Source of the DNA: Diprion similis
Taxonomy: Eukaryota > Arthropoda > Insecta > Hymenoptera > Diprionidae
Length of the DNA stretch: 64,000 nucleotides
Reading direction: 5' to 3'
NCBI RefSeq assembly: GCF_021155765.1
Contig: NC_060113.1
Span: forward strand, 1,602,501 to 1,666,500
In this document: piece by piece, positions 1 to 64,000 of the stretch
Numbering within the stretch: the stretch's first letter is position 1
Layout: every line of letters starts with the position of its first letter
Notes under the pieces: generated by a model
Seen by the model: the letters and a program-made list of their open reading frames with translations, nothing else
The model's database searches: none
What the model was told of the DNA's origin: nothing
Position numbers and translations under genes: made by a program

Positions 1-719
1 AATGAAATGATAGTTCCATTATTTTGCCATCATTTGATTTGACGAGAGACAGTACTCACTAGGCGTTAAATTCTGAAAATTGACCTTACAACCGAAATAA
101 AATTGCAGGCGTCGGCATTGGTGGCCATTTTGTATCTTGTGTTTGAATTCGTCAGGTTTTAATGTTTTGAAAACATTTTTTACTTCACTTAAAGTCAAAT
201 ATTTAACTGTCGTGTGTTATTTCAGGACGAGCTAAGACGCAAAAATTTGGTTTTGTAATGCAGTATTGAAAAATATATGCTCATTGTCAATAATTTGTCA
301 CAAATGCGACTCGAAATTCGCGCTCGTATCTTGGCATCTGCGTATTTGTTTTGTGCTGTCGGCTTCAAATGGCTTCAGTAAGAAAGTATGGATTCTGAGT
401 CCAAATAAAGGCAAAACGCAGGATTATAAGACGTACGAAGACGTGTGGAAGCGAGGAATGTGTCACGGACTTACTAGGTAACAGTTGAGTGTCCAATAGT
501 CAGCTTTTCCACACACAACAATTCTAGAGCCGAATTGAATTTTTTCACTAGTTTTTTTTTTAATCATTCAAGCGAAGCCCGTAAACGAGAAGCACGTCAC
601 TGTACATCTTGCGAATTTTAAACGCTGTGTAATGGCTCGTCTCAAAACCTGGAGCGCGCGGAATCACATGTCAGAAAACGTTGATATAACCTATAAATCG
701 AGTTGCGTTGAACAAAAAA
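1..719. other. 5' flank of METTL16, possibly a divergent promoter
   Basis: No supportable complete gene. The stretch just left of the METTL16 start is likely its 5' UTR and promoter. On the minus strand a short open stretch begins with ATG at 128-126 in a good context and reaches a GTAAGG donor-like site at 89-84; another GTGAGT-type minus donor lies near 53-59. These could belong to the first exon of a divergent gene outside the window, but nothing here confirms it. The open frame at 266-481 has no protein-like character. Confidence 0.4.
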
Positions 720-2842
720 ATGTCGTTGCGACGGTTCATGCATCCGAGGAACAAGTACAAGCAGGAGCCAAATTTCAAGCAACTAGCCATACTTTATCCG
801 GAGTTTCGTAAAATTGCGACAACGGTAAAAACAGTATATCACGTTGAAACATCACAGTACTCGCATGTACCTATGACATGTCCAATCACTCGATTCCTGC
901 ATTTACCTAAACACACTACACGCTCGATCGATTATTTTCTGTTGCACTTCATTCCTCAGTTTAAATTGGCATTTTGGATATGTTGCATGGATTTTATCAC
1001 ATTTCAGGATCTCGCGGGAAAGGTGCGGATTAATTTCCACGATTTAGAAACCTTGAGAATACTGGCAAAAACTCTGCTAAAACATGATTATGACTTGAAC
1101 ATAGATCTACCAGCCACGAAGCTGGTCCCAGCTGTACCTTTGCGTTTGAATTACATACTGTGGATAGAGGATTTAGCAAAGCACACCGGTATCACAGACA
1201 TGTCTTTGATATCGGGCATTGATATAGGTATAATTGATTTATATGAAACTGAGTTTCAATTTTGTGTAGCATTGTTGATATACATTTTTTTAAATTCTCT
1301 CTTAACAGGCACTGGAGCGGTGTGCGTTTATCCGCTGTTATTTGCAAAAATTTACGGATGTCGAATGATTGGCACAGAAGTTGATTTGGAAAGTTACGAG
1401 TCAGCGGTGCGTAATGTAAATAGCAACAACTTGCATGACCTCGTTGAAGGTGAGTGGAGTCTAAACGGCTCAATGCCGTTAGTGTAACAATAATTCTCAT
1501 CATGCTCTGTAATTATTAATAATTTTTCTAGCTACAGATTCCTTCTTTAAATGAATATAAAACTCTTTGTCTATCTCATCAGTGATACGTGTAAACAGAG
1601 GTACGGTACTCAGAGGATCAGTACCGGAGAACAATGTTTATACATTCACAATGTGCAATCCGCCCTTCTTTTGTGCCGAAGAGGCTACGACCACTGGATC
1701 AAAACCTTCGGTGTCCCGAATGCCCCCGCGAAACGCACCATCTGGGAGCGAGGCTGAATTAGTCGTAGAAGGCGGGGAAATACAATTTGTCTTGAAAATG
1801 TTGGACGATAGTGTTGAGCTAAAAAATAGAATAAAGATCTATACAACTATGCTCGGTAAAAAGACTAGTCTTACATTTTTGTGCAATGAACTCAAGAAAC
1901 GAAACATTGAAAACTCTACATGGACTGAATTTTGTCAGGGTCATACAACTAGGTAAGACAATTATATGTGCTGAATTATCAATGTGCTTGGTGAAGATGC
2001 AAATTTTTAGAATACAATATCATGTGGATATAAATTATCAAATTTATTTTATTAGATGGGGTTTAGCTTGGACTTTTCTGTCAAAAGATGTGCTGGATTT
2101 GACAACTGCACCAGTTATAAGAATTAGTGGATGCAGCAAAAAATTGAAACAGAAAGCTAAACGACCTCCTTCAGAAATAACTTTCCCTGTAAAAGATGGC
2201 ATGACAGAGACTAAGGAGTTGGTTTTAATATTAAGACGTTTAATCAATGAGTTGAAGGTAATAAGATGATGTATCTTTTCTTCTAATCTTGGCAAACAAA
2301 TTGACTGGTAGATATTGATAGTAAAATTGTTTGAACAGATCCGAGTTGAAGAATTACATGTGAACCCGCAAAAATCGAGTTACTGGTGTTGTCAATTGAT
2401 GGCTGATGAAGACACATGGTCACATGGCCGCAGAAAGCGTCGAATGATGGCTAATCAAAGTTTACCATCTAAAAAACCTTGCCCAGATGTATGTTCTGAG
2501 AATGGGTCTGAAAAACAAGAAGCCTTGGATGCATCTTTCGTAGATGATTCTGAAAGAGAAGAAAAGACTACAACCTTGCCAAATGGTGTAAATATTCAGC
2601 CCATTAATGGATCGTTTTTAATCTGCGATTTGGTTGTGGGAGAGATCGAAGCTGATGATACCGAAAAAAGACTGAAAATATCAATGATATTTGAAAGTGG
2701 TTCTGGAGGGAGAAATGCACTGGAAACATTACGACAGTATTTTATAAATAAATTAAATGTAAGAGAGTTCATAAAAGCTCAAAGCTCAGTTAAAAATAAA
2801 CAAAGAAAGCGACGAGTCAAACAGAAAAAAGACAAGACGTAA
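720..2842 (+). CDS. METTL16: METTL16-type RNA N6-adenosine methyltransferase (513 aa, six exons)
   Basis: Class I SAM-dependent methyltransferase which, in the family, puts m6A on U6 snRNA and on MAT2A mRNA hairpins in the nucleus. Exons by phase: 720-824, 1008-1227, 1309-1449, 1583-1952, 2056-2257, 2339-2842. The sum is 1542 nt, with no frame break. The start (MSLRRFMHPRNKYK) aligns with the family's conserved N-terminal RNA-binding segment. The SAM loop GIDIGTGA is at residues 105-112, and it is assembled across the exon 2/3 junction. The catalytic NPPF is at 181-184, followed by FFC. The family block LGKK..L and the sequence TEFCQGHTTRWGLAWTF sit just before the end of exon 4 and across the exon 4/5 junction. 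Residues after about 350 correspond to the vertebrate-conserved (VCR) region and end in a Lys/Arg-rich tail. Human METTL16 is 562 aa, so the length fits. A poly-A signal follows at 2921. Introns 1 and 2 are both multiples of three and open. Confidence 0.95.
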
Positions 2843-5028
2843 AATCGTTGAACATATCAATGAGTTTTCATGATATGACGGCACCATTGTAATAATTACA
2901 TGGATACTGTGAACGGACACAATAAAACTTAAGTTTTTAGTTTCCAACGAATGTAGTTGCTTGTCTGTCCTGCTATCTAATCTAATCATAATCACTAAAT
3001 CTACAGAAAAACAACATCAAATGTGTAGTAGAATGTGAGAAATTTATTGATTGTTTCAAACAAACATTATAAATTTTTGTATTCATTTTGCTCATATTTC
3101 AACGAGCGAGAGCAAACACGCGTTTCATATAAAATGGTTTTATTCGCGTGATGATTTTTACCAAATTACATAACAGATCGTATATGTATATCAGGTATTT
3201 AATGTTTATCCTTACCGACTAACAGTTTTTATCATTGTTCAATCTTCCTAACGAGTGCGAGAATAATATTACACTAAATCCTAAGAGAAAAAAAACCAAC
3301 AAAAACAAATTAACGAGTGAAGAAAGTTTCTTCTCATTTTGGCATTATTCTGACGAAAAACATAAAAATCTCAGCTTTTTATGTTTTATTAAACCAGTAC
3401 TTGTATTACTTCAAATATTAAAGTAGTGATATTACAAACTGCTATATACGATTCATTTTCGTAATTTTCACGATGAAATTAATTATTTCATGTTGGTCAG
3501 TTCAACACGAATGACTTAAACGCGTACTTTACATTTACTTTGACGTTTATTTCTATGGAGATATTTGTCGAATGATTTGTATAATGAAAAAATGACCAAA
3601 GTTTCCAATTCGAGTTCAGACAAAAAATGAAAAGGTCAAGTACGATATAGCGTTTGATACGTAAGTAATTGCTAATTAGCGGCATGCTCTAGGAGAGCTT
3701 GTGGTATTTTCAAACAATGCAACTTCCCTTTACTTTATCCATGATTATCAATAAAAGAAAAGTCAAACGATATACTAGTACAGTAACGACCCACAGCATT
3801 AAAAGTTCTACGACTACCACATGAATTGAAATCGAATATGTATATTTCAATTTATAGGAGTATGCTACTTAGTCATGTAAATTTGATTCAATATATTGTA
3901 GTTACATTTATACGTAATGTTTGATATTCGAAGACTTCATGCTACAATATCTGATAACTCTAAAAATCACCACTTCTTGTCTCGCTTGTCTCAAAATGCT
4001 TATCTTTTTATTATTGCAATAAGCTTTGAAATACGGTATCTAATGCGCCGTAGCTAAAATCAATGATCGTACAACAATGTCTACGACTGTAAAAGATATA
4101 TTGACGTAGTTATTTAGTTACGTTCTCACATTCATCAATATCACTTTTTCATTTTTGGTTCCGTTTAAAAGCTACAGAAAGAAATGCTAGCAACGAACGA
4201 GAAATATTTAATCTCCTATAGGTAGTTTGAGCGATGATTACCTATGACACATGATTCGTCTTCAACGATTCATACGATTACCTGTATGTACGTATAAATC
4301 ATTGCCCTGTGGTGATAACGATGGACTAAAAAGCAACTGACTCGAGCTAATGGCTTAATATTACGGTAAGTTCTAACATTTCATTCATTTAGACTCTACA
4401 AAATCGAACAGATGAATTGTAATTCACGTGGAAAACTTACACGATTCGCGCTCAAAATAATGAAAATATTCCTGCACGTGTGAACATACAGGTACGTATT
4501 AATCAAACCAGTTTTATGTACTGATAAAAAGTACATAATTTTATACTCGCGTATCATAGATCAAAACATACGATTTGACCGACTTTTTTTCACTATCTAC
4601 ACAAATAGCGAATCAGCAAAATAATATTTTACACGTTACTACTTTAAGCCCGTGAAAACTGGATTCGGAGCATACACACGGCGATTATACGTACGTGTGC
4701 TTAAACAGCTCATATGTTAAAATTGACGATAACATATATTTACACGAAGTCAATATTTTTGAAAAGTCGCAGGTAGATTAATTCAATTGCTACAGCTTTT
4801 CGTTCATCTGGCTGTGAAAACTTCCGAAGTCTTTTTATGGTCAGGCGAGCGCGAGTTTAATATCTTTTTCTTCACTATCCAATAGCTGGGCACTTCGAGA
4901 ACCCAGACCTCAGTATTTAATTCTTGAAATCCTACCGACGCGTCGTTCGCTTCAAATAACTATTTGAGATATAATAAGACTGGAAGTTTTAAACAGACTC
5001 TATCTCCATTTTAGTTTATTCAATAAAC
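2843..5028. other. Convergent 3' regions of METTL16 and clueless
   Basis: AT-rich DNA with no supportable coding exon between two convergent genes. It should hold the short METTL16 3' UTR (to about 2.95 kb) and the clueless 3' UTR. Several TTTATT strings, which are AATAAA on the minus strand, could end the clueless transcript. One of them, at 5015-5020, is only 9 nt past the clueless stop; others lie near 3040-3140 and 3546. Confidence 0.6.
2921..2926 (+). promoter_or_regulatory. AATAAA poly-A signal of METTL16
   Basis: A canonical AATAAA lies 79 bp after the METTL16 stop codon, on the same strand, and is the first one downstream. Confidence 0.7.
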
Positions 5029-8000
5029 TCAGCTCTCCGTTGCCACAGGATTCGGTGTAGCGCCGACTAACTGCTTCGCTTCATCATTTTCAACGTCGGT
5101 TGAGTCTGCTTTTTTCGTGGTCTGATTTGATTCAGCCGTCTTTTCCTCATTTTTACCATTCATCTCTATCATTTTGACCTCCCCATCTGGGGTCTGTTCC
5201 TTCTGACGCTTTTCTATCTCTGCTTTGAAGTTTTCAATGTCCTGTTGACTTATTTGCACAAATAATATACCGTTTATCACGTTCAGCATATCGAGTACAG
5301 AGCCCATGCTGGGCGGCTGAATCTGAATTGGGGGTAAACTAACGCCGGGTTTACCAGTATAAATTTCGTTCATTTTCTTCTGCAGTACCACTGCCTGCTG
5401 CGTCAAATGCCTGAGGCAATCGCTGCTCTCTTTAGTTTTTTCATGCTCCTCTCCAAGTTGCTGTTTGTAGATAGCGTACGTTTCTTTTTCATTATTTAAT
5501 GCTGCACGAAAATCACCCATGCAGGATTGAGTTCTCGCTACCAAGTGATAAGAAACTGCAACTTTCAGGGAACGTGGACCGTGATAGCGCAGATTTAAAG
5601 CCAATGCGTGCTCCAAGAAGCGTAGAGATAGTTCGTACTCTCCCACAGCATGTAATATCAAAGAAATATTGCTCTGAAAAATACATTCAAAGAAATTTTT
5701 TTTTCACCAAATTTGCTATATTCTTTACAACAATTCACCTGTTGCTAATAGTTTTCTAAAATACTCACATCAAGGAGTGCAACTTCCGGGTGATCTTCGC
5801 CGCACACGATCAAGGCAAGGTAACGAGCTCTGTACAAAAGTCTTAGAGAAACAGAAACTTGGCCATTTGCAAATGAGTAGAGTGCGAGATGAATCTGTGA
5901 ATAAGAAGAAAATTGATATTTAAAGATAATTGTTCTTGGAACTTGCTTTAGGAGCGATTAGCTCAAATTTTTAACAAGATACATACGTATTCAGTAATGG
6001 TGTATGGATGATCGATGCCGTTCACTCTCTCTGACATAAGGACTGCCTTCTGCTGTGTCGAAAGAGCCTCCGCATGATCTCCCATTATGTAATTCAGTCT
6101 TGCCAGCATTCTTAAGCACTGAGCAATCTCTGGATGCATCGCACCATAGACATTGTTCAGTAAATTCAGAGCTTCGCTTATCAGCTCATACCCGTCTTTT
6201 AGATATCCTTGTTGAATTTTGCTCTGTCCCGTCGTGTAGAAATTGTACGCATCACTAGCCTGATAAAACGAATTAAGTAGTAAAAACAAAAAGTCCTACT
6301 ATTCGAAAAAAGAATGTTAACAGAACGTTATTCACCCTAGGATTGATGTGCTTTACAACTGGAAAGATGTTGAGGATGTCTTCTTCAAAGAACGTGGCGC
6401 GGTTTTTATTCTCAAAGTTGTACTCTCTGAGCAGGATCTGTATTCCAGTTTTCACGCAAAAACCTCTGAGCAAGGAGATTTTTTGTAGATGGTAGTGTTC
6501 AATTGTGGCATCCAGGGAGTCTGAGGCTGGTGTTTCCCAATCGTAGTAGGCCTTCAAGTCTGTCTTGATTTGAGCCCAGAGCGATTTTGGTGTCAACGAT
6601 GCCCATTCAACCTCTGATTGCTGTGGCCCATTGGCTCTACCCTTTCGTTTGTTGCGTCGCTTCGCTGTCTTGCTCTGCAACTATCAAATTACAAATTAAA
6701 GTAATAACGTATATTAGAAAGCTTGACATTAATTCTAAACTTCTAACAAATCGCGCGTCAAAAATCTTCTACACAACGCTTTTTACCGATTTAGTACCAA
6801 CCTCTTCTACACTCTGCTGTGGATGTGTCAATTGAGCTGATGAAAATAGGCAGTTGAGGAAGTGGCTTATGGCTGCAGAAAGACACATTAGCTCGGTACC
6901 CTGTAAAGAAAAATGTCAAATTGAGATAAGAGACCGGAAATTTTAATCCGAATGATTTGGAAGAGAGGAAAATTCTTGAACCGTAGGTTTACCTGCATAT
7001 ACGACGTAAAGATGTGCTTTGCCGAGCGCAGGACGAGTTCTGAAACCGCAATGCGGTTCAGGTATTTAAGTTGAGGAACGGCGGCCAGCATAGCTGCAAG
7101 CTTTCCAAGATAACGGACGTTGATTCCGCGGCCATGTAGAGCTTCGACCAAAGTATTACCGTCCATAGCTGCCGCAGTGTGATCCAAACATTCACGAATC
7201 TTGAGAGGAAATGTACGGTACGATATTTTAATGGCTGCAGCTGCTCATTGTAACAACGTTAAGTTTGCTTCAAACAACACGTGCAGTCTCGCTTTATCTT
7301 TTCATACGTACAAAGGTTGGTAGCTGTACTGTGAGTAGAAAATCAGCAGCGTCTCTGACTAGCTGTCTCTGTTTTATGAGGGTGTCACCGTTATTGTCGG
7401 GGTGCTTCACCCCTGGGGAGTATACGTCAGGGTTGAACCTCACATCAAATTCCGCGTCGCGGAGACTGCCGACTGCCGCAGCTGCTCGGCGAACGATTTC
7501 CTTTGTGCTTTCTTCAACTAAAGTAATATCAAGATATATAATTTACGATTGTGTGAGAAAGCTGTATGAAAAATTCTCGATCAAATATTGAACAACACTT
7601 ACGCTCCTGCTTCTCTCCTCCTGTTATAGAATCGGTAATACTCTCAACTATTTTCTTTGCTTCATCTGCCTCAATGCTCGATTGCACTGAGTCTTCCTTG
7701 TTGCTATCGATCGCAGGAGTAGCTGGTTCCTCCTTCTTGTCCTCCTTAATCCAGATAGAAATCAGTTTCAGTTCACACGTAACAATGACAGTCTTATAAT
7801 TTATGCACTTACAATGGTGCCATGACTTACCTTCGAACTGGATTCTTTGTCCTTGTGGGATTTTCGTGCCGACGTCAGCTCTTGGAGATGAACGGCAGCA
7901 TGCTTGATAAACTGGACGTATCTTGCCTCGACAAAAGAATCGATTAGTTCTTGGCGGAGGCAAGCCAGCCGATGTTTATGCTCGACGGGAAAACCGAGGG

Positions 8001-11000
8001 CTCTGGCTTCCTTGCTTAGTTCAACACCTTCAACTGAAATCGAAGCGTCTCTTTACTGCATGACTTTCCAAAAGTTAACAAAACTTCGTTATTCGGTGAA
8101 GCTTGAAACTAACGTTTAAGGAAATTCACATCTGGGGGAAAAGTCCGCAGCAAGTCAAGAACGTAATGTCGCGAGTCGTTGCCGATGATGCCCTTGCACT
8201 CCACGCTACTGCAAAGCTCTATCTCTTCACCCGCATCGTTTACTACTTTGTGTGGTAGAATTTTCAACTGCTGTCCAGCCTTGTTCAACTACAATACATA
8301 AAGTAGTGAAAGTATTTATTTAAAACTTATGCACAAGGATTGCTGTCAATGTTGTATGGATATTGCATAATTTGCCTCCTCACCAATTCAAGATACTTTG
8401 GGTGGGTGAGAACTGATTTTCCAAAGTCGATTGATCCGTAAACCACGGATTGTTCCTGCTCCCGTTCCAAAATTCCGGGAATAATAGACTGAGCAGTGAC
8501 GCGATATCCTCTAAAATATAAACGCAACAATCAACACAATATTCAATGTATGAAATAACATGAATTTTTTCGTTCTGTACATGAGCAACCCATGAGGCAT
8601 GTACACTTCAACCATTACCTATAATCTATGACGACGGTTCCAAGTGTGTATAAACCAGGCAAATCTACAGCGGCATAGACCCTGACACCTTGAAGGTCGT
8701 TGCGAGGTGCCACAAAGGCGGCAGCGTCACCGCCTAGTTCCTTATAGTGATCCCTGACATCGAATCCCAGTGAGAAGAATATGTTGTTCCAAATGAACAT
8801 TTGCATTTTTGCTTCTTCTCCCGGATTTATGGCCATCACGTTTCCGTCAATCACGGCAACAGCCCCACGCGTTGCTGCGGCGACAAAATCGCTGTGTACC
8901 TAAAGTAATCAAGCGAGTTATTGCAGATAGCGATTTGGTAATTTCCTCACATTTCCCGAAGATATGTATATCACCAAAAGATTGTATGAACAAAATTATT
9001 AATCGCATACAGCAATAAGTATTCGTACTTTGAAAATTGCCCGTTCACGAAGAAGTCTCTCGGGAAGATTTTTTCGCGGCAATTCACGAGTGGTTTGCAG
9101 TTCTTCGTTCCAGTCTCTGGTCTGGCCGGGAATATGCTCCTCGTACCCCAATTTGGAGGAAAATGCTATGAAAGAAAAACATATTAAGAGAGAGGATTAG
9201 AGGTCAATTTCCGAAAACAGTGAGGATAGAAAAAGAAAAGGACTTACTGTCTTCCGCACGTATCGCATCGATCGTGTGTTCAATTTGCGGAGCGCTCCAT
9301 GCATAGAGTTGATAGGGAGTGGCAACCCTCTCAAAGGGATGTCTCTGTGTTCTGCGTCTCTGCATCGCGGCGAAGCCTCTCTTAAACGCTGGGCTCAGCT
9401 GATTCAAGAGCTCTATAAGACTGTGACACAGGTGACTAGGGGTTGCAGGCTTTGGATTGAAAGTCTCCTTCGAAGACTGGTTGACAAAAAATCCACGAGC
9501 ACAGGCCGTGAGATGGTACTGTTTGTCCTCCAAGGTAACTATGTGCAGATACATCAGATCGCCGTGAAGTTTTCTGTATCCAGGAGGCGGGTTCCACCCG
9601 GAAGTGGTCAACACCTATAATTGGAAAATTGCGTAGCAGTTGAGGATTCAGTGGTACCTCGTTTAAAATTGTTTCTGCAAAACTATGCTGATATCTTTCC
9701 ATGGGAAAATCCTTTTTAATTCGATTTTATTTTCAATATTTCGAAATGCCATTTTTGAAACTGAAAAAACTAGCTATCCTCAGTTGGCAAACTTTTCCAG
9801 AGTAAATTGCGGGCTTGGAAATGTGCGATATTTGTTTAATCTCACTTTCAAACAAGGCGGACACCGCTGCTCCTTTGCCTGAGGTTGCAAGGGTAGCAAG
9901 GGCCTGTCCTTGCTGCCCGGTATGATGTAGTCTGGTGGAGTGCAGTCGACGGAGTCGGGTCGGGCTTTTTTCTTCTCCATAATATCGCCGTTAGTCACGA
10001 CGTTGAGGAAGGCTAGACTGCTGCACTCGACGCCGTTATAAGCATCGCCTGGATCGACGGATTTCAGCAGATCCCTAACGTGTCTGACGTGAATTCGGGC
10101 TTCGCGCATAGTGTAAGGTTCCTCGACGACCTTTATGACCGATCCCTCCTTCAGACCCTCGATATTTTTCAACTCGGCAAAGTTATCGAGGGTGTTACCG
10201 TCCAGCTGAAGAGAGAAACATGTCCTGTGGCAGGTGTCCTCGCGATCCATTAGGAGCTGGTGGATCTCCTGGAAGAATGAAAAGAGGAAAATATTTAGTA
10301 GTATAAAAGTCTTTGAATGAATTTCACCGCCAACTTTTGTACCGAATTCAGCTTACCTGGACGAGCTCCATGCTGGATACTTGAATGTCGAAGGGCTCGT
10401 TACCCGGACTGACAATTTTCACGGTGAATCCCATGTCCTGGATGAAGACGACTTCCTGTTCGTTTCCTCCATCCTTTTCTTTCTCGCCGGTTTTTTCGCT
10501 TTTCTCATCTTTGCCGGCCTCGCTTCCGTTGCTGCTGCTGCTGCTGCAGTCTCGCGAGGACTTTTCCTTCTCGCCTTCTTTCGTGGCTTCGACTTCGCCC
10601 TTTTCGACTACGTTCTCAGTCACGCTGGTTCCGCTGCTCTCTCCATTCTTGATCGATTCTGTTGGATCAAAATATAAGGTCAACGTTGATAAACTTCTTG
10701 TAATCTTCCGTGGAAAATTATATACGCAATCGGGAATCGCTACTTGTGCAATTAGCATCGACCAGTATAGTAATTTACTATAATCAGTAAGCTTGGGGTT
10801 TCCGCCAATAATTGCGGGCAACTTTTTAGCTCTGAAAGTTGAAAACCAAACCCCGGATGTCACGAACAACGGTTTTGCATTTTGGTGCAACTTTAAACAC
10901 TCCGTACAACACGTGCAGTGTGTATAAGTATAACGTCGTTGTACACACACCGCGATTTATAAATAAACCCCGATGTAAATGGTGCAGGCGCGAAATGCCA

Positions 11001-14000
11001 GTTATTTTTACCAATTAGTATCTGTATCTATAGGTTCAAGATATTGATCACGTCAAAAATCTCCCGAGAATATTCCTGTTTCGGTCTAACGGTGATACAT
11101 AAGAAAGGTGGAAAAAAAATGGATTAAAAAAACTGAAAGCCCGTCGGCAAGCAAACGGACAGGCGACGCTTCACGCACCGTGAATTCTTTATCGAAAAAT
11201 ATAAGAGATAAGGAAAGGTGAGTAGGAGGTATAAGCCCGCAGGGAAGAAACGCGGCCCGGTTTTCAAGTCGCTACAACGCAAATATCAAATTCGTCGTTA
11301 TCGTTACGTGAACCGAGAGGAGAGAACGCGCCCGATGAGAAAAATCCAGCGCATTAGAGAGAAAACGTACATATCATTATCAAACTCACAAAAAAATCTA
11401 CTTAAGTCAACCGTTTGTTGATTAACCCGAATAGGTGAAAAATAATACATCCAACGGCTGATCTAATTGCCGATTTTGCACATCCCCTGATCGATGAATT
11501 TCTCCAACGAAGGTATAAATTGTGTTGAATTTATAGTTTTATACGATCATCTTGGATCGCCTTTATGGCGACATACATACGGTGTAAGTACATGTATACA
11601 TATCTTTTTAAAAAGGAGCGATAACCGTCGGCCGACTTATCTATTTTCTCTCACGTTGTTCGTTCATCAGTTTCGCAAGTGCGATCAACTCAAGCAGCGG
11701 TTGTAATAGTCGACCATACATGTATGTACATACGTCGGGTGATCGACAAGTTTTCGACGATAGATTGATTGAATATCCTACAGAACTTTTTCACGAGGAT
11801 ATTTGGTCTATGCATAGGATAATTTCAAAAAAATTACCACCCCGTATAGGTATGTCTTCGAGTAAATTGGCGAGAAAGAGTACCGAGTAAATTGTTTCAT
11901 CTTCCTTATACTTGCTATCTGTCTTGTCGTCCTTCCGTTACGCCGTTCCCCTTTCATTACAGGGTGAGTTAGTTGAAGGAATTATCATCTCTGAATACCT
12001 CAGAGAATTAGACCTCGCGTTCTAATCATCGTTTTCTTCACGTGTTCTCTTTTTCGATCAATATACAACGACGACTGTACTTCCATACGAATTATTACCA
12101 ATCATTAGGACTATGTATTACAGATATGTGCAGTAACTCTTTCTATATATGTATGTACATGTTAGTTTCAGCTAGTTGCACAGCCCTGTAAGTCGTTATG
12201 TGCTGTTTTGTATTTGTCTGTAAAATATTCTAGAATGCAGGTGCACTGTAATAATAATTAGTCCTAACGGTTACTTTTTCTTGTTCTCTTTATCGTCAGT
12301 TGGTTTGCTTGTTTCAAGTCAACCTGTATCTGACTCTGTCGTTTCTTTATCTTATTGTTAGTCTATTTCATTATTACGTACAGTATTTATTAGTATTGTC
12401 CTTAACCTACTTAATCTTGTACATAAATAATAATAAAAATTATCTACTTCATCTATCATCTATCTACAGCGTATACGTAGAGGCTTTCGATCGATTACTT
12501 CGATGGAAGAAACCTTAGATGATATACTTGCGGAGCTTAATTTCCTACATCTGTTCTTACTTTTACGCGATGTTTGAACAGCATAGAACACAACGGAAGT
12601 TTTGATTACGCATGAATACTAGATGCTATACTAACAGATTTCTGGAAATGAAGCTTTTCGCTAGTTAAGATACAAGTCCATACTAAATTTTCTCTGCAAG
12701 AATTATATCGCTACATACAGTAGTTTACTTCCTCATTCATCGAATCGTATGTAATGCCTACACCAACATGAATACAATTCGTTTTGTTTTTTACATCTTT
12801 CTCCTCGTCAAGCAGCCCGGCTGCTGCCTTCGCTGTAGGCAATTAATCAGCCTTTTCAAGGCACAAAACGCTCAGTAAGGAATAAAAAATTGCTTGTCAC
12901 GGTCGTCGCCCGGATGTGCATTATGCTCAAGAGTTTGTCCGTTGGTCTACCGTGCGGCGATTAGAAAAGGCCCTATTATCGCGCATAAATCTATTTACTT
13001 TTAAAGCAATATCTCAAGTGCGCTCGCCATCCTCACATGCCGTCTAAAATGCCGCCGCGATTGCTCCTCAGCATGCCGTTCATCCGCGCTCGCTTTGCTT
13101 GCCTTCCTAATTATACACTTTATATACTCGTGCAGACAGCATTTTCACCCTGCACGCCATGGACCAGGCTCATTCCCGTCCAACACATACGCGCAGGAAG
13201 ACCATACTGCATGCCACGTCTCGACATTCGTTCCTCTTCTACGTGTCTTTTCGTTTCTTTTGTCATTTCGTTTTGCGGCTCCTCTTGTGCTTCCTTTTCT
13301 CAATCTTCCCTTCGACGTCGTCGACGTCGTCGTTGTTATTATCATCATTATATCTCTCGTCACGTGGATTTTCATGCACCGCGATGCCCCTTGCATGTGT
13401 AAACGGTATAAGTAACGCGCACGGAAAGAGGACGGAGGCGACGTTTTGCCTTAAACTGGCAATCAAATGAATCGATTTAACCATGTCGTCCTAGCCAGGA
13501 TGATTTCAAACGGGCATCTAAGTTAATTCGTTGTCCGCAGGCAATATTGCGCCGTTCAATAAATGAAAGAACACTATGTGGGGAAGCATTGTAAGACATT
13601 GCTGCTGCACTTATTCAGCTGCACAGCTCTGGTTCCGATCCCTGATTAGATAACGTCACGATGATACACAGGAGGCAATAAACTCCGGAGAAAAGCACTC
13701 GCCCACCGCGTTCAGGTACGATATTCACCTAAAAATACGGACGAATTGCTTGTCATCGTTTAACTTGCGGTAGCTCATTTCAATTATGATACAATAGATC
13801 TGGAGGTTTCTTGTTTAGAATACGCTGCGACTGATTCGTAAAAAAGGGTATCTTTAAATTTAGATTTAGACACGAGAGCAGACTTTCTCCAGCTGCTTTG
13901 GTTCGAGGCGTCGTACTATTGAGTCAATCCTTAGGCAATACATGTACTATACAAATACTAATTCTGGTGAGTGTCGCAAGTTGAATTCTTAGTTTTTCGA

Positions 14001-15676
14001 TCTTCACCGAATGCAATATTCATGACCAAACTATTCTTGCCATCCTCTGGTTCGCCATGGAATGACACTCGGTGATTGGCAACGGCCAAAAATCACCGTA
14101 CAGCCGAAGTTAAATTGCAAGCGGGCGGCTAATGGCGGCCATGTTGGTTTGGGACCTAAATGCGAAATCGTTTCTCACAATTTTGAGAAGGTGCTTTTTT
14201 CTGGCATATTTGCAACTAAATGATCAGTTGATCTGCGCTATTTTATAAACGTACATCTAGCTGTTCGGAAAACAATTTTTCATATATGAAAATAATCGGA
14301 ATATCGAATGAAAAAAGAGTGAGAAAGAAAAACGTGAAATATCTGAATGTCAATAAATGTATCAATGAAAATAGCCTCTTTGCAGCTACATTCTGATCGT
14401 GGTAAAGGAACCAAATGGGCTTTCTGTATTCGCCTCGAGATTTTCTGTTCAACTCTCGGTAACTACGCACCGCTCCATGGGACATTGATTTCTCAGTTTG
14501 CCATGTACAAGCAAATTCGTACGGCAAATCAATTTCAAGGGATATGAAAAACCTCCTTTTTCATTTCATTTTGGCAACGGATGGATCGTAATGGTCGGCG
14601 AAAATTGGCTGTTTATGGTGTGCTTTTAACCCAAAATGATGATCATAATAGCATAATTGGATAATTGTTAGAATCAAAAACATTTCTGCTGCAGAGTAAA
14701 CGGCGAGAATTTTCAAATGACGAGGCCCCGCTTCAAAATGAATCACAATACCCAAGAATAAATAAAAACCATTGTTCACCGGAGATTAGTGTAAGTATTT
14801 ATTGTGAAGTAGACCGAGCTTAGAGGTATTTACTCTCGTCTGTTATTGTGAGCGAGACAACACTCCCTGTTCCGACCCGAAATGCAAACAAGAGGAAAAT
14901 AAAAGAAAGCAGGGAAAACGGAATGAACAGAATAATAACAATAACAATCTTTATTCATTTCAATAGCCATGGTTGAAAATTTTAATCTTGAGTAAGTGAG
15001 GGAGAAAGCAGGGTTGGCAGTCACGGGTAGAAACACTCGCATGATAAATTCGTTGCTAATGATGATGCAATTTGAGGGAAGGGGCGGACCAGTTAGAAGC
15101 GGTAATGTTATAGATCTAGACGCGATAAATGACGAGAAAATAGAAAAAAGCTAAAGGGTCTGTTGATGAATTCAGTTTGTTATTAATAATGTACAAAAAT
15201 TGAGCGCGATCGATCGTCAAGATAACACGAGAAGGGCGCGGACCGATGGGCGTCCGTCCTCACGTTCGAAAATCAAAATATTTCGTCTGCAGCGTCGGCT
15301 GCTGTTCGAGGTAGGAGTCGCCGCTGCGATCGGCGCGCTCACATGACCCCCGCACTGGCTCGTTCGTAATTCGAGTTACATAACCACCCGGCTAATTTCA
15401 TGATATAACTACGTTGTTAAACTGCAACAAAATGCACGGGAGATAATAACCTCGTTCGAGAATCACTGCGTTATGTAACGGTTAGCATGAAATGTTATGT
15501 GCCGAGGTTGGACCCGGTTGGAACTGGCTAAGGTTAAAGAGAAAAAAAAGAGGAAAAGGTATCAACATTTTTCGCTCACCCTTCGCGGTCGATTCCTCCT
15601 TCTCGTTCCCATTCACTATCGGAATCTTTTCTGTCCCGTTATCACCGGTCGTCTCCACCTGCGAGCCGAGAGCCAT
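5029..15676 (-). CDS. clu: Clueless / CLUH, clustered mitochondria protein (1382 aa, 17 coding exons)
   Basis: Cytosolic RNA-binding protein which in the family binds mRNAs for mitochondrial proteins and controls mitochondrial distribution. Exons, 5' to 3' on the minus strand: 15676-15580, 10658-10357, 10268-9846, 9614-9248, 9165-9029, 8899-8619, 8510-8384, 8288-8114, 8033-7831, 7744-7603, 7517-7312, 7199-6993, 6900-6802, 6674-6336, 6259-5987, 5894-5769, 5673-5029. The total, 4149 nt, is divisible by three. Recognisable blocks are the CLU N-terminal region ([11 protein letters not shown]), the CLU domain ([40 protein letters not shown]), the central eIF3-p135-like region ([24 protein letters not shown]) and TPR repeats at about residues 1035-1250 ([31 protein letters not shown]). 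Exon 1 starts [10 protein letters not shown] and ends with one base that fits the two-base start of exon 2. Exon 2 encodes an acidic, Ser/Glu/Lys-rich linker. Length sits between human (about 1309) and fly (about 1448). Confidence 0.95.
10659..15579 (-). other. 4.9-kb first intron of clueless
   Basis: This gap separates the [10 protein letters not shown] coding exon from the rest of clueless and is by far the longest intron in the gene. No internal exon is needed, because the phases on either side match directly. The open frames around 13,030-13,480 are low-complexity Ser/Arg/Thr-rich shadows. A GC-rich patch near 14,110-14,150 contains a YY1/Pho-like string (ATGGCGGCCATG), and another GC-rich patch lies at 15,200-15,360. 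I see no mobile element or RNA gene. Confidence 0.75.
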
Positions 15677-16390
15677 TATTTTTACAATTTTACAACCAAC
15701 CGTGCACTCTCACACCTTTCCTCCAACACAACCGCACAAATACAGGAAATTATTTTTCACAGGATCGTCGTGCTCTGCTCTGCTCTGCCGATGCTGCACG
15801 TGCGTTTCGACCAGAGTACAAAGTCTAGTACTTTCCATTGGCGCTTTCTCCTCGTTCCATGTTCATCTTACTTCTAGATCATTGCGGCAATTGGTTTCTT
15901 CAAGGTCAGCGTTGATTGGCCACTCTTCTAGCTGCCAGTGCTGCCATTTTTACAAATCTGTTCCCCGATCTAGGGACTTTTCCAATATCACTAAAGAATT
16001 AAAACGCAGCCACGAACTGGTGGCGACATCTGATAATAAACAAGAAACCTAGAATTAACATTACGATTGAAGTGTGGTTGTGTGGTGGTTGTGTTGTTAA
16101 ATATTTAACCTATTGTATTTATTAACCTACAATGTATAGCCTATACCTAATGGATTAAAAAAAAAAAAAAAAAACCTACAATGTTTAAAATATAGTTTTG
16201 TTGAAACACGTGCTACTGATATTATTATGAAATAGACATCAGCTGATTATGGGAAACGTATTGATACTCATGTGGATAGATTGTTCAAAAATTTAGTAGA
16301 TAATTAAACGGAGCACAAACGATTCCTAATTGGAGTGTTTATATAACTTTCTTCGGACTGCGCAAAGATATAACACATTTTGCAAGCACA
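15677..16390. promoter_or_regulatory. Bidirectional promoter between clueless and GLE1
   Basis: The initiator codons of the two divergent genes are 714 bp apart, so this interval must contain both 5' UTRs and transcription starts unless further upstream exons exist. The half next to clueless is pyrimidine-rich on the plus strand. The half next to GLE1 is AT-rich and carries the small poly-A insertion at 16124-16184. No TATA box stands out. Confidence 0.6.
16124..16184 (+). mobile_element. Tiny poly-A retro-insertion with 12-bp target-site duplication
   Basis: The 12-mer AACCTACAATGT occurs perfectly at 16124-16135 and again at 16173-16184. Between the copies are 37 bp: about 21 bp of unique sequence followed by a run of A. 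A run of A joined to a flanking perfect direct repeat of this length is the signature of LINE-type target-primed reverse transcription. The insert is so short that the source element cannot be named. It lies in the clueless/GLE1 promoter, probably in or near the GLE1 5' UTR. Confidence 0.65.
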
Positions 16391-19127
16391 ATGAATGGCG
16401 AAACGGTATGAAATAACAGCTAATCAAGTTTTGAGTCGAAAATTGTTTTTAAACTATATTTGTGAAGCGCTTGACGTGTTAATAAACGTATGATACACAT
16501 ATAATTCTTTCTTTTAGCAGCATAACATGAATGACATTACCTCCGACTTCACATGTCTCAAAGTATCCGCTTTGTGTAAGGCGTCTCGCATATCAGACGC
16601 TGTCCGGCATGTCACGATTGGTCCAGATTCTGTCTTGATTCCTGACTATCATGTGGACAACGAGAACATTGAAAACCAGCCGGATAACAGTATAACTAAA
16701 GAGGTTAAACCACAGCCAAGGTCACAAAGTCCAAAGGCATCAACCAGAAGCGGTATAACTTTTTCGAAAAAGAAAATGCTGCTCGAAAATGAGGTGCAAC
16801 GAAGAGAAGAAGTCAAAGTAAGAAATTTACAGCAAAATTTGTCTGTACTATTGGCCAAGAAACAAAAAACAAATGTGTATTCTTTTTTTTAGCAAAGCAT
16901 GCAACGCCGCCTTCAGAGTATGATGAAGGCGGAATCTAAACTGCGAGAACAAATGGCTGTAATTCGGAATATGATGATAGCAAACAGAGAGCATCAGGAG
17001 AGTATAGCGAAGGATGAAATCGCCAGGCTTGAGGCTGAGGAGGAGCATGCTGCTGAACAAAATGAAATTAAACGGAAACATGAACAGCAATTACATGCGC
17101 AGAGAATACTGGAACGGAAAGAGAAATTGGAACGGGAAGTTGAGGAACAGAGAATAAGGAATCAAGAGAAGAGAGTATTGTTTGAAAAAATGCTCCCGCT
17201 TCATGCTAGCTTCGGATCGACTTATCAGGACATCAGCACAGTGTCAAAGTCCTGCAAGGACAGGAACATCGTTGGACCTGCCTTTGCTCCGCATTCAGTC
17301 AAGCTCAAGGAGCTCAGCAAATGCATGGAAGGATTGCTCGAGCGTGCTAAAGTGAGGTTTTCACCATAATTTACCTGCAGCATGCCTACTTGTTCATTCG
17401 TTTCTGTTTCGGGACATTTCGTAACTCTCATATTCACTTCACCAATTTCTTTTCACACATACAGCCAAGCGAGAGCCTTGTAATTGCTCTGTAATTTAGA
17501 ACATTGACGCCTGGTAACTATTAGTAACTGTTTTAGTCAGGCGAATTGACCGAAGAAGATATTAACACCGCAGAGATTCTTGCAAAACATAGCGAGGCTA
17601 TCTTGAATGCTTTCAAGCAAGAAATAGGTTAGTAAAAAATTGTATCTAAATACAAACTCTTCCACATATTTTACCTCTGTGGTTTCAGATCGAATAAATG
17701 CTGCCTACGACGCAGAAGTAGCTCGCAGAGAAGAGGAAGTGAGACAAGCCCAAGCGCAGAATCAACTTATGGCTTCTAAAGCTCAGGAAGCTGCAGTTCA
17801 ACCTGATCAAAGACCAAGCGAGATCCTTCAAAGTACTGGCGTCACTGACCAAATCACAACAAATGCGTTGGAGGAGAATAGTACACCAGAGACTACAAAT
17901 CAGACACAGTTATCAGTGGAATCCGTCGTCCCAGAGTCTAAAACAGGTGAGCGTTTTCATTGCTACTTCATGTAGATAGCAGCTTTCTGTAAGAAGTTTG
18001 CTTGCTAATCATTTTTTTGAATTTTCAGAACATCTTCTAGAGTTCGCTGACAAGGATTCAGTGGAAATTTACTTGAATAGTCAACAATTACTAGAAAATC
18101 ATAACATCCTATGTTCGCCTCTAACCAATTCGGAGACTACAAAGAAGTTCCGGTTCGAGTGTCAGAAAGCAATAAATATACCCGTGAATGCGATTTCCGG
18201 TGTTAGCAGAGAACATCTTACCGACAAATACGAAAAGCTGCATGGTTTGCTAGGCGGAAAGCCGCCGACTAATGCAAACCAACATCCGCAAGGCATACCC
18301 TTCTGCAAGCATACCTTGGCCAAGAAATTTGTGGTACGTTGAGCATATCGATAAGAATATCACCATCTTTACATTTCACCACAATTTTCCATGTCTGTAA
18401 ACAGAATCAAGGCGAAGCTCTAGTTTCCAGCAAACCAGAAATGGCATTTTCCGTTGCCGCGGTTATCGTGGCTCTCTGGAACGACTATCCGGACTTCGGT
18501 GAACTACTTTTGGCCTATTTCTACAAAACCTGCCCTTACTTAGTTCCAATGTTCCTTCCTCAACAACAGGGCCAGTCTAACGAGGACTACTACAAATCCT
18601 TGGGCTACAAATATTCGGAAGATGGAACCGTCGAACGGCAGGATAAGTTCTTGAAGAGAATGTCGGGCTTGATGAGGCTTTATGCGGCTCTGACTGTAAC
18701 AAGGCAGCGAAAGCTCGTCACGCGTCCACATCCTCATGGCTTACAAAACGCTTGGAGATGGTTGGCAGCAATTTTGAACATCGGTAAATGCTACTCAATG
18801 TCCCACCGTACTGTGTTCCTAAAAGTGATGTTTTATTCGAATATGTGTCTTCAAATACGATTTATACTTACAGAACCACGTCCTGACATCTGTGCAACCT
18901 TGATCTTCGATATGCTTGAAGTGACTGGACACGCATTGTGGAAAACCTATCCTAATCAGTTTCCAAAGCTGCTTGCCTTGCTCATCACCCAATATTATCC
19001 TCGTATGCAGAGCCTCGGAGGTACAGCTGGTGGTCCTCTGGCTCGGTTGGAACAGTTTTTGAAAAATTCTTTGACCAGAGGCTCTATGCCGCCACCCGAC
19101 GGTCAACTGCCCCAAAATTTTTGGTAG
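16391..19127 (+). CDS. GLE1: GLE1 mRNA export factor (685 aa, eight exons)
   Basis: GLE1 works at the cytoplasmic face of the nuclear pore, where with IP6 it activates the DEAD-box ATPase DBP5 to release exported mRNA. Exons: 16391-16405, 16521-16817, 16893-17351, 17537-17627, 17689-17946, 18029-18333, 18405-18783, 18874-19127. All phases join, giving 2058 nt. Residues about 105-260 are a long Glu/Lys/Arg/Gln-rich coiled coil, as in the family. From about residue 375 comes the alpha-helical GLE1 domain, with LAKKFVNQGE, PYLVPMFLP, LGYKYSEDGTVERQDKFLKR, MSGLMRLYAAL, HPHGLQNAWRWLAAILNI and LEQFLKNSL. Human GLE1 is 698 aa. The 15-nt first exon (MNGET) is inferred; the next in-frame ATG is at 16527. 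The exon 2 acceptor is a TAGCAG tandem site, so one extra Gln is possible. Confidence 0.93.
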
Positions 19128-19442
19128 TCGAATAATTACCGATAGCTTTATGACGTTGAATCACGTGTAAAAGTTTCCGTCGCATCGTTATTCGAAATTT
19201 TCGATGCTTCAGCTAGGAATTATTATTGCGCCGCTGCTTTTGTTGATTGACCATCACAAAAAAAGTTGCGTTCTGTACATCGAATACCTTTAATAATCGC
19301 GGCACAGCCGTTGTATGCATAATACTTGACCATAACGTGCTATGTGAATTATCATGTTGACTCGTTGTGAGATTCTTTTTAGTCTACATTAATTAGGCAT
19401 TTCACAAAAGATTGACGAAACAAAAAACGCGTCGAGTTTTGT

Positions 19443-19448
19443 AATAAA
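19443..19448 (+). promoter_or_regulatory. Candidate AATAAA poly-A signal of GLE1
   Basis: AATAAA 316 bp after the GLE1 stop, followed by T-rich DNA. It is the clearest plus-strand signal in the 0.66-kb convergent gap (19,128-19,783) before the next gene. That gap has no other feature I can support. Confidence 0.45.
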
Positions 19449-19783
19449 TTTTTCCAACTCTTTCAACTTTTTCAATTAAAAAATTTACTTTTTTTTCAAT
19501 ACTAAGTTTAAGTCACGAGTATATGTACACATCATAAAGAATATTTTCGATTTAATATCATTAACCGATTAAAATTTAACTGTGCTTTCTTCAATTTGAT
19601 CGCACAGAAGGGCGGAGATGCTGGTCCCTCTTTTGCTGTATAAGGTACCACGTACTTAACATTACTATAACCACCTGACGAACGTGTGATATTGTGAACG
19701 AGGAGATTGAAACAACAAGTACAATGTATGATATTGAAATTAAATACTACTACAATCTTTGAATAAACAAATCCTCATGAAAT

Positions 19784-22232
19784 CTAATAGTAACGAACGG
19801 TTGTTGGCACATCCTCGGCACCTTCGTCCGTCACGTAGGCGTCCAAGGAATTCGAGGTGAAGCCGATGACTCCGTAGGGAGAAAATCGTTCCGCCCAATG
19901 TTCGTTTTTCGTTGAGCCGAGCAAGTACGAGGATATTTTCTCCCTCAATTCGGCTGTGAAGCAAACAAATGATATAGAGAGATGTGAAAGAAAGCGGAAA
20001 CAAAAGTGAAATAAGGTGCATATAAATCTGCATTCGAAACCGCAAAGCGAGTCCATAATTTTATTAAATTCCTGTTATAGGACGAACGGCGCTTTACGTT
20101 TTCGAGGACGCGACGATGACTCGTAATTGCGTCAGCAGTGACGTAACCACGTGTCAAGGCGGCGTGGTGGGCCCTGATTTTGTCTTTTTATTATTATGCT
20201 TTTTTTAGGCGTTAGTCAAGATCCCAAGTCATCCGCTCGGCGCCATTCGATTTACTATTCAATTATACCGCAACGGCGAATTACGCAAGCAATGATCTCG
20301 GGGATGCTGAGAAGCGGTTCGCCTGGCTCTGCATAATTTAAACGAACCTCACCTGAAACTGACTTATTGACGTAGATCGCGTACGGAGGCAGCGGGCCGA
20401 GGCTGCCCAAAACGAATAGGGAACCGACGCCGGGCGTCCGTTTTCGGTGAAATTCCAACACTGGCGCCTCGACGACTCCGACTTCCGTCTGTTTTCCCGC
20501 CACCATTTGCAGCGTCGAGAGTTGCGAGCCGGAATCTGCGGACGTGGAAAAATAATGAAAAAACGCTTGTCTCCTCTCATCGTTTATTTTTCTCCGCATA
20601 TTTAGGTACGTATGATGCTTTGTGGCCAGCGGCAGCCGATTCAAGGAGAACCGGTGTTTAGTCTCTGTAAGCAAGAATTTCAGTGGGACGAACGAGCGCG
20701 TCTAACCGGAGTCGATGTAACTGGTGCTAAACGGGTAAATATTATCCGGCTTCGATCACGAGTCTCGATTTTGCGAACAAGAACGAATTAGAGATCGAAC
20801 GAAGACGGAATTATAGGAGGTAAAATTAGTTTGGGCAACGGGTGAAGAAGACTTGGAAGTTTGTGAGATTAACAAAGGTCTCAAAGGTCTTCAAACAATT
20901 CCAAATTCACGAAGCGACGCTTTTTCTTCGCCGTGCATCGTTAGGGACGACAACGCGTTGCTAACTTCACACCGTCGAAACTAACGTTCCAAAATGTCCT
21001 TTCAGGATTATGCATACTGTCTTAACACCTACCCAGGGTATTTCCAAAGAAAGCTGGACTCTCTCCTTTCGAACGCAGGTCGCTCAGAAGAAGCGTCGCG
21101 GCGCCTCTTCGTCGGCGACGGTCCGGTAGGGAGCATCGATGACCCCGGAGGTCCATGATGTTCTACACGAAGTGAATATGGAAATCCGGATCATTGGTCA
21201 AGGATAATTCAGATCTGCGGACACCGACGGGCGATTTGATCGCTTTTAAATTCATGCGTACCTTGACGTAGGGTCCATGGTCAGCGGCGACGACTATGTC
21301 GACGTAAACGTTGCCCGACGTACCGTCGTTCAATCGGTGAGCGAAGACGAAGGTGACTGGCAAAAGCTCGCCTCCTTTCCACTCGCTGTACGCCGGTAGA
21401 ATGGCTGAGAAAATATTCAAAGTATGACAACTAGATACTTGTCCGTGCAGGTTCAAACGAGTTGGAAAGTAAGATGGCGTATATATTGAATCGATAAAAA
21501 TCGCCGACTGTCAGATATAAAAACTATGCTAATTCTTCATCGCGGTTTCACGGTAACTTATTGAAACCCCGAGGACAAATCACGGTCCTGGATCATTTCC
21601 TGTTTCAATATAAATTTTTGATGAAAATCTACAAGTTTTTATGACAAACTATTCCTTTTTTCCAGCAAATTCTTCGAAATGTTCCAATTTCCCTAAAAAT
21701 TCGTCGAAACCATTTTCACCAGGGTAGTCGACATCGATGCTTAATGTAATTTAATCGAAACTCGGATTACCCAGGTCGACGACATCCTTGGCGACGGGTC
21801 TGTCGGATCGAGACTCGTAGACGAGGCTCACAGGGCGTTGAGTTGCCGCCTCGACGGCTTCGGCGAGAACCTCGAAGAGGCCGACGGGGACAGAGGGAAC
21901 CAGATGGGTGGCGAGGATCAGCGGACGAGCCTCCGGATCGATCGACGGCAGCGAAATCTTTTTGGGAAGAGCGGCGCTCTGGACCGGCTGTAACATCAGA
22001 CCCGAAAAAGTCCTAGAATATGCTTATTTCTTATATTCCCTCTTCAACGAAAACTTACCGCAACTTTTTGCAGGTGGCTTTCCTTGGGTTTTGTCACGCC
22101 GACGATTACCGATTCCTTAGCTGGAATCGGATCAGTCTTCGATATCGATCCTTGATCCTTCTTCGGAACAACCGCTGGCTTTTCGCTCGATAACTTGGCG
22201 GTGGAGAGTTGCTGCTTACCAGAGGATGACAT
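19784..22232 (-). CDS. PhnD-like phosphonate/phosphite-binding-fold protein, animal type (338 aa, six exons)
   Basis: Exons 5' to 3' on the minus strand: 22232-22059, 21987-21771, 21404-21262, 21162-21033, 20535-20353, 19953-19784. All five junctions keep phase, giving 1017 nt. After a polar 60-residue lead (MSSSGKQQLS...) the protein follows the order of the PhnD / type 2 periplasmic-binding fold. First comes a strand-helix unit (LILATHLVPSVP...LFEVLAEAVEAATQRPVSLVYE). Next are KDVVDLAILPAYSEW, VDIVVAADHGPYVKNIMDLRG, then GSQLSTLQMVAGKQTEVGVV (family: GSH..sl..V..G.aD.a.id), LGPLPPYAIYVNKSVS and a C-terminal AELREKISSYLLG...RFSPYGV. In bacteria the family captures phosphonates for ABC import. 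Here there is no obvious signal peptide, so a cytosolic role is likely, and the ligand is unknown. The loop after DLRG is unusually Arg-rich and lacks the usual 'DP.S.SG' string. Family assignment is by remembered pattern. Confidence 0.8.
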
Positions 22233-25200
22233 TCTGGAACGCACCCGAATTCGAGCTTCTCACGAAACTTAATGTCGTTATAGTTAAATTCCTCGATCGT
22301 TACGCGTGATCGAGATGTTGACGTCTTGCGAGTCAACTCGCAGTTGCCGATTTCTGTACCTCTCACGTATCTCTGCGTATTTCGGATATACGTGTACTAA
22401 TACTTTTATACACCGAATACAACATCAGACGGACGGAATGGCGGGGTCACAGGACAGAAGTATGTGCCGAGTACTAATACTTGAAAACAAATACTTACAT
22501 CAACGTCTGCTGGGGACGTACGGCATGCATATATAATTTTTTCGTATCGCGGCTAATCCTGTTCAGCTTGTTTTCGATTTTAAACTCTCTGTATGCGCTG
22601 AGATAAAAGCCCTGAGTTTCTTTAACCTTTAGACCGCCGTTGATTTTAACGTATATATATATATTTAAACAACCGACATTTATATATTATTATTCGACCA
22701 CAGGCTGCCTAAAAGTTAATATTATCTGCGACTGAGCAATGACAACGAGCGAAAAGTTTCACGTTCAGCCAAACGCGCCGAATGTTAAAGAAAATTTTTA
22801 TTTTCCTTGTTAAATTAACAAATTATATTTAATCTCGTTTCACATTGGTTTCTCAGAGTGTATATAGATAGAAAAATACGAGTGACAATAATGTTTAGAA
22901 CGCTTTTAGAATATACATTATAAATGTATGTATAAACAATTAATGCTTCGATCTATAGCTATATGTATATATGTATATACACACACCTACTCGCGAGGGT
23001 TTTCCCGCGAATGGCTAGAATTGGAATTAAAGAGAGGCCGTCTCGCCTGAACTACACGTATACACCGTATATACATCTGTATTCTAATTCAAGTTACAGT
23101 TACTGCAAACGGACACGGTGCAGAGAGCACAACAGAATTCCAAGCAGTTTCCAAGCGCTCGCGCCCAGCAACACGGATGCTTAGTTATCGGTATATAAAT
23201 TTAGTATTTTCTTTAAAAGAGCTACGCAAGAAAAAATCTTTCTACGTATTTCGCCTAGGGAAAAAAAAATTCTTTCAAACAGTTTCGCAGATTAATTATT
23301 AAAGAGCACCGCGCACTGTTAATTAACGGTCAGCAGCTTACCTGTCTAATTGTTATAAAAATATGCAGCCGATTTCCTCGATGCGGGATAAGTTATAGAT
23401 ACGATTTTTCGCCGGTTCGATGAACGGCGTCGAAACTACGTGCGATCGATGACAATAATCCTTCGCCGGTACAGGTATTCACGCATAATGAGGGGCACGC
23501 ACGTACATACGTGCGGTCTAAGGTGCGTCGCACGTCTGAGCGTCGCGACGCCTGTTTGTCAGGTCGGTCTCGCCGACCGCGAGTCTCTCGAGTTCTCGCC
23601 TATTACAGTCTTATTATCTTCATTCGACAGCCGCGTGGTTACCGCGTGGCAGCTGATCGTCGGACTGGTATCGACACACAACCGAGTTACACATAATGAA
23701 TTACATGTCGATACCCGAGAGGCGTTGCGTGTCATTCACCATTCACGCACACACACTTAGATATCATCATTGCAACATGACGTGCCAGATGCGATTCGGC
23801 GAATCGGTCGTTTATTACGCAGGTCAACAACGGCAACAACAAGAAATAAATAAATATATAAATAACAACATTTTCTTTCTTTCTTACAGTTTACATTCGA
23901 ATGAATAAATTTTCATTCTGTTCATTGAATGTTGATAAAAATCTTTACTTGTTACTTGAAAAGTAAATAAGTCGTTTTTTCATGATTTTATATTGAATAA
24001 AAAAAGGAAAGTTTATCTGATAAAATTATTTTCTTCTTTTATTAGTTACGTGGAAGAAATCAAAATTCGACATCGAGAAACCAGACTCAAAGTATTTGTT
24101 ATTGCGGTATTACACGCGAGTTGCACCGATTGTGAATCGTCTCGATGTCTCACAATCAGTTCCCGATTTCGACCTCTTGATAAATCTCAAGCCGGAATCG
24201 TGAAATCAGAGTTCTAAATTTCAAACCGCTGGTGTAAATGTGTGCCAAACCCGAATCCACCGTTGAAATCGTTGATTTATTCAAAACTACTTGTGAGAGT
24301 ATCTCGCACTTGGGTTTGAGGATTTAAATATTCATTTCCCACGTCCTCCACCTCCAAGACTAACGATAATTTTCTTTTCAACAATTGTAATAAATTTTTC
24401 GATTACTACGTGATAAAAGAAATTTAAAAAACGAACCACCCTAATATACATGGACAATATAATAATATCTTCGAACAAAGTTCGTTAGAACTATTTGATA
24501 AACTAAGTTTTTTCAATGCTCTCTATAGTCAGCTCTCGTTCCTTTTCTCGGTTCACAAAGACGAAGTCCGTTTATATAGTCGTTGTCTCTCTAAAATCTG
24601 AGACGTCTTTTACGTCTCAGCTTATCGCTGCACCTACATTATAATTCTGTGGATAAAAACTCACCCTGATAATTCTAAGTATAAATTCCTTCATAGCGAA
24701 GAACACGGAGACCGGTATGAGGCAAATTACGTCACACAGCGATCGATGGATCACTCGCATGGCATGGCGCGGCAGACGTGTATAGTGCATTACTCGACCT
24801 CGAGAGTAACTGTTTTGTATCCTGGAGGTAAGAATACAGTCTATGGTATATGCGGGTGATGATGATGCTCGGTCGCCTTTGTTCAGTAGCGTTGAAACGC
24901 GTTGCAAACGGACGAAAGTCCCACCGACCAGAGGACGATATGAAGACGGTCGGTGCGGACATCGCCCGGGCGCATTGCGCACTCCTTTCGATCGTCGATC
25001 GCGACGTCCTGCAGGATCACTCGAATTAGACTCCGTCGGCTCTTCCCCAAAGAATTTCGGAGAAACTAGGTACGGAGGAAGCGAAGAACTGGCTTGAAGA
25101 AGGAGGGAGGAGGACTAGAGTTGAAATCACGTTACGTCGGGACGCAACAAGGCATGCAGATATATTATATACCTACGTTCTTCATCAGCGCAGCGCGTTA

Positions 25201-25959
25201 TTATTATACTTTGTATAACGATAATGTCATAGTTGGGGAATTTTTTTTCACACTAGCACGCACACTTTCTTCAACCGTGACGAAAAGATAAAATATTGTT
25301 AGGCAGTCGCTAATTGGCTTCGCGGGACTCTCTGGCATTTTATAATAATATGTATGCGTGCAGCTTATAGACAACGACGACGACGAGCGGTACCGAATTA
25401 AGTGACGTAACGTGCCATTTTTAATCGCGACACGATGATGATAAACCCGCGACATGCTTCTTCCTTTTCTTCTTTCACGGTGAATTTTTTTTTTTTTTAT
25501 TCTTCTTCTCGTTGCGTTTCGTCTGTTTGTCTTTAATTTTTATTACATCCTGCTGCGAATCGTCGTGAAACTGCGCCGAATTTTTTTTCCCATATAGTGT
25601 CTTAATTCTTCTCACCTCTTCGACGTTTCGCTGCAACACGGTTTTACACGCACTGCATATAATAAATACGTGTGATGCGGACGTTGATTAATTTCCTACT
25701 TTTATTATCATTTCTTTTTTTTTCTTTTTCGAACTTTGTCATCGTCACAACGATTATAATACATTAATTATGCAAGGATATAAAGAACGCGACGTCGTTT
25801 TTACCACGATCACGTAATTGTTATCAACTCTCGGCGGATACTTTGCATCCCACAACTTTTATGCATACGCGTTGATTTACGCCGCCCGGAAGTTAAGACT
25901 GTATAAAAAAGCAACCGCAGCTATTAATTATCGGCGTAACTTCCTCGATCGTGAGTTTT

Positions 25960-26350
25960 AAATTTGAAAATATCGCGAAATAACGTATCGCGCGCGGTAG
26001 ACCGGAACCGGAAAAAGCGGGTCACCGTCGTCAGGCGCGATGTCAGAAAAACCCGCGACACGTAGGAACGAAGTCGTCTCGACGTCGGGCAGGACTGACG
26101 ACGAGGTCTCTCGAAGACGGTCCTGGACTAACTGCTGGTAGGCAAAACTATAATCCCCGACTATCGCCGCCGTCTCCGGTCCCGCCGATTGACGTCACCG
26201 CGGCACCGATGACGTCACGCGGCCCCCGTTCGTCGGCATGCCGCAGAACCCGCGTACCGCGCGGTCCACCACGTAGATGAGACCTCGCCGATGTAGGAAC
26301 TCGCCAAGAGCACCGCCATGTTAGTCTCTTTGCTTCAAGGTCGTTCTCCG
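25960..26350. promoter_or_regulatory. GC-rich island with paired cAMP-response elements
   Basis: A CpG-rich patch inside AT-rich DNA. It contains two perfect 8-bp palindromes TGACGTCA, the CREB/ATF consensus, at 26190-26197 and 26210-26217. They are exactly 20 bp apart start to start, or about two helical turns. No coding exon is visible within 3.5 kb on either side, so the target gene is unknown. Confidence 0.45.
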
Positions 26351-27739
26351 CACCGTTTTTACCGTAAGGATCATCTTCCGCACTTCCGGGCTTTTAGACG
26401 ACCGGGAGAAGGATTATACGGAAGATCGATATAGATGTATAGATCCTTGATTCTTCCTTTTATCGCGGTATATAGATCCTTTCTCTACTGCGGTTATATC
26501 GACTGACCTGGAGAAGAGAAATGGTCCACGTCTTCTCTGCAGTTCGGATTCTTGATCCTGATCCGGATCTTGAAATTTACCGCAGATGAAAGTGAGAAAA
26601 CTTTGTAGGTGTGTTGTTTTTTGAGGCTCTATTACAGCGATGTTGTTTTCCTCGTTTATAGTACGCGGAGACAAGATATTTCAGAGATTTTGTCTGGATG
26701 ATATAACGAACGGCGGATGTGCACGCACACACGCATCTCAAGGCTAAGGGTGTGACGTTGTGTGTGTGTGTTTACGAGATAGGACCAGAAATGAGAAAGA
26801 ATGTTGCGGACATTGAACGATATGTCTTCAACCATAAAGATCAAGATTTTATACACGGAAGGAAAGAATTATTTGAGTCAAGTGATACTCGTTTGATTCA
26901 ACCAAATGTAGCGAACATGATATACTTACTGAATTTCAGAAGAATACTTTTGTTGGTGTAGCAAAATTTAGTCGAATCAACTAAACATTTTGTTAGACCG
27001 ATGGATCTTGAATTGAGATGTATAAATATTTACTTCGCCGCGTGTGACCACATACGTAGGTGATTCAATGACTTGTTTCTCTCGGTATATACATAAATAT
27101 ATCTCGACGATCTTACATTACAACTAATTAAAGACGGTAGCAGGATCGGCGATCGATGCGGAAAAATTGGACATCGACTTTGGGTATATATGTTACAGAT
27201 GACTCTTTGGCGATCGGCTAAATATAGCGGTGCTGCAACACGGTTCTATGCGATGGGTAAATAATTACCGAGTTTCAAGAAGTGTCCACACCGGCGTACG
27301 TTCGTTTATATCTTATGGAATAGTAGTTGAGTTTTCAAGTCCAAGATATCTTCAAAATACGACTACGGCAACGCCCATCAGGAGATCTGCATGCAGACGT
27401 ATGGCTGAACGATCGAGGATCGAGGACCGGATCGGTTGACACTTCTCGATCGAGCACGTATAAGGAACGGAGAGAGGAATAAGAGAGGGAGAGATAAAAG
27501 AGGAAAGAGGGAGGGAGGGAGGGAGGCAGAGGCGACGTCCTTGCCAAGGTGAAAAGGTTGACGGTAAAGGCGCGTGGTGATTGGACTGGTCCGCATAGTG
27601 GATCACGAGGCTAGAAGCAAACCGATTCGATCTGAATGAAAGAGACGCGGTCCCGGATCGCTGATGTTAACATGGCCTAGAAACGGAGCCGGAACTGGTA
27701 GTGCTCGGATTCAATGACCTTGGCGTTAGCATTCGCCAA

Positions 27740-27768
27740 GGCGAAGGCGAAGGCGAAGGCGAAGGCGG
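27740..27768. repeat. GGCGAA hexamer microsatellite
   Basis: About five tandem GGCGAA units. On the minus strand they translate as alternating Ala-Phe, which produces an artificial signal-peptide-like reading. Confidence 0.8.
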
Positions 27769-30700
27769 GGGCGGTGAGAGCTGAAAGCGTTGCACGTCTT
27801 TGTCGTGACTGGTAGAAAAAAAAGAGAGGAAAATAATTCACCTGCAATATATAGGTACTCGATGTGCTTGGTGTAATACCTATGCAGCCGACATCTGGGC
27901 CGTCGTTGTCGAGGAGGCGTTTCGGACGACTGAGGGAAAATCCATGGGGCTTTGAGCGACCGCGATCGTCACTGAGCATATTATTACACGACACGTCATG
28001 GCGCCCGGTGACAGGCTATTCCCTTCTAAACTATAAAGCAAACAATTAAACGGCAGCCGCATGCGTATGTCGTCGTAGAACATGCAACCCATACATAGAC
28101 GGGCGAACATATGTGTGATTCGAGTCATCTACGCGAACACGAATCCCTGCCACTTGTATATACGAAAGTCGATTACGCCGGTCACGCAGCCTCAGCACTA
28201 GCTTCACCGGATCCGGTATCGAAGAGATCAGCACGGAAAATATCTCCTCCTTTCCATTTTGGGTTTCACCGAATTGTCGTTGAACTCTTCGATCGGACCG
28301 TGACAGGATTATTTAAGATTCTTCTCTGCACGGCGTTTGGTACTTTTCAGTGATGTCACATTCTCCGTTCCGGCATTCGGTGCGTTGGAGATGCTATCGC
28401 GACGCTCGATCTTGATCAAAAAAGTCAACGTCGGGGGCCTAATGGCCTCGAGCTCTTACATGATTTCGGAAAGCCTGAATCAGGCGAGGATTGTTCTATC
28501 GTCTCAACATTGTGCCCGAGTAGTACGCAGCTAATTGTGTTTTCGTTCAAGTCCTACATTATGCTATACTGATCAACGTTTTCGATCTGGCTTCGATTTC
28601 TCGTGGAATTCCAACGATTGCGGTTGACTTTGAGCTGTGGCACATGAAAATCGCCGAATCGGTCAAGCAACTAATTGTGAAGCTTATGAAGCTGGCGAAA
28701 GTTGCGGTCGAATTCGGAATTAAAAAGAGTGGAAAAGTCGATGAAAAAAGGAGGAAAAGACCGCTATAATGTACATACATTCAACATCGGTATATTCTAC
28801 ATTGAATTGCGGAGCATCGCCCTTCGTTCTTTTAGGTATGCGATCTTCGCGAAGTGCCGAGATTCGAACGTCGCTGCAGGGTTAACAGATACCGCGACCT
28901 GGAGAGCGCATTCCTCAGCGTCGCGCTCGTCGTTACACGTGTAGTACGATATAAGTTACGGTACACGCACACCTACAGACTGTGTAAATTATATGTGTGC
29001 AGCGAATACCCACGTCGTACATTGATCAGCGTTTCGAACACTCTGATCGACCGTGGCGATGACGAAGTGTGAGAAATAACAAGATGCCATGTTCAAACGG
29101 TCACGGTTGTTCGGTTTGAGAGGGAAGCAGTTGGTCTATTTCGATACTAAATTGAAGCATAACATTTCTTTTATGGTTTCAGCGACGATAAGTGCTTGCA
29201 CTGAACATACGTGTCGCTCACAATGAGCTTCAAGAAAAGCTGTGGCGATATTGATCGCTCGCGATAGGAAATCAACATGGCGGCCGTTTACGCGCTTGGA
29301 GTTTTATCTTCGTCGTAAAATCGCTTCAAGCGTTTGAAATTTGACCGGTACTACATAACGCCGAGTAAAATGATGGCAAGAATAGTTTAAACGTCATTTC
29401 TCCTTCTTTGAGATTTAAAAAATCGAAAATTAGGTCTGTCAAATTTACGTGGTGATTTAACGAGAAACGAGTTGGAGCTTCGGCTAAATGACACGAGCGT
29501 TGTAATTCATTGGCAATAACTTGCGACGCAACGTTTTTATGACTCGATACCGAATTCAAAGTTCAAAGTTCACTGTCAGCTGGACCTTGAGCCGCATTTT
29601 TGTGAATCATAGCCACATACTCACATAAATTATCGACCAGAACAGCAGAGATTTATTTCTACCAAATTTTTGTTTTGAACTTTTTTTCGCTTCGCGTTTC
29701 AGACCTGCTGCAATTGAAGTGTGACTTTTATCGAGTTGGTTTACGCGACGGAGTCCCGATTTCACTAGAAAACCGGATGTCATCTTATATTGCGAGGATT
29801 CCGCAACAGGTACCGCAGCAGTCCACGACTGGAATATAAAAGTAGCTTAGTTAAGTAGGCATGAATGTCCTGGTACAGTTGGCGAAAACATAGACGAATG
29901 TGCATACACACTGTGTGTTACATAAATATAACATTCATCGTCCGTGTGTTATTCGATAAGTTCGTTATCACCTGCGCATCTGAACTTTTTTTTCAACAAG
30001 TATTTCTGTTTAATTACAACATGAGTAAAAAACTGACATTTAAAAGGTAATGCCGCATTCCTCTAATCGCACCGTGTCCAGAGCTGCGAAGAAATGTTAT
30101 GAAACGAATAGACAGTTTGCTAAATACGAATATTCGTGGCGTGAAATAGAGGATACATAAAACCGTCTAACATCTAATAGGAAGATGCGAGTAAAAATAG
30201 CTTAAAAAATAGTCCCCGTATATGGGAGACAGGCAAGGAACCGCGGTGAGCTCGTTTTTAACGATCGGTTAGAGGAATTTCGTTATAGGTATATAAGCAT
30301 GGTCTTTACTGTTAACCGTCCCGCTTCCGGTTCTGAAGGTGTGCGTGCGTGCAGCAGAAATAAAAGTCGTGCAGGAGACCTGGAAGCCGCGGGTGTAAAT
30401 AAACGCGAGCGACTTGCACGACTGTATAAGAAATGTTCTTCCTGACCCCGAATGCAAGTTCAGAATTACGAGGGCAAGGAGGATCGAAAACCGAGGTGTG
30501 CGTGTTCGCTGATTAGACGAGCCTCGTCGCGGAGGCTGCGCCGATCGTCCGGAGAGTCGAATTCCACGGTGCAGAAAGACGGGCCGCGGGGGGCGGCGAA
30601 CGGAATGCGGGCCTCGTCGACGACAGCTCATTCATGCCACCTGCCTTACGTCATTCCTTCTCGACACACGCGCGGCCTCTGAAAGTACGAAAAACCGGAC

Positions 30701-30922
30701 GCTAATGCGCGGTACGAACGAACCGGCTGGCGAATTAACGATCCACGGTATGTACCAATGCATGCACACGTACAGACATATTTACATCTGTCCGATAACA
30801 AGTGACGAGGGGAAGAAAAAAGAGAAGAATTTATGGTCCAAGCGGATCTAGCGACACTCGACGACCGAGCAGACCTTCGAGCTTAACCTGCAGACGTTGA
30901 GAGACCAGGAATTATCAGCAGA

Positions 30923-31732
30923 ATGGGAAGCAAATTGAGCGCGATCATCAATCGCCTTTTCGACTACCCGATCAAGAGGAAGCCGATATGCTTTCATCGT
31001 CAGGAGGACTTCACCTCGACCGGCGAACGGATACCGGGGAGTGAGAATCTCCCCAAGGAACCACCGTCCGAGTAATTTATTGTTATGAATCGACCCCGAT
31101 TCCACCCGATTTCCGATCTCTTTCCTCATTCAGCTTCTTCGACTTCCTCCACCTCGCAGGTATGATAAATTGGTTGCAACGTTTTACGAACGACTTTTGT
31201 CTCAGCGAAAGCACGCCAAGCAAATGCACGAGAAGAACAGTCGGTGGTCGGTGCAAAAGGTGCTCAAGAAGTTTCCCGGGTGGAACGAAATGACGATATC
31301 CAATCTTCACAGCCTCTTTCTCCTATTCGACGCTCAAAAGACCGGCATGCTGTCGCACCCAGATTTGTAAGTGACCCTGGAAAACGACGGGAATTATTAT
31401 TATTATTATTATGATTGTTATTCATTTTCTTACAGAGACCTAGAGAAATTTAAACAGAGTAAACTCAAACCGTTAATTTCAGCTGCGCGGTTTTGGAGAG
31501 TCTCGGCGATTCGACCGCGGCTAACGTCAGGAAGCAGAAATTCGAACACGCCGATGCCGACGGCGATGGGTGGATAACCTACGACGAGTTCCTCGCCCTC
31601 CTTTACAACTTCACCCCTTCGATTGATGGCGAACTTACCGGGGTTGCTAAACTCTGCTACGACATAGCGGAGAACGTCAGATTCGTCTCGTCACTCAGCG
31701 TCGGTGAACAGCTCGAGTACGGCTTGTTTTGA
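30923..31732 (+). CDS. EF-hand protein with N-myristoylation motif (201 aa, three exons)
   Basis: Exons 30923-31071, 31160-31366 and 31483-31732 join in phase to 606 nt ending in TGA. The N-terminus MGSKLS fits the MGxxxS/T N-myristoylation consensus, so the protein is probably membrane-tethered. Residues 51-105 are basic and helical. The first EF-hand loop is at 107-118 (DAQKTGMLSHPD): Asp at position 1, Gln at 3, Thr at 5, Gly at 6, Asp at 12. It is somewhat off-consensus. The second, at 143-154 (DADGDGWITYDE), is canonical with Asp at 1, 3 and 5, Gly at 6, Ile at 8 and Glu at 12. The exon 1 donor (GA|GTAATT) is weaker than usual but is the only one giving a frame-consistent join. The family is not one I can name; a calcium-dependent membrane switch is a reasonable inference. 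Confidence 0.75.
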
Positions 31733-33128
31733 GGCTCTGGAGGGGGGATAAAGTGGACAGGATAAAGTCGTGTACGCTGTGCATCTCAGAAAACCTTGAA
31801 TATCGCGTTATATTCACAGAATGCAACACAGACGGTATATCAGACTTGAAGAACGACGCTGTGCGTTGAGACTGTCGAGTCGTGCATGCAATAAGTCCTC
31901 GATGCAATTCTATATTAATGCATCAGTTTATAATTCACAAAAGTTAGCTCAGAGAGCAAAGAAATTACTCAACCAATGCCTTGAATTAATTGATTCTTTG
32001 AGTATTATTTATTTACTATTCACAAGTTCTTATATTCGCTTTTCTTGCTAATAACTATACCTGAATGTACGAAAATCCTTCGACGATTTCACTTCTAGTG
32101 TTGATTATCTTAACTTTTTTAATCGAACGTCAATCGATGCGTCCAAGTCTATTCACGAATAATGAGAGTAAATAATATTCCGCCGGCACTACTTTATGGC
32201 GCCAAGTTGTGGAAAAAAGCCCGATATTCGGTTTTTCGTGTCTTTCCAAAACCAGTGCCATCTGAAAGAGAAATAGATTTTTGTGAACTAATTTTGTGGC
32301 AGGAAACGAATGTCGGTAATTAATCTTTGTCACTTAATAATCAAAATTCCAATTACTGAAAGCGGATAATACCACATGTCTTATGTGGATACGTTACCGA
32401 CATGCTTTCGTCATGAAAAATTACTTACCATAACTTGGTAAGCGGACGCGACGTCAGTTGTCATTTTTAAATTTTGCCGCGCAAGCGTCGCTGCTCCAGC
32501 GCTACCTTCAGGGTACCCACGGAATTCTGGGACGCCGAGGAGTTCGAAAAAGCTCGTGTCGCGTCTGGCGTCCCGTAATCGTGTGAATTTGTGCTCAATT
32601 TAATGGTTTTTCGTAAGAAACTCGATCCCTGGAGTTAGCATTCGTAAGTGATCGTTAAATAAACAGTTCAAACTCACTTAATAGTTTCGTTTTCACGTGA
32701 TATTCCCGCGACTCGTTTTCATCAACGCCGAACAAATGACGATCGCGATTTGACCGTGACGTATTAACACGACACGGCCGAGACTAAATTCCCGTATATT
32801 TGCTGTATACTCGTAAAGAAATCATGCGTCGAGTGAGCTATTCGTTTTAGAACGTTCGCTTTTCATTTCGTTGAGATTATTTCGGGTATAAAAAGTGATG
32901 TGTTGGCGTAACGACAATCCTACATTACACATGGCATGTTTGCCCCTCGATGTTCACTTGTCTCTTCATGTATCCACGGTATGTTTATGCGATTGTTCCT
33001 GGTACGAATTGAGGGCAAATTGTGCCTATAGAAACAACAAATGTAAACCCTTCGATACGATATAACCGTTATTTTTATTTTTCAACAGGCATGTGCGTGC
33101 TCCAGTGTTGGAAAGTAGTGGTTCTACG
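31733..33128. other. Intergenic region right of the EF-hand gene
   Basis: No supportable protein-coding exon. A plus-strand donor (CACG|GTATGT, near 32,980) and a good acceptor at 33,089 (polypyrimidine then CAACAG) suggest that a 5' UTR intron of the next small transcript lies here. Confidence 0.4.
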
Positions 33129-33434
33129 ATGTCGAGAATCATCGCCGACAGAGCCAGTGTCGTGTGGGGTCGACCAGGAGAGCAGATTCGACAGATTCTA
33201 CACAATTTGGAAGCATCGAGCGATCGGTGAGTCTCAGACGCAATTTGTTTATCAAGACACTCTGATGTTTGCCCGTGAATTCACGTATTATTGGATGTGA
33301 ATACTTTGGTAAAGGCGATTTAGACGCACGGCGTTCCGAACCTTGTCACATTCCAATTTTTTTTTTTGTTGTTGAAAAGTTGATAGTGCTGCAGGCAACC
33401 CCGTACAGGGATATTGCGGCAACGAATTTTTTAA
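33129..33434 (+). CDS. Candidate 45-aa micro-protein, two exons
   Basis: Not recognised. ATG at 33129 opens a frame that reaches a strong donor (GATCG|GTGAGT) at 33226. It joins in phase to a second exon at 33395-33434 after a CTGCAG acceptor. The product begins MSRIIADRASVVWGRPGEQI and ends GILRQRIF: basic, with one likely amphipathic helix and no signal peptide. The first exon is also bounded on its 5' side by a good acceptor, so that exon is probably real in the RNA. What is uncertain is whether it codes. A different splice-consistent frame, starting further upstream, gives a longer but less protein-like product. It may instead be 5' UTR of ZNHIT3, whose start lies 560 bp downstream. Confidence 0.3.
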
Positions 33435-33993
33435 ATTCATAATTATATTAACGAAAGGGGTAAATAATCGGAATCACATTGTGAAACATGCAATAACAGA
33501 TCGAGTGAGAGTCTGAAATCAGTCAAACTGACAATTTTAACTCAGACTTTAAGTCTTAATTGTCGCCTCGAAGCGAATATTTTACAATTAATTTTCAGCA
33601 TCTGAAATATCTTAACTACTTATTGGTGCTACAAACAACATCAATTGTAAATGTTTGTGATTTGTTTTATTTCGAATACCACAGAACTTAATTGACATTT
33701 TGCTATGGTAAGGCAGAGTGTCAGTCGGTAACCGATATCTGCTCACCATCCAGTTAGCTGCTTACTACTGCTTACGTCGAAAATTAGTGTCCAGAATCTA
33801 ATCTCGTATCCAAGAGCGCTTCCGAACGAGGTACCGTAAAATGGGAGTATGGTTCTGCGTTCTATGTAAGCTGCATACGATTTGCGACAAGGTTTCACGT
33901 TTGTTTTCTACGCAATCCAGCGAAAGCGTATGAAACGTGTAAACAGTGTAAAATACTCGAAAAGAACTGGCAATAAAACTTTGGTGACACAAA

Positions 33994-34580
33994 ATGACGA
34001 CGTGTGAGCTTTGCGACAAGGAAATCGCCCCTTACAAATGCCCAACGTGCAGGATACGATAGTAAGATATAGTTTCTCTATGTTTGATGAGGTACAGGTT
34101 ATGTTCTGACACCGCGCCACGTGGGTTCGGCTTTTATTTGAATCCTCGTTTTCGGCGTTAGCTTAACGCACTTCTGCTTCACCGAAATTGTATTATACTC
34201 AAGATTGTTCTGAGCTAAAAATTTACTCCTTTGTTTTCAGCTGCTCCGCCAATTGCTTCAAGATGCATAAATCGGTGCCTTGCACCTCGCAGACTTCTGA
34301 GCCTGATGAAATTAAACCAGAAAAAATTGAACCCCTCTACAGGTTTCCCACGGAAGACACAGTTTCTGTAGAGAAACTCGCCGCGTTACGTCAATGTACA
34401 GAGCTGAAAAACTGTCTTAACAATCCTCATGTACGCACAATCGTGAAGGGAATTCTAGACGCTGATGATCCAACAGAGGCTGTCGCCCAGGCTATGATAG
34501 AACCGATATTTGTCGAACTTGCAGACGCCTGTCTTCGCGTCGTAGAGCCGCAGGACGAGGTTCCGTTCCCTACTTCTTAA
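33994..34580 (+). CDS. ZNHIT3: ZNHIT3, HIT-type zinc finger protein (135 aa, two exons)
   Basis: Exons 33994-34061 and 34241-34580 join through a Tyr codon to 408 nt. The HIT zinc finger occupies residues 4-37: Cys4-x2-Cys7, Cys16-x2-Cys19, Cys24-x3-Cys28, His32 and Cys37, in the order of the zf-HIT family. The intron falls between the second and third metal pairs (...CRIR-YCSANC). The C-terminal half (LYRFPTEDTVSVEKLAALRQ... LKNCLNNPHVRTIVKGILDA, then an acidic tail) matches the ZNHIT3 helical domain that binds NUFIP1 during box C/D snoRNP assembly. Vertebrate ZNHIT3, also called TRIP3, is about 155 aa. A possible poly-A signal is at 35066-35071. The stop codon and that of the convergent beta-glucuronidase gene are about 0.76 kb apart. 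Confidence 0.9.
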
Positions 34581-35065
34581 TTGCCTTTACTTAGGGATTA
34601 CTAATTTCTCTCCTTTTTTCTCTTCCAATGAACTACCTGATAATTGAGCCGATAATTTTCGCTCGGCTGTAAATGATTGTACAAATATTTATTTTTTACG
34701 ATGACAAGTTTTCAAATCGATAAAGAAAAATTGAATCGTGGCCAAAAGGCTTGGTGCGAAATAGGTCATTGAAACGGTGTGTCGTCAAACTCGAAAAATT
34801 CAAGGCTTTGAATTGATATTGTCATATACCGCGTTTCACACGTGTTTAGTTTCTGGTTTCTTGTACTAATTACAAAAGTTATCGTCTGAAATTTCTTTTG
34901 GTTTGTTCAAGCATTTAGCTCTTGTTTGGACGGTAACAAAGACGTTACATTTCTTTTTGTAAGAATATTCAGACTGATAAAGGTTTCTGAAACCTCATTG
35001 TTTGAATTTTCTTTGGCTGGGGGGTAAAAAAAGGTTTGACACAAAAGTACATGTATTGTCAGAAC

Positions 35066-35071
35066 AATAAA
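35066..35071 (+). promoter_or_regulatory. Candidate AATAAA poly-A signal of ZNHIT3
   Basis: AATAAA about 490 bp after the ZNHIT3 stop, in the AT-rich gap (34,581-35,337) shared with the convergent beta-glucuronidase 3' end. Nothing else in that gap is recognisable. Confidence 0.4.
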
Positions 35072-35337
35072 AATTGCAAATTTTTTCTTAACGAGCTTCG
35101 TTTTTCCTTCACATCCGTGATAATGAAATTTGACTAAATATAATCGTCAGAGTGAGTTTGGCATTTCTCTAGCACTTCTCTGACTCTTTCATCTAGCTTT
35201 ATCTCTTATTTAAATTCGCTTCTTCTTTGCACGTAAAACACTTGTATCAGTTCAGTCTGTAGATCTTTTCCTTTCATCGTTGAGGGTTTTTCAATTTCCA
35301 AAAATTCATACCGTCTTATTCCGTCCCAAAGACCTTT

Positions 35338-38300
35338 CTAAAGTTCTGACCGCCTTGCATATGTTGAAGATACGTATGATACCAAGTCCTTAGGAATCGA
35401 CACGTCGTACTGTTCAGCAGCCAGGGAAAAATACCTCTGGCGTACGAGATGCGCGACTTCTTTTGGCTGCCTGTCTCTTGTAAATATTCCCTTTTTGTTG
35501 CCGCCGACTCTAGTGTAAGCTGTTACAGAAGATTATTGTTACGATTCGTTTGAATCTCACCATAGAATTAACCTGACAAAAGTTCCAAACTTACTCTGTG
35601 CTGTTCTGAAATCAGCAAAATTCCATATGAACTCCCCAATGAAGAATCCCTTCTTTCTCAGACGGTCAAACGCCTTGAAGTGCCTCGACATTAACTCGGT
35701 CTGATATTCTTCGCTCCAGATGTACGAAGGTAACTAAATTTGAGGCATTTGTTTAAATAACAAAAAATTTATCAATGTAAGAAAGTTTGTCGTTGGTATA
35801 AAGTACGAACCTCGTGAAGACCGGGCATCGTGTCTGCTCCGTATTCAGTCATTATGACAGGCTTGTTGTATTTCTCATTCCACGCAGTAGCTTCGGCTTC
35901 GACCAGAATATCTATCACGTCCAATCTTCCCGGATTACTGTACCATGCATTGTACCGGTTGAAACTTATTATATCCAAATACGGAGCTGACTTATCTAAC
36001 TGCGTGGCAAGAAAATGATTTTAAAAAAAAGATTACTTTGTTTAAATCTTTCCATGAAATATAATTACTGTTATGTTGTAGATTCATTGGATGACTTATA
36101 ATAAACACTGAAGGAATGCGGTACCTCGACACTCTGTGCTATAGCAAGGGTGATTGGTCTTGTGAGATCCAGAGACCGCGTATGCTCGGCTACTTGGCGG
36201 AAGTAATCCGAGGCAGCATTGAACTGCGACCTCGGCTCATTCGCAATGGACCACATGACAACTGAGGGGCGGTTTTTGTCTCGTCTAATGAGTTCCGACA
36301 GCGATCGTTTGTGGAGCTCTAGCAGTGGCGTAGAAAAGTTTTCAATATTTACTGCGGGACATTCGTCGACTATGAGAAAACCCTGCCTGAAATAATGAAA
36401 ACACGATGTCAAGTTACGACCCCAACTGAACTGCTATCCGAAACCAGCAATCATTAAACGGATAAATGCACTTTACACCCTCACCTGTCAGCCTCGTCGA
36501 GAACTTCCTCGCTGTAAGGATAGTGGCTCGTCCTGTATCCGTTTGCGCCGACCCATTTAAGGAGTTCGTAGTCTCTAGTCATGGTTGGAAGGTCAAGAGC
36601 GCGTCCCCTGATGACGGAGTCTTCGTGGCGACCGAAGCCGCGGAAGTAGACGGGTTTGCCGTTCAGAAGGAGGCTGGTGTTGGTCCAGGTGACCGTCCTG
36701 ATGCCGACTGGAAGCCGGTAGACATCCTCTCCGGGTGTATTCGACACCGAGACCCGCACCTCTAGAGTGTAGAGGTACCCAGGCTCGGGTCCCATGTCCC
36801 TGCCCCACCAAAGCTTCGCGGATGGTACGTGGAGCCTCCCCGATATCCCGTCGCCCGACTCTTCCGCGGCTACAAGACCGTCCGCGTCAATCAAGCTCAC
36901 CGTGAAATTCGGAGTTTCGTCTTGATGTAGACCGCGAGCTTCCACCACGTAATCCACCGTCCCATCGTTTCCGTTGATGCTTGTTTGCACGGAAATGTCC
37001 GAGATGTAAACCCTCGGTTTTGTGCAGAGCAGCACTGACCTGAAAATCGTTCAGCGAATTCAGACATGTCGTGGGTTTATAACATAATTATCGGATCGAA
37101 TTTCTGGTTGCGAGGCGTCTTAAGTAGCAACCTGTGTATCCCCGAGTAGTGGAAGAAGTCGAAGGTGTACAGCTGCTGCAACATCTCACCCCCGTCCGTG
37201 TCTATCTTGTCTATTACACCCTGCGGTACGGTGGTCGACAGGAGCCTGTTGTCGATGGCTACAGTGATGTAGTTCCTCGCGCCGGGGTTCAGCACCTCAC
37301 CAATTTCACCCTCGAACGGCAAATGTCCAAGCTCGTGACTCGCGACGAGTTTCCCGTTTATCCACTGCGAATATGCGAATGATCCGTATGAAAAGTTGCA
37401 AAACAAAACTAAAAACGGATAGCCGCAGATAAGGGTACTGAGAAATCGTTCAGGGTGTTCATAACAGTTGCATTTGCCGTTGCAGTATCACGACTATTCC
37501 AATTTTCAAATCGAATTCTTACTGAAATTATGTTGTATATATACAATGTTTTAGTTATATAAGACTAATCCTGATAACTGCGACTACAAATCTATTTTTT
37601 TTAATTATACCATGTATGATTATTTTTTATACCATCTGCTTCATCTAATAGGAAAACATGGGATCTTTACCACATGTGCGATGTAGTCCACTGAACCGAA
37701 CCACACGAAAGTGCGCATCTCGGCCCAGAATGAGGGAGCGTAGAAGGTTCTTTGGTACCAGACGACGCCGACGTGGTCCCTCAGCTTGCTTGAGGTAGTT
37801 ATGTCGTTGTAGGACGACGGTACTGGCATCTTTATCGGCTTGCTGACCTTCGGACAGACAAATTCCTTGTATCTTAAATTTCGATCGATCGAGCTTGATC
37901 GAAAACTGAAGCGTCTTTGCTTATTCAGAGTTCTGATAATGGGCGAAAACGAATCAGTCCAACATGTATTGTTAGCTGTAACCATGCACCATTTGCTTCT
38001 TTTGGACAGTCTACAAAGTTTCATTCACTCTCTTCAAGATCTTGTTGTCATTAGACTATTGAATCAATTAGCTTGATCATTCGACAGACTTCAAATATGT
38101 CAAGTAATTCGGGTGAAAAACGGTTTTGTCGCTCTCCGTTTAGGAAGACGAATCATTGCCGGACCTGAAACCCATCCATTCCTTCACTTGCACTTATCGC
38201 TGGATGAAATCGGCGGAAAGAGGAGCGAGGAAAATGACGCAGTTACGAGAAGCTAGGACGAGCTTTTGAGCCGCAAACGAACCGCGAAATTGCAGCTTCG

Positions 38301-38699
38301 GGTGCCTTTCTAACTTTTGCCGCGAGTTATCGTACCGGGGAATTGAAAAGCCCCGACGAAGACTTCGTTTTATGGGGACGTCGTCAACCTACCTTGTTCA
38401 GGTCCTTTTCGTACCAGCCCTCCCTGTACCCCTCCTCCGGGTCGGAGGCAGGCGAAACTACGAAATCCCACATCCCATTCAGCGATACAATCTGGAATGT
38501 AAAAAGAAAAGGAAAAAGAATAATGGTACTTTCAATCCGACATTTATTCCAAGCGTTTAGTTCGTTATTATATCGTTACCTGTCGAGATTCGCTCTCCCG
38601 AGGATACAGAAGTCCTGGAAGTGTTGCATTTCCGTTCCTGGTTAGCGAAGGATCCGTCGTATCGTTCGCTGAGACAAGCATCGTCCCTAAGAGGGTCAT
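35338..38699 (-). CDS. GUSB: Beta-glucuronidase, glycoside hydrolase family 2 (651 aa, nine exons)
   Basis: Lysosomal or secreted enzyme that removes terminal beta-D-glucuronate from glycosaminoglycans and conjugates. Exons 5' to 3' on the minus strand: 38699-38580, 38491-38393, 37847-37671, 37364-37132, 37039-36485, 36386-36125, 35999-35811, 35733-35595, 35519-35338. The total is 1956 nt. Human GUSB is also 651 aa. Order: hydrophobic leader ([11 protein letters not shown]), sugar-binding jelly roll ([22 protein letters not shown]), immunoglobulin-like domain, and TIM barrel. Landmarks are [22 protein letters not shown], the acid/base Glu445 in SIANEP and the nucleophile Glu534 in TEYGAD. The two glutamates are 89 residues apart, as in the human enzyme. 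Then come IWNFADF and [17 protein letters not shown] and NAT sequons lie near the N-terminus. The leader is short; an upstream exon could extend it, since the acceptor-like CTGCAG just before also keeps this frame. Confidence 0.95.
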
Positions 38700-39506
38700 C
38701 AGGGTTGGCAGCAGGGCCCCTGCGCCATTCTGCAGTCAAGAAATTGACAGAATTTTCAATGAATAATAGCTATTTTTTAGAGATTGTAAAATTTAAGATA
38801 GATAGACAGAGAATTTATATATCGACAGCTAATTATTTAATCCAATTCAGATTTCTTTTGTTCAAAAGTGTTGTAGATCGAGTTTCATTTCCGCATTTTT
38901 TTTTCACTATAATCAATCGATTGGAAGCATTTTTAGTGACAATTATGTCAAGCATTTTTTATTCGTTTATTCGTATTAATTACACGCCTCCTGAAATATG
39001 TAAAAAGTTATGATAACAATTCTACCTCGTTTTGGTCGATTTCGTTGTCGAAAACACTCATATCGTATTTGTTCAGGGATTCCGTCGATGTATTATCTTA
39101 TCCGCGTATATTCATAAGGAATTTGTTTAAAACGCTATATCGTGTATTAATTATTTCTGTTCAAGTTTCTTCAGGCTTGCTCGCTCGTTAGGTTACGCGT
39201 TATTTCATCCGTTGTTTGCTCACTCATTTGCTTGTGCAGGCTGTGCGTTATCGCGCGCAACGTTGACGGATCGCGTCGACAAAGATACCGAATTATACAT
39301 ACGTATCAGGCACGTGTCTACTTGGCTTCCTGCGTAATTTTTAGGCCCCCTGTGTGTTTCAACCCCGCCTGAAAAGAACCCGGTAAACCCTTTAATCGTA
39401 CGGATTCTCATTAAATCGAAATTTGTACATCAATTAGTCTCAACTTTATCCGGGAACTGAGAAAACTTTCAGACATTGAGATAGATCATTCTTAGATCCT
39501 CACACC

Positions 39507-39515
39507 AGATGGCGC
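39507..39515 (+). promoter_or_regulatory. CTCF-like insulator motif
   Basis: CCAGATGGCGCTGC contains AGATGGCGC, which fits the animal CTCF core AGRKGGCRC. It lies inside an imperfect hairpin whose ends read AGATCATTCT and AGAATGATCT, 0.8 kb upstream of beta-glucuronidase. A single motif match is weak evidence by itself. Confidence 0.3.
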
Positions 39516-42500
39516 TGCTTGTAATTGGATCCCACAATCAGAATGATCTGACCGATTTATTCGATAACCTTGAGAGGGTGCTCCGGTCGATCTTAACGTC
39601 GATCAGGACACCCCATTGACTAAGAATATAATTTTTACGGCATGGGCATTGAAAAGTCAATTTTTTGTGGAAGTTTTCGTTCCGTAAAGTGACGCTTTAT
39701 ACGGCAGCGAACAAAGTTGCGGAATAAAGTCTTTATTCCACAGTTTTGATACGCAGTTCGAAGTGCGCATCCCAAACTGCCTTATAAAGTAGCTTCGACG
39801 AACAGATCGCGACATAACCTCACTCTTCGTTTTGCTTTTCAATGCCTATACCGTAAAAAATATTGTATGTAGCATGCCCGTAAATCGTTTTTTGGCTCGG
39901 ATAATTTCAGTACTCGCTTCCGGCTCGCGCTCAGCTCGTCCTGAAATCTTTATCCTTGCCAAAAAAACAGGCGGCTTACGGGCATGCCATATAAATAGCT
40001 ATTATTTAACCACATCTAAGTTTGATACGTGGAAGTCTCGTCAATTTTACATTCCGTGAGATTGAATGAATTGCTTTCGTACGTTTATTTCTTCAGTTTT
40101 TTAAGGGTTAGAATTTTATGCTGTTTTATATATGCAGATGTTTGGTCCAGGTTAGCGTTATTAGGCGGATTAGCAACCGGAAAACGCGCGTCACGTTTTC
40201 TTGAAATAATTCTCGGTTGCTGTTTGTTATTATTGTATTGTGACAGCCTGTAATGTAGAGATAAAAGTACGTCACCCGAACCTGTTTTATTACAGTTATA
40301 ATACCGTTAAAATAACACCGTTGCAGTTAGGACATAGAGATTTGCTCAAACGTTTCGTCATCACGTCTTGTCTTTGTCCGACAACATTGATGCAATGATT
40401 CTATGTTTTAACTTCATTTACCGATTGAATCAACGCTCCGTCAAGATTTGACTTCTTTACTTTAAGTTTCGCCGTTAAAAAATTCGCAATTCGGCGCTTT
40501 CGCAACTTTTCAAATTCGGAACTTCAACCCCACAATTCTCGATCTGAAATTTTGGGAGCATGTATTGCAGAGTCGTAATGCATAAAAGTTGTTTTATTGA
40601 AGTCTCGAGGTCAGAATTTCAAAATGAAATTGTGAAACCAGTCTAATAAAGGGAAAAAATGTAACATGAAGTAGTAAAAATCTGAAAATGAAATGAAAGA
40701 ATTAAAAAAAATTCAGATAATTACTTATTTAGTTATATTTGTAAAAGTCGTTACATTGTTACCGAAAAAAATGCAACACGAATTAAATAGAAAACTTTTA
40801 AATGAAAATTGTAAAACCAGTCATTTCGACTGATGTGGTAGTTCAAGTGTTACATTGCAATTATTCTCGGATTGTTGTAAACCCTTATTGTTTGCACGCT
40901 TTTCGCAATTCAGTCACGTAGTATGCCAACGGAAAAGATATGCGAATCCGACAATGGCAAACTACTTAACGACCCACGAGCAGTGCTTGCGTTGCAATTT
41001 AAAACCGTGCCTTAGAAAATGGGATTAGTGTTAGGTAATGCCGATCAGTTTTAGTGCTAATCGGGTAATTTGCACGAAATCTAATCAGATCAAAGTAGCG
41101 AACATCGGGGAACCGTAAATACGCAATTAACGTTCAGACACGAGGATCGGGTGGGTTAAATTGCGGTAGTTTTCAATAACAATAAACTATCATACTTTCG
41201 TGGTGTAGGACGAAATTGGCTCACGACTGTATCAAGGAAGTTCATACAAGGACTCATCGTCAACGATCATCGCGATCATCGGCGGATCTCTGCGGTTTTA
41301 ATCAGAGCTCGTGTATAATTGAAACTAGTTCGATGCGCCTTGTCGGAGGATCGTCGAAACGATTTCTTAATCTTGGCCGAATTCTTCTTTCGCGTTTTCG
41401 TTTCAACTGAGTTTAATTTTCGTTTCGATATCGAGATGATTCCAGTCTTTCGATACGTCGATAGGATAAAAAAAATTATACAGCATTCGTTGGACGCGAC
41501 GACGGTTTTTCACCCTGCAGATCGAACCGTGACTGGGTCACCGACGCCCGGAAGTTTAGATTAGCACGAATAAGCTACATCGTAGACCGGAACTCGCGTA
41601 ATTCGTAACACGTGTATTACGTGTATATATACTTATGTACAGTATTTTTGTTTTGGGTAACGAAACAACGATTACAACCGTGGATTATTCATAATTGACT
41701 TGTTTTTCAAACGAACGTTTCTTTTGGTCGGTCATTATTTTTATCACGTTTCAATTCGCGCGGGGTTTTTAAACGTGGCTAATAAACGTTGTCAATTTTT
41801 AAAAAGAAAAATATATGTTGGAAATAATTTTTGAAATAATCTGGTGCAATCAAGTGAATTATAAAAAGATTCGTAACAACATACCGGACCACTGAAGAAC
41901 ATGTGAACAATTCTTTATCTGGATCACAAAAACTTTGTTTTTTAGTCAAGTCAAACTGCGAATCGACGATTGTTGCTGCAGCTCAGGACCAGAACGTTTA
42001 CTTTATAAAATTGCTTTTCATGCAACAGGAGATCGATAGTAGATTTAAGTTAAGGGCACGTGAGGATTACGCCGAGGACGAAACGTGTCGAAGAGAAACT
42101 CGAAGGATCGACGATTCAAACCGACTGACTACGAGGCAAGTTGACGATTCTTATTATCTCACGTGTCTGACCGTTTCCAACGGGAGTGGGAGCGCGTAGC
42201 CATTAGGAATGGACGCGGTGTTTTCTCTGTAAACTTGGTACCTGCAGTGTGACAACGGGAAATTCGAGGGCTGCTTTATGGCTAGTTTAAAGTCGCTTGG
42301 TTTTCCATATTTCAATACATTAAATATGTAAGCGCTGTGTAAAGAGGCGAAATTTCAAGGGAATGTAAGGATATATTGTTAGCTGGGCAGTCTGGGATAT
42401 TATTTATTCAATACAGAGTAAAAAAAAAAATAATTACTTGCGAATTTTCGCTTTTGAGTACTGTCATTTCGTCTAATATTTCAAAATTCACCGACCGGAA

Positions 42501-42983
42501 CGACGTGATTTTTATCTTTTGGTCTTTTTTTTGAATTTCATTCCTGGACCATCCGTGGAGACTGTTTCAAAATCCGTTGAACTGCTTATAATGGTGTGAG
42601 AAGTTGAGAAAAATTTAATCCCGGAACCTTTAGGATCATACGCGCATTGACGAATAACGGAAGTTCGTTGATGATATCGAAAGTTGAAAATTTTATCACT
42701 TTTACCATTGAAAACTTGAATACTTGAAAGTCACTATAAACTTGAATTTAATAGTATTCTAACTAACTATTATTGATAATAGTAATTTTTCGTTACGTCA
42801 ACCTTACTAACTTTAACCTCGGTAACAATTTGTATAATTTTCATTGACCTAGCGCGATTTCGACCTACGCACATGTACATCCTGAAATCTGGCAATACGT
42901 CTCGTCGACGGAATATAAAACATCGTCTTTCCTCCAATCTAGATCGTCGTCTATTAGATAAGGGGTCTACCTAACTGACTATC

Positions 42984-43243
42984 AAAAAAAGGCTCTTTTC
43001 AAGAATTATTTTAGTATATTTTAACCGTAAATATTGGCATAGATTTTTTCAGGCTTAATAAATACGTTAAAAAAGTTTTTTTTTATTGATTTTCAACTAA
43101 GATTTTCGTATATAAAAAATGATTAAAATAAATACAAAATTTTTTATTGTAATTCAAGAGTGTATTTATTAAGTCTAACAAAGCTTATATCAATATTTAC
43201 AGTTGAGAATTAACTAAAAAAATGATTGAAAATACCTTTTTTT
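42984..43243. mobile_element. MITE-like palindromic element, about 260 bp
   Basis: Two inverted arms of about 82 bp each, 42984-43065 and 43162-43243, surround a 96-bp AT-rich centre. The arms match imperfectly along their whole length. Paired blocks include GGCTTAATAAATAC / GTATTTATTAAGTC, CCGTAAATATTGG / CAATATTTACAG, and AAAAAAAGG...CTTTTC / GAAAA...CCTTTTTTT. There is no open reading frame, as expected for a non-autonomous DNA transposon or foldback element. I could not define a target-site duplication, so exact ends are uncertain by a few bases. Confidence 0.7.
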
Positions 43244-46200
43244 AACCCCTTAAGTAAACAGGATTTCGAAACTTGAGAAAAATCTATCGATCCGACGCCG
43301 TAGCAGCGGCTTATACACGTGTTACGCATATGTAGATTTGGCAACAGAATTCTGTTCAAACGGCGTCCTTCGAAGTAACGGCAATGACCGTTCTCGACTC
43401 AGCCTTGGCCGTCGATGGGTAATGCCATTGAAATTCCACAGGGTCAAATATTCGTTCGGTTTCTAAAATTAAAACACAGAAACGACTAGATGCGATCTCT
43501 AACGTCAACGAGGTGCAGCTGCAAGGTTGACGACCGCGTTGATTACCGACTTCCACCAACCGATCGAACCGTCAAAGCCAGGCGCAGCTCGATGCGTTAA
43601 TCGTCATCCGCAGGTCCGAGTCTCGGAAAGAAAAAAACCTCGGCCGAATGTTGTGCAAATTTTTCACATTTTACACCACAATTCTCGGACCCTTCCAAGC
43701 AATTTTTCCTTTACCCGCGATTGCTTCAAGAGATTCTGATCCGATCTCAACGATCACCTTTGAATCACGCCGGCACGCCGCACTGATCAGCGATCTATCG
43801 CGCATTCAACCCAGGTGTGCGAAAATCAGGTTTTCTTTGTCCAAGTTTGCCGCAAGCCGCGGCTTTGCCTTGCCTCGAATATGCCGCGAACTGCGTCTCG
43901 GCCAATCCTTGTGTATTACTCTTATTACCATTATTGTTATTATTATTATTAGTTATCATTGTTCTTTGTACGGAATCGAGCCTTGAATTTGCACCGCAAC
44001 GCAGGGAATCGCTGTTTAAATACGTATGAAACCTTTCAATGCGAAAGTAAAAGAAAATCGAGGAAAACGTGGGATAACAAATATAAATTAAACAATTCAT
44101 GGAACTAGTTTATCATCCGTATTCTATTTTAGGTACTGTATCAGTGCATTTCTTATTCAAACTTGGCGCGTTATCGAGACTATATGCATGAAGTTTCGGC
44201 CGGCAGTAGTAGCGGCTCGTATCGGTCAGACAAAAAGCACAACGAATCACTCCACGTCGAAGGTTCTCGCAAGCTCGTCGTGCGCGGAGTTCAGTCGGTA
44301 AAAAAGAGGCGCGTCGTTCTTTTTCCAGTCGGTATCGCTTACCAGTCGGTAAGTAGAAAACTGCTCATGCAGGGTTAGCGGGTCGTTTGAATGTTGTTTA
44401 TTTTTATTACGCGCTGGAGGAGGCCGACGAATCGATTAAACGATATTGCTTATTGTTTTACGCCAGCTGCACGTAAGAGGCGATAATGAATCCAGGAATT
44501 GGTGATTCGTGGCCACGATCTAGGCGAATTGGTTGTATAACGGTGTTAATTTAGGCTAATTGAGAAAAAGGCAGTTGACCCTAGGTCTCGTGGTAAAAGT
44601 AAGTAATTGCGGTCACCACCCCTCGAAACAATCAGTAACTTCCGGCGCGTCGCGACTGATGAACACACAACGTCTCTGAATCATTTGATACATACTTCCA
44701 TCCCGGTTTGCTACACAGACATAATCATACACCAGCGGCTCGTAATCGTCCATTCGACTCAACCGCCTCGGTCTCAGTCATCGGGTTTTCATTGTACTCG
44801 ACGATCCCTGGGCGATAATATTCTACGATAAATAAATTACGAGTAAACAACAGTCCGAGTAACGGGGAGAAAGTCGATTCGGACTTTGGTGTGTCCGGCA
44901 AATTGTATTATTCTATAAGTATCCGGTCGGAATATTTAACGCCATTTTTGATAAGGTTACGACGAATCGAGTATATCGAGTACGTATAGAATGACGAACG
45001 TTGATAGTATATGCGAGTCGAATCTAATTGGCCTGGCTAAAAATGGACTTCTCGGGATATTAGATTAATATATATATATATGTATATTAAGAGGACGCTT
45101 TTGTAGTCTGTCTTTATCGACCGAGTTAAATGCTGCTTATTTTGCAGGATGTATAAAAAATGAAGAGACAAAATGATTGCTTTACGGCAACGAAATGATG
45201 GAAAATTTATTCCTGCGGTAATTGAATTAGTTTAGCGTATGTAGGCGTTGATGATGGTAAAAATAGTCGGTGCAATTTTTCTCGGTCGGTAAAGACTGAT
45301 TGAAAAGAAGGAGGAAAACCTTAAGGTTATCGTCGAGTAAATAGTTTGCGAATACCTACTGATTCACTTGATGTATTTATTTATTGTATAAACAGCGAGA
45401 TTTCATCACAAGAACACGATATTGTGGGCCTCGTTTTTTCCATCTTCCAACATTTTTACTCCCCGGAGTTTGAGAATCCAACATTGTTGTCACTCGGTCA
45501 CCCGAATAAATGCATAATTTACGTATAATTTTTGCAGAAAATCAAACAAGGAATGAAAATGATTTGAATAAAAAATATCTCTCTACATCAGTTATAACCA
45601 ATCAGAACAATAATTTCGTCTAACTGAAAATTGCGAAAAAATTTTCCCTACCGTTTCAGATTTTTCATACGAATATCTACCTGAAAACGATTTAAACAAA
45701 AAATACATGTTTATACGTATTAACCCGGGTCCTTATAATTACAAGCCTACCATCCATTTTTCGATCCATCCACTTTATCACCCCCAGGCGAAAAAAGAAA
45801 ATAAGAAAAGCATAAACAAATAAATAAATAAATAAATAAATAAAGAAAGGAAGGAAAAACTGCGTCAGCGCTCATTGAAGAAATCGTTTCTCGGTGTGTA
45901 CGTGTCAACATCGTATGATGAGGCTCGCCCACGCCCGCCGGTCCAAAGCAGGATGAGCGGTGCGTCGTGTCGGGCGGTATCAGAGGCGATGCGAAAGGCT
46001 CTTATCGCTGCGGGAAACGGCTGCTGGTCAATGCACCATGCACCGGCTTATCGAGCATTCATTCTCGCCCGGCGTTTGAATAGCGCCATCATCGACGGCC
46101 GCGCCTCTCGGAACGAATTCGATCCGACGGAAGGGAAACAAAGAGAGGGAGAAAGAGGAGGGGAGGGGGAAGAAATACAGTAAACAAAAACAAAAAAACA

Positions 46201-46659
46201 AAAAAGCTCGTATAACACGCCGATTCAAGCTTTTTACAATTTGGCAGCGATTTCCTTTCTAGCTAACTTCGATTAGGTAGATATAAAGAATCGGTACTGC
46301 TTCGGCAGACGTGTACTGCTCCTGAGGGAAAACCCGGCGAAAAACCCGCTTCCTTACCCGAATACAGGACTCCGTTTTTCCCTCATTCGGGATTGATTTA
46401 CGGCCAAATAACGCCTGCCCGAAATCCCAATTCCTGATCCCTTCTTCACCCTTCTACGCCTCGCTGAGCTTCTTGGTGCTTTTCTTAGCGAAGCGGCACG
46501 GATCGCTTTGAATTTTTTATTTTTATACATAATTGTTGTTATTATTTGCACTACGGGTCATTTTTTAGATGGGGAAACTCGAGGTGTATGGAAAATTTAT
46601 GCCTTTCTTGATTTTTCGTTAGAAGTTAGCCAATTTTGTTATCAATTATCACGTAATAC

Positions 46660-46683
46660 ATATATATATATATATATATATAT
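46660..46683. repeat. TA dinucleotide microsatellite
   Basis: About twelve TA units in a row. A similar run lies at 56155-56179. Confidence 0.9.
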
Positions 46684-48016
46684 GTTAGGGTCGCGCAAAA
46701 AAACCGACTATTTCTTTTTTTTTTTTTTGAGTCTCGTGTGACAGAATGTTAGTTTTTCATGTTTTGAGAACCCACTCCACATATATAGAGTGCCGAAATA
46801 GATATAATAAATCTATTATCGAAAAGTCATTTTTTTCAACTAACTATTCTGATCAAAATATCGGATTATTTTAAATCGAACGATTGAATCGCGATTCATC
46901 AAATTAATTTCTAGATTCGGTCGAACGTTGTTTATTTTCACTAGATTTTTCCCTCGATTTGTTTGAATTTAAAAAATTCTGATTCGGAGGAAAATCTTTC
47001 AACTGATTTTCATTTTCTCTCTCTTTCTCCTTGATTGAGGTGCGGCAGTTTTGACGCGTTCACCAAATATCACAGTTCGTGTTCAGAGCTGTAAACGAGT
47101 ATCTCGCTTTTGTGTTTCCTTTATGTCTCTGCAGTAATATCGTTAACACGTTACATAGACAAAGTTGCGTAAGTAGGACATGAGTCGCCACGTGCATTAC
47201 ACGTATACCTACATAGAAAACTCGCGTATCTTGGCCCAACGCATCCTACAACCTACAACCTACAACCACACACTCTAGTCATATTATACTTTTGTCCAGA
47301 TTTCCGCAATAGACTTTATCTCCCTCTACGTATGTATTCTATGAAAGTGTTCCTTTTACGCATCAGGCATCGCCTCGAACTTTCTTCACGTCGGCGAAAG
47401 AAATTTTTAGGTCTCATTCGATTACTTACGTAGAATACTTGATTATGTAATTTTCGTTTTTCACCGTCGCACCGGAAAAATCTGGTTCTGGGTATATAAA
47501 ATAAGCAGAATTTTCCTACCGTTTTGTATGTATTATATTTTTTTGTTTATAATTTAATATTTCGGTAATTTAATATTCGTGCAACGGTAAATTGATTTCA
47601 AGGCTTTATTGTTTGAGTGACAAAAATTTTTTCAGTCAACTGAAGAAATAGATTGAAGAGAAAATGTTGTAACGATAACTATAATCACGCTAAATACTCA
47701 CTTGTAATCAATTTTCTTGTATTTTGAAAAATATTTTAACCCCGTTACCGGATGAATATTTATAATAAATGAATATTTTTTCTATGTTCGTGCTTTTCCT
47801 TTGTCGGGATATTTGCATTTCCCATTCTTTGATCTGTCGAACGTTTCATCGCTTCAAATTTTTCGCGTCCGTCCCTCTCTGATTAGATTGCAAATTGACA
47901 GTTTGCCCCGCGGTCAGCGTTCACTTTTTTTCTTCTTTCAAAATACTGTTTCCAATTTTGACCTATTTACGAGAGACATATTGAATCAATCGAAAACCGT
48001 AAAAATATTCCTTTTG

Positions 48017-48645
48017 TGCGTCATTGTAGGACCTTTTACAAGGCGTAAAGGATAAAAAGGCGGATTTTCACCTTCGTATTTACGCGAAAAACTTGAGGGT
48101 ACATTTGAAAATGTTGAAATTGAAAAATGAGTCAACCAAAGGTAGAAGGTCGCAAATAGTCTCGGCTATGCCCTTTTCTCGCGAACTTTATGAACAATAA
48201 TCACCTTCACTAATGGCGGAAGGTCTCACGTGCCCACATACGACCTCGTACCCTTACGATTGATATTATTTTGGGAGAAAGTAAAAAGTTTTAAACGTTC
48301 TTCCAGAAATCGTCGAACCCTTACGTTTCAAAGGTATTTAAAACGTTTGCGTAAAAAAAATTTTTGGCGGATACGACCTTGTACCGTTACGTTCGATATA
48401 ATTTTTTGCGTAAATATAAAATTCTTAAAATTCTTCTCGAAATCGATAAATCTTTATGTTTCGAAGGTTTCTGCATCGTTTACGAAAAAAACACAAAAAT
48501 TACAGGTGCGATCGCACACCATTTATAAATGTGATGAATAGAAATAAATTTCGGTAGCTGAAAGGGCGAATCCATCAATCATCAGGCCTTTTACCTTTAT
48601 TCGTTATTTTTTTTGTTAAATAATTTTAGTCTAGATATGCATTTT
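48017..48645 (+). repeat. Dispersed repeat, copy 1 (629 bp)
   Basis: Nearly identical to 53561-54190 over the whole length, in the same orientation. Shared landmarks are GTAGGACCTTTTACAAGGCG at the left, CTCACGTGCCCACATACGAC in the middle and TTTTAGTCTAGATATGC at the right, after which the copies diverge. Inside is a degenerate head-to-tail dimer of about 131 bp beginning at ATACGACC (about 48,239 and 48,370). Near the ends, TAAAGGATAAAAAGGC and the reverse complement of GCCTTTTACCTTTA resemble short inverted repeats. No transposase frame; the 103-codon open frame inside lacks any family motif. Confidence 0.9.
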
Positions 48646-49575
48646 GTAGCGAATGCCGTGAAAACAAATAATTATACGCCCCGTTGAACACGAAATTCTC
48701 CCTTCACCATTATAAACTCCCCGCGTAGTTTGTTTGTCCGACCAATAAATATCGAGGACTCACCCTCATCGGTCAATCATCCGTTCGTACGTGTTTGATC
48801 AGCAAGGAACGCGGGATTTGCGTTGTCGTCAACGACCTTCGGTCTCACGCCATATCTCCGTAGGCATTATATTTACATACGTGAAACAAAATACGCGCAC
48901 TCCGCGCAATATTCGTTAATCTAATATACTAGGATATACTATAAAACTAGGATACCTTATACCTATCTATGCTGCGGGGTGTGCAGCTGGAGAATAGAGC
49001 GTCAATTAAAATACCGGCTCGGATTACCGACTCGGAAGTCGGCTAAAGCAGGGAGAAGATTATATAATACGCGGGAAAAAGAAAGCAAATAGAATGAGGA
49101 AAAACGAGAAAAATGGAAGAAGAAGAAGAAGAAGCAGAAGAAGTAATTGAATTGGAATTGGAATTGAAATTGGGATGTTTTCAAATAGGGGATATTTTTT
49201 CTCCTTTTACTTTCTTTCCTTTTTCATTGACTTTTTTTTTTTTTTTCTCTCTCCTTGTTTTCGGAACATCTGTCCAACGCCGAGCGAATAACAGTCAAGA
49301 ATTTTCAAAATACCAGCTTCTCCTTATTCAAGTACGAAAAATTATCTCTCGTTCATTCAGTCGCTTGCTTCATTTGTAACATTTTATACAATGCGAGCAT
49401 GTTTCACGCGCTTTTTCACGCGTGTTTTGCGCCCAAAAAATACCCGTTTTTACAACGATCGAGTGAGTCTGCGAATACGCATCCGCGGAGTACAGAAAAT
49501 AACACTTTTAAGTCCTAGGAGTGGAAAGTGGTTGTTTCTGCACCGCGCGCATGCGCCGTAGCGAATGAATCTGAC

Positions 49576-50016
49576 GTCACGTGACTCTAACCTCACTATT
49601 AATTATTTTCTCCTTTCTCTCTTTCTTATCGTCAACGTTGACTCGTCGATGATATCAAAGTGCGTTAAATCTGTCGAGCTGCGCTTATACCAAGAGAGCA
49701 ATATATCATCCGAAACCACGAAAGGGATCAAAGTATAATCTCGGAAGTGAAAAATTTACGTCTCGACGCAGCTCGTCGACTCTCCGAAAAATAAGGAGGA
49801 AAAAATCCTCCTAAAAACCTTCGCCTCTGGCATGACTTTAGCTCCAGAAAAGATATCAGCCCGTTTATTTAGGGAGCCATTATAGCAGAGTCGTGAGGCT
49901 TTCTTCGATCCATCGTCGCTGGAGCGGCGAAGTCGATTGAACCCGATCTTCTCTGATTAGGTCTGCACTCGCTGCAGGCACATTGTCTGCTCGGATCGAG
50001 AATAACGTCACGTGAC
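49576..50016. promoter_or_regulatory. Two identical GTCACGTGAC palindromes, 431 bp apart
   Basis: The 10-bp palindrome GTCACGTGAC, preceded by AC in the first copy (GACGTCACGTGAC) and by AAC in the second, occurs at 49576-49585 and 50007-50016. This is the full CLEAR/E-box consensus bound by MiT/TFE factors (Mitf in insects). The pair lies 1.2-2 kb upstream of the GC-rich island. Regulatory function is inferred only from the motif. Confidence 0.35.
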
Positions 50017-51189
50017 GAGGTTGCAGTCGGGAATTTTCAGGGATGGATTCGCTCGATCGAACCTTGATCGAAAAGTCTGATGAAGAAGCTCTGAAACAAG
50101 GGAAACTGTCGACTTGAGGCTGAATATTTTTATTCGACTGTTGTTGAAAATAGAATGAACGAAAGTTGTTTCGTTTTATAGAAATGTAAAGAATTATCAA
50201 GCAAATGCTTAGATAAATTTGTTTTGACGCGTACAACGAACTTTGGATATGAATATCGAAAGCATTTAAATAATCGCAAGATATTCTGCACATAAGTGTA
50301 TCGTGCGTAACCTGTGACATTGCGATACGTGCTTAACCTTGATTTAATTCCTTTCTTTCGTCAACTGTTAAGAGTGAAAAGCTGCTGCGATGAAATAAAT
50401 TGTTGATATAGACTCGATCTGTAGGATATTCGTTTGCGAATGAAATCAGATATTGTTTATGAAAATTGAGGGATTCGTGGCGGAAAAGATATTATCGAAT
50501 TTGTCAAATTATACGATTGCTAAATTTGTCGAAAGAAATGATTTTTTCATTCGGATAAATGTGGTTTCACTTGATAATGGAAATTCGTTTTCTGGACCCT
50601 TTTTTTTTTAGGGAATGATTTTTTTTTTTTTTTTTTGCAACATTTTTGGTAGAATCAGAAAATTTCTGCTCTGTGCGAAATAAAAAATTTGAGAATAATG
50701 GTAAGATCATTGTTTTGCGACAAAAATATTTTTCAATATCACAGTTTTGTTATTAAATATATACGAAGTTGAGTTTTTTTTATCGATTTTCAAAGCTTCG
50801 AGGAGACTGGTCAGTCAAAAATTAATACCTCTTTGCCTAATCAATTTTGTTACGAGATTTCCATCCAGAGCAAGGATCAAAATATCGTATTTTCAAAGAC
50901 GCGAAAATCTAATTTGAAAAATTGTCAAAACGTAGAAACTCGATCTATACAAAATAGAAAATATAGAAAGTCGAATCAAAGAAAGAGAAAATTTACTTGA
51001 TTCTGTAATTATTTAGTTAATCTTTTTGGTTTAATAAATGAATAAATAAATAAATACGTAGACTCTACATTATCGATACAATATCTGACCATTCTATATT
51101 CCAATTTCATTAATTTTCTGACCTCCACATTTCCAAATTGTACAAATAAATCCTCCGCCCCGTTTAAAAATTCTAAATCGCCGTTCTTC

Positions 51190-52160
51190 TATTTTTCGAT
51201 CACTTTATATTTTTACCGCTCCCACCCTCCCTGCCGTGAACCCAAAAAGCGAGTCCCGGTTGTCCGGGTGGGTAGCGGCTTGATTCACCGTCCTAGGATA
51301 GACCAGGGGGCCTAAAGTACGAGGGAAAACGCGAGGAGATATTCCGTCGGAGAAAGGAAAGGGAAGGGAAGGGGCGAACGGCAGTCGCTCGGCGCGCGGC
51401 GTTCCGAACGCACGTAGTTTCCGACGCGGTGCTGGTCGTTCGCCGAGTGAATATAGAATCGGATCCAACGCAACGAGCGAGTCGCGTGTCGTTGTGCTTT
51501 GCGTGCGCCGGAGAGCGAAAACAAAAGCCGAGCGCGAGCGACTGTGACTGGCGGCGCGGCCGCTCGTTCGACGTTTGAATTCAAATTTCGCGCGCTTTGG
51601 TTTCGCGGTCTTTAGAGAGCCGCGGATGGGCTTATCGTCACAGTTTAAATCGTGGGTTCGCGATTTTTTTTAAATAGATCAGAGACACGCGCGTTGCGTA
51701 ACTGGATGTGAAACGAGGGCTGATAAGTTTAGATAAATGAGACCGATGTTAGAAGCGAGCGGATCAACGAGTGACGGGAATGCGGCTGAGGAATTATGAC
51801 GGGGATTCGAAAACGGCCGCAAGAGAAATCCGAGGATCGGTCCAAGTGATCGAACGGAGAAAAAATAACCAGAAGGAAGTCGAAGGACTAGAAGAAGAAG
51901 AAGACGACGAAGAAGAGACCGAGACGAAGAGGAAACGCCGCCGGAAACTCCGAGGCTTTGTTCGACGCGCCGTGACTCTGTAAACACTCATCGCTACGTC
52001 GACGAACGATTCGAGAGCCGCTGCAGTCGCTGCTGTCGCTGCTGCTGCTTTTGCTGTTGCTGCTGCAGTTGTCGCGAGAACCAGATGCTACGCACGCTGA
52101 CCGACGAATCCTTCTCCGCGTGGATCGCGATCTATTCCGAGTGAGAAGAACAACGGCATG
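51190..52160 (+). promoter_or_regulatory. GC-rich island, probable promoter and untranslated first exon
   Basis: A CpG-rich kilobase in otherwise AT-rich DNA. It includes GAA/GAC and CTG trinucleotide runs (about 51,890-51,920 and 52,019-52,070) and ends at a very good plus-strand donor, GGCATGCAG|GTACTT, at 52,159. Reading frames inside are short: an ATG in the last 80 bp closes after 19 codons. I read it as the promoter and 5' UTR exon of a plus-strand gene, possibly the secreted-protein gene whose coding exon is at 57,463. Confidence 0.4.
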
Positions 52161-53118
52161 CAGGTACTTATGACGACGTTGCTTTCCGCCGACGCGCGAC
52201 GCGACGGCGGACCTTCGACCCTTCGACCCTTCGATTATACGACCCTCGCGCACCTGGCCAACACTATTTTCCATGCATTTTTTCTCGATACGTTGAAATC
52301 GTCGAAGCAATCGGTCTTGCGATGGTTTTTTTCTTCTTTCAAATGTCGTTCTTACCAATTTTGAAAACCACTTGACATGATTATCGTTATTGTGATTCGG
52401 TTTTTAATTTTTGTTCGCTTTAAATGTCATTCCTATCATAAAATTATTAAAACACGATCCAACATTCTAATAATAAATTAGAAATTAGTCAATTTTTAAC
52501 GGAGATCCAAGTTTTTACAAATAGCTTGTCAACCTGATGGATCGACAATGTGTAATCGAAGATTCAAGTTTTTCTTCTCCTTGCGTCACAATGACATGAC
52601 ACTGCGATTTCAACAAAGAATGATAAGTCTAACAATATATAAATGAAAAGTTGGGAAAAGGGTAAAAACACTTCAAACAATATCACTTGTAAAAATCTAC
52701 TTTTATTCAATCCAGAAATAGATTTTTGTGAAATTCTTTTCAGTAGTTTTTCGAACGTCTCTATGTTCGTAATATCAAAACCAAACAGATATTAGAATCG
52801 GATTAGAAACTCAAAGAGTTAATCATTTTCAACCTTCTCATTCAGGACACTCTTTTCTCAAATTGTTTACTTTTAAGTTGACTTTTGCGTTATTTGAAGT
52901 CCCTCAAATTCATTTCTACTCCATAGTATGGATTTGTCTATATTCGGGGTCTTCATCATGGGCTCGAGCAACGGGGTTTCCTCTTTTCCCAACTTCCGAA
53001 TCAGAAGGAAGAAGAATCATACAGCCCATTCATCCTTAACCGGTTCTGCAACCGTTTAAAAAATTCCGGTGATCTAAAACCAGTGAATACAAAAATAAAA
53101 GAAAAGAAAAATGTCACC

Positions 53119-53141
53119 AAAAAAAAAAAAAAAAAAAAAAA
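53119..53141 (+). repeat. Poly-A tract
   Basis: A 23-base run of A. I did not find flanking direct repeats that would mark a retrotransposed tail. Confidence 0.9.
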
Positions 53142-53560
53142 TATTAAATTCCATCGCTGGCGATAATGGTTGAATAATTTATGTTTCTGCCACCCCATTC
53201 TGAACCATTTTCATATTATTTCCGCCAATAATCAACACAATTGGATACGAAAACTTTATCGCCGCTGCAATTTTTATCTCCCTATTCTTTGTTTCGTGTT
53301 TTTTTTTTGCTCTGGGTATTCATAAACTTTGAGTTTCCCATCTGCAAGCTCGATGGATTCTGAATTTTGAATGAATGAGTGACGAAAACTTTTATCTGCA
53401 ACGTTGTATCTGTAATACGTTATGTCATATCTAACCCTACATGCGCATGTACCTATAATTCTGATTCTGATCTTGACGTAACCTGTGGGAATACGTAAGG
53501 TATTTTATGTACATACAATAGAGCTCGAATAAATCACGTGCTTAATGGTATAAGGACGAA

Positions 53561-54190
53561 TGCGTCATCGTAGGACCTTTTACAAGGCGTAAATGATAAA
53601 AAGGCGGATTTTTCACCTTTGTATTTACGCGAAAAACTTGAGGGTACATTTGAAAATGTTGAAATTGAAAAATGAGTCAACCAAAGGTAGAAGGTCGCAA
53701 ATAGTCTCGGCTATGCCCTTTTCTCGCGAACTTTATGAACAATAATCACCTTCACTAATGGCGGAAGGTCTCACGTGCCCACATACGACCTCGTACCCTT
53801 ACGATTGATATTATTTTGGGAGAAAGTAAAAAGTTTTAAACGTTCTTCCAGAAATCGTCGAACCCTTACGTTTCAAAGGTATTTGAAGCGTTTGCGTAAA
53901 AAAAATTCTTGGCGGATACGACTTTGTACCGTTACGTTCGATATAATTTTTTGCGTAAATATAAAATTCTTAAAATTCTTCCCGAAATCGATAAATCTTT
54001 ATGTTTCGAAGGTTTTTGCATCGTTTGCGAAAAATACACAAAAATTACAGGTGCAATCTTACGCCATTAATAAATGTGATGAATAAAAATCAATTTCGGT
54101 AGTTGAAAGAGCGCATCCGTCAATCACAAGACCTTTTACCTTTATTCGTTTTTTTTTTTGTTAAATAATTTTAGTCTAGATATGCGTTTT
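53561..54190 (+). repeat. Dispersed repeat, copy 2 (630 bp)
   Basis: Second copy of the element at 48017-48645, same strand, differing by scattered substitutions and one-base indels. Both copies end at TAGATATGC(A/G)TTTT. The flanks are unrelated, which fixes the shared unit at about 630 bp. It carries the same internal 131-bp dimer (starts about 53,784 and 53,915) and the same CACGTG. Confidence 0.9.
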
Positions 54191-54921
54191 GAGTGCTTTT
54201 CATAGCGAAGTTCACGTAAAATAAAAACTGTACGCTATTTTACCATCAAATTCATCTATTCAGCGCAAACGTCCTTATAATACCATTATAGACATGAATT
54301 ACAGGTCTCTCTTATCGCTAAATAGTTTCAAACAGTCGACAATAGAAGCCGTGATACGTTAGATACGAAGCACAATGATTACATAACTTTCATTTATTGT
54401 TTCGAGAATCGGGCTTAAAATCTTGAACAACAACTATAGCTACTAAACCTTTTTTTAGTGCATAAACTTGTTTCATACTTTATAACACCGGACAATAAGA
54501 ATCCGGCAATTTTCATAGATTGCAAAAAAGAAAAAGAAATAAAAAAACACACGAAATTGACAGAATAAGTTCAAAAATGCATAAAAATCGTACTCGGGAA
54601 TATTTTAAGGGTGGAATAAGCGGCTTGACAGTTGGTTTCTATACGTCAGAAATCAATCAGTCCAAGTACCAAGAGCTCGACTCTTAATTTTCGTGCAGCA
54701 AGTTACATCCAGCAGCAGCAGCAGAAGCAGAGGAGAAGAGCTAGCCGAGAGATAAACGGGCGGCGTGTTCCTTTAACGACCCTTCTGAAGCATAGTTGAA
54801 ACTTCCCTAATCTCGAGGCTCTCGGGTTTCACTAATCTGGCCTTTTTTTTTCTCTCTTCTCTCTCTGTTTTTTCTTCGTCTTCTTACTCCGTGCATTCGT
54901 CTGTTTGTTGATCTCATTTTG

Positions 54922-54925
<4 letters not shown>

Positions 54926-54953
<28 letters not shown>
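54926..54953. repeat. CT dinucleotide microsatellite
   Basis: About fourteen CT units. GA counterparts lie at 56541-56564 and 61787-61811. Confidence 0.9.
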
Positions 54954-54956
<3 letters not shown>

Positions 54957-56146
54957 TTTTCTTTTTTCTGTCTTGCTTTTCTTTTCGTTTTTTTTTTTTT
55001 TTACCCTTATACCTATATTTTTCTTTTCCTTTTTTTTCCCACGTTTATTACATCGCCGAGGGAAAAATGGCGGACCAATGTGACGAAAATCAATCTCTCT
55101 GTTCTGAATCCGGTTTCCACAGGTTCGCAAAACAAAGTGTCGGGAGCAAAAACTTCGCGAACAAAGCTTCGGAAAGTTTCGACGATGACGCGATTCGGTT
55201 GAATTCAATTAAAACATCCTATACCATTGAGTATAACAATATGTAACAATATACGAGTTTACGGGGAAAAATTTGAACTTCATGAATTTAAAACGAACGA
55301 AACTAATTTCATTTAATGTAATTTTATATAGTTCTAGAAATTATTATTTTTTATTCTTTATTCATACCGAAACAAAAACAAAATACACGAGCCATGCGAT
55401 TCGATAAATTTATTTATATCTTTCTGTATAGGTATGTATAAAGTTTTGAATAATTATCGAGCTTTTGTTTTTTTATCGCGAATTTCACTTTTCAACTTTT
55501 TTTCTACACGTATGACAGGAAAACGGGTTCTCAAATAAGCTCGTACGACTAAGTATAGGTTACAATTAGGAATGCTGATAGTTTTTAACGAAAGATTCGT
55601 TCTCGTAGAGGAAAAATCGGTTTCGTAAATTTTATAAAATTTCATTCAATAAATGATAAAAAAAATCCTGACTCAAACGGGGAAAGAAATGTTTTTTTAC
55701 ATCGCATTAGTAATAATCGCTCTTTAGATAACGTCGTGTCTCCGGATGTCCTTTATACGTATGGATTGTGGTAATATTCTCTTTTACAGAGGAAGTAAAA
55801 AACCCAAAAAAAGGATTAAAAGAAAACCATAATTAATCTGTTTTTGCAAATTGCCAAAAAAACGAGGTGGGGGGAGGGGGGCAAAGCGAGGCACTTGAGG
55901 AAATACTTAGTTTTTGAGGACTCGAATACGCTAAAACTTTGTTTGTTTTTTTTCTAATTCTAATCAAAGTAAATAAAAATGATTTTCAGATGTCAGGGTG
56001 CGAAAAAAATTTTTTTAATTTTTTAAAAATTCAAAATAATGCTGAATAATATTTTTAGAATTAATTTCTTTTGATTGTTTGAAGAAAAATTTTGAAAAAC
56101 GCAATTTTTTTTATCAAATTTTAATACTTACAGTTAACAAAACGTA

Positions 56147-56185
<39 letters not shown>

Positions 56186-57297
56186 TAACAAATATCTATC
56201 GATCATTATTTTGGCTGAACTAAAATTAGCTAATATTTATAATAATAAGAAAACATTTATTTCACCGTATCTTAATAGGTTATATTATACGTTTGTTAAT
56301 GACAAATATTATAATAAACAATAATCGGCACGTATGCATAACCGTCGCCTTAAAACCGCTTCCGTAATACATACTGAAAAATAATCCTGCCTATTTTATT
56401 CCTCCTAATATGGTGGACAAAACTGACTAATCATCCATTGCACAATACATCAGAGGTATGGTGTATACTTATTGAGAACACAAGGCGAGAAGTCCTTTCT
56501 ATACACTTCACTGTTATCTCAAGAAAATCCACTTTGACAAGGAGAGAGAGAGAGAGAGAGAGAGGAAGAAGAGGAAGAAGCGAATCAGTTGGAATAGATT
56601 ACGAGAATGATATAAAAGATACTTTCTTTTTTTTTTTATAAAAAAAAAAGGATATGCAAGTGTTTCAAAGATCCATGCGCAATGAATTCTTTTATCTCGT
56701 TCAACCTTATCTTATTCTCAGAATCTTTTATATCGTCGTAATATTATGATTTATTTCTTTTTTTACTTGATTATTATTTTTTCTCTCTTATTTTCACACT
56801 CTTTTCTCTTTACCTTTTGCAGTGGGACATATCACGCCGAGACCACATCGAGATCCGTGAACGTCGGTCAGTAGGAATTGTGTCGTTGTCGATGAGGTGA
56901 CGGCAACGCAACGGTGCCAAAGCTCCGGATTTTTTTATAAAAATTTATGCAGCAGCACAGTGAGATTAAAAATCTTTACTCGTTTACTGCGTAAAAAAGC
57001 TATAATAATTCAAAGTTTCTTTTTAATTATTATTATTTTTATTCTCTTTTTCTTTTAATTCTATTTTTCATTATCGCAGTTTATGCCTCGTCGTGGCTCT
57101 TTCTTTATTCACGAATTTTTATTATTGTTGTTGTTATTATTATTATTATTATTATGCCCGTGATATCGTGCTATTTGCAGTCAGGACTGCAAATTATGTG
57201 ACAGTTTTCACGTGATAAACCAAACCTCGACGTTAGTGCTAAATACAGTTGATTCCTGTTCTGTGTGCCCGGCGAAAGTGCTTGGCAAAGTTCGCGT

Positions 57298-57329
57298 TGT
57301 TTGTTTGTTTGTTTGTTTGTTTGTTTGTT
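57298..57329. repeat. TTTG tetranucleotide microsatellite
   Basis: Seven to eight TTTG units in a row, about 135 bp before the signal-peptide exon and probably in its 5' UTR or the preceding intron. Confidence 0.9.
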
Positions 57330-57462
57330 CGTTTCTTTCTTACACTTCGATTTTTTACCATCCATCGCGGGTCATCGCCGTTTATTAATTTGTCTTATCG
57401 ATACTTGAACGGGTCGATCCTCGGTTTCTCATCACTGGAGAAATACGAGAAAGAAAGTGAAA

Positions 57463-57558
57463 ATGTCTTTTTACGTTAAAATTGTGATCGCCTTGTTCTA
57501 CGTTATACTGCAGGCTGCTGGATCTCCTCATCGATCGCTTTACGCCGATGGGAATGTG
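57463..57558 (+). CDS. First coding exon of a secreted or membrane protein (32 aa, partial)
   Basis: ATG at 57463 in context GTGAAAATG opens a frame of exactly 32 codons that ends at a strong donor, AATGTG|GTGAGT, in phase 0. The peptide is a textbook signal sequence: short polar-basic start (MSFYVK), hydrophobic core (IVIALFYVILQ), then small residues (AAGS) where signal peptidase would cut. The mature start would be SPHRSLYADGNV. No following exon could be found in the remaining 6.4 kb, so the rest of the gene must lie to the right. The protein is not recognised. An alternative is a single-pass membrane protein or a neuropeptide/growth-factor precursor. The 168-bp satellite array starts 232 bp after this exon, in what would be its first coding intron. 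Confidence 0.5.
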
Positions 57559-57790
57559 GTGAGTTTTACTCGATCATATATATATACATATACACGTTTT
57601 TTACTTTTTATATTTACCTTGTATTATGCATATATTTTGTAAACCATTATTGTTATTTTTTTGATTGTTTTTTTTTTTTTTTTTTTTTTCACTTGACAAC
57701 ATTTTTTCGGATTAATTTTTTATACCCTGTATTAAAACGAAACACATTAACGGAACTAATTTTTCCGTTAGTAAGACATCAGGTTCGCAC

Positions 57791-60700
57791 AAATCTTTAC
57801 AAAATTGCAAAAAATTGTCGTTTTTCCTCTTTAAAATTAGCTAAGGAGCGTCGTTAGCTTTAAACGATTTAGATAATTTTACGAATATTTGAAATACTGC
57901 GATAAATCGAAATGAAAGAATATCGTGTATCAATATTCTAAAAACTTTACTACAAAAAATCTCTACAAAATTGCAAAAAATTATCATTTTTTTCTCCTCA
58001 AAATTAGCTAAGGAGCGTCGTTAGCGTTAAACGATTTAGATAATTTTACGAATATTTGAAATACTGCGATAAATCGAAATAAAAAAATATCGTGTATCAA
58101 TATTCTAAAAACTTTACTACCAAAAAATCTCTACAAAATTGTAAAAAATTATCATTTTTTTCTCCTCAAAATTAGCTAAGGAGCGTCGTTAGCTTTAAAC
58201 GATTTAGATAATTTTACGAATATTTGAAATACTGCGATAAATCGAAATGAAAGAATATCGTGTATCAATATTCTAAAAACTTTACTACCAAAAAATCTCT
58301 ACAAAATTGCAAAAAATTATCATTTTTTTCTCCTCAAAATTAGCTAAGAAGCGTCGTTAGCGTTAAACGATTTAGATAATTTTACGAATATTTGAAATAC
58401 TGCGATAAATCGAAATGAAAGAATATCGTGTATCAATATTCTAAAAACTTTACTACCAAAAAATCTCTACAAAATTGCAAAAAATTATCATTTTTTTCTC
58501 CTCAAAATTAGCTAAGGAGCGTCGTTAGCTTTAAACGATTTAGATAATTTTACGAATATTTGAAATACTGCGATAAATCGAAATGAAAGAATATCGTGTA
58601 TCAATATTCTAAAAACTTTACTACCAAAAAATCTCTACAAAATTGCAAAAAATTATCATTTTTTTCTCCTCAAAATTAGCTAAGAAGCGTCGTTAGCGTT
58701 AAACGATTTAGATAATTTTACGAATATTTGAAATACTGCGATAAATCGAAATGAAAGAATATCGTGTATCAATATTCTAAAAACTTTACTACCAAAAAAT
58801 CTCTACAAAATTGCAAAAAATTATCATTTTTTTCTCCTCAAAATTAGCTAAGGAGCGTCGTTAGCGTTAAACGATTTAGATAATTTTACGAATATTTGAA
58901 ATACTGCGATAAATCGAAATGAAAGAATATCGTGTATCAATATTCTAAAAACTTTACTACCAAAAAATCTCTACAAAATTGCAAAAAATTATCATTTTTT
59001 TCTCCTCAAAATTAGCTAAGGAGCGTCGTTAGCGTTAAACGATTTAGATAATTTTACGAATATTTGAAATACTGCGATAAATCGAAATGAAAGAATATCG
59101 TGTATCAATATTCTAAAAACTTTACTACCAAAAAATCTCTACAAAATTGCAAAAAATTATCATTTTTTTCTCCTCAAAATTAGCTAAGGAGCGTCGTTAG
59201 CTTTAAACGATTTAGATAATTTTACGAATATTTGAAATACTGCGATAAATCGAAATGAAAGAATATCGTGTATCAATATTCTAAAAACTTTACTACCAAA
59301 AAATCTCTACAAAATTGCAAAAAATTATCATTTTTTTCTCCTCAAAATTAGCTAAGAAGCGTCGTTAGCGTTAAACGATTTAGATAATTTTACGAATATT
59401 TGAAATACTGCGATAAATCGAAATGAAAGAATATCGTGTATCAATATTCTAAAAACTTTACTACCAAAAAATCTCTACAAAATTGCAAAAAATTATCATT
59501 TTTTTCTCCTCAAAATTAGCTAAGGAGCGTCGTTAGCGTTAAACGATTTAGATAATTTTACGAATATTTGAAATACTGCGATAAATCGAAATGAAAGAAT
59601 ATCGTGTATCAATATTCTAAAAACTTTACTACCAAAAAATCTCTACAAAATTGCAAAAAATTATCATTTTTTTCTCCTCAAAATTAGCTAAGGAGCGTCG
59701 TTAGCGTTAAACGATTTAGATAATTTTACGAATATTTGAAATACTGCGATAAATCGAAATGAAAGAATATCGTGTATCAATATTCTAAAAACTTTACTAC
59801 CAAAAAATCTCTACAAAATTGCAAAAAATTATCATTTTTTTCTCCTCAAAATTAGCTAAGGAGCGTCGTTAGCGTTAAACGATTTAGATAATTTTACGAA
59901 TATTTGAAATACTGCGATAAATCGAAATGAAAGAATATCGTGTATCAATATTCTAAAAACTTTACTACCAAAAAATCTCTACAAAATTGCAAAAAATTAT
60001 CATTTTTTTCTCCTCAAAATTAGCTAAGGAGCGTCGTTAGCGTTAAACGATTTAGATAATTTTACGAATATTTGAAATACTGCGATAAATCGAAATGAAA
60101 GAATATCGTGTATCAATATTCTAAAAACTTTACTACCAAAAAATCTCTACAAAATTGCAAAAAATTATCATTTTTTTCTCCTCAAAATTAGCTAAGGAGC
60201 GTCGTTAGCGTTAAACGATTTAGATAATTTTACGAATATTTGAAATACTGCGATAAATCGAAATGAAAGAATATCGTGTATCAATATTCTAAAAACTTTA
60301 CTACCAAAAAATCTCTACAAAATTGCAAAAAATTATCATTTTTTTCTCCTCAAAATTAGCTAAGGAGCGTCGTTAGCGTTAAACGATTTAGATAATTTTA
60401 CGAATATTTGAAATACTGCGATAAATCGAAATGAAAGAATATCGTGTATCAATATTCTAAAAACTTTACTACCAAAAAATCTCTACAAAATTGCAAAAAA
60501 TTATCATTTTTTTCTCCTCAAAATTAGCTAAGGAGCGTCGTTAGCGTTAAACGATTTAGATAATTTTACGAATATTTGAAATACTGCGATAAATCGAAAT
60601 GAAAGAATATCGTGTATCAATATTCTAAAAACTTTACTACCAAAAAATCTCTACAAAATTGCAAAAAATTATCATTTTTTTCTCCTCAAAATTAGCTAAG

Positions 60701-61229
60701 GAGCGTCGTTAGCGTTAAACGATTTAGATAATTTTACGAATATTTGAAATACTGCGATAAATCGAAATGAAAGAATATCGTGTATCAATATTCTAAAAAC
60801 TTTACTACCAAAAAATCTCTACAAAATTGCAAAAAATTATCATTTTTTTCTCCTCAAAATTAGCTAAGGAGCGTCGTTAGCGTTAAACGATTTAGATAAT
60901 TTTACGAATATTTGAAATACTGCGATAAATCGAAATGAAAGAATATCGTGTATCAATATTCTAAAAACTTTACTACCAAAAAATCTCTACAAAATTGCAA
61001 AAAATTATCATTTTTTTCTCCTCAAAATTAGCTAAGGAGCGTCGTTAGCGTTAAACGATTTAGATAATTTTACGAATATTTGAAATACTGCGATAAATCG
61101 AAATGAAAGAATATCGTGTATCAATATTCTAAAAACTTTACTACCAAAAAATCTCTACAAAATTGCAAAAAATTATCATTTTTTTCTCCTCAAAATTAGC
61201 TAAGGAGCGTCGTTAGCGTTAAACGATTT
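57791..61229. repeat. Satellite array, 168-bp unit, about 20.5 copies
   Basis: Head-to-tail repeat with starts every 168 bp. For example, the CTAAGGAGCG or CTAAGAAGCG landmark is at 57841, 58008, 58176, 58344 and so on to 61200; only the first interval is 167. The unit is AT-rich and includes GAATAT...ATATTC, a small dyad. Left-edge units are the most diverged. Units from 59520 onward look the same at the sites I compared. Two variable sites, AAGG/AAGA and GTTAGCT/GTTAGCG, give a four-unit pattern (58512-59183) that is repeated (59184-59855). The right edge breaks off mid-unit at GTTAAACGATTTA. 168 is divisible by three, yet every frame has stops, so it is not coding. Confidence 0.97.
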
Positions 61230-64000
61230 AACCGTATCGGCTGCCCGCGAGGTTCTTACAGCGAACACCGTTAACCTAACCGCGGATCGTAACCAGCGGC
61301 GTGATTAATTAATCTTGATGAATAACCCCGGATAGGAGTCGGATTAGGTTTCCAGATCCCTCCTGCCTTCCCCCTCCTTCCTCTTCTCGTTCCATCCTCT
61401 TTTCCCGATTTCCTCGTCGAAGCTGCTGACCTCAGCTGCATGGCCGGATAATTCGCGGAAGGTTAAATTCTGTAATTAGTACTCTGGCGTCGGTCAGACA
61501 GTCTCCCGTTTATCCCGCATCCCGTCTAAGATAAGGGATACGAATTGCTCTTGCCGAGAGCGCTTCTTTCCTCCCTTTTTTTTTTTTTTTTTTTTTCTGT
61601 TTAATTCGTTTTTTTTTTGTTTTCTTTACCCCCGTGGTAAAGTTTCGGCGATTCTACACCTTCGTTTTTCAATTCACCTTGCTTGCCAAGCTGCGGTTAC
61701 TACTGAAACTTTATTCCTACTCCGATAGTATAATCGGGAAATTGTTTTTCTCCTGTTGCTGCGAAACTTTTCTCTGTTTAGAGAGGAAGAGAGAGAGAGA
61801 GAGAGAGAGAGGAAGGCAATTCAACCGCGGTGCATTCTGGGTATCGAAACTGCTTCGGGACAATTTTTGTCTGGTTTTTTTTAGCTAAATTTTTAAACTT
61901 TTCATCCGTTTGTTAAATATTTATTCGATAAGAGATTATAAATATACTCACTCAAATTCGATTGTTCGATATTATTATTGGACAGAGAAAAATATTCTTC
62001 ACAAATTAATTGTTTTATGCAAATTGTTAAATTTACAATAATAATAGTAATAATAATAATAATAACAAATTCTTTCATTATCATTCTCTGCGGTTTATTC
62101 GATACAGTTAAACGTTGTTAATAATTATCTTAAATATACGTATGAAAGATTTAAAGGAAAAAAAAAATAGCAGCAACAATCATTTTATCGAATTATTTAA
62201 CACAGTGGCACCAGAGAAATGACATTATCCATATACATGTATATGTACACAGATAATTTCATCGAATTAGTAAACACTCAGATGTAATTTGACGAAATTA
62301 TTTGTGATACCGTTTCGTAGAAGTATTAATTAACGATTCTTTGAGGCTAATCAAGTTCTTTCACAGTCAATGAATTGATGTGACTGAGCTACACTGTCGT
62401 AATAAAATCCTTACGTATTATAATATTCAAGACACAATTTGCCGGAATTGAATGTTCTCGATTTTATTGATCCATCGGAGATTTATCCCTTGGGGAGAGA
62501 GGATTTTATTCGATATGTAAACGTCTCTATAACTACGCGGTTATCCGGGTTCGTGGATGTTACTTAACGATTCTCAGGTGCATAAAACGGAAATGGCAAG
62601 GCAGCAGAATTAGATTGCTGACAGGTCTTATATACATACATATATATTAGTATAAAAAGTTGATGGCACCGTAAAAGTTTTATACGACGTCAGTTTCGAT
62701 CTATATACCTAGTTTGATTCCGGAGTAAAGTATAAAATTGGACGACACTTTTTGTTCTATTTAACTATATCGATGTATGTATATGATGCATATATAGGGT
62801 GGTGAGAATTTATTTACTGGAAAAGAGAGCCTTCATTTCACTTCCATTATGTTGTCGCAGCGGAATCGGGGTGCGGAACAAATTTTTTCCAGAATGGTTG
62901 GATGAAAATACTGCGGTAACATTTTTTATCATTTAGTTATGTATATATATATATATATAACGATGCAAATATTGTTGAAACCCCGTACTTTTTTCGTTTG
63001 AAAAAAAAAAAAAAATAATAATTCATTGTCAGTACACAGGACTGCGTTTTTTACGCGTAATACACACGTTTAGGACGAAATTCCTAAACGACTTTTTTAA
63101 TTATAGTATATATATGTATATTAGCAGAGATAAAATTCATGCTGATGCGGGGGAGGGTGGGTGAGGGATGCGGTTGTAAATACTGGTGAAATTCTGGAAA
63201 ACCTTGAAACGTTAGAAAATTATTCACGGCGGAATATGTTTGGGGAATTTTTGCGGTATAAAGGTGACAACGGCAACGATGATGGTGTAAAAAATTTGTG
63301 TAGATATACGACCCGATTTTGTGAAATTACCAAATTTTTCGTCTCAGGAATATACAGGTTTTTCTATTTATTTTATTTTCGTTTTTGTTTTAACTCGGAG
63401 TGAAATTTTCTCAGGAATATTGAATCGTTTTTTACATTTATTTTATTTTCATTTTTGTTTAACTCGGAGTGAATATTTTCTCAGGAATATTGAATTTTTT
63501 TTCATTCATTTTATTTTCGTTTTTGTTCTAACTTGCAGTGAAATTTCGCCAGATTCCTGAAGTTTCCAATTTTCCTTACCTTTTTTCGTTCGTCGAATAT
63601 GGATCGGGGAAAAAAGCTGGCTGGTTGACGATCGACGATGATCATGATTATGTGTTAGAAAGCTGGAAATTCCCGGTTGCATATTATGCGGATATGCGGT
63701 TTTTATTCTTCGTATAAGGCTTTTTGGTTTTACTTGGAATATTAATTTTTTTGCAATATTCAAGTTTAAAAGCTTTCATTTACAACGTAGACGAAATATG
63801 AGAAAGGAAAATAAATTATAAAGTCTGTAGCGCGGGTTTAACACTGTATTATAATTTAAATCCGTATAATATGCGAATGTGAAATTTACTTGTTGTGAGT
63901 TAGAATAATCACCTAATCTAAGTACCTAACTCTCGTGAATTAAAACGATTTCCGAAGAAAATTACAGGAAACATTTCAGTTGACTTTTCAAAGCAATGAA
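61230..64000. other. Region right of the satellite, no gene seen
   Basis: A GC-richer, non-repetitive 300 bp directly abuts the satellite, then AT-rich DNA follows with T runs (61,576-61,597), a GA repeat (61,787-61,811), AAT repeats (about 62,040) and TA runs. A short tandem repeat at 63,342 is listed separately. Presumed intron of the gene that starts at 57,463; no acceptor followed by a protein-like frame was found. Confidence 0.55.
63342..63551. repeat. Three-copy tandem repeat, about 67-70-bp unit
   Basis: The string TCTCAGGAATAT recurs at 63342, 63409 and 63479. Each is followed by a T-rich block (TTTATTTTATTTTCGTTTTTGT) and AACTCGGAGTGAA or AACTTGCAGTGAA. Units differ by small indels and substitutions, so it is an older, short array. 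Confidence 0.85.

Follow-up and report, generated by a model that had tools for sequence, protein, structure and literature searches.

The gene described here lies on the minus strand of a 64,000-nucleotide stretch of Diprion similis DNA (the window), which covers positions 1602501-1666500 of a 14.4-Mb contig (C9) in a 269-Mb assembly of 60 contigs. It runs from position 22232 to 19784 of the window, and its six exons, rebuilt independently, join into 1017 nt that encode 338 amino acids and a stop codon (Table 1). All five introns (71, 366, 99, 497 and 399 nt) begin with GT and end with AG, and all joins are in phase, as the first-pass annotation had proposed. The exons have a G+C content of 0.57 (0.65 at third codon positions) versus 0.42 for the introns.

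Table 1. Exons of the PhnD-type gene and neighbouring or internal features (window coordinates).
Feature	Coordinates	Strand	Content
GLE1-domain ORF of neighbour gene	18273..19127	+	PF07817, E 7.4e-59; tail to tail with the PhnD-type gene
Exon 1	22059..22232	-	Start codon and polar 58-residue lead; donor GTAAGT
Exon 2	21771..21987	-	Lobe 1, first strand and helix (by alignment)
Exon 3	21262..21404	-	End of first lobe-1 segment and crossing to lobe 2; Y164 at the place of PtxB Y94
Exon 4	21033..21162	-	Lobe 2; carries DLRG and the Arg loop PDRRRRRG
Five Arg codons	21106..21120	-	Place of the S-T-S oxygen-binding loop; all within exon 4
Exon 5	20353..20535	-	Remainder of lobe 2 (Q226 at the conserved His place), return to lobe 1
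Exon 6	19784..19953	-	C-terminal segment of lobe 1 and stop codon (included in the coordinates)

Pfam searches of eight open reading frames in the window gave matches to Methyltransf_10, CLU_N, TPR, GLE1, ZNHIT3_C and a family-2 glycosyl hydrolase, and two of the eight were without a match. Among these neighbours are what we take to be the genes for METTL16, CLUH and beta-glucuronidase. The domains are those of a eukaryote; to judge from gene content and genome size, the host is likely to be an animal, and probably an insect. An ABC transporter gene (permease or ATPase) was recognised neither by eye among the window ORFs of at least 110 amino acids nor by Pfam among the eight, so that the earlier remark on the lack of transporter genes beside the gene stands. 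Contamination of the assembly was rejected in view of the five introns, the eukaryotic gene domains on both flanks and the size of the contig; carriage by a virus or plasmid was also considered, and gave no match. A tRNA scan returned none, and a scan for bacterial promoters and terminators gave nothing informative on the gene. When the protein was compared with its own genome by tblastn, six matches were obtained, every one at the exons of this gene; no second copy was found at E ≤ 10, the four best candidate stretches having been scored. At the search sensitivity used, the gene is present in the genome as a single copy.

The joined protein matches the Pfam family PF12974 (Phosphonate-bd) with an E-value of 6.4e-16 and 58.9 bits against a gathering cut-off of 27, which bears out the PhnD-type assignment made at first sight. 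The alignment spans protein residues 96-322 and profile positions 16-242 of 242, and no other Pfam family matched the joined protein at E ≤ 1. A profile-profile comparison with 42 bacterial relatives scored 75, whereas none of 20 shuffled versions exceeded 20.0 and the protein read in reverse scored 13.8. A chance match and a pseudogene were both rejected, given the strength of the PF12974 match, the intact frame, the contrast in G+C between exons and introns, and the shuffle control. A real spliced nuclear gene with a PF12974 domain is therefore confirmed at the level of sequence, on which the exon joins and the N-terminus of the gene model are also based. The narrower NCBIfam model TIGR01098 (phosphate/phosphite/phosphonate substrate-binding proteins) gave 15.7 bits, far under its cut-off of 112.05, and a phmmer search of the PDB returned two matches, both at chance level. 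A search for the family across the animal's own genome found nothing because each exon was scored alone there. Membership of PF12974 suggests the two-lobed type 2 periplasmic-binding fold.

Because the match lies above the Pfam threshold, eukaryotic genes of this kind would be picked up by standard annotation, and uncharacterised entries for them can be expected in public databases. Among the literature matches listed, in a collection mostly outside which subscription papers fall, no paper deals with a PF12974 protein from an animal. The word ‘phosphonate’ is absent from the main text of two papers on horizontal transfer (PMC13342648 and PMC13320244). A further paper, PMC6902594, was set aside as a report on the family; its accessible part concerns another binding-protein family.

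The domain is preceded by a 58-residue lead with 10 Lys, 10 Ser, 2 Asp, 3 Glu and no Arg. Its hydropathy is low (for 15-residue windows that begin within residues 1-60, the highest mean is 0.65), and the scan detected no hydrophobic leader or stretch resembling a signal peptide. An AG is found just ahead of the initiating ATG (TTCCAG/A ATG), and an upstream exon is thus possible. Nine in-phase candidates for such an exon, sought with one donor pattern as far as position 26500, included no convincing signal exon. Both results agree with the earlier observation that a signal peptide is absent, and the protein is likely to be intracellular, to judge from its predicted N-terminus. Entry into mitochondria or the secretory pathway, by way of the lead or of a first exon that has escaped notice, is compatible with several of the functional readings discussed below and is considered unlikely: the abundance of Lys and Ser in the lead and the AG ahead of the ATG would be in keeping with it, but the lead lacks Arg and has five acidic residues, and the best 9-residue hydropathy mean among the nine upstream candidates, 1.28, is not strongly hydrophobic.

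PF12974 proteins are known as subunits of bacterial importers and sensors. As a control, the PF12974 model was run on 14 genomes, of which 12 gave matches, 10 of them above the cut-off. The plasmid and phage collections contain no tblastn match to the window protein at E ≤ 1, and a pattern scan of bacterial and viral contigs confirmed no relative. Relatives were found by tblastn in three overlapping draws of genomes, all from the one phylum Pseudomonadota: 398 from the phylum of G001 (the Stutzerimonas genome that carries L034), 385 from the class of G351 and 369 from the class of G001. The best match over the three draws has 29% identity over 137 amino acids (E 1.1e-9; L161).

These bacterial proteins were classed as ‘signal-less’ or ‘secreted’ by eye, from their start codons and the position of the first strand; ‘sensor-type’ refers to neighbouring ORFs for L121, L122, L124 and L126, and to resemblance only for L157, L158, L162, L167 and L168. 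In the 398-genome draw, nine genomes match at E ≤ 0.01. Three of the proteins are signal-less (L120, L123, L127), four are secreted and sensor-type (L121, L122, L124, L126), and L125 is PhnD-like and adjoins an ABC ATPase gene; the ninth, L128, is a frame interrupted by two stops and, by eye, apparently unrelated. The 385-genome draw has seven matches at E ≤ 0.001, five signal-less (L161, L163, L164, L165 and again L120) and two secreted (L162, L166). The 369-genome draw has four: L167 and L168, both secreted, L169, secreted and with an odd loop, and the signal-less L170. A model built from the window protein alone found two of the 398 genomes, those that carry the signal-less L120 and L123. 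The L120 protein, in turn, was searched for in 299 genomes, 37 of which match it at E ≤ 1e-10; of the 30 loci given, 28 were classed as signal-less.

An apparently signal-less PF12974-type subfamily is therefore present in Pseudomonadota (L120, L123, L127, L161, L163, L164, L165, L170 and L129-L156). It accounts for 8 of the 19 distinct hits over the three draws, which weakens the earlier suggestion of a bacterial acquisition repurposed in the cytosol. In plasmid records, proteins of this type are often named PhnD/SsuA/transferrin family substrate-binding protein. One member, L127, adjoins a gene for an ABC ATPase of the oligopeptide type, and a gene of this kind is also named under the match in two plasmid records; a link to transport is possible for the bacterial signal-less proteins.

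Similarity scores do not set the signal-less group apart. In profile comparison, the window protein scores 53.4 with the sensor-type group, 48.9 with the PtxB type, 45.6 with the signal-less group and 36.0 with the PhnD type; the PtxB and PhnD scores both exceed those of the shuffles, whereas a further secreted set (L097, L098, L102, L103) reaches 14.3, no better than shuffled sequence. Subfamily HMMs gave 23.3 bits for the sensor type, 14.9 for the signal-less and 14.8 for the canonical type. As the secreted sensor type equals or exceeds the signal-less group on both measures, an intracellular ancestor is not demonstrated.

Thirty rows were sorted as signal-less, and 21, 25 and 26 such rows entered three successive trees, the largest of which is relied on here. 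This tree has 53 rows; in it, the window protein sits on a branch of 4.02 changes per site and joins the signal-less group with support of 78/88. Two alternative placements were not rejected, one with the sensor type (p-AU 0.403) and one with the PhnD/PtxB group (p-AU 0.405). In the trees from smaller row sets, support for the window protein with the signal-less group was 83/60 and 100/100, and the grouping is unstable. Identity between the window protein and the nearest bacterial sequences is 21-22%. Given this identity, the long branch and the two unrejected rival placements, the bacterial rows do not place the protein, and the ancient bacterial acquisition proposed at first is neither demonstrated nor dated.

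A recent transfer from a bacterium can be judged on the same data. In its favour, the family is common in prokaryotes, as the control genomes illustrate. The five introns and the branch of about 4, however, speak against it, as do the lack of any match in the plasmid and phage collections and the modest identity of the best Pseudomonadota match. No bacterial sequence more than 50% identical to the window protein emerged from the plasmid, phage and three Pseudomonadota searches, and such a transfer is highly improbable.

In the ligand site of PtxB and PhnD, according to the accessible parts of two structural reports (PMC5700983, PMC10284923), an S-T-S motif acts together with a tyrosine and a histidine to hold the oxygens of the ligand, in a tight pocket where contacts are made by the main chain and by Ser, Thr, Tyr and His. 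For comparison, 52 bacterial rows were aligned; they are not a random choice, having been picked for their resemblance to PtxB, PhnD, L120 or the window protein. Two of them (Ps_PtxB and Prochlorococcus PhnD) are fragments, and some are near-copies. In 51 of these 52 rows, the place of PtxB S124 is occupied by Ser and that of S126 by Ser or Thr (L169 is the exception in both cases), and the place of H155 is His in 51 of 52 (the exception is L106). In the window protein, the corresponding residues are Arg195, Arg197 and Gln226, so that S-T-S...H becomes R-R-R...Q (R195, R196, R197, Q226).

The loop after DLRG reads PDRRRRRG. Its segment contains five Arg or Lys residues, whereas no row among the 52 has more than one; the Arg-rich replacement noticed in the first-pass annotation is thus real in the alignment. 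The five codons (CGT CGC CGA CGA AGA) are of four kinds, and because they lie inside one exon, the run is not an artefact of a splice junction. It could be peculiar to one species. Two tyrosines are retained: Y164 aligns with PtxB Y94, a column with Tyr in 45 of 52 rows, and Y273 with PtxB Y203, a variable column with Tyr in five of 52. At PtxB D16 and Y49 the alignment is unreliable.

Since the S-T-S...H residues that bind oxygen are gone, phosphonate or phosphate, the first candidates for a ligand, are not supported, and the sequence makes a classical binder of either unlikely. The secreted-looking bacterial relative L169 has also lost S-x-S and has a different loop (PPDVAAVSR), with the His kept. 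To judge from this protein, the predicted oxygen-binding site of the family is not absolutely fixed, and loss of the loop alone is therefore no proof of a new function.

Comparison with known systems places these features in context. PhnD, PtxB and HtxB, which bind phosphonate, phosphite and hypophosphite, have in common with the window protein the PF12974 domain, the DLRG region and tyrosines at the places of Y94 and Y203. They are secreted parts of ABC importers with S-T-S...H, whereas the window protein has no leader, no recognised transporter and R-R-R...Q. The signal-less Pseudomonadota proteins, which by eye start a few residues ahead of the first strand and include the best single hit (L161), are like it in domain and motif order, but keep S-x-S (S-x-T in two) and the His, have no polar tail and reach about 21-22% identity with it at best. 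Proteins of the type with sensor neighbours (L121, L122, L124, L126) give the top subfamily score, yet have a signal peptide (by eye) and retain an S-N-S-G loop and the His. The family is also able to bind ligands free of phosphorus: the available part of PMC10942540 describes BstB, a PF12974 protein from Methylococcus capsulatus that binds sterols, as periplasmic. BstB is a bacterial substrate-binding protein, likened here by its description only.

The reading preferred here, with a probability of about 0.6, is that a single-copy nuclear gene encodes an intracellular PF12974 protein with a 58-residue polar tail, which would not be a phosphonate importer and would have a rebuilt, basic cleft. 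Most of this weight lies on ‘intracellular, not a phosphonate importer’; the further step to a clamp for polyanions is, taken alone, tentative and less likely than not. The domain would still fold as two lobes that close in the manner of a clamp. Small tetrahedral oxyanions would no longer be held in the classical manner; instead, the Arg residues clustered at the cleft's mouth might hold a partner of greater size or stronger negative charge, for example a phosphorylated metabolite, an inositol phosphate or an acidic stretch of a protein. On closing, the protein would alter what it binds. A role in an importer appears unlikely from the sequence features.

The changes at all three near-invariant oxygen-binding places would also fit a simple loss of the ligand site, with the domain retained as a pseudo-binding protein that scaffolds contacts between proteins. 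A branch of about 4 changes per site also fits relaxed constraint on the pocket. This possibility deserves some weight, short of preference: Tyr is kept at the places of PtxB Y94 and Y203, although the latter column is variable, and five consecutive Arg residues written with four kinds of codon are no obvious product of plain decay.

Arginine is a common ligand of oxyanions, and its side chains may have taken over from S-T-S and His, so that a small phosphorus-containing or other oxyanion would still be bound; the domain does match the PF12974 profile from position 16 to its very end. The known sites are tight, however, with contacts from the main chain and from Ser, Thr, Tyr and His, and five Arg residues would probably crowd such a pocket. 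We therefore regard this arrangement as distinctly unlikely.

Most useful among the new points is the replacement of near-invariant oxygen-binding residues by a basic loop. A spliced, single-copy eukaryotic member of the family with no leader and a rewritten ligand site would belong to a kind of intracellular binding protein that has yet to be studied, and would illustrate how a binding fold changes its ligand. Carried further, and here the proposal becomes doubtful, some insects, and perhaps other animals too, may have an overlooked intracellular Venus-flytrap protein in which the PhnD oxyanion site has turned into an Arg clamp. The clamp would sense an acidic protein or else a metabolite that is polyanionic, and the polar tail would serve as the output.

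The window also contains repeats. A satellite-like tandem array occupies positions 57791-61230 (168-bp unit, 20.5 copies, 99% matches). Part of a longer dispersed repeat is present in two copies that are 97% alike and 5545 bp apart (48054-48353 and 53599-53898), and each copy has an internal 133-bp near-duplication.
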